From Apoderus coryli (taxonomy: Eukaryota > Arthropoda > Insecta > Coleoptera > Attelabidae): a stretch of DNA of 64,000 nt. Position 1 is the first letter of the stretch. Each line of letters starts with the position of its first letter. Positions 1 through 64,000 of this stretch are shown here, piece by piece. The stretch is taken from assembly GCA_911728435.2 (NCBI GenBank), contig OU452208.1, forward strand, positions 3,472,001 through 3,536,000, written 5' to 3'. A model generated the notes under the pieces. It had not been told where the DNA came from and ran no database searches. It saw nothing but the letters and a program-made list of their open reading frames with translations. Position numbers and translations under genes: made by a program.

Positions 1-264
1 TAAGTTTGGGTATATTATTATTTTTAGAAACATAAATATTGTGTAAGTATATACTGCATTAAGATGTTTTTTTCACTTATTTTAATCACAAATATTTGTG
101 TTATGTCATGTATTATTAGTAGGTACTTGAATTGCATGTGAACAAGCGACTGTACTGCGCACACAAGTTTTGTAAAAACTTACGCGTATTATGGTTTATT
201 TTGTAATATCTTGTAGTTTTTGTATTTTTAGCTCTCCATATCATATAATATGTAATATATAGGT
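1..264. other. AT-rich non-coding; stub of family A repeat at its right end
   Basis: No gene seen. From about 225 the sequence matches the end of repeat family A (the TAGCTCTCCATATCATAT motif), which is interrupted by the MITE that follows and resumes after it near 1461. In the gene model proposed here this would lie downstream of exon 2 on the minus strand, in an intron. Confidence 0.5.
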
Positions 265-1460
265 ACAGGGTGTTAGTAAATAAGTGCGACAAACTTCAGG
301 AGGTAATTCTGCATGAAAAAATAATGATAGTTTGCTATATATACACATGTCCGCAAATGCTTCGTTTTCTACTGAGATACAGTTAAAGTTTTTCTTAAAA
401 GCTGAAGATTTATTGATTGCTCTGAAACCGGTGGAGATATGCAAATGAAATTTAGTGGGTGTTAAGAGGTAGTTATTGCGAATTTTTTGACATGCAACTA
501 AGAATTTTATGTAATATATTCTACATGATCCTTCCACTGTAGGCTATCATCTATTATCAACTCCAAGTACTTAATTGAAGAATCTTTTTCCAAATAGACG
601 CCATTGAGCAATACTATCGGATTTCGAATATTTTTATTTTTTTGCTTGAAAAACATGTACTTGGTCTTGTTAATATTTATTAAATTTTAATTAAAACTTC
701 TTAGGGCAAGCATGTTTTTCAGATATTGACAAGTTGTCAAGTTTTGATAGTGCTTTTCGAAATTTGTTTGAAGTGAGAGAGAAAAATTTACAGTTTTCGA
801 ATTTGAGGCAGAAAAACAAAAGGTACGCCAATGGAATTTTTCAAATTAATTCCTCATTCAATTTGTGATAAAAAAAAATAAAACATCTCGCGGCGACGCT
901 AGTGGGCTACTGTCAACATTCTGTTAAATACGAATATTCCAACGAAATGTCAAATTAGCGTTTCTTTATTATTAGTGTTATTTTTTCTTATTGTTTTGGT
1001 TTAATGTTTATTGTATTAGATAGTTCTTGATAATGTATTAAAGAAATGAAAAATACGGGGTAAGATGTTTTATTTTTTTTCACAAAGACGATGCCCCCTA
1101 CGATAAAAAAGCAAGAGAGATTTTTTATCACAAATTGAACGAGGAACTGCAAAATGATTTTTTATTTGAAAAATTCCAGTGGCGTACCATTTTTTTATTT
1201 AAAAATATAATTACCCGTATGCGCGCCACTGATGAACATAAAATTCTTAATTGCTTGGCAAAAAGTGCGCAATAACTACCTCTTAAAACTCACTAAATTT
1301 CATTTGCATATCTCCACCGGTTTCGGAGCAATCAATAAATCTTCAGTTTTTCTCAGAAAACGAAGCATTTGCGGACATATGTTTATATAGCAAACTGTCA
1401 TTATTTTTTCATGCAGAAATGATCCTTGAAGTTTGTCGCACTTATTTACTAACACCCTGT
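265..1460. mobile_element. MITE-like DNA transposon with ~240-bp terminal inverted repeats
   Basis: The ends ACAGGGTG and CACCCTGT are inverted. Imperfect inverted arms run from about 265-511 and 1237-1460, sharing the tract that reads GTTAGTAAATAAGTGCGACA at the left end. No transposase is encoded between them, so the copy is non-autonomous. The CAGGGTG termini and the subterminal block about a third of the way into the arm resemble the mariner-like element at 40783-42343, suggesting related mobilisation (inference). It sits inside a family A end. Confidence 0.75.
821..1188. mobile_element. Second inverted-repeat element nested in the MITE
   Basis: Inside the MITE, GGTACGCCAATGG at 822 is the inverted counterpart of the sequence ending GGCGTACC at about 1187. 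The arms continue inward through a shared tract containing CAATTTGTGATAAAAAA. The inner arms differ by a short insertion. It may be a separate hairpin element inserted into the MITE, or a subterminal repeat of it. Confidence 0.5.
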
Positions 1461-3345
1461 TTATATGGAGACTATAAGTTTCAAGAATTTTTAGCTCTCC
1501 ATATCATATATGTAATATATGTATATATGGAGACTATTAGTTTCATGAAAAAAAATTTTTTTTTAATTTCACCGGAAATACTTGTTTTTGGTCATTTTAT
1601 ACATAAATAAGTAGTTTTAAAAAAATGTCTGTCTGTCTGTCTGTATGCACGAAAACGCAAAAACCGCTTAACAGATTTTAACCAAATTTGGTACAAAAAT
1701 ACTATTGGACATGGCAAGGAGCTGATTAGATTTTGGGAAACATTGAGCGTAGGCAAGGGGTTTAAAAGAGGGTTCAAAAATTAAAAAAATTCATAGTTCT
1801 TAAACTTATCCGAAATACTGCATAATTTTTTACGCATTTAATTGAATATAACCTAAAATATTGAACAGAAAATATTAGACCACATTGGCGTTCGAAAATA
1901 GTGTAAAATGGGGTAAAAAAGATTAAAAAAAAACGTATTTCTTAAAAATAGCAGAAATATTAACTAGTTATTTATAGTTTTGATAGAATATAACCTATAA
2001 AATGTATCATGAATAACTTACTTTCATAGGCGTTCGTAAATAGTGGAAAAGGGGTCAAAATATAAAAAATATATATTTCCTAAACTTATTCGAAATATGG
2101 AATAATTTTTCATAGTTGTGATACAATATAAGCTAAAAAATATTCCATAAAAGAATTGGTTCACACAGGCGTTCGAAAATAGTTTAAAAAAAGGGTCAAA
2201 AAAGAAAAAAAAATGTTTCTCAAATATACCAGAAAAATTGGCTAATTATATATAGCTTTGATATAAGATAACCTAAAAAATGCAGCATAAAATTTTTATT
2301 TACATAGGCGTTCGTAAATAGTAGAAAAAGGGGTAAAATAAAAAAAATTAAAATGTAAAAATTTTTATATTTAACTAGTTGAATTGGTGTTAAAAATACA
2401 CGACAAAAATTAATGTACCATAGGCGTCCGTGAAAATTCTATAAAAGGGTCAGAAAAAATTTGTATCCGTGATAACTCAAAAACCACTTAACGCATTTTA
2501 ACCACATTTGGTACGAAAATACTACAGGATATTTATAGGTGGTGTAGCGTAGGCAAGGGGTTTAAAAGAGGGTTCAAAAATTTAAAAAATCATAGTTCTT
2601 AAACTTATCCGAAATATTGAATAATTTTTTATAGTTCTGATAGAATATAACCTAAAAAATGTTACATAAAAGAATTAGTTCACACAGGCGTTCGAAAATA
2701 GTCTTAAAAAAGGGTCAAAAAGGAAAAAAAATGTTTCCCAAATATACCAGAAAAATTGGCTAATTATATATAGCTTTCATATAAGATAACCTAAAAAATG
2801 CAGCATAAAATTTTTATTTACATAGGCGTTTGTAAATAGTAAAAAAAGGGGTAAAATAAAAAAAATTAAAATGTAAAACATTTTATATTTAACTAGTTGA
2901 ATTGGTGTTAAAAATACAGGACAAAAATTAATGTTCCATAGGCGTCCGTGAAAATTCTATAAAAGGGTCAGAAAAAATTTGTATCCGTGATAACTCAAAA
3001 ACCACTTAACGGATAACCTACAACATGCAGCATAACAATTTTGTTTACATAGGCGTTCGTAAATAGTAGAAAAGGGGGCAAAATAAATTTTATAATAAAA
3101 CTAAAAAATATCAATTAATTTGCGTTCAAGAACTTGGCCTAGATCTGAAATATAAAATATCTGCGTATAAATAGTGCCTCCAAAGAGAAGAAAAAGGCAC
3201 AAAACCCGATACTTAAAAAAAAAATAGCTGATGTCGAAAACAAAACAAAAATTTATTAAATTTAGATAAAAAAAGGTCATAAATTATTACTTTTACTCTT
3301 AAATATGGAGAGCTATTCGTGCCTCGGGGGCAACAGTTTATTTTT
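1461..3345 (+). repeat. Unclassified interspersed repeat, family A, copy 1
   Basis: Starts with the self-complementary end TAGCTCTCCATAT...ATATGGAGAC, then a GTCTGTCTGTCTGTCTG tract at about 1625, then about nine degenerate units of roughly 110-140 bp, each marked by a GGCGTTCGTAAATAG or GGCGTCCGTGAAAA motif (near 1887, 2029, 2168, 2305, 2424, 2687, 2825, 2941, 3051). It ends at ATATGGAGAGCTATTCGTGC. Short ORFs in it are not convincing genes. The inverted copy at 59575-61460 is very similar over its whole length. Confidence 0.75.
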
Positions 3346-4310
3346 TTTTTTTTTTATACAGAAATAAGTAGTTTTAAAAAAATGTCTGTCTGTCGGTATC
3401 CACGAAAACGCAAAAACCACTTGACAGATTTTAACCAAATTTGGTACAAAAATACTATTGGACATGGCAAGGAGCTGATTAGATTTTGGGAAACATTGAG
3501 CGTAGGCAAGGGGTTTAAAAGAGGGTTCAAAAATTAAACAAATCATAGTTCTTAAAGTTATCCGAAATGTTGATTAGTTTTTTGTGCGTTTAATTAAATA
3601 TAACCTCAAATATTTAACCTAAATAATTAGACCACATTGACATACGAATAAAGTGTAGAATGAGGTAAAAAGGTTAGAAAAAAACGTACTTCTTAAAACT
3701 AGCAGAAATATTAACTAGTTATTTATAGCTTTGATAGAATATAACATATAAAATGTGTTATAAATAACTTGTTTTCATAAACGTTCGTAAATAGTGTAAA
3801 AGGGGTCAAAATAAAAAAAATATATACTTCCTAAGTTTATTCAAAATACGGACTTATTTTTCATAGTTGTAATAGAATATATCCTAAAAAATGTTACATA
3901 AAAGAATTGGTTCACAGAGGCGTTCGAAAATAGTCTAAAAAAGGGTCAAAAACGAAAAAAAAATGTTTCCCAAATATACCAGAAAAATTGGCTAATTATA
4001 TATAGCTTTGATATAAGATAACATAAAAAATGCAGCATAAAATTTTTATTTACATAGGCGTTCGTAAATAGTAGAAAAGGAGGCAAAATAAATTTTACAA
4101 TAAAAAAATCAACTATTTTGCGTACAAGAACTTGGCGTAGAAGATGCCTCCAAAGAGAAGAAAAAGGAACAAAACCCGATACTTAAAAAAATAGCTCATG
4201 TCTAAAACAAAAAAAATATATATAAATTTTAGATAAATGACAAAAAGGTCATAAAATTATTAGTTTTACACTTAAATATCGAGAGCTATTCGTGCCTCAG
4301 TTTATTAACT
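3346..4310 (+). repeat. Family A, shorter copy 2 in tandem
   Basis: After a poly-T run, the GTCTGTCTGTCGG block and the downstream units recur (GGCGTTCG-type motifs near 3780, 3918, 4058), ending with GAGAGCTATTCGTGCCTC near 4290. It is about 960 bp against about 1860 bp for copy 1, having fewer internal units. The shared junction motif suggests the two copies arose as a tandem duplication or adjacent insertion. Confidence 0.7.
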
Positions 4311-4515
4311 CTGGTTTTGAAATAAACATTATTATTATTATAATACCTAGAAATGCCATCAGAATATTCGCAAATATGGGAATCCATGGACGTTTTCCGT
4401 TTCGGTGGTTGACCCTCGTAATTAGTATGTTTATATTTATTGCCGTTTTGGTTTTTGGTTCGTTTTCACTTATCTTCAATTTTGCTAAAATCTTTAAAAA
4501 AAAATACATTTTTAC

Positions 4516-4586
4516 CTTATGTGGATATCCCAAATGCCACGACACATTGAAATTGCTTCCTGAGAGTATTGAGGTTTGAATATTCC
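4516..4586 (-). CDS. Exon 2 of a secreted host protein (71 bp)
   Basis: On the minus strand a TTTCAG acceptor at 4592-4587 is followed by 71 bp open in one frame and a GTAAAA donor at 4515. With the single G carried over from exon 1 (39894-40065) the first codon becomes GGG and the protein reads Gly-Asn-Ile-Gln-Thr and on through NFNVSWHLGYPHK, so frame is preserved across the junction. From memory, the order APCGMPKG followed by a GSxFNVxWHL segment recurs in a family of secreted insect proteins of unknown function; this was not searched. The exon ends on a codon boundary (phase 0). The next exon would lie left of position 1. It sits in ordinary non-repetitive sequence between family A and a mariner remnant, unlike its neighbours. 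Confidence 0.7.
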
Positions 4587-5049
4587 CTGAAACAATAAAT
4601 TCTTATAAGTATATTAGTAACTCTACCAGTAAATAAAATTTTTTTAAATGCAAAAATGAACACGGCGCACGCAATAATTATTATTGCTTTAATCGATTAT
4701 ATTTCAATTCAACCTCGTCTACGAAAATCTAGTTCTGCAAAAATTACATAATCCACATAATTATAGAGGCTGATACGTTCTTGTTCAACCTTTAGGTTGG
4801 TACCGTTATTTGTTTTACATAATAAATATTAAAATTGCTTTACATATTTTATTGCATATTATCAAGTATTAAATAATAATAGTTGCTTTACTTTAATTGA
4901 GAAGCAAGCAGTAAGTACGAGTAGAATATTTTTTCTCATAGAAAATGTTATTGTTTTATAATAAAAAATATATAGATATATATATATGAACTCTTACAAC
5001 ACTATACAACGTGAGTCTAGAAAATACACAAGCGAAACTTAATAATAAT
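4587..5049. other. Intron sequence next to exon 2
   Basis: Single-copy-looking AT-rich DNA. No coding region, repeat end or RNA gene was recognised. Confidence 0.4.
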
Positions 5050-5990
5050 ACCGGGTGTCCCCCCGAGAAGGGTTTCCATCGATTATGGAGAAACTACACT
5101 GTGGAACAGTGTTCTTCGTTTACAGTTCATTAAAATTAAATTTTTATAAGACTTGCCATGGAAAACATTGTAGCTGTCAATTGAAAATACTTGTAAAATA
5201 AAATGTCAATATACAGACAAATAAAAATTTAATGAAAAAAACTATTGGTAAAATGAAAATCGAATCCAACTCCCTTGTATTAAAAACTGCTAGTCGAACA
5301 AATGTTGTCCGTTGTCATTTCCGCACAATTGGAGTCTCCTTTCAAATTAATTTCTTACTTTTACTAGCATGACAGGTAATATTCTTTTAAATTCTCCAAT
5401 AGCTTTAGTTTTCAGTTCTTCCAAATTTATTGGTCTGTCTTTCTAGATGCTATTCTCCAAGTGACCCCAAAGAAAAAAATCACAGGGTGTCAAATCTGGA
5501 GAGCGGTGCCATTCGATAGCTCGTCGACGACCAATCCATCTTTCTGGAAAAACTTCATCATTAATTGGGCGCACTGCCAACACAGCGGTTAAGCGGTTAC
5601 AATTTCTTCTCTTAAATAATTTTCAGCTGTAAGATTGCCATCAATGAAGAATGACCCAATAACATTACAATCCAACATACCCAACCATACATTAATTTTT
5701 GGTGGTGGCTGAGTTCGTCCCTCCATGCAAAGTAAAATTAGCTTCATCAGTGAAAAGAATGTTTCTAGTGAAGTTTGGATTCAAGTTAATTTGGTCTAAC
5801 ATTACAGTGCAGAATTCAAGACGCCTCTGAAATTCTCCATCTTCAAGCTCTTGAACCAGCTGTATTTTGTATGGATGGAGATGTCGGTTTTTTAATAATT
5901 TCAATCTTTGAGAAATATCGTGTTGTGTGCTGATTTCCCTTGTGGATAAATGCGGGTTTTCTTGCAACGACAAATAATGTTAATGTATAT
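5050..5990 (-). pseudogene. Mariner-like (IS630/Tc1 superfamily) transposase, broken
   Basis: Reading leftward from about 5975, the translation begins inside the N-terminal helix-turn-helix part, continues through PYKIQLVQEL, then ILFTDEANFTLHG (first catalytic Asp in TDEA), and in shifted frames WIGRRRAIEWHRSPDLTPCDFFLWGHLEN at 5440-5560, which carries the last catalytic Asp in SPDLTP, and a C-terminal tail to about 5300. At least two frameshifts and a stop (near 5447) disrupt it, and the N-terminus is missing. The CCGGGTGTCCCCCC start at 5051 resembles the end at 25928 and is probably the terminal repeat. It is a dead copy. Confidence 0.8.
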
Positions 5991-6189
5991 ATTTTATGTA
6001 ACAATAAAAAAAAATTAAGTCGGTACCTGCGTTTCCATTTTATTCCCTAAACAATGCTATCCATATTAATATTATAGTGGAGGTTCAAAAGCTCCTATGA
6101 TAAACTACTACATATAAAAGAATTATAATATCTACCTACTTGCACCTGACATATTAATAAAATTTAGTTTTTGTATACCAAATATTGTA
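5991..6189. other. Short intergenic spacer
   Basis: Nothing recognised. Confidence 0.3.
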
Positions 6190-6885
6190 ACAATTATTTC
6201 TTTCTTCTTCTTCTTACGGCGCCGTCTCCCTACGAAGGTTGGCGATCCAAATGGCTATTGTCGCACGAGAAACCGCAGCTCTGAAAATTTCAATAGACGT
6301 CTGTCCGAGCCATCTGCGCAAGTTTCTCAACCATGAATTCTGTCTACGGCCGACCGACCGTTTTCCTTCGATCTTCCTCTCTATTATCAGGCGGAGAATC
6401 TCATATCGCTCGCCCCTCATGATATGTCCCAGGTATTGCAGCTTTCTCTCCTTGATTGTCGTGAGGAGTTCTTTATGTTTACCCATTTGCTGTAGGACCT
6501 CTATATTTGTCTTATGTTCCGTCCAGGATACTCGCAGCATTCGCCCGTAGGCGTACATTTCGAACGCATCGATTCTCTTTTCTGTGGTCGCATCCATGGT
6601 CCAACTCTCGCATCCGTACAAAAGACCAGGAAAGATGTAACAGCAAAGTATTCTGATCCGGAGTTCCAGGCTGAGGTTTCGGTTTGCCAGAAGTGTCCTC
6701 ATGCTGTTCAGAGTTTTCCGCGCTTGTTCAATTCTTGATCTGATTTCGAGTTTTGGATTGCATTGCTGGTTGACGAGCGTGCCCAGATATCTTAGAGATG
6801 AAACCTGTTCAATAATCTCTCCATGGAGTCTTAAGGTGGCGTTTCTCTGTGTTATTTCTTTACTTATATTTTATTACTCATACAG
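6190..6885 (-). pseudogene. RTE-type LINE reverse transcriptase, 3' remnant
   Basis: An open frame runs on the minus strand from about 6875 to 6214 (about 220 codons). It reads LRLHGEIIEQVSSLRYLGTL near its start, then CESWTMD, then RMLRVSWTEHKTN, then RKLQYLGHIMRG and a basic GKRSVGRRQNSWL stretch. This order is typical of the RT thumb and C-terminal region of RTE-like LINEs. The catalytic palm and the endonuclease are absent, as expected for a 5'-truncated insertion. The 3' end has a short repetitive tail (TTCTTCTTCTTC on the plus strand near 6203). No frameshift was noticed in what remains. Confidence 0.8.
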
Positions 6886-7364
6886 TTTATACTCAAATTG
6901 CATGCCTTAAATTTATATTTATTTTATTGAATTTAGTTAATACCCCTCTACTCATTTTGTCTTAAATATTTTAAAACCGATCCTGATATCTAACCCGGGT
7001 TAGCTTGTTCATGGTCAAATTTTTCGAACTGTAGATCAAAGCGGCGCGGCGGCTTCCGACATATACTGCTGTATATCTTTATCACAGCATTAATAAGTAC
7101 AGCATTCCGACTCCACGTTGGCACTTTGAAATAAACTGTGACGTATGACGCCGCCATTTTGGGTTACAAGTCAGGTCCTGACTAAGAATTATTATAGTTT
7201 TCGGTTTCTAACCACAGTACTGTATTTTCATTTTTGTAAAAATATTTAAATACATAATAATATCGATGTCAATTTCAGAAATATTTGTCGTGTGTCATAG
7301 TGATTCATAACGGCCTTGAGTGGTGGTATCAGTTAAATGTTGATATGATTGGGTGATTTTTAAT
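6886..7364. other. Non-coding spacer
   Basis: No gene seen. A stretch near 7070-7170 (with GCCGCCATTTTGGGTTA) is weakly related in inverted form to 8395-8480, so an old inverted-repeat element may span this area. Confidence 0.3.
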
Positions 7365-7975
7365 AATAATAATAAACACAACAATAATACAGACTTTATT
7401 AGTAAAAAATACATTTTTATAAAAGTTGAAGCAGTGCTTCCCAATTTAACCTAAACGAAACTTACAGTTTAGCTCAAACTTATCTGAATATAGTTTTACA
7501 TCGCTGGCCAAATTAAGTAGGTAGTTTATGTTTACAAATTAATTTGTTCTATTACGAGTCATACAGCGCTCTTAAACGAAAACCCCTGTAAACTTTTTAT
7601 ATTCTCCGGTAGAGCGTTGTAATATTTTGAAACCGTATAGGAAAATGACCGCTCAAAGATTGATGTTGAGTCTAGCGGTGGCGTAATGACAGTTTTATGA
7701 GGAATATTCACATCATACACCGATCCCCGGAACTTCAATCTTTCATAAGTATTCCGCCTATTTCCATCTGATGATTTTTATTAATCAAAATTAGTGAATG
7801 AAAATCCGACGTTGTTTCATTCTTAACCAGCCGATTTCCTTAATCTTATTGCTAGCCTCTTTCACTCATACGAATTCCACATACAAGCCGTGTGCCTGAA
7901 TTCTGCATCAACTGAATCCTGTTCTCAGCAATTTTAGTCAAACAAGGGCCATATATATATTGTCAATAATATAAC
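7365..7975 (-). pseudogene. LINE reverse transcriptase C-terminal remnant
   Basis: Minus-strand translation in several frames matches the C-terminal part of the LINE at 53196-55085: a YGPCL-like segment and RIQLMQN-like segment near 7900-7960, and an RGSxxDVN...FERSFSY-like segment near 7650-7730. The AATAATAATAATAA...GACTTTATTAGT sequence at 7360-7400 mirrors the 3' tail at 53200. Stops and frameshifts are frequent, so it is an old 5'-truncated copy. Confidence 0.65.
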
Positions 7976-8490
7976 CTCTAGCTGATTGCGTTATCATGCT
8001 ATCTCGCCACGAGACTTTAGTTTAAAAAGATATTAGATACTGCCATTTCGTAATATAAATTTTACGGTTATACAAATAGTTGTTATAAACGTAAAATTAT
8101 CTAGTATTCATCTTTCTTTTAACTTATTACTCATCTAACAGGATCTGTGGGGAAGCGAAAAAAATGTTTAGAGCAAGTGTACCGCTTATTGGGACAACAT
8201 TTTGCAGTACACACATGTCCTCCCTGATTGTTCATTGTATTAATCATAAGATACGTTAATAAAAATAAAATCCTTTTAATTGTCACGAACACTATACCAA
8301 AAACACAGAATTAGATTACAAACACAATATTATTTATCTCGTACATGACGACAATAAACTATATATTGAACACAGGAGTGAACGGTATCTCTACGTTTTA
8401 ACCCATCATGGCGGCATGCGCGACGATATGCGCAGGACGGCTCGCAAGCGGAAAGTCAGAATACTGTATAATTTATTATACTGTCTTTAT
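7840..8490 (+). repeat. Direct repeat shared with 48085-48600
   Basis: Blocks such as GCTAGCCTCTTTCAC, AAGGGCCATATATATATTGTC and ACAGGATCT.TGGGGAAGCG recur in the same order and orientation at 48085-48600, ending with GGCTCGCAAGCGGAAAGTCA. This copy has roughly 130 bp more between about 7975 and 8110. The left part overlaps the LINE remnant, so the duplicated unit is composite. Confidence 0.7.
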
Positions 8491-8704
8491 GCTGTGCCAT
8501 TGTGGCACAAACACCACACCAAAAAAAGTTTAATAGGTTTATTTTTAGTCCATACGACATTTTATTTCATTATTTGTTGTATTGATATATTGTTGAAATT
8601 TTGTTGTTACTACTACTAAAAATATAAATTAAAGATAATTAAAAAATTGCAAAAAAATTAATACTCATTTCATTTGACTCTGCGTGTTTTTGTTTTTCGA
8701 AATC

Positions 8705-9012
8705 TGTTTCGTATTATTTTACTTTAATTGATTATTTAATTTATGTATAGACAATCTAACTTTGTACTAAATCTAGCAACGTCGCTATTAAAGCGCGCCA
8801 CGTACTATTGAAAAGAAATAATAAAGGCAGTGCATTTTGAGCCGTTGGCTGAGTAACATCATTAGTTAATTTTTGTACAGCAAGTTTTGCATTCATTTGT
8901 TTGATTGATATATTTTACAATAAATGTATTAAAACGTAAACACTGTGAATAATTCCTAGAAATCCGAACAAAAAATACAGTCCACTTAAATAACCGAATT
9001 GTTTACAAAACA
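8705..9012 (+). repeat. 5' LTR of the BEL/Pao element
   Basis: 308 bp, TGTTTCG...ACAAAACA. It contains AATAAA-type signals (about 8820 and 8919) suitable for polyadenylation in the 3' copy. No promoter element could be assigned with confidence. Confidence 0.95.
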
Positions 9013-9030
9013 TTGGTCCATCGCGCCTGA
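9013..9030 (+). promoter_or_regulatory. Putative tRNA primer binding site
   Basis: One base after the 5' LTR comes TGGTCCATCGCGCC. The TGG complements a tRNA CCA end, and the position is right for minus-strand priming. The tRNA was not identified. Confidence 0.6.
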
Positions 9031-9353
9031 TATATAGTGTCGGCAAATGCACTCAAAGAAACGACGGCATTAGCCTAGAAAAAAGCGCACCGCTCAACGA
9101 AAGCTACGTGTTGGAGAAAATAAACAGTGAGTCCTTTCCATATTATTATTGTTTATTCCATTATAAATATATTCACAGATGCAAACTTTGCATTAGTAAT
9201 GGTTATTTGTTGATTTTCATTTGTGTGTTACATTTCATCATTAATAACTAGCAATATTTTCTGAATACATTATAAAATATACTTATATTTTGTTAATTGT
9301 CGTAAATTGTGCTTTTCAACGTAGATATTTACTCAGATTTTAGTTAAATTAAA
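9031..9353 (+). other. Untranslated leader of the BEL/Pao element
   Basis: AT-rich leader between the primer site and the polyprotein ATG. No ORF or clear structure was seen. Confidence 0.6.
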
Positions 9354-12300
9354 ATGACTGAAGTAATAGAAACTTTAATTCGTAAACGAGGGTCGATCAA
9401 AGCAAAATTATCAATATTTAGAAAATACATAAACAATTTAGAGGCAACATTTCCGGATAAAATTATTAATGATGGCAATGTATTAGTAGAACTTCAAACT
9501 CGTTTAAATAGATTTGCAAATGTAGTAGATGAATTTGAAACTATACAGGGTTCAATCGAAGAAATAGCTTTAAATTTAGATGAACAATATATTGAAAGAG
9601 AAACATTTGATATCGAATTTCATTCAATTTTAACGAAGGCAAAAACGATTTTTAGTACTAACAATATCGTTCAAGTTGAAAATGTCAAAGTGGCAAACTT
9701 AGACATAGAGCATGAGAGCAGCGTTAGATTACCAGTCGTAAACCTACCCAAATTCGATGGTAGTTACGAAAAATGGATAGAGTTTCGCGAAATTTTCGAA
9801 TCTTTAGTACACAATAATACGTCAATATCAACTGTTCAAAAGTTTCATCATTTACGTTCTAGTTTAACCGATAGCGCTTTAGATGTACTAGACGATATAG
9901 AATTTGACAAAAAGAATTATCGCGACGCGTGGGAATTAATGTGCGACACATTTAACAACATTCGTATGTTAACACAAAATCATGTAAAAAGCCTATTCAC
10001 CATCCCGTTAATTAATCAAGAATCGGCAGACGCTCTACGTAAGTTAAAAAACACAGTTTCAAAACATCTTAGAGCTCTTAGGGTATTAGAGGAACCCACA
10101 AATCAATGGGATACTCTAATAATATATCTGATTTATACAAAGTTGGACACCAAAAGCAAACGTGAATGGGAACAAGCTAAAAAGAATTTTGAAAAACCGA
10201 AACTAGCAGATATGTTCGCCTTTTTGAAAGATCGCGCTGATTTTCTGCAAGCTATAGAATTCGAACAAGAATCTTTCAAGAAGCCGAGTAAATACAAATC
10301 TGAAAATAAAACAAAATCTTTTATTAGTACACAAGCTAGCTGCGTGTTTTGCAAAAAAGAACATTACATTTATGCTTGTGAAGAGTTCAAAAAATTGTCC
10401 GTGAGTAACCGACTAACTGAAGTAAAAAAATTGAAATTATGCATAAATTGTCTCCGAACAGGGCATTTAATCAAAGATTGTAAGGCAGGCTCTTGCAGAA
10501 CTTGCAAAGGCAGACATAGCACTTTACTTCATATAGAAAAAACAAATAATAGTTCTCCAACCGAGGTAAACTGCTCTACCGGTAAACTATCTAATAGTAA
10601 CTCTCAAGTTTTATTGTCCACAATTCAAGTTTATCTGTTCGATAAACAAAAAGTCAAACATCTCGTTAGGGCATTACTAGATGCTGGAAGCCAAAGCAGC
10701 TTCATATCGACAAACCTAGCTACACGTTTACAACTGGACACATCACCAGTTGATATCAAAGTTTGTGGTTTAAATCAAACACAATCTAGCGTTAAATCCA
10801 GAACATTAGTCAACATACAATCACAGTACAGTAGTTTTCATATTAAACTTAATTGTTTAGTTGTACCCGACATAACAGGAACTCTTCCTAATTTCTCTGT
10901 CAACTCCAACTCGTTGAATATCCCAACAAACATTGAATTGGCAGATACTAAATTCAATATTCCAGGCAAAATAGATATGCTAATTGGAGCTGACAAATTT
11001 TGGAGTTTAATGTGCGTAGGACAAATCAAACTTAATGATCAAGGAACTATTCTTCAAAAGAGCAAGTTTGGTTGGATAGTTTCAGGCCCAGTAAACTGCA
11101 ATTTTCTGCAGTCTGTACATTGCAATTTAGTTTCTAATAGACTTGAAAGTAACATAGACCAACAGCTAGCGCGTTTCTGGGAAATAGAGGAAATTAACAT
11201 ACCCAAACCTTTTTCACAGGAAGAAAGGTTTACCGAATCGCATTTCATTGAACATTTTCAGCGTGATTCATCTGGAAAATTCATAGTGTCACTACCCTTT
11301 AAGCAGGATCCTAGCTTATTAGGTGACTCTTATGAAAATGCAAAAAAACGACTATTAGCTCTTGAACGGAAATTTCAGAAAAACCCGGAATTTAAACTCG
11401 AGTATTCGAAATTTATTAACGAATATATTTCCATGGGTCACATGATAAAGGTAAATATCGATAATGCATCAAATTCTTATTATCTACCCCATCATGGCGT
11501 CATCAAGCAAAGTAGTTTAACCACCAAGCTTCGAGTGGTATTCGATGCATCTTGTAAAACTAGTAGTGGGTATTCATTAAACGACACACTGGCTGTAGGT
11601 CCTACAATACAACCAGATCTTTTCACAACCTTGATACGTTTTCGTCAGTATCAGTTTGTCATAGGTGGCGACGTTGCCAAAATGTATCGTATGTGCCTAA
11701 TTAAACCTTCGGAACGTAGTCTACAACGTATTCTGTGGCGTGAAACTCCTGAAGGTCCTATCGAAAAATATGAATTAGCAACGGTAACATATGGTACTGC
11801 TCCAGGAGCATTTTTAGCTATTAGATGTTTACACCAATTAGGCATAGAATGTGCTAAGGAATCTCCAGTTGTCTCTGAAGTCATACAAAATCACTTTTAT
11901 GTCGATGATCTGCTGTCCGGTGCAGACACAAAACACGAAACAGTTTACATAGCTAACGAAGTATCGCGCGTCTTAAAAACTGGTGGTTTTATACTACGCA
12001 AATGGACTTCGAATTCTAGAGATATTTTATCACAAATAAATTCTCAAGACATTAGCAACTCAATTGATTTCGGTATTTCTGAATCCACAAAAACACTTGG
12101 TCTTATATGGAAATCTTCGCAAGATATGCTAGTATATAACGTTAGTCAAAACTCACACCCCCAAGTTACTAAACGAATTATTTTAGCAGACACTTCGCAA
12201 ATTTTTGATCCACTAGGCTTATTAAGCCCAACAATAATAATTCCAAAAATATTATTGCAAGAATTATGGTCTCATAAACTAGCATGGGATGAAAGCCTTC

Positions 12301-14438
12301 CGCTTGATTTACATAGTCGTTGGTTACAATTTCGAAATGAGCTTTATCATCTAAATGATCTGGTTATCGATAGAAGGGTCATTTCTGAAAATCATACAGA
12401 AGTACAAATCCATGGCTTCGCAGACGCATCCATGCGAGCATATGGTGCGTGTGTATATATTCGTTCAATATCACCAAATAATATCGTAGTCAACCTTATA
12501 TGCGCAAAGTCAAAGGTTGCACCATTGAAAACTCAAACCATCCCTAGATTAGAACTTATGTCAGCTCTTCTATTAGCAGAACTTGTCGCAAAGGTAAAAA
12601 ATTCCTTAACCGTGCCTATCAATAGTATTAGTTATTGGACAGACTCCATGGTTGTTCTTGGTTGGTTAAAAAATTCTCCAAACAAATTTCAAACATTCGT
12701 TGCAAATAGGGTTGCCAGAATCCAAGACCTTTGCCAATCGAACTCATGGCGACATATTTCTACGGATCAGAATCCAGCTGATTGCGTGTCACGTGGGGTT
12801 ATGCCTAACCAACTAAAATTTTTAACCTTATATTGGGAAGGTCCCAATTGGCTCCAGCTTAGTGAGGATAGTTGGCCTCAAAATAATTTACCTAGTATCG
12901 ATTTGCCCGAAATCAAAAGGGTAACTAAGGTTCATATTAATTGTGAAACAAGAAATCCTATATTTCAAAGATTTTCTACTTTAACCAAACTTGAACGAGT
13001 CACTGCCTACTGTAACAGATTTATTCGAAATAGTTTAAAACGGCCAGCAGATAGGATTGTAGGTCCGTTACGTCATTCCGAAATCTCAGATGCAACTAAA
13101 ATACTTTTCAAAATAGCACAAAGTGAAATGTTTCCCAGTGAAATAAATTCTTTTAAAACAAATGATTCGATTAATACTAAAAGTAGGTTGCTAAAATTAT
13201 CTCCATTTATAGACAAAGATGGTTTAATTCGCGTAGGCGGTCGTCTGGCCAATTCGCAGTTAAGCTATAAAAGGAAACATCCAATTGTTATAGCATCAGA
13301 TCATAAACTAACCCATCTCATTTTCCAACGAGAACATTTACGGCTCTTTCACGCTGGACCTCAACATTTACTATACTCTATTCGTGAAAAAATTTGGCCT
13401 TTATCGGGTAGAAACATTGCACGTAAAACGGTGTATAATTGCGTAAGATGTTTCAGAGCCAAACCTCGCGCAATATTCCCGTTAATGGGAAATTTGCCGA
13501 AGGACAGAATTACACCTGCTCCTGCCTTTCATACAACTGGCGTAGATTTCGCGGGCCCGTTTCAAGTCAAAGATAAAAAGGGTCGCGGATGTAAAGTAAC
13601 CAAATGCTACATAGCACTATTCATTTGTTTTGTTACGAAAGCATTGCATCTAGAACTTGTTTCAGATTTAACGATGGAATCGTTTTTGGCATCGTTAAGA
13701 CGATTTATCGCTAGACGCGGTAAACCAAAACAAATCTATTCAGATAATGGTAGTAATTTTGTATCAGCTCACGTAGAATTAGAAAATTTAGGCAAATTTT
13801 TGAAAATCAATTCAGATAATATAGTTACTTCCCTAGAAAATCAAGGAATTGCATGGTCATTTATACCTGCGCAATCTCCGCACTTCGGTGGCCTTTGGGA
13901 GGCCGGAGTAAAAACTGTAAAGCACCACTTACGACGAGTAGCTAGTAACGCAAAAATGACATTCGAACAGTTCAATACATTGCTGGTGCAAATCGAAGCA
14001 ATTGTGAATTCCCGTCCTCTCTCCCCAATCTCGTCAGACCCTTCCGATTTGACCCCACTCACACCAGCGCACTTTCTAATTGGCCGCTCGATGGTAGCAG
14101 CAGCTGATCCAGATCTGACTGACGTTCCTGATAATCGACTAAGCCACTTTCAATTAATCCAAAAGCTACAGCAACATTTTTGGACAAGGTGGTCTCGCGA
14201 ATGTATCAGCGAAATGCAGCAGCGAACTAAATGGTTGAAAACGGACGGTCAACTAAAGGTGAATGACTTGGTCCTTATAAAAGAGGACAATCAACCTCCA
14301 TTGAAATGGTGTCTTGGAAGAGTACAGTGTCTCCATCCAGGCAAAGACAATATTGCTCGAGTAGCTACAGTGAAAACTTCTACTGGTATTAAAAAACGAT
14401 CTTTTTCGAAACTGTGCCCATTACCGAGTAATGATTAG
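9354..14438 (+). CDS. BEL/Pao Gag-Pol polyprotein, 1694 aa, intact
   Basis: Single ORF with fused gag and pol. Visible in order: N-terminal helical gag region; DUF1759 gag core (LPKFDGSYEKW, about residue 131); Cys/His knuckles (CVFCKKEHYIYAC about 331, CINCLRTGHLIKDC about 363, then CRTC); aspartic protease of the DUF1758/A17 type (LLDAGSQSSFIS about 440); reverse transcriptase (VVFDAS about 728, catalytic FYVDDLLSG about 848); RNase H (FADAS about 1021, YWTDS about 1094); integrase HHCC finger (HLRLFHAG about 1329, CVRC); DDE core (VDFAGPF about 1396, YSDNGSNF about 1461, HFGGLWEAG about 1509); C-terminal DUF5641-like segment (about 1640). All key residues looked for are present and no env follows. 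Start is the first ATG after the leader. It should support its own copying if transcribed (inference). Confidence 0.95.
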   Translation: MTEVIETLIRKRGSIKAKLSIFRKYINNLEATFPDKIINDGNVLVELQTRLNRFANVVDEFETIQGSIEEIALNLDEQYIERETFDIEFHSILTKAKTIFSTNNIVQVENVKVANLDIEHESSVRLPVVNLPKFDGSYEKWIEFREIFESLVHNNTSISTVQKFHHLRSSLTDSALDVLDDIEFDKKNYRDAWELMCDTFNNIRMLTQNHVKSLFTIPLINQESADALRKLKNTVSKHLRALRVLEEPTNQWDTLIIYLIYTKLDTKSKREWEQAKKNFEKPKLADMFAFLKDRADFLQAIEFEQESFKKPSKYKSENKTKSFISTQASCVFCKKEHYIYACEEFKKLSVSNRLTEVKKLKLCINCLRTGHLIKDCKAGSCRTCKGRHSTLLHIEKTNNSSPTEVNCSTGKLSNSNSQVLLSTIQVYLFDKQKVKHLVRALLDAGSQSSFISTNLATRLQLDTSPVDIKVCGLNQTQSSVKSRTLVNIQSQYSSFHIKLNCLVVPDITGTLPNFSVNSNSLNIPTNIELADTKFNIPGKIDMLIGADKFWSLMCVGQIKLNDQGTILQKSKFGWIVSGPVNCNFLQSVHCNLVSNRLESNIDQQLARFWEIEEINIPKPFSQEERFTESHFIEHFQRDSSGKFIVSLPFKQDPSLLGDSYENAKKRLLALERKFQKNPEFKLEYSKFINEYISMGHMIKVNIDNASNSYYLPHHGVIKQSSLTTKLRVVFDASCKTSSGYSLNDTLAVGPTIQPDLFTTLIRFRQYQFVIGGDVAKMYRMCLIKPSERSLQRILWRETPEGPIEKYELATVTYGTAPGAFLAIRCLHQLGIECAKESPVVSEVIQNHFYVDDLLSGADTKHETVYIANEVSRVLKTGGFILRKWTSNSRDILSQINSQDISNSIDFGISESTKTLGLIWKSSQDMLVYNVSQNSHPQVTKRIILADTSQIFDPLGLLSPTIIIPKILLQELWSHKLAWDESLPLDLHSRWLQFRNELYHLNDLVIDRRVISENHTEVQIHGFADASMRAYGACVYIRSISPNNIVVNLICAKSKVAPLKTQTIPRLELMSALLLAELVAKVKNSLTVPINSISYWTDSMVVLGWLKNSPNKFQTFVANRVARIQDLCQSNSWRHISTDQNPADCVSRGVMPNQLKFLTLYWEGPNWLQLSEDSWPQNNLPSIDLPEIKRVTKVHINCETRNPIFQRFSTLTKLERVTAYCNRFIRNSLKRPADRIVGPLRHSEISDATKILFKIAQSEMFPSEINSFKTNDSINTKSRLLKLSPFIDKDGLIRVGGRLANSQLSYKRKHPIVIASDHKLTHLIFQREHLRLFHAGPQHLLYSIREKIWPLSGRNIARKTVYNCVRCFRAKPRAIFPLMGNLPKDRITPAPAFHTTGVDFAGPFQVKDKKGRGCKVTKCYIALFICFVTKALHLELVSDLTMESFLASLRRFIARRGKPKQIYSDNGSNFVSAHVELENLGKFLKINSDNIVTSLENQGIAWSFIPAQSPHFGGLWEAGVKTVKHHLRRVASNAKMTFEQFNTLLVQIEAIVNSRPLSPISSDPSDLTPLTPAHFLIGRSMVAAADPDLTDVPDNRLSHFQLIQKLQQHFWTRWSRECISEMQQRTKWLKTDGQLKVNDLVLIKEDNQPPLKWCLGRVQCLHPGKDNIARVATVKTSTGIKKRSFSKLCPLPSND

Positions 14439-14562
14439 TGAAAGTGACACTTTTATACAAACAATAGTTTAAGAAATTTTAGTACTTTAATATTAATATG
14501 TTTTAAATTTCTGTTTATGTTGTTTTTTACGTTGAAAGTCGGTACTTTCAAGGCCGGCAGGA
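14439..14562 (+). promoter_or_regulatory. 3' untranslated stretch with putative polypurine tract
   Basis: Between the stop codon and the 3' LTR. The purine-rich AAGGCCGGCAGGA directly abuts the LTR and is the likely plus-strand primer site, although its purine run is interrupted. Confidence 0.5.
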
Positions 14563-14870
14563 TGTTTCGTATTATTTTACTTTAATTGATTATTTAATTT
14601 ATGTATAGACAATCTAACTTTGTACTAAATCTAGCAACGTCGCTATTAAAGCGCGCCACGTACTATTGAAAAGAAATAATAAAGGCAGTGCATTTTGAGC
14701 CGTTGGCTGAGTAACATCATTAGTTAATTTTTGTACAGCAAGTTTTGCATTCATTTGTTTGATTGATATATTTTACAATAAATGTATTAAAACGTAAACA
14801 CTGTGAATAATTCCTAGAAATCCGAACAAAAAATACAGTCCACTTAAATAACCGAATTGTTTACAAAACA
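14563..14870 (+). repeat. 3' LTR of the BEL/Pao element
   Basis: 308 bp, identical by eye to 8705-9012. Followed by the target duplication AAATC. Confidence 0.95.
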
Positions 14871-14875
14871 AAATC

Positions 14876-15529
14876 TCCACATAGAATTTTAACAGGATAT
14901 TTTAGAATCACAGCTAGCACACATCTAGAAGAGTCTGTGGGAAATAAAATGTAAATGATGAGATGATTGGAAGGCAACAAATTATTTAATTGTTGATCGT
15001 CTCTAGTAGCATCCGATCAAAATGAAGTATAAATTAAAATGTCATAACAAAATAAACATCTACGTGTACCTATATCTTAACCGTGTCAATCCTCATATTG
15101 TTGGAGAATCTCATCTAGAATAGTATAATTGGCTCGCTCTGTATATGTATAAGTATCTACTCCTATTTTATAACAGTTGTTGCTGTTGTATCTAACGTTT
15201 GGAATTTCAAATTCATTATTATATTATTTGTTATTTTGCTATTTACTGTTAAAATGCTTGGAATGCCTTTCACTAAAACACAGGTTCACTGAGAATGCAG
15301 GTGGTTTGCAGAGAATAAGTTGGTATCTGATTTAAATAATATTACAAAACTGTTTCTCGTTCTATTGATTTGTTTGTTGTTATTTAAGAATCATCTGTAC
15401 AGTTCCCAGGGCGATGCTAATAGTTTTTCAATCAATGTACCGGGTGATTTGCTAAATTTTTCTCAATGGCTATCTCCCTTAATTTCAACCACCATGTATA
15501 GTTTAAATTAACAAGGTTGTAGCATTTTT
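14876..15529. other. Non-coding; possible decayed 5' part of the piggyBac remnant
   Basis: No clear gene. The 63-codon ORF at 15320 has no recognised motif. It may be the eroded upstream part of the transposase that becomes recognisable at 15530. Confidence 0.3.
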
Positions 15530-16190
15530 CTGGAACAGTCAGAAACTGATCTTACCAGCATCCCGCTCGTAGATAAGGTACTCAGAATATAGACTTACGG
15601 AACATTACCTACTCATCCTCCAGGAGGAAGTATGTTTGCTTTTCGAAAAATATGAGTTTGGTGTCTTTTATGCCAAAAAATAAAATAAAAATATGTTGCT
15701 GCTGTCTTCAATCCACCATGACGATCACATTGACAAAGAAACCGGCAAACCGGAAATAATTTTATAGATTATAATCAAACGAAGGGTGGGGTTGATACCG
15801 TTGATCATTTATGTGCTAGTTATATGATGTGGCTAGAAACACAAGACGATGGTCAATGGTAGTTTTCTATGCATCTTTAAACATCGGAGGTATCAGCATT
15901 TTTGTCGTTCATAATTATAATAATCCTACAAGCAACACAAAGCGGTGAACATTTTTGCGTATATTATCTTTTGACCTAATCCAGTCTCATCTGCGTCTAC
16001 GTGCACAAATGGAATATATACCAAGAACGCTAACACTCAGACTACGTGAACTTTGTCAAATCTCAAGCACGACTGACCAACAACGAATTGAAGTGGAACA
16101 GGGGTCTAAAAAGAACTGATAAACTCGATACTGTTGTCGCGTTTGTTCAAAATTCAGTGAGAAAACTTTAAAAATGCACGGGTAAATTTT
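15530..16190 (+). pseudogene. piggyBac-type transposase, heavily disrupted
   Basis: Segments in shifting frames follow the order of a piggyBac transposase: LTSIPLVDKVL at about 15550, a SSIHHDDHID segment with KETGKPEII near 15700-15755, DYNQTKGGVDTVD near 15767 (conserved catalytic region with the third Asp), NTRRWSMVVFYASLNIGGIS near 15835, then a C-terminal part with a Cys-containing YCCRVC segment near 16130. At least three frameshifts and several stops. The N-terminal half was not recognised. Flanking TTAA duplications were not identified. Confidence 0.85.
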
Positions 16191-16999
16191 CTGGTAATGA
16201 CAAAAGTAGCATCGGTTATGGAAAATCACCATATCAACGCCGACAATACAATTAAACCAAATTGACAGTTTATTATTATCAAGTTATTTCGCTAATTTCG
16301 AAGGATTCATAGCTATTTATATATCCAATGAAAAACAATTGTTACCATTTTGAACTAGCGGGTGTTATTTACATTCAGAAAGAATACTAATTTTAATTTT
16401 TAATTTAATAATAATAATAATAATTTATTTCCAAATAATATATACATTCTTGTAAACGAATAACAACAAAGAAATAAATATGTATAAATAAAAAAAAGAA
16501 TAAAATAATTAAACGAGAATGAAAATTTAGAAGAAAATCTTAGTAATTACTTGTACAACTTAAAATAGGAAAATTAATATAATTACGAATAATCATATTA
16601 ATTCCCATACGAAACTTTTTAATTATCATTGAAAACTGAATATAATTCAATTACTAGACGACATATACTTTAATCTTGTTTAAAAACTGATTCGGAAACA
16701 AAAAGGCCTCCAATTAAAAAGAATTAACAAAAAACTTACTGAAACTTTAACGTCGATTATTATTAAGAAACTTTATAAAAATTCACTACTTCAGCATGAA
16801 AATGAAATGGACTTAGTCTTTATACTGGTAGGTATACTTTAAAACAAAAACTAGAAAATAATTCTTAACTGTGAAAAATCTTCTAAGTCCAAAAACAAAT
16901 TAAAATATTTAATTTAACTTTATACAATCGGTACCTCTAGACCCTACCAAGGCTAAAACGAATTTAACTTGAAAGTCCTATTGCAGTTCCAAAATTGCC
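16191..16999. other. AT-rich non-coding; 3' tail-like sequence
   Basis: A stretch at about 16345-16390 (AGCGGGTGTTATTTACATTC) recurs at 59320-59360. A (AAT)n run followed by TTTATTTCC at 16405-16430 looks like the reverse of a LINE 3' tail. Otherwise nothing. Confidence 0.4.
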
Positions 17000-17330
17000 T
17001 CATAAAAATGACATGTAGGAACTACAGAATGAAAAATGAGTTCGTTCAAAAGATTAACCAGTCACTACCATTTGTAAAGCAAGAAACAATACGAATTTAT
17101 AATGACTTCTCAATCTCCCGAATCAGCGACTGGACAAAAACCCATTGTTTTTTTATTTGCCCTTTATATATATTCTTTGATATGGGAAACCGTGACGCCC
17201 TCCAATTACTTTCAGTATATAATAATAAAAGTCCAACATTTAATTTATATGAAGGTATTTCGATAATGTTTTGTAAGTGACCACCCTGTAACTAAAACAT
17301 CTGGTTATTCTTTCTAATATATGCTTTTAT
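17000..17330. repeat. Repeat shared with 63108-63470
   Basis: The two segments match closely and in the same orientation, for example TCCCGAATCAGCGACTGGAC and ACATCTGGTTATTCTTTCTA. The copy at 63 kb has an extra 90 bp at 63228-63317, so this copy acts as an empty-site reference. It also gives the pre-insertion site for the retrozyme sequence that begins at 17331. No coding function recognised. Confidence 0.75.
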
Positions 17331-17785
17331 TGAGAGAGAGAGAGATGTTTATGGCGACATCTAGCGTGAACAGGCAATATGCCGGGTGAAACACAGTTCA
17401 CCAACGATGGCCGGACAAGAAGTCACAATTCCATTATATCCTATTGCCAACACTGGATGCGCCCGAATCCCCTAGCGGTAATAGGATATAATGGAGTTGT
17501 TACTTCTTGTCCGGCCATCGTTTGTGAACTGTGTTTCACTCGGCATATTGCCTGTTCACGCTAGATGTCGCCATAAACATCTCTCTCTCTCTCTCAATCA
17601 TTTCTCGTACTAGTATAAGCTCTTCGTAAATGTTGGAAATTTGGGTCACACTGCCTGCCGATCACCACGGATGAGTCGTGGATCGACGAAACGGCCGTCT
17701 GGTGAAAGCATGGTAGTGTGAAACAAATTTCCAACATAACTGAAAGTCTTGTTGCTTCATGTAACAGACCTTAACTGATAATAAA
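17331..17785. mobile_element. Rearranged retrozyme: two partial units head-to-head
   Basis: Left arm 17331-17450 and right arm 17478-17597 are inverted copies (GGCGACATCTAGCGTGAACA on one strand, its complement on the other) around a ~27-bp centre. The right part continues for about 190 bp through a hammerhead to CTTGTTGCTTCATGTAAC. Both parts match the 336-bp unit at 51001-51336. The left part is the minus-oriented section without ribozyme; the right part is plus-oriented and carries one. Confidence 0.75.
17663..17704 (+). ncRNA. Hammerhead ribozyme, degenerate core
   Basis: Same motif as 51066-51116: stem I CACCA/UGGUG, stem II GUCG/CGAC, GAAAC, palindromic stem III ACGGCCGU and cleavage C. 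The core reads CGGAUGA instead of CUGAUGA; U4 is a strictly conserved core base, so this copy is probably inactive. Confidence 0.75.
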
Positions 17786-18394
17786 TAGTTAGTTCAAAAA
17801 AGATCCTGGCTTTGCACATGTAAATCTTGTTGCTTAAACTCCCAACGTGTTCCGCTCGTGTCGTATACTGGCCGTGTCTGACACAGTGACTGCAAAAAGT
17901 TTCATCCACTTGAGGATTTATTAAAAATTATTATCTAATTTGATAGATCTTCTTTCATTTTATTAATCTAAGAAAAACTATTGAACATATCATGGTTACA
18001 ATATTCTGCCACCGTGTTTTACTGTCGGACCCAAAACAAATTAAGTGTTCGCCAAACCATATGATGTCCATCCGATTATATTTAGATTAGTCTGAGAAAA
18101 TAACACGTTGCCAAAAAATATTTGTTTCATTCATATACTCGTATTTATTTGCAAACTCTAATCCTTTTTTTTTTTCGATTAATCATTAACCCAATACTTT
18201 TTCCAGTCACTGTAGTTATTTTTATTACTGTCGGTATCCTTTGGCAGGCATGATTTATTAGAAGTCTTATATACGAGGGAGGAAAATTTATTACGTGAAT
18301 TTTCCGATATTATAACAAGAAAAACAGTTTTTGTTAATTCCCAAAATTCGGATGTTTGCATTTACCGAGTTTTGCATGTAGAGGGCTCATATAT
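17786..18394. repeat. Non-coding; contains a repeat shared with 39325-39450
   Basis: At 18180-18290, ATTAACCCAATACT and CAGTCACTGTAGTTATTTTT recur at 39330-39370 in the same orientation. The rest is unrecognised AT-rich DNA. Confidence 0.55.
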
Positions 18395-18730
18395 ACACTT
18401 GTACGAGCAAATATGTTTTTCCAGCATGACGGAGCGCAGCCCTATAAAGCAAGAATCATCCAAGAATTTTCAAATTATATTTTCGGGGAACATTGGATAG
18501 GTATAAATGGACCCATACAGTTGCCGCCCAAATCACCTGACTTGACCCCGCTAAACTTCTCCCTGACGGGGGGACATTGAAAAATAAAGTATATAAAACG
18601 ACAAGCCATAACTTAGAACATTCTACGGAAAAAAATAGAAATGCATGCAATGAACTCTCATGAGAAATGTCATGGACGACCTCAGGAACACGAGCTGGAA
18701 CATCGAGTTTTACTCATCCTTTACATGACT
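18395..18730 (+). pseudogene. Mariner-like transposase C-terminal remnant
   Basis: FFQHDGAQPYKARII at about 18415, HWIGINGPIQLPPKSPDLTPL at about 18490-18560 (SPDLTP holds the final catalytic Asp of the DDD/DDE fold), and in another frame a tail resembling KKIEMHAMNS. The usual DFFLWGHLKN segment is mutated to an NFSLTGGH-stop version by a frameshift. The N-terminus and the first catalytic Asp are missing. Confidence 0.75.
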
Positions 18731-19699
18731 TCTTAGTCAACTGAGTTCTTGGAGTCTAATATATTTAAGTCTCAGATCCTCTGAGAATTCAATACGGTTG
18801 TACAGAGGTTCCTGTCCATTGAACGATTGAGTACGTCGCACAGGAAACACCAATTGAGATATCGCCAAAAATTCGAAACATGATTAATTTGTAAAAGGTT
18901 TAAGTGTTTGTGTTATTATTTCATTTCGTTTCCACAATAGTTGTGTTTAATTATATGCACATCGCGTGCCAATGTTCACATCATAGACTTAACAAATACA
19001 ATTAGATATTCTAGTTCATAAATACTCATATCAAGTCATTTGTTACTAGTACAAGGCAGTGTGGTAAGGAAGGTCAACTCAAGCAGTAAAGTATTTTCTG
19101 AAAATAATTAACATTTTTCTTATTATTGTTGTCACCTTGAGATTATGAAACTTATATCAATAATTCAAACCAAAGACTCTATCTAGTATGGTCATTAATA
19201 TTTATGTACACATCACAATAATCTATCTACCTGCCTATTAAGTAGATTTATGATTGGATATCAGAATTTTCTGAATTCATCTAAAGTACCTATAAAAAAA
19301 AAATCCTTGACTCAAACACTGGAAATAAAAATTCCTGTAAAATGTCCATATCTGATTTAGGAACATGACATGAACATAGTGTTACCAGTTGAAAACTTAT
19401 CCAACTAGGACAAGCCTTTAAGAAAATCCGGACAAAATCCGGTCCTCATAACTTTTTACTTTCCCGCAAAAGAAAGTAATGTGAACGCGCAAAAGATGAG
19501 ATGACGTCGGATATAATCATTTTGAAGTTCTTTGAGACGATTAAGATCATTTCCAGATGGAAGTCTGTCTGTATGTATTACTCCACGATAGCGATACGCA
19601 GCAATTCTTGGACGCATTGACTGTCTAACACGCAGGAAAATTCCCGGTGTGTTCCGAATAATGTCGCAAGATGAACAATTTAATCTGTTCGGTAAAAAA
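18731..19699. other. Non-coding; fragment of a second dispersed repeat
   Basis: No gene seen. At 19490-19640 a block with AAGTCTGTCTGTATGTATTA resembles 25680-25760 and, inverted, 30110-30200; all share a TCTGTATGTATTAxTCC...CGATAGCG core. This is a dispersed repeat of unknown type. Confidence 0.45.
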
Positions 19700-21595
19700 A
19701 TGTGGGCCTATCAAATTAAATCAAATCTTTATTCACATAAAGCCAATCTTGCGATTGGATTGTGTCGTCATACAGGTCACTTTTGACTTCAGAATACAAA
19801 AAAATAAATAAAATTGCGCTAAAAACTACATTACAAAAACAACATTTAGACTTTATATAAAAACAAACTGAACAGTAGCTAAAAAGAAACAAACAAGACA
19901 TGGGGTGCTTTTTGTACTTTTATGGTTTTTTTTCTTCATTACGCATCAAAAAACTCTGATAGGCTATAAAAACAACCATTAATCAGGTATGTTTTAAGTT
20001 TTCTTTTAAATATATATTCTGAGGTTGTGCCCTTTATATAGTCAGGTATCTTATTATAAATATAAGAACCTGCACATAAGGGAGATTTTCTATACATATA
20101 AAGATTGTATTTATCGATATAGATATTGTCTTTGTTCCTGGTTAGATGTCGGTGGCTAGGCCGTTTTAACTGCGATTTTATTTTAAAAATGTATAGTGAA
20201 ATATTTAAAATGTAAATGCAAGGCACCGTCAATATTTTTTGTTGTTTAAATGTGTCTCTGCAGGATTAAATGTACCTCATATTAAAAATGGTTCTTATAA
20301 TTCTCTTTTGGAGAACAAACACACGTTGCAAATCCACTGTCTGGCCCCATACAACAATACTATAGGTCAGTTTAGAATATACAAGGGCATAGTATACATT
20401 TAGGAGGGCATGCACATATAATGAATTTTTAAGGACAGAAATGGCAAAGCACGATCCGAACACAATCGGTCAACATGCTGGGACCAGCACTACACCCAAA
20501 AATTTTCTATGGTTAGTTATTTTTAAAGGAATAGAATTTAGCTGCAAATTTAAGTCGAATTTAATTTCTCTCATTTTTGTTCGAAACATAACACATGTCG
20601 TTTTTTCTGCATTAATTATAAGTCTGTTTTTATAACACCATTGGCTAAAACACATCAACACATGGTTAGCCTTGGTCTGTAATTCTGACAAGTTTGATGC
20701 AGATATCACCATTGAGGTATCATCCGCAAACATGCATATTTTTTCTGTATTCATTATATACGACAGGTCATTCACATAAAGCAAAAATAATAAAGGGCCT
20801 ATGACACTACCCTGAGGAGTGCCCAAATCTACGTTATATTTTGCAGATAGGGAGTTTCCTATTTTAACCACTATCCGTCTATCGCTTAAGTAAGAAACAA
20901 GCCAGTCATTAACTGTACCTCGTATCCCGATGTTTTCCAACTTGTGTCTAACGAAAGAAATATGCAAAGTGTAAAAAGCACTAGTCAGGTCGAAGAAAAC
21001 ACCCAATACGTACACATTTGCATCCAAACAGTTATATATGTGCTGCGTAAAATCGACGATTGCAGTCTCCGTAGAACGACGAGCTCTAAAACCGTGTTGC
21101 TCACTCGCAAACAAATTATTTGTAGTCAGAAAACTTATAATACGATTAGCTACAACCTTTTCCATTATTTTAGATAGTACGCTTAACAGTGATATAGGTC
21201 TATAGTTTGTTATATCGTGTATATCATTTTTTTTGTATACAGGTATTAATAAAGCGGTTTTAAGCCTAGAAGGAAAGACACCAATACAAATAGATCTATT
21301 TATTATAAGGCTTAAATTTTTTGAGAATTCATCAGCACATTTTTTGAGAATTTCCACGGACAACTCATCCATGCCCACTGACTTTTTGTTTGGTAAATTT
21401 CTGATGATTGCTTTAATTTCCTCACCTGATGTTGGATAAAAGTACATAGATTTGCTAGTATTAGGACACCCAGTACAGTCATCAGACAGTATACTAAAAT
21501 GTGTATTTAACTTTTTTTGTACATTTGTCGAAAAATATTCACCGAATATTGCAGCCAAGTTTTCAGTATCGGATACATTCCTGCCTTCTATATGA
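19700..21595 (-). pseudogene. Jockey/CR1-type LINE, RT region, broken
   Basis: Main open frame 21558-20470 (about 360 codons): SVGMDELSVEILKKC (domain 1), TNYRPISLLSVLSKIMEKV (domain 2), FFDLTSAF (motif A; usual FD turned to FY after it), GTPQGSVIGPLLFLLYVNDL (motif B), MFADDTSM (motif C, catalytic Asp pair) and the following thumb. After a break near 20465 the C-terminal region continues in other frames (VYYALVYSKLTYSIVVWGQ at about 20350; a SPLCAGSYIYNKIPDYIKG segment near 20060). The 3' end lies near 19720, with the complement of an AATAAAG-type tail. Endonuclease and ORF1 are absent; the 5' side is cut by the mariner remnant at 21596. Similar in the C-terminal part to 57056-57580. Confidence 0.85.
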
Positions 21596-22207
21596 AGAGC
21601 TATATTTTATCAAATGATCACCGACGAAGCCAGCCCAAACATTCACGGAAAATTGTTGCTGATGATGGCCTTTTGCAATTTAATGTGGATTTTTTTCAGC
21701 TCATATGTGGTTATTGGGAAAATTGAAAATACCATCTCTTGAGAAAGATGCTTCATCGGTAGACATAACTTCGGCTCCAAACTGAGGATTTTGAGCTATA
21801 TTGTCTTGCATCCACCTACAAAAAGCCAATCTCATGGCAATAAGGCTCTTTGGATATGGTAGAGATACAAAAGTTTGTCTTTCCAAAATTCTCCAAACCG
21901 TCGAGGGAGATTCGTTTAAGTTGTGAGCAAGTTTTCGGGTACTTGTGGTCGGATTTTCTTCAACTTCGTTGAGGACAGTCTCTTGTAAGGGAATGGCAAC
22001 TTCCATAGGCCGCCCATTATCAGCAGTATTCTTTTAAAACTTCCATCTTCCCATAGTGGTTGGTGAATGCGTAGAAACAAGTTATGGTGTGGTACTTGCG
22101 ATCAGGATGTTTTTTTTATAGAACCGACTTGCTTCTGCTGAATTACAGCTCGCCATTCTGTACAGGTAATGCATTTCGCACATTTCAGCGTATGTATAAT
22201 TAGTCAT
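21596..22207 (-). pseudogene. Mariner-like transposase, C-terminally truncated
   Basis: From a possible ATG at 22207 the translation reads YAEMCEMHYLYRMA (N-terminal HTH start), then after frameshifts NPTTSTRKLAHNLNESPSTV (second HTH), RMAFC-like RLAFCRWMQDNI, MSTDEASFSRDGIFNF (first catalytic Asp), and QQQFSVNVWAGFVGDHLI at 21610-21660. The rest of the catalytic domain is missing, replaced by the LINE at 21595. The element was therefore broken by LINE insertion or by deletion. Several frameshifts and stops. Confidence 0.8.
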
Positions 22208-22620
22208 TTTTAATGTTGTAATACAAATTTACTTTTTGCAGGTACAAACTTAATGTTATTTTTTATTTTTAATAAACAAACAAATTGTTCTTTTGACATA
22301 AGTTAACTTTTGTTTGAAAATTTACTCTACTTGATAAATCAATTATTACATTTTTTTACACAAACGCTGAAATGTGCGAAAAGCGTTAGTTTTTTACGGT
22401 TAGAAGAATTTCGAAAAGACAACTTTTCTATCATTTTTAATTTTTTTAATTTTGCAATTATGAATTTAATTTTGAATTAGTAGAAAAAGTTAAATTTGTG
22501 TCATATTGACAGTTATTTTAACTGAAATACCCATTATACTATAATACATACGTAAGTACGGTGTTGGGTGTCAATATCTGCTGGCGCAATCAGCGCATGC
22601 CCAATAATAGCGTGTCGTCT
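22208..22620. other. AT-rich spacer upstream of the mariner remnant
   Basis: Probably untranslated and terminal sequence of the mariner copy; the block CGCTGAAATGTGCGAAAAGCG near 22366 echoes its start region. Nothing else seen. Confidence 0.3.
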
Positions 22621-24110
22621 TCATTGTAGAACTACACACTCACATATTACATGGTAAGCTGTTTCAACTGCCCCAATACACAATCTGCATTGCAGGTCCC
22701 CGTTATACAGCCCCATCTTATTTATGTGGTCTCTCAGAGCGCAATGCCCAGTAAGCAGTCCCATAGTTATTCGCATCTGACTCCTGCTTAATGATAGCAG
22801 TTTTCCAGTGCGTTTTGTTGCTGCACCAGGTATGAACCTCTTCCCATGCTCCTGCTTGGGAATTTGTTCCCAATATCTCTGGTGCTCATTTTTGGCCCAG
22901 CACTTGAGGAGAGGCTTGTCTAGCCAGCCAATCTCTCGTTGCCTTCTATTCCCGAGTGCCTCGGAACCCACACTAGATTAATCCTATTGTGGTCCGCCAA
23001 GGCTCTAAGTTCTGTTTGGCATTCCCATACCAGTTTGGTTGTAACCTTGGGGCTTCTCAGAGCCCTTAGGGCCGCCTGGCTATCTGAACATATATTCATT
23101 CGCTTGTTTGTATAAGCCCTCAATCTGTTTAGTTTTGCACACTGCAGAATTGCAAACACTTCCGCTTGAAATACGGATGTGTTTTTTCCCAGTGAGAATC
23201 TTAGATTCGTGTTCCTTGTCTGTTTTGACCCGTCTATAAACCAGTGTCCGTATGCAGTCTTGATCAAGAACTTCGCGGTCCATAATATGCACTTCGAAGT
23301 TTATGTCAAATTCAAATTTTGGTATGATGTGGTCCATGGGCATGTCTATGATGCCATCCCCAATACATACCCCAATTTTGGTATGTCCCCGATAAGTGGG
23401 TACATTTCCTACCAACCCTCGCAGTCTAATGAATGCCGCCCCTGCTTCCATCCTTACCATGATGTGCAAGGGTGGGAGGTTCAGCAATACTTCCATTGCG
23501 GCTGTCGGAGTAGTTCTAAAAGCGCCCGTCATTGCTAAGCAGGCAACCCTGCCCAACTCAGTAATGGCGGTATGCTGTTCCCTTTTCGTCCACCAAATCA
23601 GCGACGAGTATGTTATCATAGGTCTAACTACCGCAGTGTACAACCAGTGCATCATCTTTGGATTTAGTCCCCATGTTTTCCCATGAGAGCGTCTGAGTAA
23701 CATAAGCGTGCTCTCCGCTTTTGCTCTGGTTCTTTCAAGGTGTGCGGTCCAGGTAAGCTTTGAGTCTAGAGTGACCCCTAAATACTTTACCTCCCCGGAC
23801 ATTTTTAAGATTTCACCTTGAAGGTACAGTGGTCCTAGTCCCTCTGTTTTCTTCCTCCTGGTGAAAGCGATCATTGCTGACTTTGACGGGCTCATTCTTA
23901 GTCCCTGTTCCAAGGTTCAGCTTGTTGCTATATCAAGGGGCCGTTGCATACGATCCCTTACTATGCTATTAAACTTTCCCTGGACATGTATGACTAGGTC
24001 GTCTGCAAAGCCCAGAACCCCAAATCCTTCATTGTCCAGAACTCTTAGCAAATCGTCTATAACAAGGTTCCATATCAGAGCAGATAGTACTCCCCCCGTA
24101 CAGGCTTAGC
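22621..24110 (-). pseudogene. R1/I-type LINE: RT end, RNase H and zinc knuckle, broken
   Basis: Reading leftward: GFGVLGFADDLVIHV at about 24040-23995 (RT motif C FADD), thumb with VKYLGVTLDSKLTW at about 23790-23750, a connection region, then RNase H with FIDGSK (23235), CSDSQAALRAL (23080) and WVPRHSGIEGNERL (22960), and a terminal CRLCIGAVETAYHVIC Cys/His knuckle near 22690. Frame changes near 23085 and 22940 break the ORF. The palm before motif C, the endonuclease and ORF1 are missing. Presence of RNase H separates it from the other LINEs here. Confidence 0.85.
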
Positions 24111-25927
24111 TATTATTGTATCCCCATTACTGAAGTACATACCATTTTTCCTTTAAGCTAGTCGAGGGTACAGGGCTAATGGATTGGGTGGCATAATATA
24201 CGGGGATTTTTCACAATAAGCCCATGAGGCTGCAGTGAAACTGGGGACTTAGTTCGTACGGACCTTTTCAAAAAAAAAAGTACGGTGTTATTGTTATTTC
24301 ACAGGTCTTTATTTGCCAAAAATAATTACAGGTGTAGCAGATGATGAAATTTTTTTATCATTTTTGTTACTTTATATTGACTTAAATTTACTTAAATATA
24401 CCAAATAAACATTGTAGAGATTTAAGTGCTCTATCATTTGATATGTAACATCGGTATTTTCTATTAACAATGAAAAAAATATGTTTTTTTTTACTTTGAC
24501 AGCCCGCTATTTTAAAATTAACTCTCCGATTTCAATCGCCAACGAACTCAAGCGATTCCTTGACCTAGCCGATTTTTTAACCAAATTTTGTTTCGATTGG
24601 TCAAAAAATGCGGCCCAGAACGTGCCGCAAAATTTGCTATATCCCATATAGATACATAAACTTTTGAACTGAGGTCATTTTTAGGATGCAGGGGTCATGA
24701 AATGAAGGACTGCATAAAACATTTTCAAAATTTGTGTGGCGATCTCCTGAATAGTTAGATTTTTTTTGAAAATCTACTAAAAGTTGCAAAAAATTACAAT
24801 GTTACATAGACCGTCAAAAACTGCCTTTTAATTAGTATCAATTAACTGTCAAATTTCATTTTCCTTAATTCTTCCATAGTAGAGATATTAAATAAAAACA
24901 AAACATGTTTTGCCCTTTCTGTAAAGAGTTGTACCTTGGAGAGTAAGGGGCTTTTCCCAAACTTGTAATATGAAAGACCCTCTTTATTTCCACTGAAAAT
25001 ATTTTACCTTACATTAGAAATACCCTGTATAAATGCAGTAATTCGGGAGCGGGAATGAAAAAAAATACTTTTGTCCGTTATTCAAACAGCTAAAGTCCTG
25101 TTAATTCGTAGTAAAATAATGTTAATCGAAAAGTAAAAGTTTGAATAATAAATTCTTAAAAATAATAGTAAGAAATATTTTAAAAATGTTTATAATTAAA
25201 ATTTACTGTTATTACTTAACTGTGCTAACTAACTAGAATAAAATTACCATTAATGTGTATTTCTTTAATCTAAGATTTATGTTTAAAGAAAGTTGAGGTA
25301 TGGTTTATTTTAATGGTGTTTAAGTTGATATTCTGAAAAGAAATTTTTGTTTGGAATGCAGATTAAATTAAATATGGATATTGGTCACAATATGTCTTGG
25401 TGTCGTTAATGATTATTGAATTGGGCCATATTTTCTTCCGATATGATCTCCCTGTATACACTATCTCCTCGAGAAAAACTTGCCGCTACTGCTTAAAGAT
25501 TTTCCTATACAAATTTACGCACCCCCATATCCGGCCTGCCTCGTCTCTTGAATGGGATCAGTTGGATTTTTACATTTGGTTTTTATTTGAAATCTTGTCG
25601 AAATTATAAGAAATACACCCTCTAAAGAATATGGAATACCAATCCAAAGTATTGTAAACGCGCTAAAAACAAATTTGAGATAAAGACGGATATAACTATT
25701 TTGATGTTCCTTGAGACGTGTGTGTGTGCCTGTATGTATTATTCCCCGATAGCGCCTAAACCAGGGGCGTAGTGATGCCGTTACGGGTCTGTGTTCTAAG
25801 GAATTTTCGGGCCCACCCCCTCACCGCCACACCCATTGAAAAACAAAGTACCAATATTTATACGTTTATTAAGAAATCAAAGAAACTTAACCAAAGCACA
25901 ATTTAAAATATAAAAACTAAAAAATAT
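24111..25927. other. 1.8-kb AT-rich non-coding region
   Basis: No coding region recognised. Contains the dispersed-repeat fragment at 25680-25790 (related to 19490-19640) and, just after it, a GCGTAGTGATGCCGTTACGGG stretch of a type common in insect repeats. The remainder probably consists of eroded transposons. Confidence 0.35.
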
Positions 25928-26573
25928 ACCGGGTGTCTCACCGGGAAGGGATTCGATCGATTATGGAGAAACTACACTGTGGAAGAATCTGAAAATCTGG
26001 TGTAGTACTTAGGTCGACAGAACCAATTCGGCTAAATATTAATTAATATTTTCAAGAATATAGCACTTCCGGTTATACCGGAAATGGGTGTCAACTTCCT
26101 TATTTCAAATGCGACCCTATGTAAATTATTATTATTCTAAACATGTTTCATGCATAATATGTATACCTATCGCCAGCCGTTTTCGAAATATTTGAAATTT
26201 TATGTCAAAAATGACGTTTTCAGAATAGAGAATAATAACAATTTTTTATTATATGGAAGCTTTAATAATTTAATTTGTTAGAATATCCTAGAAGATATAG
26301 ACCTACTTTAGCCGCCTACATATATTTTTTTAGTAAAAATCAAATTGAAAAAAGTGTCATAATTCAAAATTTTTAAATGACAACACCCATTTTATATATT
26401 TTTTTATTTTTTTGCATCAAAAATAAGGGCAAGTTTACGAAAGGATGTCTATCCCAAAAACTGATAGTTTTCAAAATATTGGCAATTTTACATTTTTCTA
26501 TTACAATAGTGATATGAATTTGAAATTTAATTGATTTTAGTTGGCCATGAGGGCATTAGATAGCAAATAAATA
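25928..26573 (+). mobile_element. Decayed DNA transposon end related to 5050
   Basis: CCGGGTGTCTCACCGGGAAGG followed by GATTATGGAGAAACTACACT matches the end at 5051-5100. No transposase was recognised to the right, so it is a terminal fragment or a non-autonomous derivative. The right boundary is unknown. Confidence 0.5.
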
Positions 26574-27295
26574 TGACACTTGCCAAAAATAATCAACAAT
26601 TATGACAAATTGTAGATATTAATTAGTAGTAATAATCATGGCGGGCGTATAAATTATACTCTCGCATACTAACTAAATGTGTTTATTATTTATGGATAAT
26701 GTGACAGAGTGATGTCACAAACGTGTGATACATTTGCTGCCAGGTACCCACAAAAACACAAACCATCACCAAAAGTTGTTAAACGGATAATAGATAATTT
26801 CAAAAATTTTGGGTCCGTAAAGACAAAAATAAAGCGGGAGTACTTCACGGTATATCCTACGACATCTCTGCGGAATGCATTTGCCAATTTGAGTCAACCA
26901 TCTATTCGGCGGGCAACACATGATCAATTAATTTTGAGGCGTGAAAAGTGTTTAGAAGTTCAAGGTCAAAATTTTGAACATTTGTTAAAGTAATTTTTTT
27001 ATGAGTTGACCTTAGATAAGTTTGTATCATACGTTCACTTATTAGTTAATCAAATTCTTCACAGACTCGAAACTTTCGAAAATATGTATTATTAGTTTAA
27101 CAACTTTTGGTGATGGTTTATGTTTTTCTGGGTATTTGGTAGCAAATGATATCACACGTTCTTGTTATCACTCTGTCACATTATCCATAAATCATAAACA
27201 AATTTAGATAGTATTCGTTAGTATAATTTATACGCCCGCCATGATTATTACTACTACAATTTGTCATAATTGTTGATTATTTTTGTCAAGTGTCA
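26574..27295. mobile_element. Fold-back element with ~220-bp inverted arms
   Basis: Ends TGACACTTG and CAAGTGTCA. Inverted arms about 26574-26790 and 27085-27295, sharing GGCGGGCGTATAAATTATAC, GATAATGTGACAGAGTGAT and CACCAAAAGTTGTTAAAC with scattered differences. The left arm runs into an ORF (next entry), so the inverted part includes coding sequence. Confidence 0.75.
26709..26993 (+). CDS. Helix-turn-helix peptide in the fold-back element (94 aa)
   Basis: The ORF reads CDTFAARYPQKHKPSPKVVK and then IIDNFKNFGSVK. This spacing matches the N-terminal DNA-binding helix-turn-helix (DUF4817-like) of many insect mariner-type proteins. The catalytic domain does not follow; the frame ends at 26993. 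The first 28 or so codons lie in the inverted arm. It could be a leftover of a deleted transposase or a self-standing DNA-binding peptide. Expression is unknown. Confidence 0.5.
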   Translation: MMSQTCDTFAARYPQKHKPSPKVVKRIIDNFKNFGSVKTKIKREYFTVYPTTSLRNAFANLSQPSIRRATHDQLILRREKCLEVQGQNFEHLLK

Positions 27296-27351
27296 AAAAC
27301 GAATACCCACTAACCAGTAATAATTATAATTATAATCATTGATTATTGATT

Positions 27352-27620
27352 TTGAAGCAAATCTTTTTTCAAATGGACGCGAATTGACGTTACTCCAAAA
27401 CTGGCATTCAAGGAATTGTAAATTTTTACTGCGTTATAAGTAAACGACTTTCTGAACAAAGCACGACAATGACGTGGCATGGATAGTCTGAGTATGGCGT
27501 ATATTTAAATTATTCAGTTCACCTCTTCTAGTGAACTTCCTTTCCAAAGATGCTGGTATAGATGTATCACTCGACATCTACTGCTATTTAAGAATTTGAC
27601 GGTTGTGTCCACCACTACCA
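27352..27620 (-). pseudogene. LINE RT extreme C-terminus
   Basis: The minus strand reads HCRALFRKSFTYNAVKIYN at about 27455-27400 then a short tail ending in a stop. This matches the FxRSFxYxxxxxYNxLP block that closes Jockey/CR1-type RT ORFs. Only this end survives, preceded by a few broken codons. Confidence 0.6.
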
Positions 27621-27649
27621 CAGGGCTAAAGCTATTTTAACTAACAACT

Positions 27650-29615
27650 AATGGGTTCATTCTAGGACTGCCTCAAACTCATATCAAGAAAAAAAAGCAT
27701 ACCTTGCCCTCTGTATCAAGCAAAATAAAGCAAATGGTAGGGCGCTTTGGAGGAGTCTTGGTCAACTTGATATTTATAAGAAATTTTTCTTATTTATTAT
27801 TCTTGAACCTTGTTCTTCAATTTCTTTCTTTTTTTTTTTTTTTTTTCCTTTTCTTGGGATGAGGTTCTCAAATTTGAGAACCTCATCCCAAGAAAAGGAA
27901 AAAAAAAGAAAGAAATTTATAAGAAAGATTCTCAAACTAATATCCCGCAGGATCTTAATATATCTTCTGCAATTAATAATTATTTTTCGAAATTTTTTGG
28001 TTATTTGCCTGCCGATCGTAATATTTTAAATTTTTATAATCGTAATAAAAAATGCAGATTTGACGAATTTTTGGGTTTTGCGTTGGTTGATCAGGATACT
28101 ATTAAGGAACATTTACTAACACTTAAAACCAACGCAATAGGTCCCGATCAATTAAATACTGAAATGTTATTGCTGTGTTGTCCTCGTATTGTGCTGTTCG
28201 TTACTCATATTGTTAATAGTTGTATTCTTACTAATACTTTCCCCGATCCCTGGAAGATCTCGAAAGTTATTCCCATTCCCAAAGGGAGGAACATTACTGA
28301 GTATAGCGAATTACGCCCGATCTCAATTTCATCTCCTTTATCTAAAATCTTTGAGAAAGTTATTTGCAATCAAATTAAAGATCATATTAACAAATATTCT
28401 ATATTGCCGTCCAACCAATCAGGTTTTCGTAAGGGTTACAGTTGTACTTCAGCTCTTCTAAACATTACTGATGACATTTTGAGAGATTTAGACCAGGGAA
28501 AGCTATCTGCCTTTATACTTGTAGATTATTCCAAGGCATTTGACAAAATTAGTCATGATATCCTTCTATTAATTTTAAATTTTTCTGGATTCTCGTCAAG
28601 TGCTCTGGATCTGTTGGGGAGTTATTTGGCAGGTTGCTCTCAATACGTAGAAACTGAAGTTGGTATTTCCCCTGTAAGCAATATTTTTTGTGGAGTCCCT
28701 CAAGGTTCCATTCTTGGACCTCTTTTGTTCTGTCTATACACCTCAACTCTTCCCTCATGTATTTAATATTGTACTTCCTATATGTATGCTGATGACAGCC
28801 AGCTCAAATACTCATTTTTTCATAAAGAAATTGCGTATGCAGCCCACAATATGAAGGCCGATTTAGACTCTCTTGTGAATTGGTCTAGCATTCACCAGTT
28901 AAAAATAAACACCTCAAAAACAAAAATTCTGCTATTTGGAAGAAACAGGGAGATAGTGGAGGATGATCTAAATATTACAATTGATAATGTGGCTATACCT
29001 ATCTCTAGAAGTGCTAAAAATCTAGGACTTTATTTGGATGATCAGCTTCGTTTCACGGAACATGTCTCAAAATGTATAACGAAGTCATACGCCGCTCTTA
29101 AAATGTTGTATCCTCATAGACATATTTTATCAGTGGGGCTCAAACTTAAGTTAACGGATTTTTTAGTTCTTAGTAGTTTTAACTACTTGGACATTATCTA
29201 TGGTCCTTGCCTCTATAAGGTTGCCCAGGATCGCGTTCAGAGAGTTCAAAAGTCGTGCTTGAGGTATGTTTATGGTATTAGGAAGTATCAACCTGTTAGT
29301 CATAAACTGCATTCTGCTGGATGGTTATCTATGGAAAAGAGAAGATTGTTGCATGCGGCTGTTTTCTATCATTCAGTTTTGGTTTACAAACATCCTCCCT
29401 ATTTACTTGACAGAATAACTTTCAGAGCCGACTTCTATCCCCACCACTACATAGAACATACATACATACATAGAACAGTACTGTTCAAAAGGTCTTTCAC
29501 ATACAGTATTTTTCATATATACAATAAAATTCCTTCCGTTTTTAAATGTCTTAAGGTCTCATCTTTTAAGCTACAGTTCCGCAAACATTTGCTGCTTGCA
29601 TCACTACAGCCTTAA
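27650..29615 (+). pseudogene. Jockey/CR1-type LINE RT, nearly open, one stop
   Basis: Translation starts in the linker upstream of RT (SYQEKKAYLALCIKQNK at about 27680), is disrupted by a palindrome at 27819-27917, then runs open: NAIGPDQLNTEML (27130+1000), SELRPISISSPLSKIFEKV (about 28305), LVDYSKAFDKISHD (motif A, 28520), GVPQGSILGPLLFCLYT (motif B, 28695), a TAA at 28764, then in the same frame MYADDSQLKYSF (motif C, 28782), thumb, and a C-terminal FKRSFTYSIFHIYNKIP segment. Since both parts share a frame, a single nonsense codon five codons before YADD is the only break seen in the RT proper. Same lineage as 53196-55085. No endonuclease: 5' truncated. Confidence 0.85.
27819..27917. repeat. 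Palindrome with no spacer inside the LINE
   Basis: Arms meet at 27872/27873 (GAGGTTCTCAAA, then its complement) and extend through CTTTTCTTGGGAT and a T/A run. Arms are perfect apart from the run length (about 18 T on the left, 9 A on the right). Confidence 0.85.
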
Positions 29616-30104
29616 CTTTTTTTATTTTTCCTTGTCTCTTCTCGATTTCCCGATTATTGGTGCCAATTGAATTTAATTTAATTTTATGAAATTCAATTCA
29701 ATTTCACTACCTTTAATTAAGTATTATGATTTTAATTGATTTGATTTATTTATTTATTATTTAATTTAATTAATTTTTATAAATTTGTAAAGTTAGTTTT
29801 AAGTACACTTTTTTTTTTCTGTAGATTATGTCTACTATCATAATTATATAAGTATATGCATAATATATTTTTCTATTTCAAGGGAGGTATGTTGGTTTAG
29901 TCGTAATGGTGTAGCAGGATTAAAATTTGATATCAGTTTTTACTGCCTTTTTAATCCTTTTTGCAGTTTTTGGTATTTCTAATCATTTTTTACGTACAAG
30001 AATGTGTTTTTTTTTTCTCTTTTTTTATATATCTTTTTATGTATCCTAAGTTTTTTTTTTATGTAAATGAACTGCAAATAAACGTATTATTATTATTATT
30101 ATTA
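29616..30104 (+). other. 3' untranslated region and tail of the LINE
   Basis: AT-rich sequence after the RT stop, ending in GCAAATAAACG and a (TTA)n run at about 30082-30104. AATAAA plus a microsatellite tail is the usual 3' end of this LINE type, so the element's 3' boundary is placed here. Confidence 0.7.
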
Positions 30105-30200
30105 TATACCAAAATTTAGCTCAATCGGTTTGAAGCATTTAGGCGTTATCGTGAAAGAATACATACAGACAAACAGACTTCTATCTGGAAACTAAATAGA
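30105..30200 (-). repeat. Fragment of dispersed repeat related to 19490 and 25680
   Basis: AGGCGTTATCGTGAAAGAAT and ACAAACAGACTTCTATCTGG are the inverted form of blocks at 19540-19600. Confidence 0.55.
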
Positions 30201-30996
30201 TGAATATTTATGACGGCGTTTTGGGCTATTCAACCATAAATATCTCGAGTTTAGGTGAATTTTACAACATAGCAAATATTGTTATAATCTTATGGAAAAT
30301 CAAAAAAATGAATAATATACTAGGGGGTTCCATAAGAAAAACACTGTATATTAAGAAAGCTGCAAAAAACTCCTACTGTTTTATTTTTAATACACCTCTG
30401 TAATTGTTTGGCCTACGATATAATATGACTCAAGCATATTGTAATAGGTATCAAAGATATTCAAGGTTAGTATACTCATCTGCAATACATACCAAGGTAG
30501 AGGTGAGAGATTAGTAGAATTGAAAAAAATAAATAAAAATATAAGGAAAAAGATGAGGTAGGCGTTTATATATTCAATCATTTGATTAAGGAAAAAAAAA
30601 TGCCGGATCTAAAACTGGCCGCGGAATATTTAACATTCCATCGAATTAAACTCAAGGAACTTCCATCAAAAACAGAAAAGTACACAACAGATTGCAAAAC
30701 AGTGGCGGGGCGTGGCATTTTGGTACCATTGCTTTGCAAACGAAATTTGTCAGCCTAACGCCATTGGACTTAATAATTTTGATCTAGTTAGGGCCATACT
30801 GCCCTGCTAAGACAGGAAGTCGTATCTGCAAAAAATGCGCTTTTTGGGTTAAACCGGATAATTGCGCATCGCAGAATAAGAATTGGGCCCTATGTACCTA
30901 CAGTTTTTTGGTTTATTTGATTAACTCATTGGAAGTAAATCTAAACTTATTAAAACTCAAGTATTTACAAACTGATCACACTTTCATGTCGGCAGA
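30201..30996. other. Non-coding; holds a 30-bp motif repeated inverted at 34515
   Basis: No gene seen. CTGCCCTGCTAAGACAGGAA plus CGTATCTG-type continuation at about 30809-30838 reappears inverted at about 34514-34543. 30600-30770 may be eroded coding sequence leading to the next entry, but no motif was recognised. Confidence 0.4.
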
Positions 30997-31438
30997 ATGC
31001 AAACAGGGAAGGTTCTAGATTTTGAGGATTTTAAATTGTGTATAAAAAAATCTAATAATTCCAGGGTAGACGTGCTTGAGATGAATCTTAATAACTTCCA
31101 TGATGTTATTGATTTTTCTTCACGATTCAAAATGAATAAAATTACGCCAAAACCTTATTTAGCCAATTTTGTTGAAGTTCATTTTAGAAGTGGCTCTAGA
31201 AATCTTTATTATAAAACTAAATTTGGTGGAGGATTACCTAATTGAACTTAACTTTTTCCTGGCAAAACGTTTAAAAGAAACCTTACCAAACCCAACAGTC
31301 AGATTAGCTCCAAGAGGTATCGACAAAGAGAGGAAGGTCAAATTATTGCAAAAGTTACCTGATATCGTTCCACCAAACAGGTTAAAATTTTGGGAAGACT
31401 TACCAGTAGCCGAGGGAACAACTATTGATAGTGACTAG
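30997..31438 (+). pseudogene. Unknown transposon-associated protein, C-terminal part, frameshifted
   Basis: Two overlapping frames seem to be one former ORF. Frame one (30997-31245) ends HFRSGSRNLYYKTKFGG. Frame two (to 31438) continues FLAKRLKETLPNPTVRLAPR then GIDKERKVKLLQKLPDIVPP and a final RLKFWEDLPV. From memory, an FxxGxxxLFYK...PRGI...FW arrangement ends many uncharacterised transposon-linked insect proteins; the family name is not known to me. The frameshift near 31230 makes it a remnant. No partner domain is recognisable upstream. Confidence 0.4.
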
Positions 31439-31610
31439 TTTTTTTTTTATATAGTTACAAGTATAACATTTTAAATGACATTAAAATTATAAGAATAAGT
31501 ATAAATATTATTCGTATGTATTTTTATATAAAAAATATACCTAATTTACGGGAATTTCTCTTAATATGGTAATTTATTTTAGTATAGGACTACTAAGACA
31601 AAATGTCGTA

Positions 31611-32660
31611 TGTTTGCAAAGCGTTCCGGCTTTCAACAAACTATCTTAAACAGTTAATCGGATATCATGATATGTTTGCAAAGCGTTCCGGCTTTCAACA
31701 AACTATCTTAAACAATTAATCGGAGATCATGACATGTTTGCAAAGCGTTCCCGCTTTCAACAAACTATCTTAAACAATTAATCGGAGATCATGACATGTT
31801 TGCAAAGCGTTCCGGCTTTCAACAAACTATCTTAAACAATTCATCGGAGATCATGACATGTTTGCAAAGCGTTCCGGCTTTCAACAAACTATCTTAAACA
31901 ATTCATCGGAGATCATGACATGTTTGCAAAGCGTTCCGGCTTTCAACAAACTATCTTAAACAATTCATCGGAGATCATGACATGTTTGCAAAGCGTTCCG
32001 GCTTTCAACAAACTATCTTAAACAACTCATCGGAGATCATGACATGTTTGCAAAGCGTTCCGGCTTTCAACAAACTATCTTAAACAATTCATCGGAGATC
32101 ATGACATGTTTTCAAAGCGTTCCGGCTTTCAACAAACTATTTTAAACAATTCATCGGAGACCATGACATGTTTGCAAAGCGTTCCGGCTTTCAACAAACT
32201 ATCTTAAACAATTCATCGGAGATCATGACATGTTTGCAAAGCGTTCCGGCTTTCAACAAACTATCTTAAACAATTCATCGGAGATCATGACATGTTTGCA
32301 AAGCGTTCCGGCTTTCAACAAACTATCTTAAACAATTCATCGGAGATCATGACATGTTTGCAAAGCGTTCCGGCTTTCAACAAACTATCTTAAACAATTC
32401 ATCGGAGATCATGACATGTTTGCAAAGCGTTCCGGCTTTCAACAAACTATCGTAAACTATTAATCGGAGAACATTACATGTTTGCAAAGCGTTCCGGCTT
32501 TCAACAAACTGTTCCTCAACATTTAAATCTAGGCAACATCCAACTATTATAAACAAACTTGTTTGCAAAGCGTTCTGGCTTTCAACAAACTCAACATAAA
32601 CTATTTTATCGGAGAACAGGACAATTGTTATGATACAAGTTTACAAAGCATTTCGCCTTT
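31611..32660. repeat. 62-bp tandem satellite, about 17 copies
   Basis: TGTTTGCAAAGCGTTCCGGC starts at 31611 and recurs every 62 bp through 32479 (15 in-phase copies), then twice more in degenerate, longer units near 32561 and 32636. The central copies are almost identical; both edges are diverged, most on the right. Each unit can fold: GTTTG, AAAGC, a GTTCCG loop, GCTTT, CAAAC. Short ORFs across it are accidental. Confidence 0.95.
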
Positions 32661-32929
32661 CAATAAAATTTTCGTATGATATATAGTTAGCATCGGAGTA
32701 ATGTCATAAACAGCTGTTAATAAACAAACATGACAATCGTAATCGTTCATACGTTAATACAAAAACGTAAATAACTTTTTACCTGCTAACAAAAATTAAA
32801 AAAAAAAACAACTACTCAGTAAACTCCCCAGGCCACAGGCGAATCATATCTTTGGCAATAACTCGAGTTCTGTTCGTCGAAAGATTTTTTTTTTTTTACA
32901 AATTTGGTACAGAAATCACTATCTAAATT
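32661..32929. other. AT-rich spacer
   Basis: Nothing recognised between the satellite and the gag remnant. Confidence 0.3.
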
Positions 32930-33830
32930 TACAGAGAAATAGATAATTTGAGAGGCAGTCGACTAATAACGTTGTTTTGGAAAGCAATTCGACTCGTAAT
33001 GACCACGTTTTTTACAGAATGAACAAACGATATTATCAGGTTTTAAAGTATCTATGGTTCCTTGACGACTATTTATTTTTTCAAAACAAAAACGTTTGGC
33101 CTAACTACTGTTGCAATTACGCTTAAAATGTCCAGGTTGATGACAATTAAAACAGCGTCGTGTATCAGACTCGCTTTGGTCTTTAATATCAACTGAAAAA
33201 CCCCTTTGAAATCCTTTGTTATCGGCAATTTTTTCTACTTTTGTTTTATTATAATTACTTAGAAGATTCAAAAGACCGCTGCTGAAACTATATTACTGTT
33301 AAACGCGGCTGTTTTTACATGAATATCTTTTATATAGCCAATAACTATTTCAAGTAAATGATTTTCAGATAGGTTAAAGCTTAGGGCTTTCAAAAGAGAT
33401 AACTTTTTTCTGGCATACTCACAGTATGAAGCTGCATCGTCGCTGGTGTACAAACTCGCCCTTCGCAATTTTTCGTTGAGATTGCGCTTTGCCGGATAAA
33501 GGCTGCACAACTTTATTCTCATCAAATCCCAGGTTCGCTGTGCAGGTTTCCATGTTGATAACCACTCCTCAGCTTCGCCAACTACGCCACTTGAACCTCT
33601 AGCCAACAGTTCATTCCTTGACCAATGGAAAACTTGGGAAAGTTATTTCAGCTCATCACACCATTTTGAAGCTCCTTCCTCGTTTTGAATCGGATCAAAA
33701 ATCGGAATGTCTATTGAAGTAGATACCGCGCTATTGTGCTGATCCTTCAGTGCTTTCAAAGAATCAGTTAAGATTTTCGCGAATTCTTCCTACTTCTCTA
33801 TATTAATTAATAAATCGTTTTTTTTTTTAA
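32930..33830 (-). pseudogene. LTR-retrotransposon gag remnant with two zinc knuckles
   Basis: Reading leftward from about 33720: a segment with ASKWCDELK, a stop, then an open 113-codon frame (33606-33268) with EEWLSTWKPAQRTWDLMRIK and SDDAASYCEYARKKLSLLK, typical of the helical capsid-like region of Ty3/gypsy or copia-type gags. In another frame follow two CCHC knuckles, CFNCHQPGHFKRNC (about 33155) and CSFCKKRGHYESNC (about 33020). No protease, RT or integrase and no LTRs were found nearby. It is a fragment with at least one stop and one frameshift. Confidence 0.7.
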
Positions 33831-35397
33831 CTTTGTATAATTCACGTCACAATCGTTTTACACACCTCTGTGTCACTTCTAGAGATATTCAAACTCACAA
33901 CACTGGCGATTTGTAACAGTTATTATTTTAATTTGCAACGCGACGACTTTAAAACTTGTGGTGCTTTTAGTAGTTGAATCCCACTTCTGATGTAAGAAAA
34001 CAAGAAATTTTCAATAACAACTTTATATTTTCCAATAAACAATAATCATTTAATAAAATCAGAATATAATATCAATTATGGCATCCGTTCTATATGCCGG
34101 CCCAAGAATAAGTGTTCCTTTCTTTTTACCAAGAGTCCTTTCTTTCCTACTCTATCATCTATAAATCTACTCTAATATAAACACACAAAAGTAGAACATG
34201 TAACTCACTTAATATTATGGAAAAGATAACAAATAATTATTCCCAGCCTATAAACTAAAAATATTTGTTAGACACTGGTAATAAATTGTCTTTAAGAGTC
34301 ACATGAACCGTTGACACGTTAAGGTATTCTTACATATCTAACAAAAATCAATATTTTTTTTTAACTTTGCTTATTCTACTATTCAGGATGAATCGTATGA
34401 GTTTATTTCCATAAACTCCACATTTAGGTGCTAAAAAACGAATATTCATAAAATCATGTGGATGGCGTATCATATTTTACAAAATGCTTATTATCTCAAA
34501 ACTCTGTATTTCAGATACGACTTCCTGTCTTAGCAGGGCAGCATATAAGCTTCCTATTTCTAGCAACAACGCTGCCAAATTTAAAAGAACAACAAATGAC
34601 CATATGGCAGAAGAGTTCCAGCGCAGTAGTGTGAACAATAATTCAAAATTCGCATGTAAGAATAAATGAGGTGATATACTTATGACTAAATATGTTTTGT
34701 AATTATTCCTAAGAGGAAGTTTCACAAAATTTGCTTCATTTTCATATAATTAATGTTTGGTAATCTATAAAATGGATACAACATTAAACATTAATTAAAT
34801 ATAAATCAATATTAATAATCAATTACAGACATTTAGTAACTCTTAATTGAAAATGACCTAAATTAAATTCAACTTATATTAATACGTTAGCTTTCATCAT
34901 ATACCTGCTAGCATCCAAATCAGTGTATATCAATAATAATTATTACGTAATTCTTAAGTGTATAATACCTATGCATTTCATGCAAATCAAATTAATAGGT
35001 GTTAAACTAAATATTTTATTATAGGAAATTAACCAAGTTAAAATTAGATTTGGCCAATTATTTAAATTACCTGCGCATATTCGTTTCATAACAATAAATA
35101 TTAATACTTTTCTACATATAAATCAGAACTTATTTCCTATACAAAGTGATCCAGTAAAAGCTGCAATATCAAAACTTGACACAACACAATGACCAGGTCA
35201 TGCCTAACGACCTATTTCCAATTTACTAATTTTTTTTTGAAAATCCTGTTATAATATTTATTATAGAAAGGGCATTGTACTATTCGATCACCTGCAACTG
35301 TTTATTTTAACACACTTCCTATAATAGTTAATGTGTTATTAGTTATATTTCAATCATTATATCAAAGATTAATGTGACTAGGGTAGATAATTTTTGA
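33831..35397. other. Non-coding region with two shared repeat pieces
   Basis: No gene seen. 34514-34543 is the inverted partner of 30809-30838. 35255-35375 (AGAAAGGGCATTGTACTATTCGAT... GTTAATGTGTTATTAGTTAT) recurs at 52738-52855 in the same orientation. The ORFs at 34477-34725 show no known motif. Confidence 0.4.
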
Positions 35398-35945
35398 GAC
35401 AAAAAAAAAATTATAGTAGGATGAAACCCATTGGAAAAGGTAGAGAATATAACAAAAATGAAAGGAAAAATAAATTACGGGCGATCTGTGGTCGGGAAGG
35501 GGGGGTGAGTTTTTTAGGGTAAAAAACGGTTAATCTCAATTTCCGGTAAAACTGCAAGTCCTATGAAAAAAAGTTATATGGCAAAGTTGTAGGTAATGAA
35601 AAGATCTACAACTTTTGTATCAACACTTTTTTCACATAACCTTAAAATTTATGTGAAAAATTCGAATAACCGAGTTTTTGGTTTTTTATTTTTATCTTTT
35701 GTAAACAAATTTATTTTTTCACGAAATTTAGTGAAAACTTACCTTTGTATGTCCCAAACATACAGTAATTTTTTTGTTATAAAATATTCATTTTTTCACC
35801 TTATTTTGTTTCTTACCCTAAAAAACTCACCCCCTCCCCCTTCCCGACCTCAGATCGCCCATAATTTATTTTTCTTTTAATTTTTGTTATATTTTCCACT
35901 TTTTCCAATGGGTATTATAATTTTTTTTCACTTTTTACCATTTTT
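35398..35945. mobile_element. MITE-like element, ~115-bp inverted ends
   Basis: Left arm about 35405-35522 and right arm about 35812-35940 are inverted and share GGGCGATCTG, GGTCGGGAAGGGGG, GGTGAGTTTTTTAGGGTAA and CCCATTGGAAAAGG. There is no transposase; the interior is AT-rich. Confidence 0.8.
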
Positions 35946-36960
35946 AAAATTATCGACCCTGGTCTATAAAGTTTGTTTTTTTTTTATTATTTATTTATTT
36001 CCATAAATTACATAATATAACAAAATTATTAACTTACTCTAATGATGTATAAATAAATAAATAATAGGGAGGCAGAATGGTGCCTGTAGGATGTAAAAAC
36101 ATGGCGAAGTTTGTCCACCGACACTCTATAAACTCTCCACGCATTTTTTAATTACTTCAACTTACAAACTTAGTAATATTTTCAAAATTAGTAACAAAAA
36201 CTTAAATTATAATTGTAACGAAAATTCCTATTCAAAGATAAACAAGAAATATTAAAACAAAATAAAGTAACCAAACTGTATAATGATGATGCAGGGAAAC
36301 AGACACAGAAGCAGCCTCAACTCATAAACTCAATGTTTTGACCCCTCAACCAACTTGAAAGTTTTGATTTAAAATGTTAAAATTAAATTTAGTGTAAGTA
36401 TATCTATGATACCCTGAATATAAATCCCTAGTTTTTTTTTATGTAGCAATGAGTGAGTAGGCACATATTGTCACCCTTAAAAATGGTATAACTTGATTAG
36501 TGGTTTTCTTATTGGTCTTTTTCTGACTCATCCGGTATATGCATATAATTAGTAATAATCAGGTATTTATTAACAAATCACGAAAACATTTTTTCTATAT
36601 ACGAAGATATTATGTACCTACTTATATGTAAGTAAAAATTAGCATATTTTCACAAATGATTCACAATAAAATTTACAAACAATTGGTTGTTAGTTAATTA
36701 ATTTATTTGTATAATTTTCTCTTTATATACTTGTGTTTACCTACGTTTTATTTGGTTTATCTATTAGATTAGTTTTGCAGGTATTAAATATTTTTTTAAA
36801 GGAAATTTCTAAAATCAATAGTAAGCAAAAAACGACCTCAAATTTGAGAAAAGGTGAAAGACAACTATAGACACTAAAGTGGTGGACGAAATTACTGGTT
36901 TGGCCTATATACAGGCGAGTTCGTGTAAATTAACAAAATCCCAGTTTTATTTAGTGCAAT
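35946..36960. other. AT-rich non-coding; LINE-tail-like start
   Basis: 35980-36010 (TTATTATTTATTTATTTCC) looks like the reversed 3' tail of a LINE, but no RT follows. Otherwise nothing. Confidence 0.35.
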
Positions 36961-37090
36961 TGTAGTAAGGCGTTTGATATTATTGATCACCGGTTCTTGT
37001 GCGGGAAACTAAACCATTTGGGTTTTAAGCAAATTACTGTCAATTTTTTTACATGATCGTTCGCAGGCTGTTTTTATCGACGGTAGACAT
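36961..37090 (+). pseudogene. LINE RT motif A scrap
   Basis: CSKAFDIIDHRFLCGKLNHL then GFKQITVNFF, a frameshift, and DRSQAVFIDG. This is the motif A region (SKAFD.IDH) of a Jockey/CR1-type RT and the segment after it. Flanks are not recognisable as RT. Confidence 0.65.
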
Positions 37091-37784
37091 TGCAACAGTG
37101 GCGGCTGGTCGGGGTGGACAAGGTAGGCACCGTCTACCTCTAAAACTTCGCCCTAAATTAAATACTCAATTTATTATTATTCACTCCATAATTTAAAAAA
37201 AAAAATAATATTGATTCTTATAATAATTTCATTTTCTACCTCCAACCTTTAAAACATCCCCTTTAATTCAATAATTATCTGCAGGTATAATATAACTACC
37301 GCAAAATAGGTTCACCGCTGGTGCTGTAACCCACTACCGAGACTTCGCATTTTTACAGGCAACTGTTATCGTCGCCTACACCGTGTATACTCGTATACAT
37401 ATCAAAAGTTTTGCGCCACCGGTCACCGGGTAATACTATGTACTACCAAATACGGCCTAAAATACATATATTTTGCTCAAAATTGTTGTACTTTTTCTTG
37501 AATATATTTAAATAAATATACAGAAAAAAACTGGTGGTGATTGGGAACTTTTATATAATACCTATTGAAATAATATGTGTTCTATTGTGTAGAGACGGGT
37601 TTACGTTGAGCTTAGGCACCTACCCCGGCAGACTTCTATCTAATGTAGATAGGTAGGTATACTATTTGCACGAATTTCGATTTGTACGTTAGGTACATTA
37701 CATTTGAACTATTTGTTCGTTTGTTGTTTAAATACTAGTGCCATTGATTAAAAAGTTTATGTATTTAATTATTTCTGTGAATGC
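37091..37784. other. Non-coding spacer
   Basis: Begins with a GTGGCGGCTGGTCGGGGTGG stretch of a kind seen in insect dispersed repeats. Nothing else recognised. Confidence 0.3.
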
Positions 37785-37913
37785 ATGGCACTTTTCTGCA
37801 AAAGGCTAAAACACCTTGGAGGGGTGACCCTAACACCCGACGAGGCAAGGAATTTAGCCCGCAGAGAAATCATCAACTTCATGAAAAGTGTGGAACAGCT
37901 GGGCAATTCATAG
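37785..37913 (+). pseudogene. Small ORF (42 aa) upstream of a hammerhead motif
   Basis: The ORF encodes a charged peptide with VTLTPDEARNLARREIINFM. It has higher GC than its surroundings, which suggests former coding use. It lies about 410 bp upstream of a Penelope-type hammerhead on the same strand, so it may be part of the same element (inference). Family not recognised. Confidence 0.3.
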
Positions 37914-38327
37914 ATTAGAGTAATTCACAAAAGATCTTCTGCAGGTCGAAGTGAGGGGAGCTACCATCCTTATGTATGATAGTTCATGGTTAAAATCTGA
38001 AGGTGTGAGAGGAATTCATTCCTACACATACATTTTCAATACTTTTTAAACTTTTAATAGCGCTTGTACTGTCCCATTACTTTTTGTCTGTTCATTTTAC
38101 TTTATCGGGACCAACATTTTTTACATCTTTTTATTTATATATACCTGTATGTGTTTCTGTTATTTTAAATTCAATATTTTAAACAAAAATAATTGTATAC
38201 TTTAATTTAGTCTGTTAGGAGCTCTGCCTTCACAAAGTGAGCATTTTATACCACCAAGGTTTGTTAACTTGTGTTTTTCGTTATTTATGTAAGAACCCTT
38301 TTTTTTAATATTGTATTGTTGCCTTTT

Positions 38328-38371
38328 AGGCTGATGATGGAGCTGAGTCTCCGAAACATGTTCCTTTGACA
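38328..38371 (+). ncRNA. Penelope-type hammerhead ribozyme motif
   Basis: CUGAUGA at 38331, stem II GGAG/CUCC around CUGAGU, GAAAC, short palindromic stem III ACAUGU, then U and CCU. Stem I pairs AGG with CCU (3 bp). An extra U lies between CUGAUGA and stem II, as in the copies at 42766 and 46131. The stem letters differ from those copies but stay paired. Activity is uncertain because stem I is short. Confidence 0.6.
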
Positions 38372-38501
38372 TAACTTATGGACTAATTAAATAGTGGAGA
38401 CGATGATTTTTGTTTTATTGTAATTATATTACACTACACTGCATCTAATGGATTACTTTAAAAATAACATTGTTAATGATTTTGATTTCTTTGTTTTTTT
38501 C

Positions 38502-39324
38502 TAATTTTATGAAAATATTTTCAAAACCGTGATTTATTACACCGATTGTGCAAAAACAACTAATAAACCTTTTTCTCAAAGTGGTTAATTTCATAGCTAC
38601 TTTTAAATTAATAAAATTAAAAAAACAAGAAAATCAAAATCATTAAAAATATTATTTTTGATAGACCCTGTATAGTAATCGTAAATTTGGTATTTGAATT
38701 TGTAGATTTGACAAAAGCAGACGTTTTTATAAAGAATAACTTTCTCTTCTAAATCTACAAACAAAAAAAGTGTTTCTTCTTCCAAACTCTAGCCAATGTG
38801 TCCACGGATAGAGTTTGGAAGAGCAAAAACTTTTGTATTTGTAGATTTAGAAGAAAAAGTCATTCTTTATAAAAACGCCTGCTTGTGAAAAAACTACAAT
38901 TTCGAGTACGAAATTTACGATTACTATACAAAATCAGTTCTCGTTGAACGTTTGGATTGAAATTGTGGGTGCGTGCTTAATTGGACCCGTATTTCTACCA
39001 GGAAGACTTACCGGACATATGTCCACGGATAGAGTTTGGAAGAGGAAAAACTTTTTTATTTGTCGAATTAGAAGAAAAAGTCATTCTTTATAAAAACGTC
39101 TGCTTGTGTCGAAACTACAATTGCAAATACCAAATTTACGATTACTATACAGGGCATATAAAAAAAAACATTTTTAATGATTTTGATTTCCTTGTTTTTT
39201 TTTTTTTTAATTTTATTATTTTAATAGTAGCTATGAAATCAACCACTTTGAGAAAAAAGTTTGTTAGTGTTTTTTGCACAATTAGTGTAATAAATCACGA
39301 TTTTGAAAATATTTTCATAAAATT
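38502..39324. mobile_element. Fold-back element with three copies of one short reading frame
   Basis: Left arm 38502-38800 is inverted against 39015-39324 (GATTTATTACAC, GTAATCGTAAATTTGGTAT and others); an extra partial copy of the right-arm sequence lies at 38800-38935. All three encode a similar peptide around LEEKVILYKNVCLC and YQIYDYYTG, on minus at 38785-38603 and on plus at 39026-39160. No known domain recognised. Confidence 0.65.
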
Positions 39325-39893
39325 ATTCATCATTAACCCAATACTATTTCAGTCACTGTAGTTATTTTTATTACTGTAGGTATCCTTTTATATCTCCATG
39401 GCAGGCATGACTTATTATTATACGTCTTATAAACGAGGGAGAAATGTATCAAAAAATGCTGCATTCGATGCCCTTTTTATAATGTAAAGAGGCATGGGAA
39501 CGGATAGCCCCGGTAGAATTGTTAAATTAATATATTTTAAATTAAATTAGGATAAACTATACGCGCTTATCGCTTAAGAGCAGCACAAAATTTCTATTTC
39601 CAAAGGAATTTTGGTCAATATTTAAACTTTATAAGTTTATACGAGGCACAGCTGAAAACTACTAAAGTATACAAGCGTGATTTTCTTAAAGATTTCTATA
39701 ATTTTATTATTGTAGAAATCTTTAAGTAGCTTTCGGCAATACTCAGACACATTTCCATAACATACTTAATGTTAACGGATATAGTGTAAGAAGATTTCTT
39801 GGATAATCAAATATGTCCGTTCGTTCTTGTGATTCTGATGCATGAGATTTTATTACTACATTTTTATGGATTCACCCAAAAAATATCACATAC
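39325..39893. other. Intron start region; shared repeat and a 14-bp hairpin
   Basis: 39325-39450 matches 18180-18290. At 39687-39726 CTTAAAGATTTCTA and its complement surround a ~13-base loop. The remainder is unrecognised; it would be the 5' part of intron 1 of the minus-strand gene. Confidence 0.45.
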
Positions 39894-40065
39894 CTTTCGG
39901 CATTCCGCATGGTGCTTTCGTCCTAGTATTGTCCAAAAAATCCAAATCGTATTTTCGCGCCGGCGGAAAAATTAACGCTACATGTCCATACGTTAAATTT
40001 AGTAAACAACATTGTAACAACAAAATCACTTGGAAAACAAATTTATTTTGCGATAATTTACACAT
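39894..40065 (-). CDS. Exon 1 of a secreted host protein (signal peptide exon)
   Basis: On the minus strand an ATG at 40065-40063 starts a 57-codon frame plus one base. It opens with a clear signal peptide (a short polar start, then FVFQVILLLQCCLLNL, then TYG), with likely cleavage before His: HVALIFPPARKYDLDFLDN, ending APCGMPK. The AAAG|GTATGT junction at 39894/39893 is a strong donor. Joined to 4516-4586 it continues as KG-NIQTSILSG, in frame. The family is secreted and insect-wide in my recollection, but function is unknown to me. An N-terminal mature His is a feature of histidine-brace copper proteins such as LPMOs; that link is speculative here. The GC content and codon pattern differ from the surrounding transposons. 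Confidence 0.75.
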
Positions 40066-40778
40066 TCTAATTATTTTATACACTATTATTGTTTTACATA
40101 AGAACTGAATACATATTTAAGATTTATTAGTACTACTTTTAAATAAAAAATATTAATAAACACTATAGTATACAAAGAAAGTTAATATTGTCGCACTATT
40201 TTTATTAATACTACTTTTACCCAATACAATTATTTATTTTCACTGCACGGTACTAGTTTAGTACCAGTATTAAAAGTAAAATTTTTTCACGTTCTTCAGA
40301 TTCCGTCAGATTGAGGGTACCACATAAGTATACAATCTACACACGACCGATTGAGTAACAAAACATAAAACTATGGCTGTAGAGGTACGGTACTAACATT
40401 TAGAATTCTTTCGCGTCTTAGTTGTTTTTCGCTTCTACCTATTATAATACCTATCTATACGTATATAAGTACTTAATAATAATCGTAATGGTACGTTTCT
40501 CGTTATAAGTCGGTATAGAATCGACCTTCTCCGTTACAGTACCAACGCGTTATACCGAGTGTATCAGATTCGTCATTCATCTAAGATATAAAGGTGGAAT
40601 TTTAGTGTACCGGGTCATCGTAAAAATAAGGAATAGCATGGGCACTGTTTTCGACACCCTTTGTTTTGCATTTACCGCATATCGAGACATGCAGCAATAA
40701 AATATAACAAATCGAGCCTAATACGGGGGCATATATGCACGCATGTTTAAAAATTATTCTTACGAGGGCGGTAAAAAT
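40066..40778 (-). promoter_or_regulatory. 5' flank of exon 1: likely 5' UTR and promoter region
   Basis: About 700 bp without recognisable repeats, directly upstream of the exon 1 ATG on the minus strand. By position it is the likely 5' UTR or upstream region. No TATA box, initiator or extra exon could be fixed, and an upstream non-coding exon is possible. Confidence 0.35.
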
Positions 40779-40782
40779 TATA

Positions 40783-42343
40783 CAGGGTGATTCATTATGG
40801 TTGCAACAAACGAAAACTGGGATTCCTGAAAGTAATTTACGCATTCTTTGCCATTGAACCCATGAATTCGTTATCAAGATACAGGGTGTCCAAATTTAGG
40901 GGTCAAATTAACTTTTATGTTCAGTTCTCGAAAACTAACTAACCGATTTTGACAAAATTTTACATGCATTAGGGGACCGATAACCTAAAATAATCTGCAT
41001 TATTTTGGCTTTCATTAACTGTTCATTGGCGTTGATATAGGGGGCACTTGTGTAACTTTTACACAAAAATTAATTCAAGATAGCTTCAATATTTTAAATT
41101 ATTGCTTTTTTAAAAAGAGCGACTTAGAAGAAGATGAAAGATTTTTAGCGAAAGTGCTCTGGTCAGATAAAGCAAACTTTTACTAGAGATGGACTAAATA
41201 CAAACCATAATGAACATGTATGGTCTTTAAACAACACTTGTGCTATTATGCCGCGAAATTGTTGGGGGTGGCATGTTTAACAATCAATTATTGTCGTTGT
41301 TCGTATTTAATGGACATTTAAACTCAAATCAATACAGTAATTTTCTACAAAACCGCCTACTCAAATTTATTGAGGATGTACCTCTGAATATTGTTCAAAT
41401 CATGTCGTATCAACATGAAGGAGCCCCTGCGCATCGTGGTAGACAAGTAACAAGAGTTTTAAATCAACTGTTTGCAAACAATTGGATTGGTTTGGAACGT
41501 CCCATTAGTGGCCTCCAAGATCGCCGGATCTGAATCCGCTCGACTTCTTTTTATGGGGGTACATGAAAAAATTGATTTACAGTGTTCCAAGTGTTCCAAT
41601 TATAAATGAAAACCAACTACTGGAGAAAGTTCATGAAGCTGCTAGGGAAATTAGAAACGATCATGATATCCTTATTAGAGCTACAAATTCATTAGTTGAA
41701 AGATGTAGAATGTGCATTACTGTCAATGGAGGGCAATTTGAACAGTTTGTTATTTTAATTTCGAGTTTAGTTTTTTTATTGTTAAATTTTTAATTGTACT
41801 GATAGGCCTTAAAATTGGTTGTTAAGTAATTTGTTATTATTAAATCGTTTTCCACGGCAATTTTAATTTTTCATTTTGTTTTCTGGTAAACGTTATTTTG
41901 ATTTAAATCTACCATTAACTTGCAATTTATCAGTTTCCATAAAAATGGTAGAAACCACAACATCGACGTAATTAACTTTTTTGTAGCTTATAAGTTGCTC
42001 TTTTTAAAAAAGTAATAATTTAAAACAATGAAAGCTGTCTTTAATTAATTTATGTGTAAAATTTACCAAAATGCCCCCTATATCTACGAATGAACAGTTA
42101 ATGAAAGTCAAAATAATGCAGATTATATTTGATTATCGGACCCCAAATGCATGTAAAATTTTGTTAAAATTGGTTAGCTAGTTTTTGAGAAATTAACAAA
42201 AAAGTTCATTTGACCACTAAATTTGGACACCCTGTATCTCGATAACGAAGCATTTGCAGACATGGGTTCAATGTCAAAGAATGCTTAAATTGCTTTCAGG
42301 AATCTCCAGTTTTCGTTTGTTGCAACCATAATGAATCACCCTG
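40783..42343 (+). mobile_element. Mariner-like element with ~350-bp terminal inverted repeats
   Basis: CAGGGTGATTCATTATGGTT and its complement at 42343 form the ends; TA dinucleotides flank both sides. Arms run about 40783-41130 and 41990-42343, with many small differences. The arms contain a second internal CAGGGTGTCC motif. Between them lies a broken transposase. Total length 1.56 kb. Confidence 0.85.
41111..41793 (+). pseudogene. Mariner-like transposase, N-terminally deleted
   Basis: EEDERFLAKVLWSDKANF at 41118 holds the first catalytic Asp; after a frameshift FNGHLNSNQYSNFLQNRLLK (41300) and YQHEGAPAHRGRQVTRVLNQ (41408), then NNWIGLERPI. A shift near 41515 breaks SPDLNPLDFFLWG, which can still be seen between frames (third Asp region). 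The last part, from MKKLIYSV to about 41793, is open. The N-terminal HTH region is absent, taken up by the long inverted arm. It cannot make an active protein. Confidence 0.8.
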
Positions 42344-42713
42344 TATATTCGTTGTTATTTAAATTAAGTAGATGATTTTCAAATTAAAACCATTGGTATA
42401 TAAAAGCTTTTTTTTATTTATTTTACACAAAATTAGCGATGTTTGATTTTTAACATAAAAATGTAACAAAAATATACTTACAAAAGAAAAATAAATTGAA
42501 AAAGTACATAATTACATATACTTAACTAAGTATTTAATAAATTAAAACATAGGTATGAAACATAATATTTTAGCACATAAAAAAATAGAAAAGATATATT
42601 TGTAATAATATATATTATTTTATATAGACCTTTAATCGATCAGCTATATTGTATATAAACTAAATAAATCTTAATTTGAAAAAATAGTCCATTCATAAGT
42701 GGAGTTGCAATTT
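42344..42713. other. AT-rich spacer
   Basis: Nothing recognised. Confidence 0.3.
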
Positions 42714-42765
42714 TAGTGTTTAAATGAAAGTCGAATCTCCACAAAATAAATTTAATAGAAACTAT

Positions 42766-42812
42766 CGGCCATACATGTTTCGGGACTAGACCAGTCTCAT
42801 CATCAGTGGCAT
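42766..42812 (-). ncRNA. Penelope-type hammerhead ribozyme motif
   Basis: On the minus strand: GCCA, CUGAUGA, extra U, stem II GAGACU/AGUCCC with one A-C mismatch, GAAAC, palindromic ACAUGU, cleavage A, UGGC. Stem I pairs GCCA with UGGC. Confidence 0.7.
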
Positions 42813-43059
42813 ATCAACAATCGAACAAACACAACACTAAGACGTACAATGTTCCATTAAATTTCTATTGAAGTCTGGAAAACACACCTCATTCTTCGTT
42901 CGTTTATCAATATGTGCAATTATCGATGAACTTACCATTTTTTGGAAAAATATTTGAATTATTAAAATTTAATTAAATTACAGTTACATATTTTGGTCTA
43001 ATTTTCTTTTTGTATATCATATTTTTCCTTGTTTTCTAATAAAGTTAAGACTATTTAAC

Positions 43060-43200
43060 TATTTGTTTTTTGTTAAAGTCGGAATGGCAAGAACGTCATC
43101 GACAAACGTAATAAAAAAATTTTTGTTGGTATGAGTATGAATAGGAGTTGTGTTATAGGTGATAGTCTCCAGGCTCCAATTTACAACATGCTCTTAAAAT
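43060..43200 (-). pseudogene. Penelope-like RT fragment with FVDD
   Basis: The minus strand reads HVVNWSLETITYNTTPIHTH then NKNFFITFVDDVLAIPTLTK. An xVDD motif followed by VLAI is the catalytic palm of Penelope-type RT (usually YVDD). Only about 45 codons can be followed; the rest of the RT and the GIY-YIG endonuclease were not found. Confidence 0.65.
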
Positions 43201-43404
43201 TACAGACAAATAAAGCTTTAGTAATAATTAACCAATCCAGCAATTTTCATATTGATAAATCTAACTGAGTCACTAAGGAGTATGATTAGTTCACTGTATT
43301 ACAAAAGGAACGGTGCAAGATTTTTCAATTATATTAATGTAACATGTATGGCCGATAGTTTCTATTAAATTTATTTTGTGGAGATTCGACTTTCATTTAA
43401 ACAC

Positions 43405-44127
43405 TTAAATAAATCTTATTGTATATTCAATCACCTAGCTGCTTAGACCAAAATTAATATAGTTTGATTAGAGTTTCTTATACTAATTCTGTATAGAAAC
43501 TGGGATTGTTAGTTTTATAGCATGGTAAAATCAAATAGATCTGTTCCTTGTTATTTATTTTCAAGATTTAAAATTGTATTATTAATCAGTAAAATTAATA
43601 ATATTTAAGTATTTAATTTTATTTTATTGTGTAATTATTTTTCTCCATATAAAATTTAAACTATAAATTAATGTATACTTAATTTTCAACCTGCTTTACC
43701 ATACAACTGTAATTTTGAATTTCGTCTTCATCTGAAGCAGGCTTTATCGTATACACCTATTTAACATACTTAATTTACATACCTATAGGTATTTCCCTCT
43801 TTTTTTTATTCGTGTAATAATAGTAAAATATTATTTATTTCGATCTCTCTCTTCTCTGTGTGCGACAGTTGACACCCTTGCCAGTGCTGGTGTCCTATGA
43901 CAATAGCCTATTTATTTATTATACACGTTCTTATGCAGATGAAGCGTGCCTCAAAGCATTTTCATCTATAATTCAACAACAATGGGCAACACTGCCACCT
44001 GGCATATACCCACTATACAACCACCTATCGCTCTCGTCTAAACATAGTTGCCAGCGTTTAATTGTACTAAGCATAGCATACGAATCTTGCCATTAAAAAA
44101 AACACTATAAGAAGCACGCTTCATATA
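43405..44127. other. Non-coding spacer
   Basis: No repeats or genes recognised. The 78-codon ORF at 43860 has no motif. Confidence 0.3.
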
Positions 44128-45380
44128 CACTATTGGACAAAAGTAGAGCAACAAAGTGTTTTTATTTCTTTGAATTTGAAAAACTAATTAAATATTATTG
44201 TAATCCCCGGTTAATTTTAATGAAATATTATCCCCGATATTAGTAATATTTCACAATATTTTGGTACACTTTAAACGAAATGCAGGTACAGAAATATTTA
44301 TAATTATAAAGATCGACGAAATGAAGTGCGACAAAAGTAAAGCAACAAATTGTGTCAACAGTATTTTATTTTACATATTACGATAAAAAAACATTAAACA
44401 CATTTAATAATTAAAATAGTTAGAAGTATTATGTAAATAATTAATAGAATATCAATTATTATTGATTATTTGCCAGCAACATCGTAGCATTGAAGCAATC
44501 AATTTTTGGACAGTATTTTCGGAAAGGTTTCTCCAAACTCCATTGATTTTATTTACCAATGATGGTTTATTTGTGAAGACTTGTGTACGAATTCCACGCT
44601 CAACTTCTTCACATAGATTTTAAATAAAATAAAAGGTCTGAGGATATAGTGCCGCCCACTCCAAAACCAGAACGTTATTTTCTTGAAACCACTCTTGAAT
44701 AATTAGGAAGTGTTTTGGATCGTTATCCTATTAGAAAATAAAATGCCACGGCATTTCCAATTCTGCATAAGGCAACATTTCATTTTGCATTAGATCTCTA
44801 TAGAAAAATCGATCCATGGTATCATTAATGAAGTTTAAAGGACCCACCCCATTCCATGAGAAACAACCCCATGGAAAACACTGCCTTTACCTGTGGGTGT
44901 AACGTATTTGGGATAATAATAATATATTTATTTCCATTAAAAAAAAATTCCACAAAATATAAACTTGTTTATAATAAATATAAAGCCAGAAATAAATATA
45001 AGAAAAATAATAGTATGCTACGATTTAAATATATAATACTCAAACCCCTGAGCAAGGAGCAAAAGTTTTTAAGTAAAACTTGTACGCTCCCGCTCAACGG
45101 CCGATACTTTACATTTTTTAAGCGGCTTTTTAGCCGGGCGTCTACTAAATAACTTTGCGTCTACCAACCTTCTTTGAACTGTCCGTGGACTATCCTCAAT
45201 TTCGGGAATTTCAGCAATTATTCTAGGTGCAGACATCCAAGGATCGTTTTGGGAAATTCTTTTAAGGCGTCTGTCTGTCCTAGTTGTTGTTTTTCTCGAG
45301 CTTGCCGATTTCGGTATATTCTCTAAATGTCCCCTTTCATTGTAACTTGAAATTATTTTGGATACGTAAAATATTGTTTT
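44128..45380 (-). pseudogene. Tc1-like transposase, broken by a small insertion
   Basis: Left terminal sequence CACTATTGGACAAAAGTAGA at 44128. Minus-strand coding: SSYNERGHLENIPKSASSRK then TRTDRRLKRISQNDPWMSAP and TVQRRLVDAKLFSRRPAKKP (paired HTH and linker, 45330-45110); an insertion at about 44905-45060; then PWGCFSWNGVGPLNFINDTM at about 44870-44815, DNDPKHFLIIQEWFQENNVL at about 44730-44675 (second catalytic Asp region), an EWAALYPQ segment and ENLCEEVERGIR-like end (third acidic residue) near 44600. The TDEA-like first Asp region was lost around the insertion. Stops at about 44733 and elsewhere. The far end is altered by the palindromic element at 45443. Confidence 0.85.
44905..45060 (-). 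mobile_element. Short LINE 3'-end insertion in the Tc1-like copy
   Basis: GGATAATAATAATATATTTATTTCC followed by AT-rich sequence splits the Tc1-like frame. The (AAT)n plus TTTATTTCC start is the reversed 3' tail seen for other LINEs here (16405, 50745). No coding part remains. Confidence 0.5.
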
Positions 45381-45512
45381 TGTTAATAATATATTTTTTT
45401 TTTTTTTTTTTTCTGAAGTAATCCATTTATCGAGGAGTGAATGATAATGTTGAATAAAACTGCGTCTACTCCACAAAAAGATCTTTATATACACGTTACA
45501 ATTCGTGCAGGC

Positions 45513-45553
45513 TGCCAGACATGTTTCGGACTATATGTCCATCATCAGTGGCT
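45513..45553 (-). ncRNA. Penelope-type hammerhead ribozyme, left arm
   Basis: Mirror copy of 46131-46171. GCCA, CUGAUGA, extra U, stem II GGAC/GUCC, GAAAC, ACAUGU, C, UGGC. Confidence 0.75.
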
Positions 45554-46130
45554 AAGAACCTTGTACAATGTCGTTACATGTAGGAATTATACTTCATATG
45601 GACTTAATATAGAAATTGAAGAGTTACGGGATTAAAACGTCTATACAATATCACTTTGTGGAAAAGTGTTTACATTAAAATTATATGACTTGACTTAAAT
45701 TATTATTACATAATGTTGAACAATATTATTCGAAAAACATTTCTTTTCTTTTCTTTCCATTTAATTTTAATTTTCATTTTTGGAGAAAAATTTTTATTTT
45801 AAGAAATTTCCAACTACTGTGTTGTAGTGTGGATGACAAAAGATTTGTCATCCACACTACAACACAGTAGTTGGAAATTTCTTAAAATAAAAATTTTTCT
45901 CCAAAAATGAAAATTAAAATTAAATGGAAAGAAAAGAAAAGAAATGTTTTTCGAATAATATTGTTCAACATTATGTAATAATAATTTAAGTCAAGTCATA
46001 TAATTTTAATGTAAACACTTTTCCACAAAGTGATATTGTATAGACGTTTTAATCCCGTAACTCTTCAATTTCTATATTAAGTCCATATGAAGTATAATTC
46101 CTACATGTAACGACATTGTACAAGGTTCTT

Positions 46131-46171
46131 AGCCACTGATGATGGACATATAGTCCGAAACATGTCTGGCA
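46131..46171 (+). ncRNA. Penelope-type hammerhead ribozyme, right arm
   Basis: Stem I GCCA/UGGC, core CUGAUGA at 46135, an extra U, stem II GGAC/GUCC with AUAUA loop, GAAA, stem III as palindromic ACAUGU with predicted cleavage after the following C. The very short palindromic stem III favours cleavage in dimer form, as known for Penelope and retrozyme hammerheads. Confidence 0.75.
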
Positions 46172-46240
46172 GCCTGCACGAATTGTAACGTGTATATAAA
46201 GATCTTTTTGTGGAGTAGACGCAGTTTTATTCAACATTAA

Positions 46241-46490
46241 TAATATATATTTTTTTCTGAAGTAATCCATCTATCGAAGAGTGAATAGTAAACTAATAGT
46301 AGTTAGTTAAATGAATAAATTATAGTTAAATAGTGGAAAATTTGTCAATTATTTTTGTTTTGTGTTTTATTCTTTTTCTCATTTTTTTTAAGTTCAATCA
46401 AATAAAAGCACAACGATCTGATAAGAGCCCACAACAACGGTATGGCTGTTTGAAGATTTACAAATGATATGGGAAAAGGTCCCATTTACT
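46241..46490. other. Direct-repeat flank and spacer
   Basis: 46237-46290 repeats the left flank of the palindrome. Then AT-rich DNA with nothing recognised. Confidence 0.4.
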
Positions 46491-46493
46491 ATA

Positions 46494-46558
46494 CAGGGTG
46501 ATATCTTTTAAGTTAAACGAACTAATTTCAGTTGTTTAACTTAAAAAATATCACCCTG
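46494..46558. mobile_element. 65-bp mini-MITE hairpin
   Basis: CAGGGTGATATCTTTTAAGT and the matching inverted end TATCACCCTG with TTTAACTTAAAA form a stem of about 25 bp around a ~15-base loop, flanked by TA on both sides. Ends resemble those of the mariner-like element at 40783. Confidence 0.75.
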
Positions 46559-47109
46559 TATAGTAGTAAATGGTAGTACCAAGAGCAACAAGTTGCTATA
46601 TAACAAATCACACATCTTTTAAGAGAGGTATGTGCTAGTGCTACACTATACGCGTATATTATGGTGCTGTACCCCCACACTTTTTGTATTTATACTTGCA
46701 ACATGGATTTCACTTGTTTCCAATTATTTTTCTTATATTGTACACGTTTGGTTAGTTGCTATTAAAATGTTTTATGTTTATACGAAAATAACTAATGATT
46801 AAATCCATCGGCCTCGAACAAAAAATCCGTCCAGCAATTTACCAATAAAGGATGCAAATTGATACACTCTGTAGGAAGTTTACCAATAACTTGCAAAAGT
46901 ACAAGAAAAGGTACAGTAATTTTATATTTTAATAATCAATACAATTGACCGTTTGCCTTATTGGTCGGTTCGTTTAGAAATTTCATACAAATTTGTCATG
47001 GGGTAGCTCGCACGATTTTTATACAAAAACGACTTGCCTCCAATCAAAACCTATATACACGAGTAATATCCATTTTTTTAACTAACTTAATAAATTAAAC
47101 TTTATTGCG
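46559..47109. other. Non-coding spacer
   Basis: Nothing recognised. Confidence 0.3.
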
Positions 47110-47830
47110 CAACAGTTTCCCATTTACAGAGCAAAAACCAGCAAAATTATGATGATTGTATTGATGACATATTGGTTACACGTTATGATTCTACGACTGA
47201 CTTAGGAGTATTGTTTGATTCTAAATTTTCTTTTAATGACCATATTCGTTCAAATGTAAGCGATGCTCTAAGAATCTATGGCTTTGTTGTTAGATGTTCC
47301 AAACCCTTAGCTGACTTAAATATTTTGAGGATTTTATACTATGCCTATGTTCCCTCGAAATTGGAATATTGTTCAGTTGTATGGTGTCCCTACATATATA
47401 TCTTATAAATTATTAAATTACTCATTCCGAGAGTCCAACGAAGATTTTTGAAGTTTTTGTGTTTTCGGGAGGATGGAACTTATCCTGACCAAGGTGTAAA
47501 TTATTCGTTGTTGACCACTCGTTTTAACGTTTCCAGTTTGGATTTGCGACGGGGCATAGCACTAAATGTATTTTTATTCAAATTATTAAATAACAAAATC
47601 TGTTGTAGTAGTCTCCTTGAGCCGGTTAGTTTTTGGGTGCCACGTGAAAATGCCAGAAATAACTTGCTTTTTTATAACATTAGAGCTAGAACTAATATTC
47701 AATGTAGATCTCCTGTATTTAATATGTGTGATGTGTGATATCTAGTGTTTCTGATATCAATCATGATTCACTTGGTACTATTGTTTCGGCTGCTGTACCA
47801 ATCTTGAGAAGGCATGCATTGTGAGTGTGA
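47110..47830 (+). pseudogene. LINE RT C-terminal half remnant
   Basis: DLGVLFDSKFSFNDHIRSNV (47200), RIYGFVVRCSKPLADLNILR, YVPSKLEYCSVVWCP (47345), then after a frame change PRVQRRFLKFLCFRE (47430), LDLRRGIALNVFLFKLLNNK and ARTNIQCRSPVFNMC (47690). This is the thumb and C-terminal part of the same lineage as the LINE at 61500-63100. Palm motifs are missing. At least one frameshift near 47410. Confidence 0.75.
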
Positions 47831-48084
47831 ATTTGATTTAATTGATTATTATTATTATTTTTAAGCATAAAAGTGTAAGTTTTTATTTACCTTTATTAAA
47901 CACACATATCGACGATAGAATTCCATTTGATTGTGGTTTAACAGCGCCAAACACTCCTCTGAAGCATCAATTCGTTGTTGTTTTTGGTCGCGGCATCCAC
48001 TTTGCACAGGGCTTTCGCATACCCGTTCGCGTAAAATGTTAAAAACCCTACCATCTGATATCTTTACAATGTGCTAGCTAGTCT
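47831..48084. other. Spacer
   Basis: Downstream of the LINE remnant; a TTATTATTATTATTTT run at 47845 may be its tail. Nothing else. Confidence 0.3.
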
Positions 48085-48600
48085 TAGTGCTAGCCTCTTT
48101 CACCCCTGCGAATTCCACATACAAGCCGTGTGCCTGAATTCTGCATCAACTGAATCCTGTTCTCAGCAATTTTAGTCAAACAAGGGCCATATATATATTG
48201 TCAATAATATAATCTTTATTTTTACTTATTACTCACCTAACAGGATCTTTGGGGAAGCGAAAAAATGTTTAGATCAAGTGTACCTCTTATTGGGATAGCA
48301 TTTTGCAGCACACACATGTCCTCCCTGATTGTTCATTGTATTAGTCATAAGATACGTTAATAAAAATAAAATCCTTTTAATTCTCACGATCACTATACCA
48401 AAAACACAGAATTAGATTTAAACACAATATTTATTTATCGCGTAAACGCCGACAATGAACTATACATTGAACACAGGAGTGAAAGGTATCTATCTACGTC
48501 TATGCGAATATTGTGACGTTTTATCCCATAATGGCGGCATGCGCGACGAGAGATGCGCAGGACGGCTCGCAAGCGGAAAGTCAGAATACTGTATTATTTA
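48085..48600 (+). repeat. Direct repeat shared with 7840-8490
   Basis: Same order and orientation as the first copy but lacking about 130 bp after AATAATATAA. The left 120 bp encode, on the minus strand, the YGPCL/RIQLMQN-like LINE RT remnant. Confidence 0.7.
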
Positions 48601-49937
48601 TTATACTGTGCAGTGGTGACTATCCTGTTTTCAGTTAATGTTACATGATTTACATGTGTATATTGTTATTATTATTTTATTGAATTTGATCAAATGAAAT
48701 TTTTTATTTTTATTCGTTCAATGGTTGTTTGTATAAATATATTTTACGAGACCTCAACAACTTGTATTCGAATATTAAGCAAAGCAAAACAATCATTCTC
48801 TTCCTTGAGAATGTTTGAATTTAAGCAATTTTACGTAACTCATACATAATAATATGTGAATGAAATAAAATGTATACCTGTAATAGGTATAAGCTTTTGA
48901 GAATTTTAAAATAATACTTACATAATATAAAAAAGCCCACAAGCTATTTGTATTATTACATCAATGGTATGTCGTATAATGATTATACATATTACCAACC
49001 TATAAGAAAGAAATTTTCATTTTGCAATGACACACGACATACCTATCTACCTAAGTAAGAACTTTGTAATTGCAGAGTACACCCAACTCCATTATAACTA
49101 GTAATGATATGCTTATTAAAATTCCCAATGGATATTAATTAGATAAACATCATAAATAATTCAGCAAACGGTGCACACATACTGTGTGCGTATGTTGGCT
49201 GCTGCAATAATTTTGTACAAGTCGTGGTATAGGATTCAGTATCTGTTGGCTAGTGATGGCTTTGCAGGTGAGGCTGAAGAGGCCTGAAATAATCTATGTC
49301 CATATACGAGGTCCAGTAATTTCTAATTCATTTCCACGTTAAGCCCCATCGTTTAATATAATAATTTTATTCATTTTAAATTTTGTCAAGTAAGTTATAT
49401 TAATTTAAGTACGAGTTAATATTATGTGTAGGTAGGTATATTGATTATTTTTTAATAGTTCACTTAATGATGGTGTAAATTTATGTATTTGTCTTTGGGC
49501 TGACAACTTCGCACTTTCAATTAAAATATGTTTCATCGTAATATTTGGAGAACTTGTTTCACAGAAGGGTTGCTCGGTTTTTGTTAGTAAGTAACTATGT
49601 GGTTCTATTATTAATCGTCACATTACTATTTGTTGGTGACGGCACATAATAACTAACTACCTAATATTAGCTAATGTAATAACACTCTTATTTAATGAAA
49701 CTCAAGATATTATTATAAACGTTTTGTAAAAATATGTTTTTCTACGACAGTCTTTATTTTATATTCAATCATGATTTGAAACACAAAAACAGTGATAGCG
49801 AATAGAGTTTAACACCACCTTGTCAATTTAATACTTCCAACTTATCGTATTTAACAAGGGGTAAGTTTCGAAAAACAAATATTTTCCTAAAAATTATGTT
49901 TAATTTATTCAAAAGCATTAAAACAGTCGTACAAAAA
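48601..49937. other. 1.3-kb AT-rich non-coding region
   Basis: No repeat, gene or RNA recognised. Confidence 0.3.
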
Positions 49938-50060
49938 GTATGTGTGAAACTCACATGAAATGACAATTTCCGACTCGTATGATTTGCAGCACTCGCCTGC
50001 GGCTCATGCTGCAAACGATCATACTCGTAGAAAATATATGTCATTTCATGTTCGTTGCAC
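49938..50060. repeat. ~120-bp nested hairpin element
   Basis: Outer arms with ACATGAAATGACA and its complement enclose an inner stem (GTATGAT, TTGCAGCA, a GCCTGCGGC-containing loop, TGCTGCAA, ATCATAC). The GC-rich tip contrasts with its surroundings. No coding role seen despite a minus-strand ORF through it. Confidence 0.65.
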
Positions 50061-50179
50061 AATATATACTATTTCACAACGACAATGTTTTCTATAATGG
50101 TGTCCTACTTTTATTATTTTAGTTTTATATTTTAACTCAACGTGTACATTCATAGTTGAGTTGTCCCAAATCATTTCTC
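50061..50179. other. Spacer
   Basis: Nothing recognised. Confidence 0.3.
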
Positions 50180-50600
50180 AACTTCTATATGTCTATAAAA
50201 ATATATTGAGTTTAAAGCCTGATAAATCGCTCAAATATTTGCAGTATATATCGAACTGCATCTGAGAGTATCGTCTTTACTTCAATTAATTCCGAAAACA
50301 CAGCGGGTCCCACTCCTCTTTCTGACTTAAAATCATCTGTGTAGACGTGATGGTAATCTTGATAATCTTTTACTATTTGATTCCGCCGCGTGGTTTCGAC
50401 CAGGACTTGCTGTTGGATCGATTTGCCTTGTGGTCATTTTCGAAACGTCGAATTTTTGCCTCGCTTTTTAAGGTTCCACAGAATCGGACTAATTACGAGT
50501 CCGAGCATTTCTTTGGGAATCAATAATATAAACCTATTTAATGAATTTGAGCTGTCCAATGGATTCGGATCTGGATTAGTATAAATATTTTTTTGTTAAT
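50180..50600 (-). pseudogene. R1/I-type LINE RNase H start, remnant
   Basis: Minus-strand reading: a basic segment near 50520-50460, then DYHHVYTDDFKSERGVGPAV and FSELIEVKTILSDAVRYILQ at about 50360-50240. YTDGSKxxxGVG is the RNase H entry motif of such LINEs (here DF for GS). The acidic active-site residues beyond this are lost. A stop lies near 50445. Confidence 0.5.
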
Positions 50601-50741
50601 TAAGGATCTAGAATTATTTTTGCATTGTTTTGTCTTGTAATTGATTTCTGCACAATAAAGTGCATTTATTTGTTTAGATAATAAAGTTGTGTAGTTATTT
50701 TTTATTGGAGTATTTTTACCTGGAATCCAGAATAATTTTTA

Positions 50742-50986
50742 TATTTATAATAATAATAATAAGATCTTTATTTCCAACATGCATGGCCCAATTACAGACA
50801 AAAAATTATAAATTAAATACAATTCAAATGATAAGGAACTTAATTACTAAACAAAACTTAACTACACAAAAATAATATTTATACTTAATTAATCTCACCA
50901 CAATAAAACCAATAAATAAATTAAATAATACCAATCATACCAATAAAAAATAGTACAAATGCCAACAATATCGAATAAAAAAAAAG
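50742..50986 (-). mobile_element. LINE 3'-end fragment
   Basis: (AAT)n followed by AAGATCTTTATTTCCAACAT is the reversed 3' tail of a LINE. It is followed by non-coding AT-rich 3' UTR; no RT is attached. Confidence 0.5.
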
Positions 50987-51065
50987 TATAATGATAATAA
51001 GAATTGCTTGTTACATAAAGCAACAAGACTTTAAGTTATGTTGGAAATTTATTTCACACTACCAT

Positions 51066-51116
51066 GCTTCCACCAGACGGCCGTTTCGTCGATCCACGAC
51101 TCATCAGTGGTGATCG
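51066..51116 (-). ncRNA. Canonical type-I hammerhead ribozyme (unit 1)
   Basis: Minus strand: stem I CACCA/UGGUG, core CUGAUGA, stem II GUCG-UGGAU-CGAC, GAAA, stem III from palindromic ACGGCCGU, cleavage after C (position 51076). All conserved core bases are present. Confidence 0.9.
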
Positions 51117-51401
51117 GCAGGCAGTGTGACCTAAACTTCCAACATTTACAAAGAGCTTATACTAGCACGAGAATTGATTGAGAAAGAGATGTTTGTGGCG
51201 ACACCTAGCGTGAACAGGCAATATGCCGGGTGAAACACAGTTCACTACGATGGCCGGACAAGAAGTAACAACTCCATTATATCCTATTGCCAACACTAGA
51301 TGCGCCCGAATCCCCTAGCAGGGAGGCTTTATTTAAGAATTGCTTGTTACATAAAGCAACAAGACTTTAAGTTATGTTGGAAATTTATTTCACACTACCA
51401 T

Positions 51402-51452
51402 GCTTCCACCAGACGGCCGTTTCGTCGATCCACGACTCATCAGTGGTGATCG
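51402..51452 (-). ncRNA. Canonical type-I hammerhead ribozyme (unit 2)
   Basis: Identical to unit 1, exactly 336 bp away; cleavage after position 51412. Together the two cuts would release a 336-nt monomer (51411 to 51076). Confidence 0.9.
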
Positions 51453-51550
51453 GCAGGCAGTGTGTTATAATGATAATAACAAAAAAAAAAGAAAAGTCTG
51501 CTTGCATCTACGATAACCGAGCACTGTAAGCACTAATAACTAACAGACAG

Positions 51551-52205
51551 ATGGTGTAGCAATGGGAGCCTAGATCTCAAGTGTTGTTGCACCACTCGTC
51601 ATGGAGGATTTAGGAACAGTTATAATAAATGCACTAGATTTTAAACCGTTTTTTTTTTCTACAGATACGTGGATGATTGTGTGGCCCTAATCCCTAACAC
51701 CCAAGTACACAACATTAAAAATAATTTCAACTCATACCATCCGAAACTACAATTCACTATTGAAATTGAACACCAGGACACACTGAATTTTCTAGACACC
51801 ACTCTTATAAAAACAGACAATTGTATAAAAAGAAAATGGTACACTAAACCAACCTGGTCACAACGATATACAAATTACTTGTCGAGCCACCCAATAAGCC
51901 ACAAAAAAAGTGTTATCATTAGTCTTGCAGGCAGAGCAATTAAGCTGTCGATCCCGAGTATAGAAAAGAAGCTATCGACGAAGGCAAAATAGCTCTAATA
52001 AAAAATAAGTATCCTAAAAAACTGATAAACACTATTTTCAAAAAACGAGTACATAAATTTTACAATGGGAATAACATAACACACAACAATGATAACAATA
52101 TTAATTTTATGTCCCTACCAGATATTAAAGGGTTGTCTGAAAATCTAAAGCAAAGATTAAAAAAATACAATATTACCGTCTGTCACAAAAGTAATAATTG
52201 TTTAT
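51551..52205 (+). pseudogene. Penelope-like element RT remnant
   Basis: TDGVAMG (51553), a stop, VVAPLVMEDLG, a frameshift, then FYRYVDDCVALIPNTQVHNI at 51659 (catalytic YVDD), KLQFTIEIEHQDTLNFLDTT, NYLSSHPISHKKSVI and RAIKLS, and in another frame DEGKIALIKNKYPKKLINTI to LPDIKGLSENLKQRLKKYNI at 52170. This order is the palm, thumb and linker of a Penelope RT. The C-terminal GIY-YIG endonuclease and any hammerhead belonging to it were not found. It starts about 70 bp to the right of the retrozyme. Too damaged to act itself. Confidence 0.85.
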
Positions 52206-53195
52206 AAGATCGATAATTCCCTTTTTTAATATAGGAATTATTTTGGCCTTTTTCCAATTCAATTATACAGTATACACCGCCGAAATCCTTATAGAATTCA
52301 ATGAACCATAAAATATCCGTCCCGAGATCTACCGTTAGTAAAGTAATTTATAAAATTTAAAAAAAAACAGGAAAAATATCACGTTATTTCCTTCAACCGG
52401 ATATATCTGCCTATAACAAAAATATATGGACAGAATAATAATTCATAATGAGATTTCAACACAACTGATAATATTACTTGAATGAATATTAAGTATGCAT
52501 TTGTTTCTTTATTTCGATTATAGTTTATACCCACACGCTTCTTCAGGAAGTTTTATCCATATTTAAATCAATAGTATCCTTTACACATTAATAGCAAAAA
52601 CCTTACCTACCGTATCTTACATAATTTTAAAAGTTAATGACACTTTATGGTAGGTCATATGGAAATAAACTGTTCCATATTGAAGTATAAAAGTAATATT
52701 TTTGTGACATTTTTATCATTTATGTTATATTTTTAGTATAGAAAGGGCATTGTATGTATTGTACTATTCGATAACCTGCAACTGTTATTTAAACACACTT
52801 CCTGTAATAGTTAATGTGTTATTAGTTATGTTTTAATCATTATATCATATGACACAAGATTCCTAAACATGGAGGGCACTGCACTTTCCTTAGTTGTTTA
52901 TATTAACACTCTCTAATCATGTCAACGACTGAGATTTAAGAGAAGTGATCTTTTACTTAGATGATTATGTTCTGAAAGAATAGTCGACGATAGAAAAAAA
53001 GCTGTTGTACCGAACGGATTAAATTCAATTATTTGCATTATTATCGGGTTTTATTGGAATTTACTGTTGGTGGCAAGCTATATTTCCAAACAAAATTTTT
53101 TTTTTATTGTAGACATCAGCTATCTTTTTTTCACGGACCCATATGGTACAAACATTTTTTGTCGTGTTTTTTACCACCAATTCAAATACTTAAAA
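52206..53195. other. Non-coding; contains a repeat shared with 35255-35375
   Basis: 52738-52855 matches the segment at 35255-35375, with a ~12-bp difference near 52755. The rest is AT-rich and unrecognised. Confidence 0.4.
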
Positions 53196-55020
53196 GGGTA
53201 AATAATAATAATAATAAAGTCTTTATTGCAAAATATTATATAAATATTTTACAATGGGCGAAGTTGAAGTACAGACTTCCTCACTTAACCCCTTAGTTAA
53301 CAGTTACAAACATATAAAATAATACATAACAAAATGAAACAAATATTACAATCAGCAATCTTACTTCAAATGGAAAAAAAAGTTGGTATACTATTATTGG
53401 ACAATCCCAAACTGAAAAAAAAAACAAATCCATGGCATATCAACAAATAAATAGCACTGTCAGTATAAATCAAACAAATTCGGCTATAGAATCATACATA
53501 GCCTTCTTAAATCTAATACCTTTCAAAAACTTACAATTATCCGGTACCCTATTACATACATTGTAAGAGAATGATCTTTCAAACATAGCTGTGCAGTGAC
53601 TTGGAGGTGATATAGTAAGCTTGCGACGAATATTCACATCATGAATAGAACCCCGAAATTTAATTTTGTTATACAAATAATCTGGAGTTTTTGTAGTTAT
53701 AATTTTATTAAAGAAGACTAAGGAATGAAGAGCACGTCGTTCATTCATCCTCAGCCACCCAATTTCACGAAGCTTAGCACTGACGCCACGCTCACCCCTC
53801 CTAATTCCTCGTATGAGTCGAACAAAGGCATTTTGCATTAACTGGATTCTTTTTTGGTCAATATCAGTCAGGCATGGGCCATATATAGTATCGGCAAAAT
53901 TAAAATGTGAAAGTACCAGTGAATCACACAAAAGTTTCTTAGTGCATTCACTAAGCAACCTTCTCTTGGTATACAGTAATTTCAAGTTCCTGAAAGCACG
54001 CCTAATACATTGGCTTACATGTTGACTAAATCTTAAATGCGTGTCCAATATCAAACCCAAATTTCTCGCGAACTTTGCACATTTAAGTTGCACGTTATCC
54101 ACGCTCAACTTAAACGAATCCGTATAGCGATTCCTGTGCGAACTTCTACCAAAAAGTAATAGTTCCGACTTAGTAGGATTTATTTGAAGGCAATGGACAT
54201 TAGATATTTCCACAAGCGAAGCCAAGTCAAGATTCATATTATCGATGCTTTCTTCTAACTTCTCTGGCATAAAAGAGCAGTAAAGTTGAGTGTCATCTGC
54301 ATAAATATGCGCGTCACAGTGCTTTAGTCTTTTTGTCAACTGGGATGTATAGAGACAAAACAACAACCTCAAGGTTCAATATTGGGCCCAAGATTGAACC
54401 TTGAGGTACACCTTTATTAATATTTTTGGGGGAAGAAAGTTTGCCGTCGAGCTTAACCATTTGGCTTCTGTCACTTAAGTAACTACTTACAAGAGCTGTA
54501 GCAGTAACGGAAAATCCAAGATAATTTAATATTCCCAGAAGCAAATCATGATTGAGCCTGTCAAATGCTTTGGTGTAATGCAAAAGCACTAGTGCGGTCA
54601 GTTCACCTCTGTCCGCCGTAAGGAAAATATCATCTGTTACCTTGGACAAAGCAGTTGTGCAACTATAGTTCGTTCTAAAACCTGACTGTACATTGGGCAG
54701 CAAGTCAGATGCGCCACGTAGTTTTTAATCTGGTTATCGAGGATCCTCTCAAGTATTTTGCTAAGAGTGGGTAAAATGCTTATTGGACGAAGATCCTTTA
54801 ATTCACTCGGAGACTGTGTCTTTGGAAAAGGGATAACATTGCTTACCTTCCATTGTGTGGGGAAATCACTTATCTCTATGCAGTAGTTGACCAAATGCAA
54901 TAATATTGGCAAAATATATGGACAGCTACGACGCAGCATATCCACACTGATCCCGTCATCACCCACCGCTTTGGATTTAATAGAAAGCAGCGCTTGCTGT
55001 ATATCCTCAATAGTCGCCAT
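53196..55020 (-). pseudogene. Jockey/CR1-type LINE RT, two frame breaks
   Basis: Reading leftward from 55020: KAVGDDGISVDMLRRSCPYI (55000), LKDLRPISILPTLSKILERI (54800), a frameshift near 54705, NVQSGFRTNYSCTTALSKVT, LLHYTKAFDRLNHDLL (motif A, with HY replacing DY/DF), NKGVPQGSILGP (motif B, 54410), a frame break at a 40-bp palindrome, then FCLYTSQ, HIYADDTQLYCSF (motif C, 54300), thumb with ARNLGLILDTHLRFSQHVSQ, and MFERSFSYNVCNRVP near the end (53570). 3' UTR with (AAT)n and AAGTCTTTATTGC tail at 53200-53235. Same lineage as 27650-30104 and 7365-7975. Confidence 0.85.
54367..54406. repeat. 40-bp palindrome in LINE RT motif B
   Basis: CCTCAAGGTTCAAT...TTGGG meets its complement at 54386/54387; 20-bp arms with one mismatch. 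It sits exactly where the RT frame shifts between motif B and LFCLYT. Confidence 0.85.
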
Positions 55021-55204
55021 TTGAAACTCAAATTTCTGGATACTATCATACTCAAATTTCTGGATACTATCATAAAGCTGGCCACCCTTGTAAAAAAATA
55101 CTTATATCATTTTTGTTGACCCTCTTTCTACTATTTATGAACGCCTATGTAAACACGTTTATTTATGCTGCATTTTCTAGGTTATCTTATATCAAAACTA
55201 TATC
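55021..55204 (-). repeat. 25-bp duplication and a family A fragment
   Basis: ACTCAAATTTCTGGATACTA recurs twice in direct order within 55026-55073. Then 55115-55204 (ACGCCTATGTAAAC, GCTGCATTTTCTAGGTTATC) is a single internal unit of repeat family A in the orientation of the 59575-61460 copy. Confidence 0.65.
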
Positions 55205-57062
55205 TCTCTCGGCTTAGGGCTACATTGGGGTTGATAGACTGGGATGTGGTTATGAACCTTTCGGTTGAGGAAGCTTGTAACTTTTTAACCGAGACTTCAT
55301 CATCTCATATAAATTCAGTATTCCCGCTGAGAAGAAGTCGTGTAAATGATAAGTGTCCTGTTAATTGGATAAGTAAAGATCTTGTAAAGAAGCATGGTTT
55401 TCTTGAAGCATTGAAATCACCGGACAAATGATGCAGATGGCTACGCACTTTATAAAGCCTTGTCATCTGATTATAAAAAATCACTAACAAATGCAAAAAG
55501 AAATGCTTATGAAAGTCATGTACTTAAATCTAAGGGACTATTGGCGAATCGGTAACTACGAAAGCAATAAAAATCAACACCAAAACACGAATTCTATTCT
55601 GTTGGCTGAATGCTTGAATAACTTTTTTGCTACTATTGCACAGCATGTCATTGAGTCCCTTCCGAGGGTTTCTTATGAGAGTGTGAACTTGCTGGGACCA
55701 TTATCTCAGTCGAGTGCTTCTTTTTTTCTCTATCTTGTGACTGAGGGTGACGTTTCTAATGCTATAAAATCGCTGAAGAATTCTTATTCTTTTGATGTTT
55801 CTAATATGAATAGTCCAATTTTGAAACAGGTATTTGACTTGTTTCTTCCCCAACTAACAAATTTTATAAATAAGTGCTTTGAGGAGGGACAGTTTCCGGA
55901 CTCACTTAAATCAAGTAGGGTCACACCTATCTTGAAGAAAGGCAGTCCAAATGAGACAAGTAATTACAGACCAATTTCCATTATCCCTATCATAGGCAAA
56001 GTAACTGAAGTGCTTTTAAAAAAACAACTGAATCACTTTTTTGAGAACAATAATTCCTTCTCCATTTCCCAATATGGTTTCAGGTGTGGAAAGTCCACGA
56101 CGAAGGCTGTTATGAGGGTTGTGGGGGACATAATTACATGTCTTGAGGAAGGGTTCTCATGCGCATTGTCACTCTGTGATCTGACAAAGGCTTTTGACTG
56201 CGTCTCTCACACCATTCTCTTGGATAAACTCAGGCACTATGAGGTTAGGGGTGTTCCCTTATCTCTCATTGAAAACTACTTAAAAAACCGACAGCAAAGG
56301 GTTTGCTTTCAGGATTCCACTTCGGGCGTAAGGGTAGTCTCCCATGGAGTGCCACAGGGGTCGGTTCTAGGACCACTTCTCTTTATCGTTTACATTAATG
56401 CTTTATGTAATTATATGGAGCCTGTTAAATTAATTCTGTTTGCAGATGATACTAGCATTGTTACTAATGCTAGAACACTCGATCAGTTGCATCATATCAC
56501 AAAGCAGACCGTGAAAAATGCTGAGCATTGGGTTGCTGCTAATCACCTGCAAGTAAATAATAGTAAAACCCAACGATTAATTATTTCAAACAACAAAAAT
56601 GCAACGAAGGGTAAATCAGTAACTCTTCTTGGTGTGGTGATTGATGATTCTCTTAGCTGGTCTGATCATGTTGACACATTGGCTGTCAAACTCTCTAGAT
56701 TGGTCTTTTTGATCCGTAGATTGTCTGTTCTTATTGACTTTGATTGTTTGAGGATGTATTATTTTTCTCTATTTCATAGACATTTAAATTATGCTGTCAT
56801 TGTCTGGGGAAATAGCCCCCATTCTTTCAAAGTTTTTAAATTGCAGAAGAAAGTTATCAGGATCCTGGCTGGTGTAGGCTATCGAGAACACTGCCGTCCT
56901 CTTTTTATTCGATTCGGTGTTCTGCCCCTGCCTTGTGTGTACATCTTGGCAACTCTAACGGAGATTCATTCTAATGTGAACAATATTGAAAGGAACTCGG
57001 ATTGTCACAGCTACGATACCCGAAATAGGAACGATTTAAGGCCATCCTATTATAGTCAATAA
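55205..57062 (+). pseudogene. Jockey-type LINE RT, 5' frameshifts then long open frame
   Basis: Upstream part: VNWISKDLVKKHGFLEALKS (55360), NAKRNAYESHVLKSK in another frame (55489); shifts near 55425 and 55550. From 55550 to 57062 it is open: ILLAECLNNFFATIAQHV, SNYRPISIIPIIGKVTEVLL (55955), LCDLTKAFDCVSH (motif A, 56175), SHGVPQGSVLGPLLFIVYIN (motif B, 56340), LILFADDTSIV (motif C, 56437), VTLLGVVIDDSLSWSDHV, and a C-terminal VIVWGNSP...LQKKVIRILAG region. All RT palm residues are intact. It ends abruptly where the opposite-strand LINE fragment begins at 57056; no endonuclease. Confidence 0.85.
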
Positions 57063-57580
57063 AAAATATAAGACAATAACTTGTAGAGGTAGATAAATGT
57101 ACCTGTAAGAAGACCATTATTTATAAAAGCATCTCTATAGGTGGCTCTGTAAGGTATATTGAAAATACACCTAATTGCTCGTTTCTGGTGTATGAAAACT
57201 CTGTCTATTTCAGTACTCCTTCCCCAGACCATTATCCCATACGAGATCGCCGAATAAACTAATGCATAGTAAACAGCGATTAATGCACTCAAATTCATGA
57301 AAGTCCTCGAGGAACTCAACATGTACACTTTTGCTTATCTTTTTACATAGGTGGTCCACGTGTGTTACCCAGCTCAAATCAGAATCCATGAACAATCCCA
57401 ACAATTTGGTGGACCTTGACATCGATAATCCGATCTGATCAAAACTGATATCAAAGTCCAGAGCCCTGTATCTATCAAAGTGCAAAGCGACCGTCTTATC
57501 GTAATTGATGATCAGTCGATTTTTCTGGCACCAGTTCTTAAACTCACATTGATCTTTTGCTTGAGGACCCTATCAGACAA
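57056..57580 (-). pseudogene. LINE RT thumb and C-terminal fragment
   Basis: From about 57540: NWCQKNRLIINYDKTVALHF, STKLLGLFMDSDLSWVTHVD (57400), a frameshift, then AVYYALVYSAISYGIMVWGR (57260) and RVFIHQKRAIRCIFNIPYRA (57180). Similar to the C-terminal part of the LINE at 19700-21595. It abuts the preceding LINE tail to tail. Confidence 0.75.
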
Positions 57581-58767
57581 TATGTGCATTTTTCACGAAA
57601 ACGTCAAGAGTTATCTATAGGAAAGTATTATAATATTTGACAGATAATTACTTTGTGCATCTAATTTTGACCTCATATACCGGGTGTTTTATTTGAAATA
57701 AATAAGTTATTTAGAATTAAACTTTACGTTCATATAACTTATATTATTGGACACCCTCTATTTAGTATTGGGGATATTTTATATTTGGCGTAACAAGTGA
57801 TGAGTGGGTATATTTATCAGGCCAGACTGGCTTAAAAAGAACAAACGAATAGGTGTGAATTTTTTCATTCAAATTATGTCTATATTTTTATAAAAATTAA
57901 AATATTTAAAACACTGTCTGGTTTAGGTGAGATGTACTTTAATGAAAGTTAGGTTTATTGAACGGGGAATCTAAAAATATATTAATATACAGGGAATTCC
58001 ATTTAAAAAAAAACACAACTATGGTTTATTTCTTATATATTGGATTATCAATATTTTTAAGAAGTTTTTGCTCCTAAATTTTATTTATTATGTATATTTT
58101 TGTTTATTTTTTTTGTGAAGCGCCCCTTCACTGATGACCCACTACTGTATAAAGTTTCCATAGCATATCCAATTTTAGAGCTGCAGAAATTTCTCATGTG
58201 CATAAAGTACAAGCACTGTATGTACAGAACTTAATTATTATCTACCTAAGTCTAAGAAGGATTACTCTAACATATACAAGTAGGTAATTAAGATTAAAAA
58301 AACAAAGAGCAAAAGATATGTACAAGCAAATAATTATTACCGTGACAATGAACGGCTTTTCGTTAAAAAAAAACCGACCTCACAATAATCATTACCTACA
58401 TATTCACTGGATCTAACGTTGGCTTTCTGCTGTTCCAACATAATATAGTAATCATCATTATTTCACCAAATCAAAAACAGAAAACAAACTGTACTAAATA
58501 ATTCTAAACAAGTGATTTTAATTATTTTTGTTTACCGCAGTGTTACAGCTGGCATGTTTTAAAATTTTATAATTGCTAGTCCAACACAGGGCCGGATTTA
58601 AGGGATGGTATGGCGGGTATATGCCTAGGGTCGACATATGAATGAATCAGTTCATTATAATTTTCGATCCACTCTGATCAGGGTTCGGGAAAGTGTTTCC
58701 TCTTTAGAACTAGCAACATAATTGCACAGGGTGGATCGTTTTATACACTGCCTTGCAATATTAATAT
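57581..58767. other. 1.2-kb AT-rich non-coding region
   Basis: A possible transposon end ACCGGGTGTTTTATTTGAAA at 57680, with GACACCC at about 57750 in inverted sense, could be a small MITE, but arms are too short to be sure. Otherwise nothing. Confidence 0.3.
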
Positions 58768-58873
58768 TACAGAAGATTTATCTAACGATGATGACGAAGG
58801 AGATATTCCATTAGCGAGATTAGCTAACAGAATGGCGGATATCGAGAGAGTTCCAGAAATAGAAGACGGTTAA
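58768..58873 (+). pseudogene. Acidic piggyBac-like N-terminal scrap
   Basis: Open run EDLSNDDDEGDIPLARLANR then MADIERVPEIEDG and a stop. An acidic stretch followed by DIPLxxL is common in N-terminal regions of piggyBac-type transposases; no catalytic part follows. Weak call. Confidence 0.3.
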
Positions 58874-59116
58874 AATTGATTTGCAGTGTAGGTAGAAAGC
58901 TTGACGAAAACCTTCAAAATATTAAAATTGAGGTATGTGCATTTGAAGGTAGTGATATGAATTTAACCGATAATGGCATTATCCAAGAGCAACTGGACTG
59001 TCCTTGCTAGTGACGAAAAATGTGTTGACTTGGTGTTGGTGAAACACGTAGAAGCTGTGAACGCGTCTGTAATCCTGCCCTAACTAGATCAAAACTATTT
59101 TTTTAATAATTTATTA

Positions 59117-59166
<50 letters not shown>

Positions 59167-59574
59167 TTATTTACAAAAAAAAACTTTAACACTTTGTATC
59201 TTGGAAACAATTCATTTCCGGACGTATGTTTATGGAAACTTTTTTTCATGAAATCACCTGAGAAATGACCCCCCTAAATATTGCCTGGTATTTTTAAACT
59301 TTTTTTCCTATTTTGAATTAGCGGGTGTTATTTACATTCAGAAAGAATACTAATTTTATAGCTCAACCCAAATGAACCCCTATATGCTATTCAAATTGTT
59401 ACGGCTTCGAATCAAGCTTTACGAGCGGTTTTAATTAAAGAAGAACAAAGAATATCAACTTTATTAATCTGTATTAAAGTAATGTAAAATTTACAAATAA
59501 CAACAAAGAAATAAATATAAATAAAGCGTTTATTGCCCAACAGTTTCCCATTTAAAGGACAATATTACAAACAA
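58874..59574. repeat. Non-coding with an AT microsatellite and a shared repeat
   Basis: (TA)n of about 21 repeats at 59118-59160. 59320-59360 matches 16350-16390. Nothing coding recognised. Confidence 0.6.
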
Positions 59575-61460
59575 AAAATAAACTGTTGCCCTCGAGGCAC
59601 GAATAGCTCTCCATATTTAAGTGTAAAAGTAATAATTTGATGACCTTTTTGTCATTTATCTAAATTTAATAAATTTTTGTTTTGTTTTAGACATCAGGTA
59701 TTTTTTTTTAAGTATCGGGTTTTGTGCCTTTTTCTTCTCTTTGGAGGCACTATTTATACGCAGATATTTTATATTTCAGATCTAGGCCAAGTTCTTGAAC
59801 GCAAATTAATTGATTTTTTTTAGTTTTATTATAAAACTTATTTTGCCCCCTTTTCTACTATTTACGAACGCCTATGTAAACAAAATTGTTATGCTGCATG
59901 TTGTAGGTTATCCGTTAAGTGGTTTTTGAGTTATCACGGATACAAATTTTTTCTGACCCTTTTATAGAATTTTCACGGACGCCTATGGAACATTAATTTT
60001 TGTCGTGTATTTTTAACACCAATTCAACTAGTTAAATATAAAATTTTTTACATTTTAATTTTTTTTTTATTTTACCCATTTTTTTACTATTTACGAACGC
60101 CTATGTAAATAAAAATTTTATGCTGCATTTTTTAGGTTATCTTATATGAAAGCTATATATAATTAGCCAATTTTTCTGATATATTTGGGAAATATTTTTT
60201 TTTCGTTTTTGACCCTTTTTTAAGACTATTTTCGAACGCCTGTGTGAACTAATTCTTTTATGTAACATTTTTCAGGTTATATTCTATCACAACTATAAAA
60301 AATTATTCAATATTTCGGATAAGTTTAACAACTATGATTTTTTAAATTTTTGAACCCTCTTTTAAACCCCTTGCTTACGCTCAATGTTAATCACCACCTA
60401 TAAATATCCTGTAGTATTTTCGTACCAAATGTGGTTAAAATCCGTTAAGTGGTTTTTGAGTTATCACGGATACAAATTTTTTCTGACCCTTTTATAGAAT
60501 TTTCACGGACGCCTATGGTACATTAATTTTTGTCGTGTATTTTTAACACCAATTCATCTAGTTAAATATAAAAATTTTTACATTTGAACTTTTTTTTATT
60601 TTACCCCTTTTTCTACTATTTACGAACGCCTATGTAAATAAAAATTTTATGCTGCATTTTTTAGGTTATCTTATATCAAAGCTATATATAATTAGTCATT
60701 TTTTCTGGTATATTTGGGAAACATTTTTTTTTTCGTTTTTGACCCTTTTTTTAAACTATTTTCGAACGCCTGTGTGAACCAATTCTTTGATGGAATATTT
60801 TTTAGCTTATATTGTATCACAACTATGAAAAATTATTCCATATTTCGAATAAGTTTAGGAAATATATATTTTTTATGTTTTGACCCCTTTTCCACTATTT
60901 GCGAACGCCTATGAAAGTAAGTTATTCATGACACATTTTATAGGTTATATTCTATCAAAACTATAAATAACTAGTTAATATTTCTGCTATTTTTAAGAAA
61001 TACGTTTTTTTTAATCTTTTTTACCCCATTTTACACTATTTTCGAACGCCAATGTGGTCTAATATTTTATGTTCAATATTTTAGGTTATAATCAATTAAA
61101 TGCGTAAAAAATTATGCAGTATTTCGGATAAGTTTAAGAACTATGAATTTTTTAAATTTTTGAACCCTCTTTTAAACCCTTTGCCTACGCTCAATGTTTC
61201 CCAAAATCTAATCAGCTCCTTGCCATGTCCAATAGTATTTTTGTACCAAATTTGGTTAAAATCTGTTAAGCGGTTTTTGCGTTTTCGTGGATACAGGCAG
61301 ACAGACAGACAGACAGACATTTTTTTTAAACTACTTATTTATGTATAAAATGACCAAAAACAAGTATTTCCGGTGAAATTAAAAAAAAATTTTTTTTCAT
61401 GAAACTAATAGTCTCCATATATACATATATTACATATATGATATGGAGAGCTAAAAATTA
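59575..61460 (-). repeat. Family A, inverted copy 3
   Basis: Reverse complement of 1485-3345: it starts with TGCCCTCGAGGCACGAATAG (the counterpart of GCCTCGGGGGCAAC at 3330), has at least nine ACGAACGCCTATG / ACGGACGCCTATGG unit motifs between 59865 and 61050, the CAGACAGACAGACAGACAGA tract near 61300 and the CTCCATAT...ATATGGAG hairpin end at 61425-61450. Length agrees with copy 1. Confidence 0.8.
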
Positions 61461-63100
61461 AATGCTTAAATAAACTTAAATACTAATTTATAAATCCTAA
61501 TTAATTCCGCACACATACACACACCTAAACCACAAATGTCTCTGCAGCTACCATTTTCAAGTGATTGACTGTAGTTGTAAAAATGTCACACCTATCAGAA
61601 ACTCTATTAAAATTAGAACACATGACATGAACAGGCGATCTTAACAGTACATTGGTCCTAGCTCTGTGTAAGTGAAATGTTAAATTCGATCTGGTATTTA
61701 ACCTAGGAACTAACAAATTCACGCAAGATAGCAGAAAAGAGCAGTCGATTTTTTCTCTAAGCAATTTATATAAGATGGATAATGAGCTCTGAATTCTTCG
61801 GTACTCCAGACTCTGAACGTCAAAACGTGATAGTAACAATCCATGAGCGAAACCTCTTACTGGATAAGCACCATCGGTTCTAAAAACTAAATTTTCAAAA
61901 ATCTACGCTGAATTTGCTCGACCTCTAGTTTATGAATATAATACTGAGGATACCAGATGATGGAAGAATACTCCAATTTTGACGTCACATAGGCATTGAA
62001 CAAGGTGATAAGGGCAGAGGTATTATTGAAGCCTTTGCAGTTACGCATTATAAAGCCATACATGCGAGATGCCTCACCAACCATTCTTTTCATATGCTCC
62101 AAAAACTGAAACCTCTGATCGAAGGTAACACCAATAAGATCCGTGAATACCCGACATCGTTCAAGTTTATTTGTGGAGATTGCATACGGATAGTCAATAA
62201 ACGTTTTACGTGTAAAACTCAGACATGTGCATTTACGAATGTTAAGAGACAATTTGTTACTGTCGCACCACCTTTCTAGCGCACACAGATCATGCTGCAG
62301 GTTCATGCAATCTGCTACTGAATCTATGGAGGCTAAGATTTTTAAGTCATCTGCGAAAAATAGAGTACGCTGAAGTAAACACGGGTCCAGGTCATTGATG
62401 AAAAGAAGGAACAACAATGGACCTAAGTTAGAACCCTGGGGTACTCCTGACGTGGCCGAATAAAAACAAGATTTAAAGCCGTTGTAAAAGACATATTGTT
62501 TCCGATCATGCAAGTATGAGTTGCATAAAGAGCCGGAAGGAACTCCATCATAAGTATGCAGTTTACTCAGCAATATGCCTATCAATGGCTTTGGTGAAAT
62601 CAGTATAGATTACATCCAGTTGACCGCCGTGATCAAGAGATTCAGAGATACAGTGGGTAATAACTGACAGATTGGTGACAGTGGACCGGCCACACATAAA
62701 ATCATGCTGGTTAGGTGAAATCTGACGTCTCACAGCTGTATAGATCCGGTCATATAAAATTGATTTAAATAATTTAGAAAAATTGCACTATAGAGAAATT
62801 GGTCGATAATTATTAATATGAGACTTTTCGCCGGATTTAACAACTTTAGATATCTTCCATAGATCCGGATACATTCCCGACTTCAAAATTAGATTGAAAA
62901 TTGACTGTAACGGAAGAGCTAAGACAGAAATGCAATCTCGGACAAAAAAAGAGGGAATATTATCATATCCAGAGGTAAATTTATTTTTAAGGCGTTTAGA
63001 AGCTGCAAATATGTCTGACAGCTCAATCTGCTTGATATTGACAGTATTAGAGCTTCCAGAAACATTCGACGCAAGATAACTAGATGATTTAAGAAAAACA
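61461..63100 (-). pseudogene. LINE RT, frameshifted, same lineage as 47110-47830
   Basis: Reading leftward from 63080: SSNTVNIKQIELSDIFAASK, NKFTSGYDNIPSFFVRDCIS (62960), INNYRPISL (62810), HDFMCGRSTVTNLSVITHCI (62700), VIYTDFTKAID (motif A, 62610; usual FD is ID), a shift near 62585, SGVPQGSNLGPLLFLLFIND (motif B, 62440), RTLFFADDLKILAS (motif C, 62365), LIGVTFDQRFQFLEHMKRMV, YVTSKLEYSSIIWYPQYYIH, and after another shift RSPVHVMCSNFNRVSDRCDI (61620). 3' UTR to about 61465, next to family A. Catalytic FADD intact. Confidence 0.85.
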
Positions 63101-63107
63101 CTATTTA

Positions 63108-63475
63108 ATTAACAAGTCACTACCATTTGTAAAGCAAGAAACAATACGATTTTATAATGACTTCTCAATCTCCCGAATCAGCGACTGGACAAAAACCCAT
63201 TGTTTTTTTACTAGCCCTTTATATATATTCTTAATAATAATAATAATAATGACTTTATTGTGATATAGTAGGTACACAAAAGGTGCAGTTGAGGCACATG
63301 CCTCCTAGCTTAACCTTTGATATGGGAAACCGTGACGCCCTCCAATTAGCTTCAGTATATAATAGTAATAATAATAGTCCGGCATTTAATTTATATGAAA
63401 GTATTTCGATAATATTCAGTGACCACTCAGTAACTAAAACATCTGGTTATTCTTTCTAATATATGCATTTATATT
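63108..63475. repeat. Repeat shared with 17000-17330
   Basis: Same orientation and order as the 17-kb copy, interrupted at 63228-63317 (next entry). Ends at TAATATATGCATTTATATTT, which is where the 17-kb copy meets the retrozyme. Confidence 0.75.
63228..63317 (-). mobile_element. 90-bp LINE 3'-end insertion
   Basis: AATAATAATAATAATAATGA followed by CTTTATTGTGATATAG and about 50 more bases is absent from the paralogous 17-kb copy, where TATATATTC joins TTTGATATGGG directly. It is the reversed tail of a LINE, heavily 5' truncated. Confidence 0.7.
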
Positions 63476-64000
63476 TTCGACTAACTCATAAACAAAACAT
63501 AATATTTTCGACTAGAAAAAGGCCCTTTTCTAGGTATCAATTCTTTTATCAGATAGCAAAAAGGCACCCAAGATAATATTTATTATTTCCAGATGTTGTA
63601 GAATATTTACAAAAATATTAGACTTCCAGACACGTTAGGTATAAAACTATAAAACTAAGAGAAAATATCCTAAACTACCCAAATATATATACATTGTAAG
63701 ACAAAAGTATATTCTATTGCCAGTGTGTCTTTGTTTTGTTACAATTGCAGGTGTACAGGATGGTCACAGTACCTTCAAGTATCCAAATAGTTGCCCAATT
63801 GTTCGACTTTAATAAAAATGCCCTACTTTTTAAACAATTTTGTTTTTGTGTTACGAATTTGTTACAAAAACCAATAATCTATTCAAAATTAGATATATCT
63901 GCATCAATAAAATGTTTAATATATGTAAAGATATGACCCCTATAGAATAAAAATGTGGCCACTGTCGGCGCCCTCCCCTAGTACATTATTTTGTACATGA
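63476..64000. other. Non-coding right edge
   Basis: AT-rich; the 66-codon ORF at 63736 shows no motif. The ending near 63750 (GTGTACAGGATGGTCACAGT) could be the start of another element that runs off the window. Confidence 0.3.

Follow-up and report, generated by a model that had tools for sequence, protein, structure and literature searches.

By which route does a small, non-coding, ribozyme-bearing repeat enter the chromosomes of an animal? For animal retrozymes this entry route is treated as open, as is the reason why Penelope-like elements (PLEs) carry ribozymes and inverted repeats (PMC7229834, PMC7761336); a PLE as the driver of retrozymes is merely a "strong candidate" (PMC7229834), and the role of the minimal hammerheads of PLEs is "still a mystery" (PMC7761336). 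Such a repeat lies in the window, i.e., the whole 64-kb stretch of Apoderus coryli DNA that was analysed, beside a fragment of a PLE (Table 1).

Table 1 Features of the retrozyme insertion and its surroundings, in window positions
Feature	Position	Strand	Remarks
Left target site duplication copy TATAATGATAATAA	50987..51000		final 3 nt also element sequence
Retrozyme insertion (single arm, 1.39 units)	51001..51464	-	5' end 51464 (unit position 284)
Retrozyme insertion 3' end	51001-50998	-	site A, unit 75-78
Single extra T separating the right duplication from the element 5' end	51465..51465		sequence
Right target site duplication copy TATAATGATAATAA	51466..51479		
Hammerhead ribozyme 1, type-I	51070..51113	-	RF00163; predicted cleavage 51076/51075, placed from known core
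Hammerhead ribozyme 2, type-I	51406..51449	-	RF00163; predicted cleavage 51412/51411
336-nt monomer, predicted double-cleavage product	51076..51411	-	GC 44%; longest ATG frame on circle 49 aa
Priming site A, internal copy	51328..51337	-	unit 75-84: C, then TTAAATAAA
Priming site B	51173..51187	-	unit 225-239, TCTTTCTCAATCAAT region
Left flank, interspersed repeat	50746..50985		at least 48 matches from 40 of 86 first-look candidates scored, window included
Penelope-like element fragment, 5'-truncated	51540..52207	+	RYVDD reverse transcriptase motif, by eye; opposite orientation to ribozymes

The feature is a metazoan-type non-LTR retrozyme, a kind already known: a tandem, non-coding repeat with a 336-bp period and a GC content below 50%, which fits the range of ca. 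150-450 bp. The original prediction described one 336-bp unit followed by part of a second, with two canonical hammerheads, and both descriptions were borne out, the two ribozymes being of type I and 336 bp apart. A perfect direct repeat (50998-51128 = 51334-51464; 131 bp, 100% identity, offset 336) forms the terminal overlap of the element and is itself part of the repeat unit, and the Rfam model Hammerhead_1 gave minus-strand matches to both ribozymes over its full length (model 1-45; 32.3 bits, E 1.6e-5). As Rfam's gathering score, 34, exceeds this value by 1.7 bits, a strict scan of the window at the gathering threshold listed no hammerhead. The circular junction proposed at 51076/51411 is correct for the minus strand, which the prediction had left out, as the place of predicted cleavage.

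The flanks had been read as a 14-bp target duplication. TATAATGATAATAA does stand on both sides, but the duplication measures 11-14 bp because the TAA of its left copy (50998-51000) also occurs in the 131-bp repeat. The word is confined to 50987 and 51466, with no further copy in the window on either strand. That the element was inserted, another part of the original prediction, gains support from duplications at sister loci and from a diverged, related empty site at another locus. For the latter, the window flanks were joined with one duplication copy and matched against the window and the fetched loci; positions 16-208 of locus L027 run straight through the insertion site (74% over 206 columns, 26 gaps, E 9.9e-32) and contain one ATAATGATAAT. 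This single-copy stretch is a diverged paralogue and not an allele, and some of its gaps adjoin the site, so that we regard it as supporting and not final evidence.

Other repeats of the window were recorded alongside. Tandem repeats of 138-141 bp at 1728-2865, 3481-3733 and 60058-61209 lie near both ends in opposite orientation, and two retrozymes elsewhere (L012 and L028) inserted into this repeat. A 62-bp tandem array occupies 31610-32510 (14.5 copies, 97% matches), and an uninterrupted 1696-aa frame extends over 9348-14438, the first part of which matches DUF1759/DUF1758 and an aspartyl protease, presumably the domain set of BEL/Pao-type LTR elements.

A search of the 428-Mb genome revealed at least 39 further retrozyme loci besides the window, and the family comprises at least 220 unit-level matches from the 40 of 1,394 first-look candidates that were scored. 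Our census comprises 40 loci (the window and 39 fetched loci grouped from the matches listed), classed by eye, with unit positions counted from the predicted cleavage site. Most loci are built of two arms in opposite orientation: 27 have one arm ending at a site A and the other at a site B, three combine A with some other end (L019, L040 and L047) and one is an A/A pair, while eight have a single arm and one is complex. A head-to-head orientation holds for every one of the 31 two-arm loci. Single arms end at A in four cases (the window, L014, L031 and L042) and at B in four (L016, L020, L026 and L027); as the sample favours large arrays, the share of one-arm loci is probably underestimated. 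In 4/40 loci (L019, L040, L047 and L044) an outer end lay outside both sites or escaped classification. Arms are mostly multimeric, the longest reaching 7.9 units, and short second arms occur in L010 (43 nt), L011 (54 nt), L024 (76 nt) and L041 (94 nt). Against this background the window copy, announced as a complete retrozyme, is supported as a retrozyme by its Rfam matches and near-identical copies; it is complete only in a relative sense, given that two opposed arms are found in 31/40 of the loci sampled in this by-eye census and the window has a single arm of 1.39 units.

Several loci deserve separate mention. The A/A pair (L029, 1863-3048) has perfectly inverted flanks and forms a long palindrome, perhaps an inverted duplication or an assembly artefact. 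The complex locus (L044, 637-2947) is a tandem cluster of three same-strand retrozyme blocks ca. 650-700 bp apart, satellite-like in appearance, where a target duplication was looked for and not found; it does not enter the A/B counts. L009, L013, L028 and L044 are accompanied by further small or diverged pieces, which were not treated as loci; the one at L028 is arranged plus-then-minus with its neighbour, at a distance of 220 bp. Arms of nearly whole turns occur in L015, L016, L018 and L036 (3.00, 2.01, 2.00, 6.01 and 5.00 units), as if copying had ended on reaching its own start.

The outer ends of the arms are fixed. Across the 27 A+B loci, A ends fall at unit positions 77-84 and B ends at 229-240, except in L018 (249). 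Among the 28 pairs with both ends at A or B, 27 are A+B (p 1e-7 versus random pairing), L029 being the only other. A direct duplication was found at, or a few nucleotides from, the A and B ends of every A+B locus (27/27), with a length of 12 bp in 13 loci, 13 bp in six, 14 bp in four and 16 bp in one, and 8, 9 and 10 bp in one each; these three short ones could be due to chance. Among the eight one-arm loci a clear end duplication is present in three (the window, L014 and L042), L016 and L020 have a duplication 12 and 6 nt off the ends, and the duplication search in L026, L027 and L031 found none longer than 4 bp. Related stretches that read through the insertion site were recovered for 7/27 A+B loci (L011, L012, L018, L028, L033, L036 and L043). 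The two cleanest are those of L018, which sits in a ca. 110-bp tandem repeat whose neighbouring units read through (best 98.8%), and of L028, which matches the window repeat at 60956-61209 at 95.7%.

The target itself is symmetric. When the 27 loci are aligned with the A arm placed right, AAC precedes and GTT follows the duplication, i.e., an AAC-N12-GTT-like motif, with A at -3 in 21/27, C at -1 in 14/27, T at +2 in 21/27 and T at +3 in 23/27 (p 2e-5 or less each), and also A at -2 in 18/27 (6e-4) and G at +1 in 10/27 (0.006), all being post hoc values. A symmetric target with a 12-nt stagger is what would be expected of two equal nicks leaving two 3' overhangs. The target letters moreover match the RNA for at least three bases past CAATTCTT in 11/27 loci versus 4% by chance, so that the RNA template extended beyond the join, in the manner of a circle or a multimer.

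Both arms of a locus appear to come from one sequence. In the 22 of 27 A+B loci whose arms were both long enough, and with 12 nt trimmed at the arm ends, arms of the same locus differ at 11 of 6,554 sites (0.17%) versus a permuted mean of 0.69%, a value as low being reached in 0/20,000 permutations; L037 accounts for four of these 11 differences and L046 for three. In several loci a private variant is repeated from unit to unit across both arms: L033 has 94T (6/6 covering units), L023 has 55A (6/6), L022 has 107A (3/3), L017 has 58C (14/14), and L036 has 58C (10/10), 183A (10/11) and 280G (11/11). Contrary cases are L015, where 42C is confined to one arm (2/3 units), and L037, in which no variant is common to units or arms. 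Two circles of identical sequence are indistinguishable from one in this comparison, and later gene conversion between the arms could have homogenised them.

From these sequences, ends, duplications and shared variants we infer a cleavage, a circle, an enzyme and an order of events, and we postulate that PLE-type machinery probably uses both 3' overhangs of a staggered break to copy a circular RNA into DNA, with the window copy as a one-arm product. A multimeric transcript would be cut by its own hammerheads into 336-nt monomers, as in the known kind of element, and these would be ligated into circles. A Penelope-type protein with a reverse transcriptase and a GIY-YIG endonuclease would then make a staggered cut at AAC-N12-GTT-like sites, leaving 3' overhangs of ca. 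12 nt, as the insertion scars suggest. Site A of the circle (..CAAUUC/UUAAAUAAA) would pair with one overhang and site B (..CUCUUUCUC/AAUCAA) with the second, and the two overhangs would prime reverse transcription on the same RNA circle, with several turns of copying possible. Joining of the two cDNAs 5' to 5', at no fixed position, would yield head-to-head arms between duplications of ca. 12 bp. Where a single overhang is used, a single arm would result; the window copy would then have been primed at A and stopped after 1.39 turns. L1 twin priming likewise makes inverted copies from two cDNAs started on two target strands, as proposed here, but it uses a linear poly(A) RNA and its priming sites are not fixed.

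The template may instead have been a linear multimeric transcript and not a circle. This is compatible with the sequences, and genomic multimers exist as a possible source of transcription; we nevertheless consider it unlikely, as the same private variants recur throughout the units of both arms (L033, L023, L017 and L036) and every such transcript would bear several hammerheads. As for the circle on which both overhangs would prime, RNAfold gives it -110.6 kcal/mol and leaves sites A and B with a predicted unpaired probability of mostly ca. 0.8 or higher. In the minimum-energy fold the ribozyme core is drawn into another hairpin and the catalytic stem II/III is not formed, the isolated ribozyme behaving likewise. 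Two ribozymes could pair through the palindrome ACGGCCGU; in amphibian retrozymes, type-I hammerheads whose helix III is weak are reported to act as dimers (PMC7229834). A diverged retrozyme hammerhead was also seen on the reverse strand of L071 (724 on the reverse complement), where stem II reads GTTG/CAAC versus GTCG/CGAC, a compensatory change.

The PLEs of the same genome have a closely similar insertion anatomy. With the window fragment as query, 150 scored matches were obtained from 1,924 candidates, and at least 14 of the matches listed form opposed pairs within ca. 3.6 kb, all minus-then-plus and none plus-then-minus among these matches, by eye. Twelve pairs were examined, L060 as a whole and the ends of 11 more. 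L060 has two frames, 608 and 613 aa long (RVT_1 1.2e-8, GIY-YIG 6e-7), and its arms differ by one mismatch and one gap in 2,395 columns. Eleven of the 12 pairs are head-to-head with one tailed and one untailed arm and a duplication of 12-15 bp, those of L077/L078 (within a TA repeat) and L075/L076 (within a tandem array) being less certain; the ends of the twelfth (C11) were not resolved. The 3' extension measures 33 nt in L060, and the difference between arms is ca. 30 to 47 nt in other pairs. On the tail side a pyrimidine directly precedes the duplication in 11/11 pairs and the third base is a purine in 10/11, which resembles the AAC of the retrozymes. The right flank of the PLE target shows no GTT consensus in the 11 pairs, only the RAY-like left flank being common to both, and the PLE 3' ends examined gave no clear match to retrozyme sites A or B.

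Candidate minimal hammerhead cores were seen in these PLEs as well: the pattern CTGA[A/G]GAAG..GAAACGT is present in 18 of the 37 PLE pieces fetched (L048-L084), many of which are short ends, and stem II is complementary by eye with group-specific letters (GGCT/AGCC, GTTAC/GTAAC and GACAAA/TTTGTC). Rfam did not report the core of L060, Pfam gave no family for the short PLE piece in the window, and a search of PDB sequences found no PLE relative at E 0.01. That piece was rejected as the source of the ribozymes, being a separate truncated element in opposite orientation, and the retrozyme, non-coding and without reverse transcriptase or GIY-YIG domains, is not itself a PLE. Two short words are common to PLEs and retrozymes: GTAACAAG, near site A, and AGAAAGAGATGT, which in L060 (5314-5325, and 740-751 on the other strand) stands in PLE sense beside the candidate minimal hammerhead and in the retrozyme is antisense at site B (window 51181-51192). 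The sharing of AGAAAGAGATGT possibly reflects RNA-RNA pairing, or chance. Given the shared opposed arms, two different 3' ends, stagger of ca. 12 bp and, as candidate cores in the PLEs, type-I hammerheads, we consider PLE-type machinery the likely driver of the retrozymes and two-overhang priming the likely reaction.

A LINE could also have driven the insertions, by a single target-primed reverse transcription of the circle, with the inverted arms arising from later template jumps or recombination. Frames resembling those of LINEs are common in the window, as judged by eye, one-arm loci make up 8/40 of the census, and Nematostella retrozyme repeats with 15-bp duplications were likened to LINEs by their authors (PMC4918200). 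What makes this decidedly unlikely in our view is that in 27/28 classed pairs each arm has its own fixed outer 3' end, with the duplication at both, and that the local PLEs, the elements surveyed for comparison, share the head-to-head pairs of one tailed and one untailed arm.

Inverted arms might also be made by self-priming or fold-back on one template, as was proposed for rotifer PLEs in a published account of head-to-head repeats with junction palindromes (PMC3846280). The two L060 PLE arms do start within ca. 40 nt of each other, and in 4/27 retrozyme pairs no more than 15 unit positions separate the inner ends (0 in L009; the junction alignment of L021 is unsafe). Over the 27 pairs the inner 5' ends nevertheless mostly fall at different unit positions, with a median circular distance of 105 versus a uniform expectation of 84, and the 3' ends differ too. 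The junction overlaps in L021 and L045 are alignment artefacts, and overlap lengths were not used. Since coinciding 5' ends are the exception, fold-back is disfavoured for the retrozyme arms, and we hold it to be very improbable. Satellite-like DNA expansion by unequal crossing-over and inversion, which the tandem units and the L044 cluster without duplication might recall, is hardly credible in place of retrotransposition given the duplications at 27/27 A+B loci, the dispersed sites and the related empty sites for 7/27 of them and the window.

Metazoan non-LTR retrozymes (Cervera and de la Peña 2020, PMC7229834) consist, like those found here, of tandem non-coding repeats (ca. 170-400 nt, less than 50% GC) that carry type-I hammerheads, in genomes with PLEs; unlike here, the available text mentions neither inverted arms nor fixed 3' ends nor a symmetric target of 12 bp, and the word "inverted" occurs 0 times in the main text. 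PLEs with GIY-YIG of Adineta vaga (PMC3846280) form head-to-head inverted pseudo-LTRs with an optional tail on one, as here, and differ in encoding, as PLEs do, a reverse transcriptase and an endonuclease that the retrozyme lacks. Their duplications are 8-10 bp in several copies and absent in others, compared with 12-15 bp in the local PLEs, and their inversion was ascribed to self-priming on an antisense template and not to the two-overhang priming proposed here; the word hammerhead is absent from that paper. Plant LTR retrozymes (PMC4918200, PMC7229834) are likewise non-autonomous and carry hammerheads, and they have circular RNA intermediates such as we infer here, but they differ in type-III hammerheads, LTRs, 4-bp duplications and a length of 600-800 nt. 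The retrozyme duplications of 8-16 bp (11-14 in the window) exceed those 4 bp, and a plant-type LTR retrozyme was ruled out by hammerhead type and duplication length. Among the titles and opening parts of abstracts of the openly licensed literature, no report was found of opposed retrozyme arms or of twin priming on circular RNA.

A bolder version of the same idea, which we offer tentatively and consider rather doubtful, is that a hammerhead-made circle is the obligate template of Penelope-type insertion, primed at two dedicated sites by the two 3' overhangs of a symmetric staggered cut, with rolling reverse transcription building the arms of retrozymes and PLEs alike. If true, it would account for the hammerheads of PLEs, for their inverted arms and for the "tail" that is present on one arm only. 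In the reading that we consider likely, the genome of Apoderus coryli would preserve the footprint of the insertion reaction, i.e., two fixed priming sites, a symmetric 12-bp cut and arms derived from one sequence, and retrozymes and PLEs would be linked through a common insertion anatomy, beyond their mere co-occurrence.
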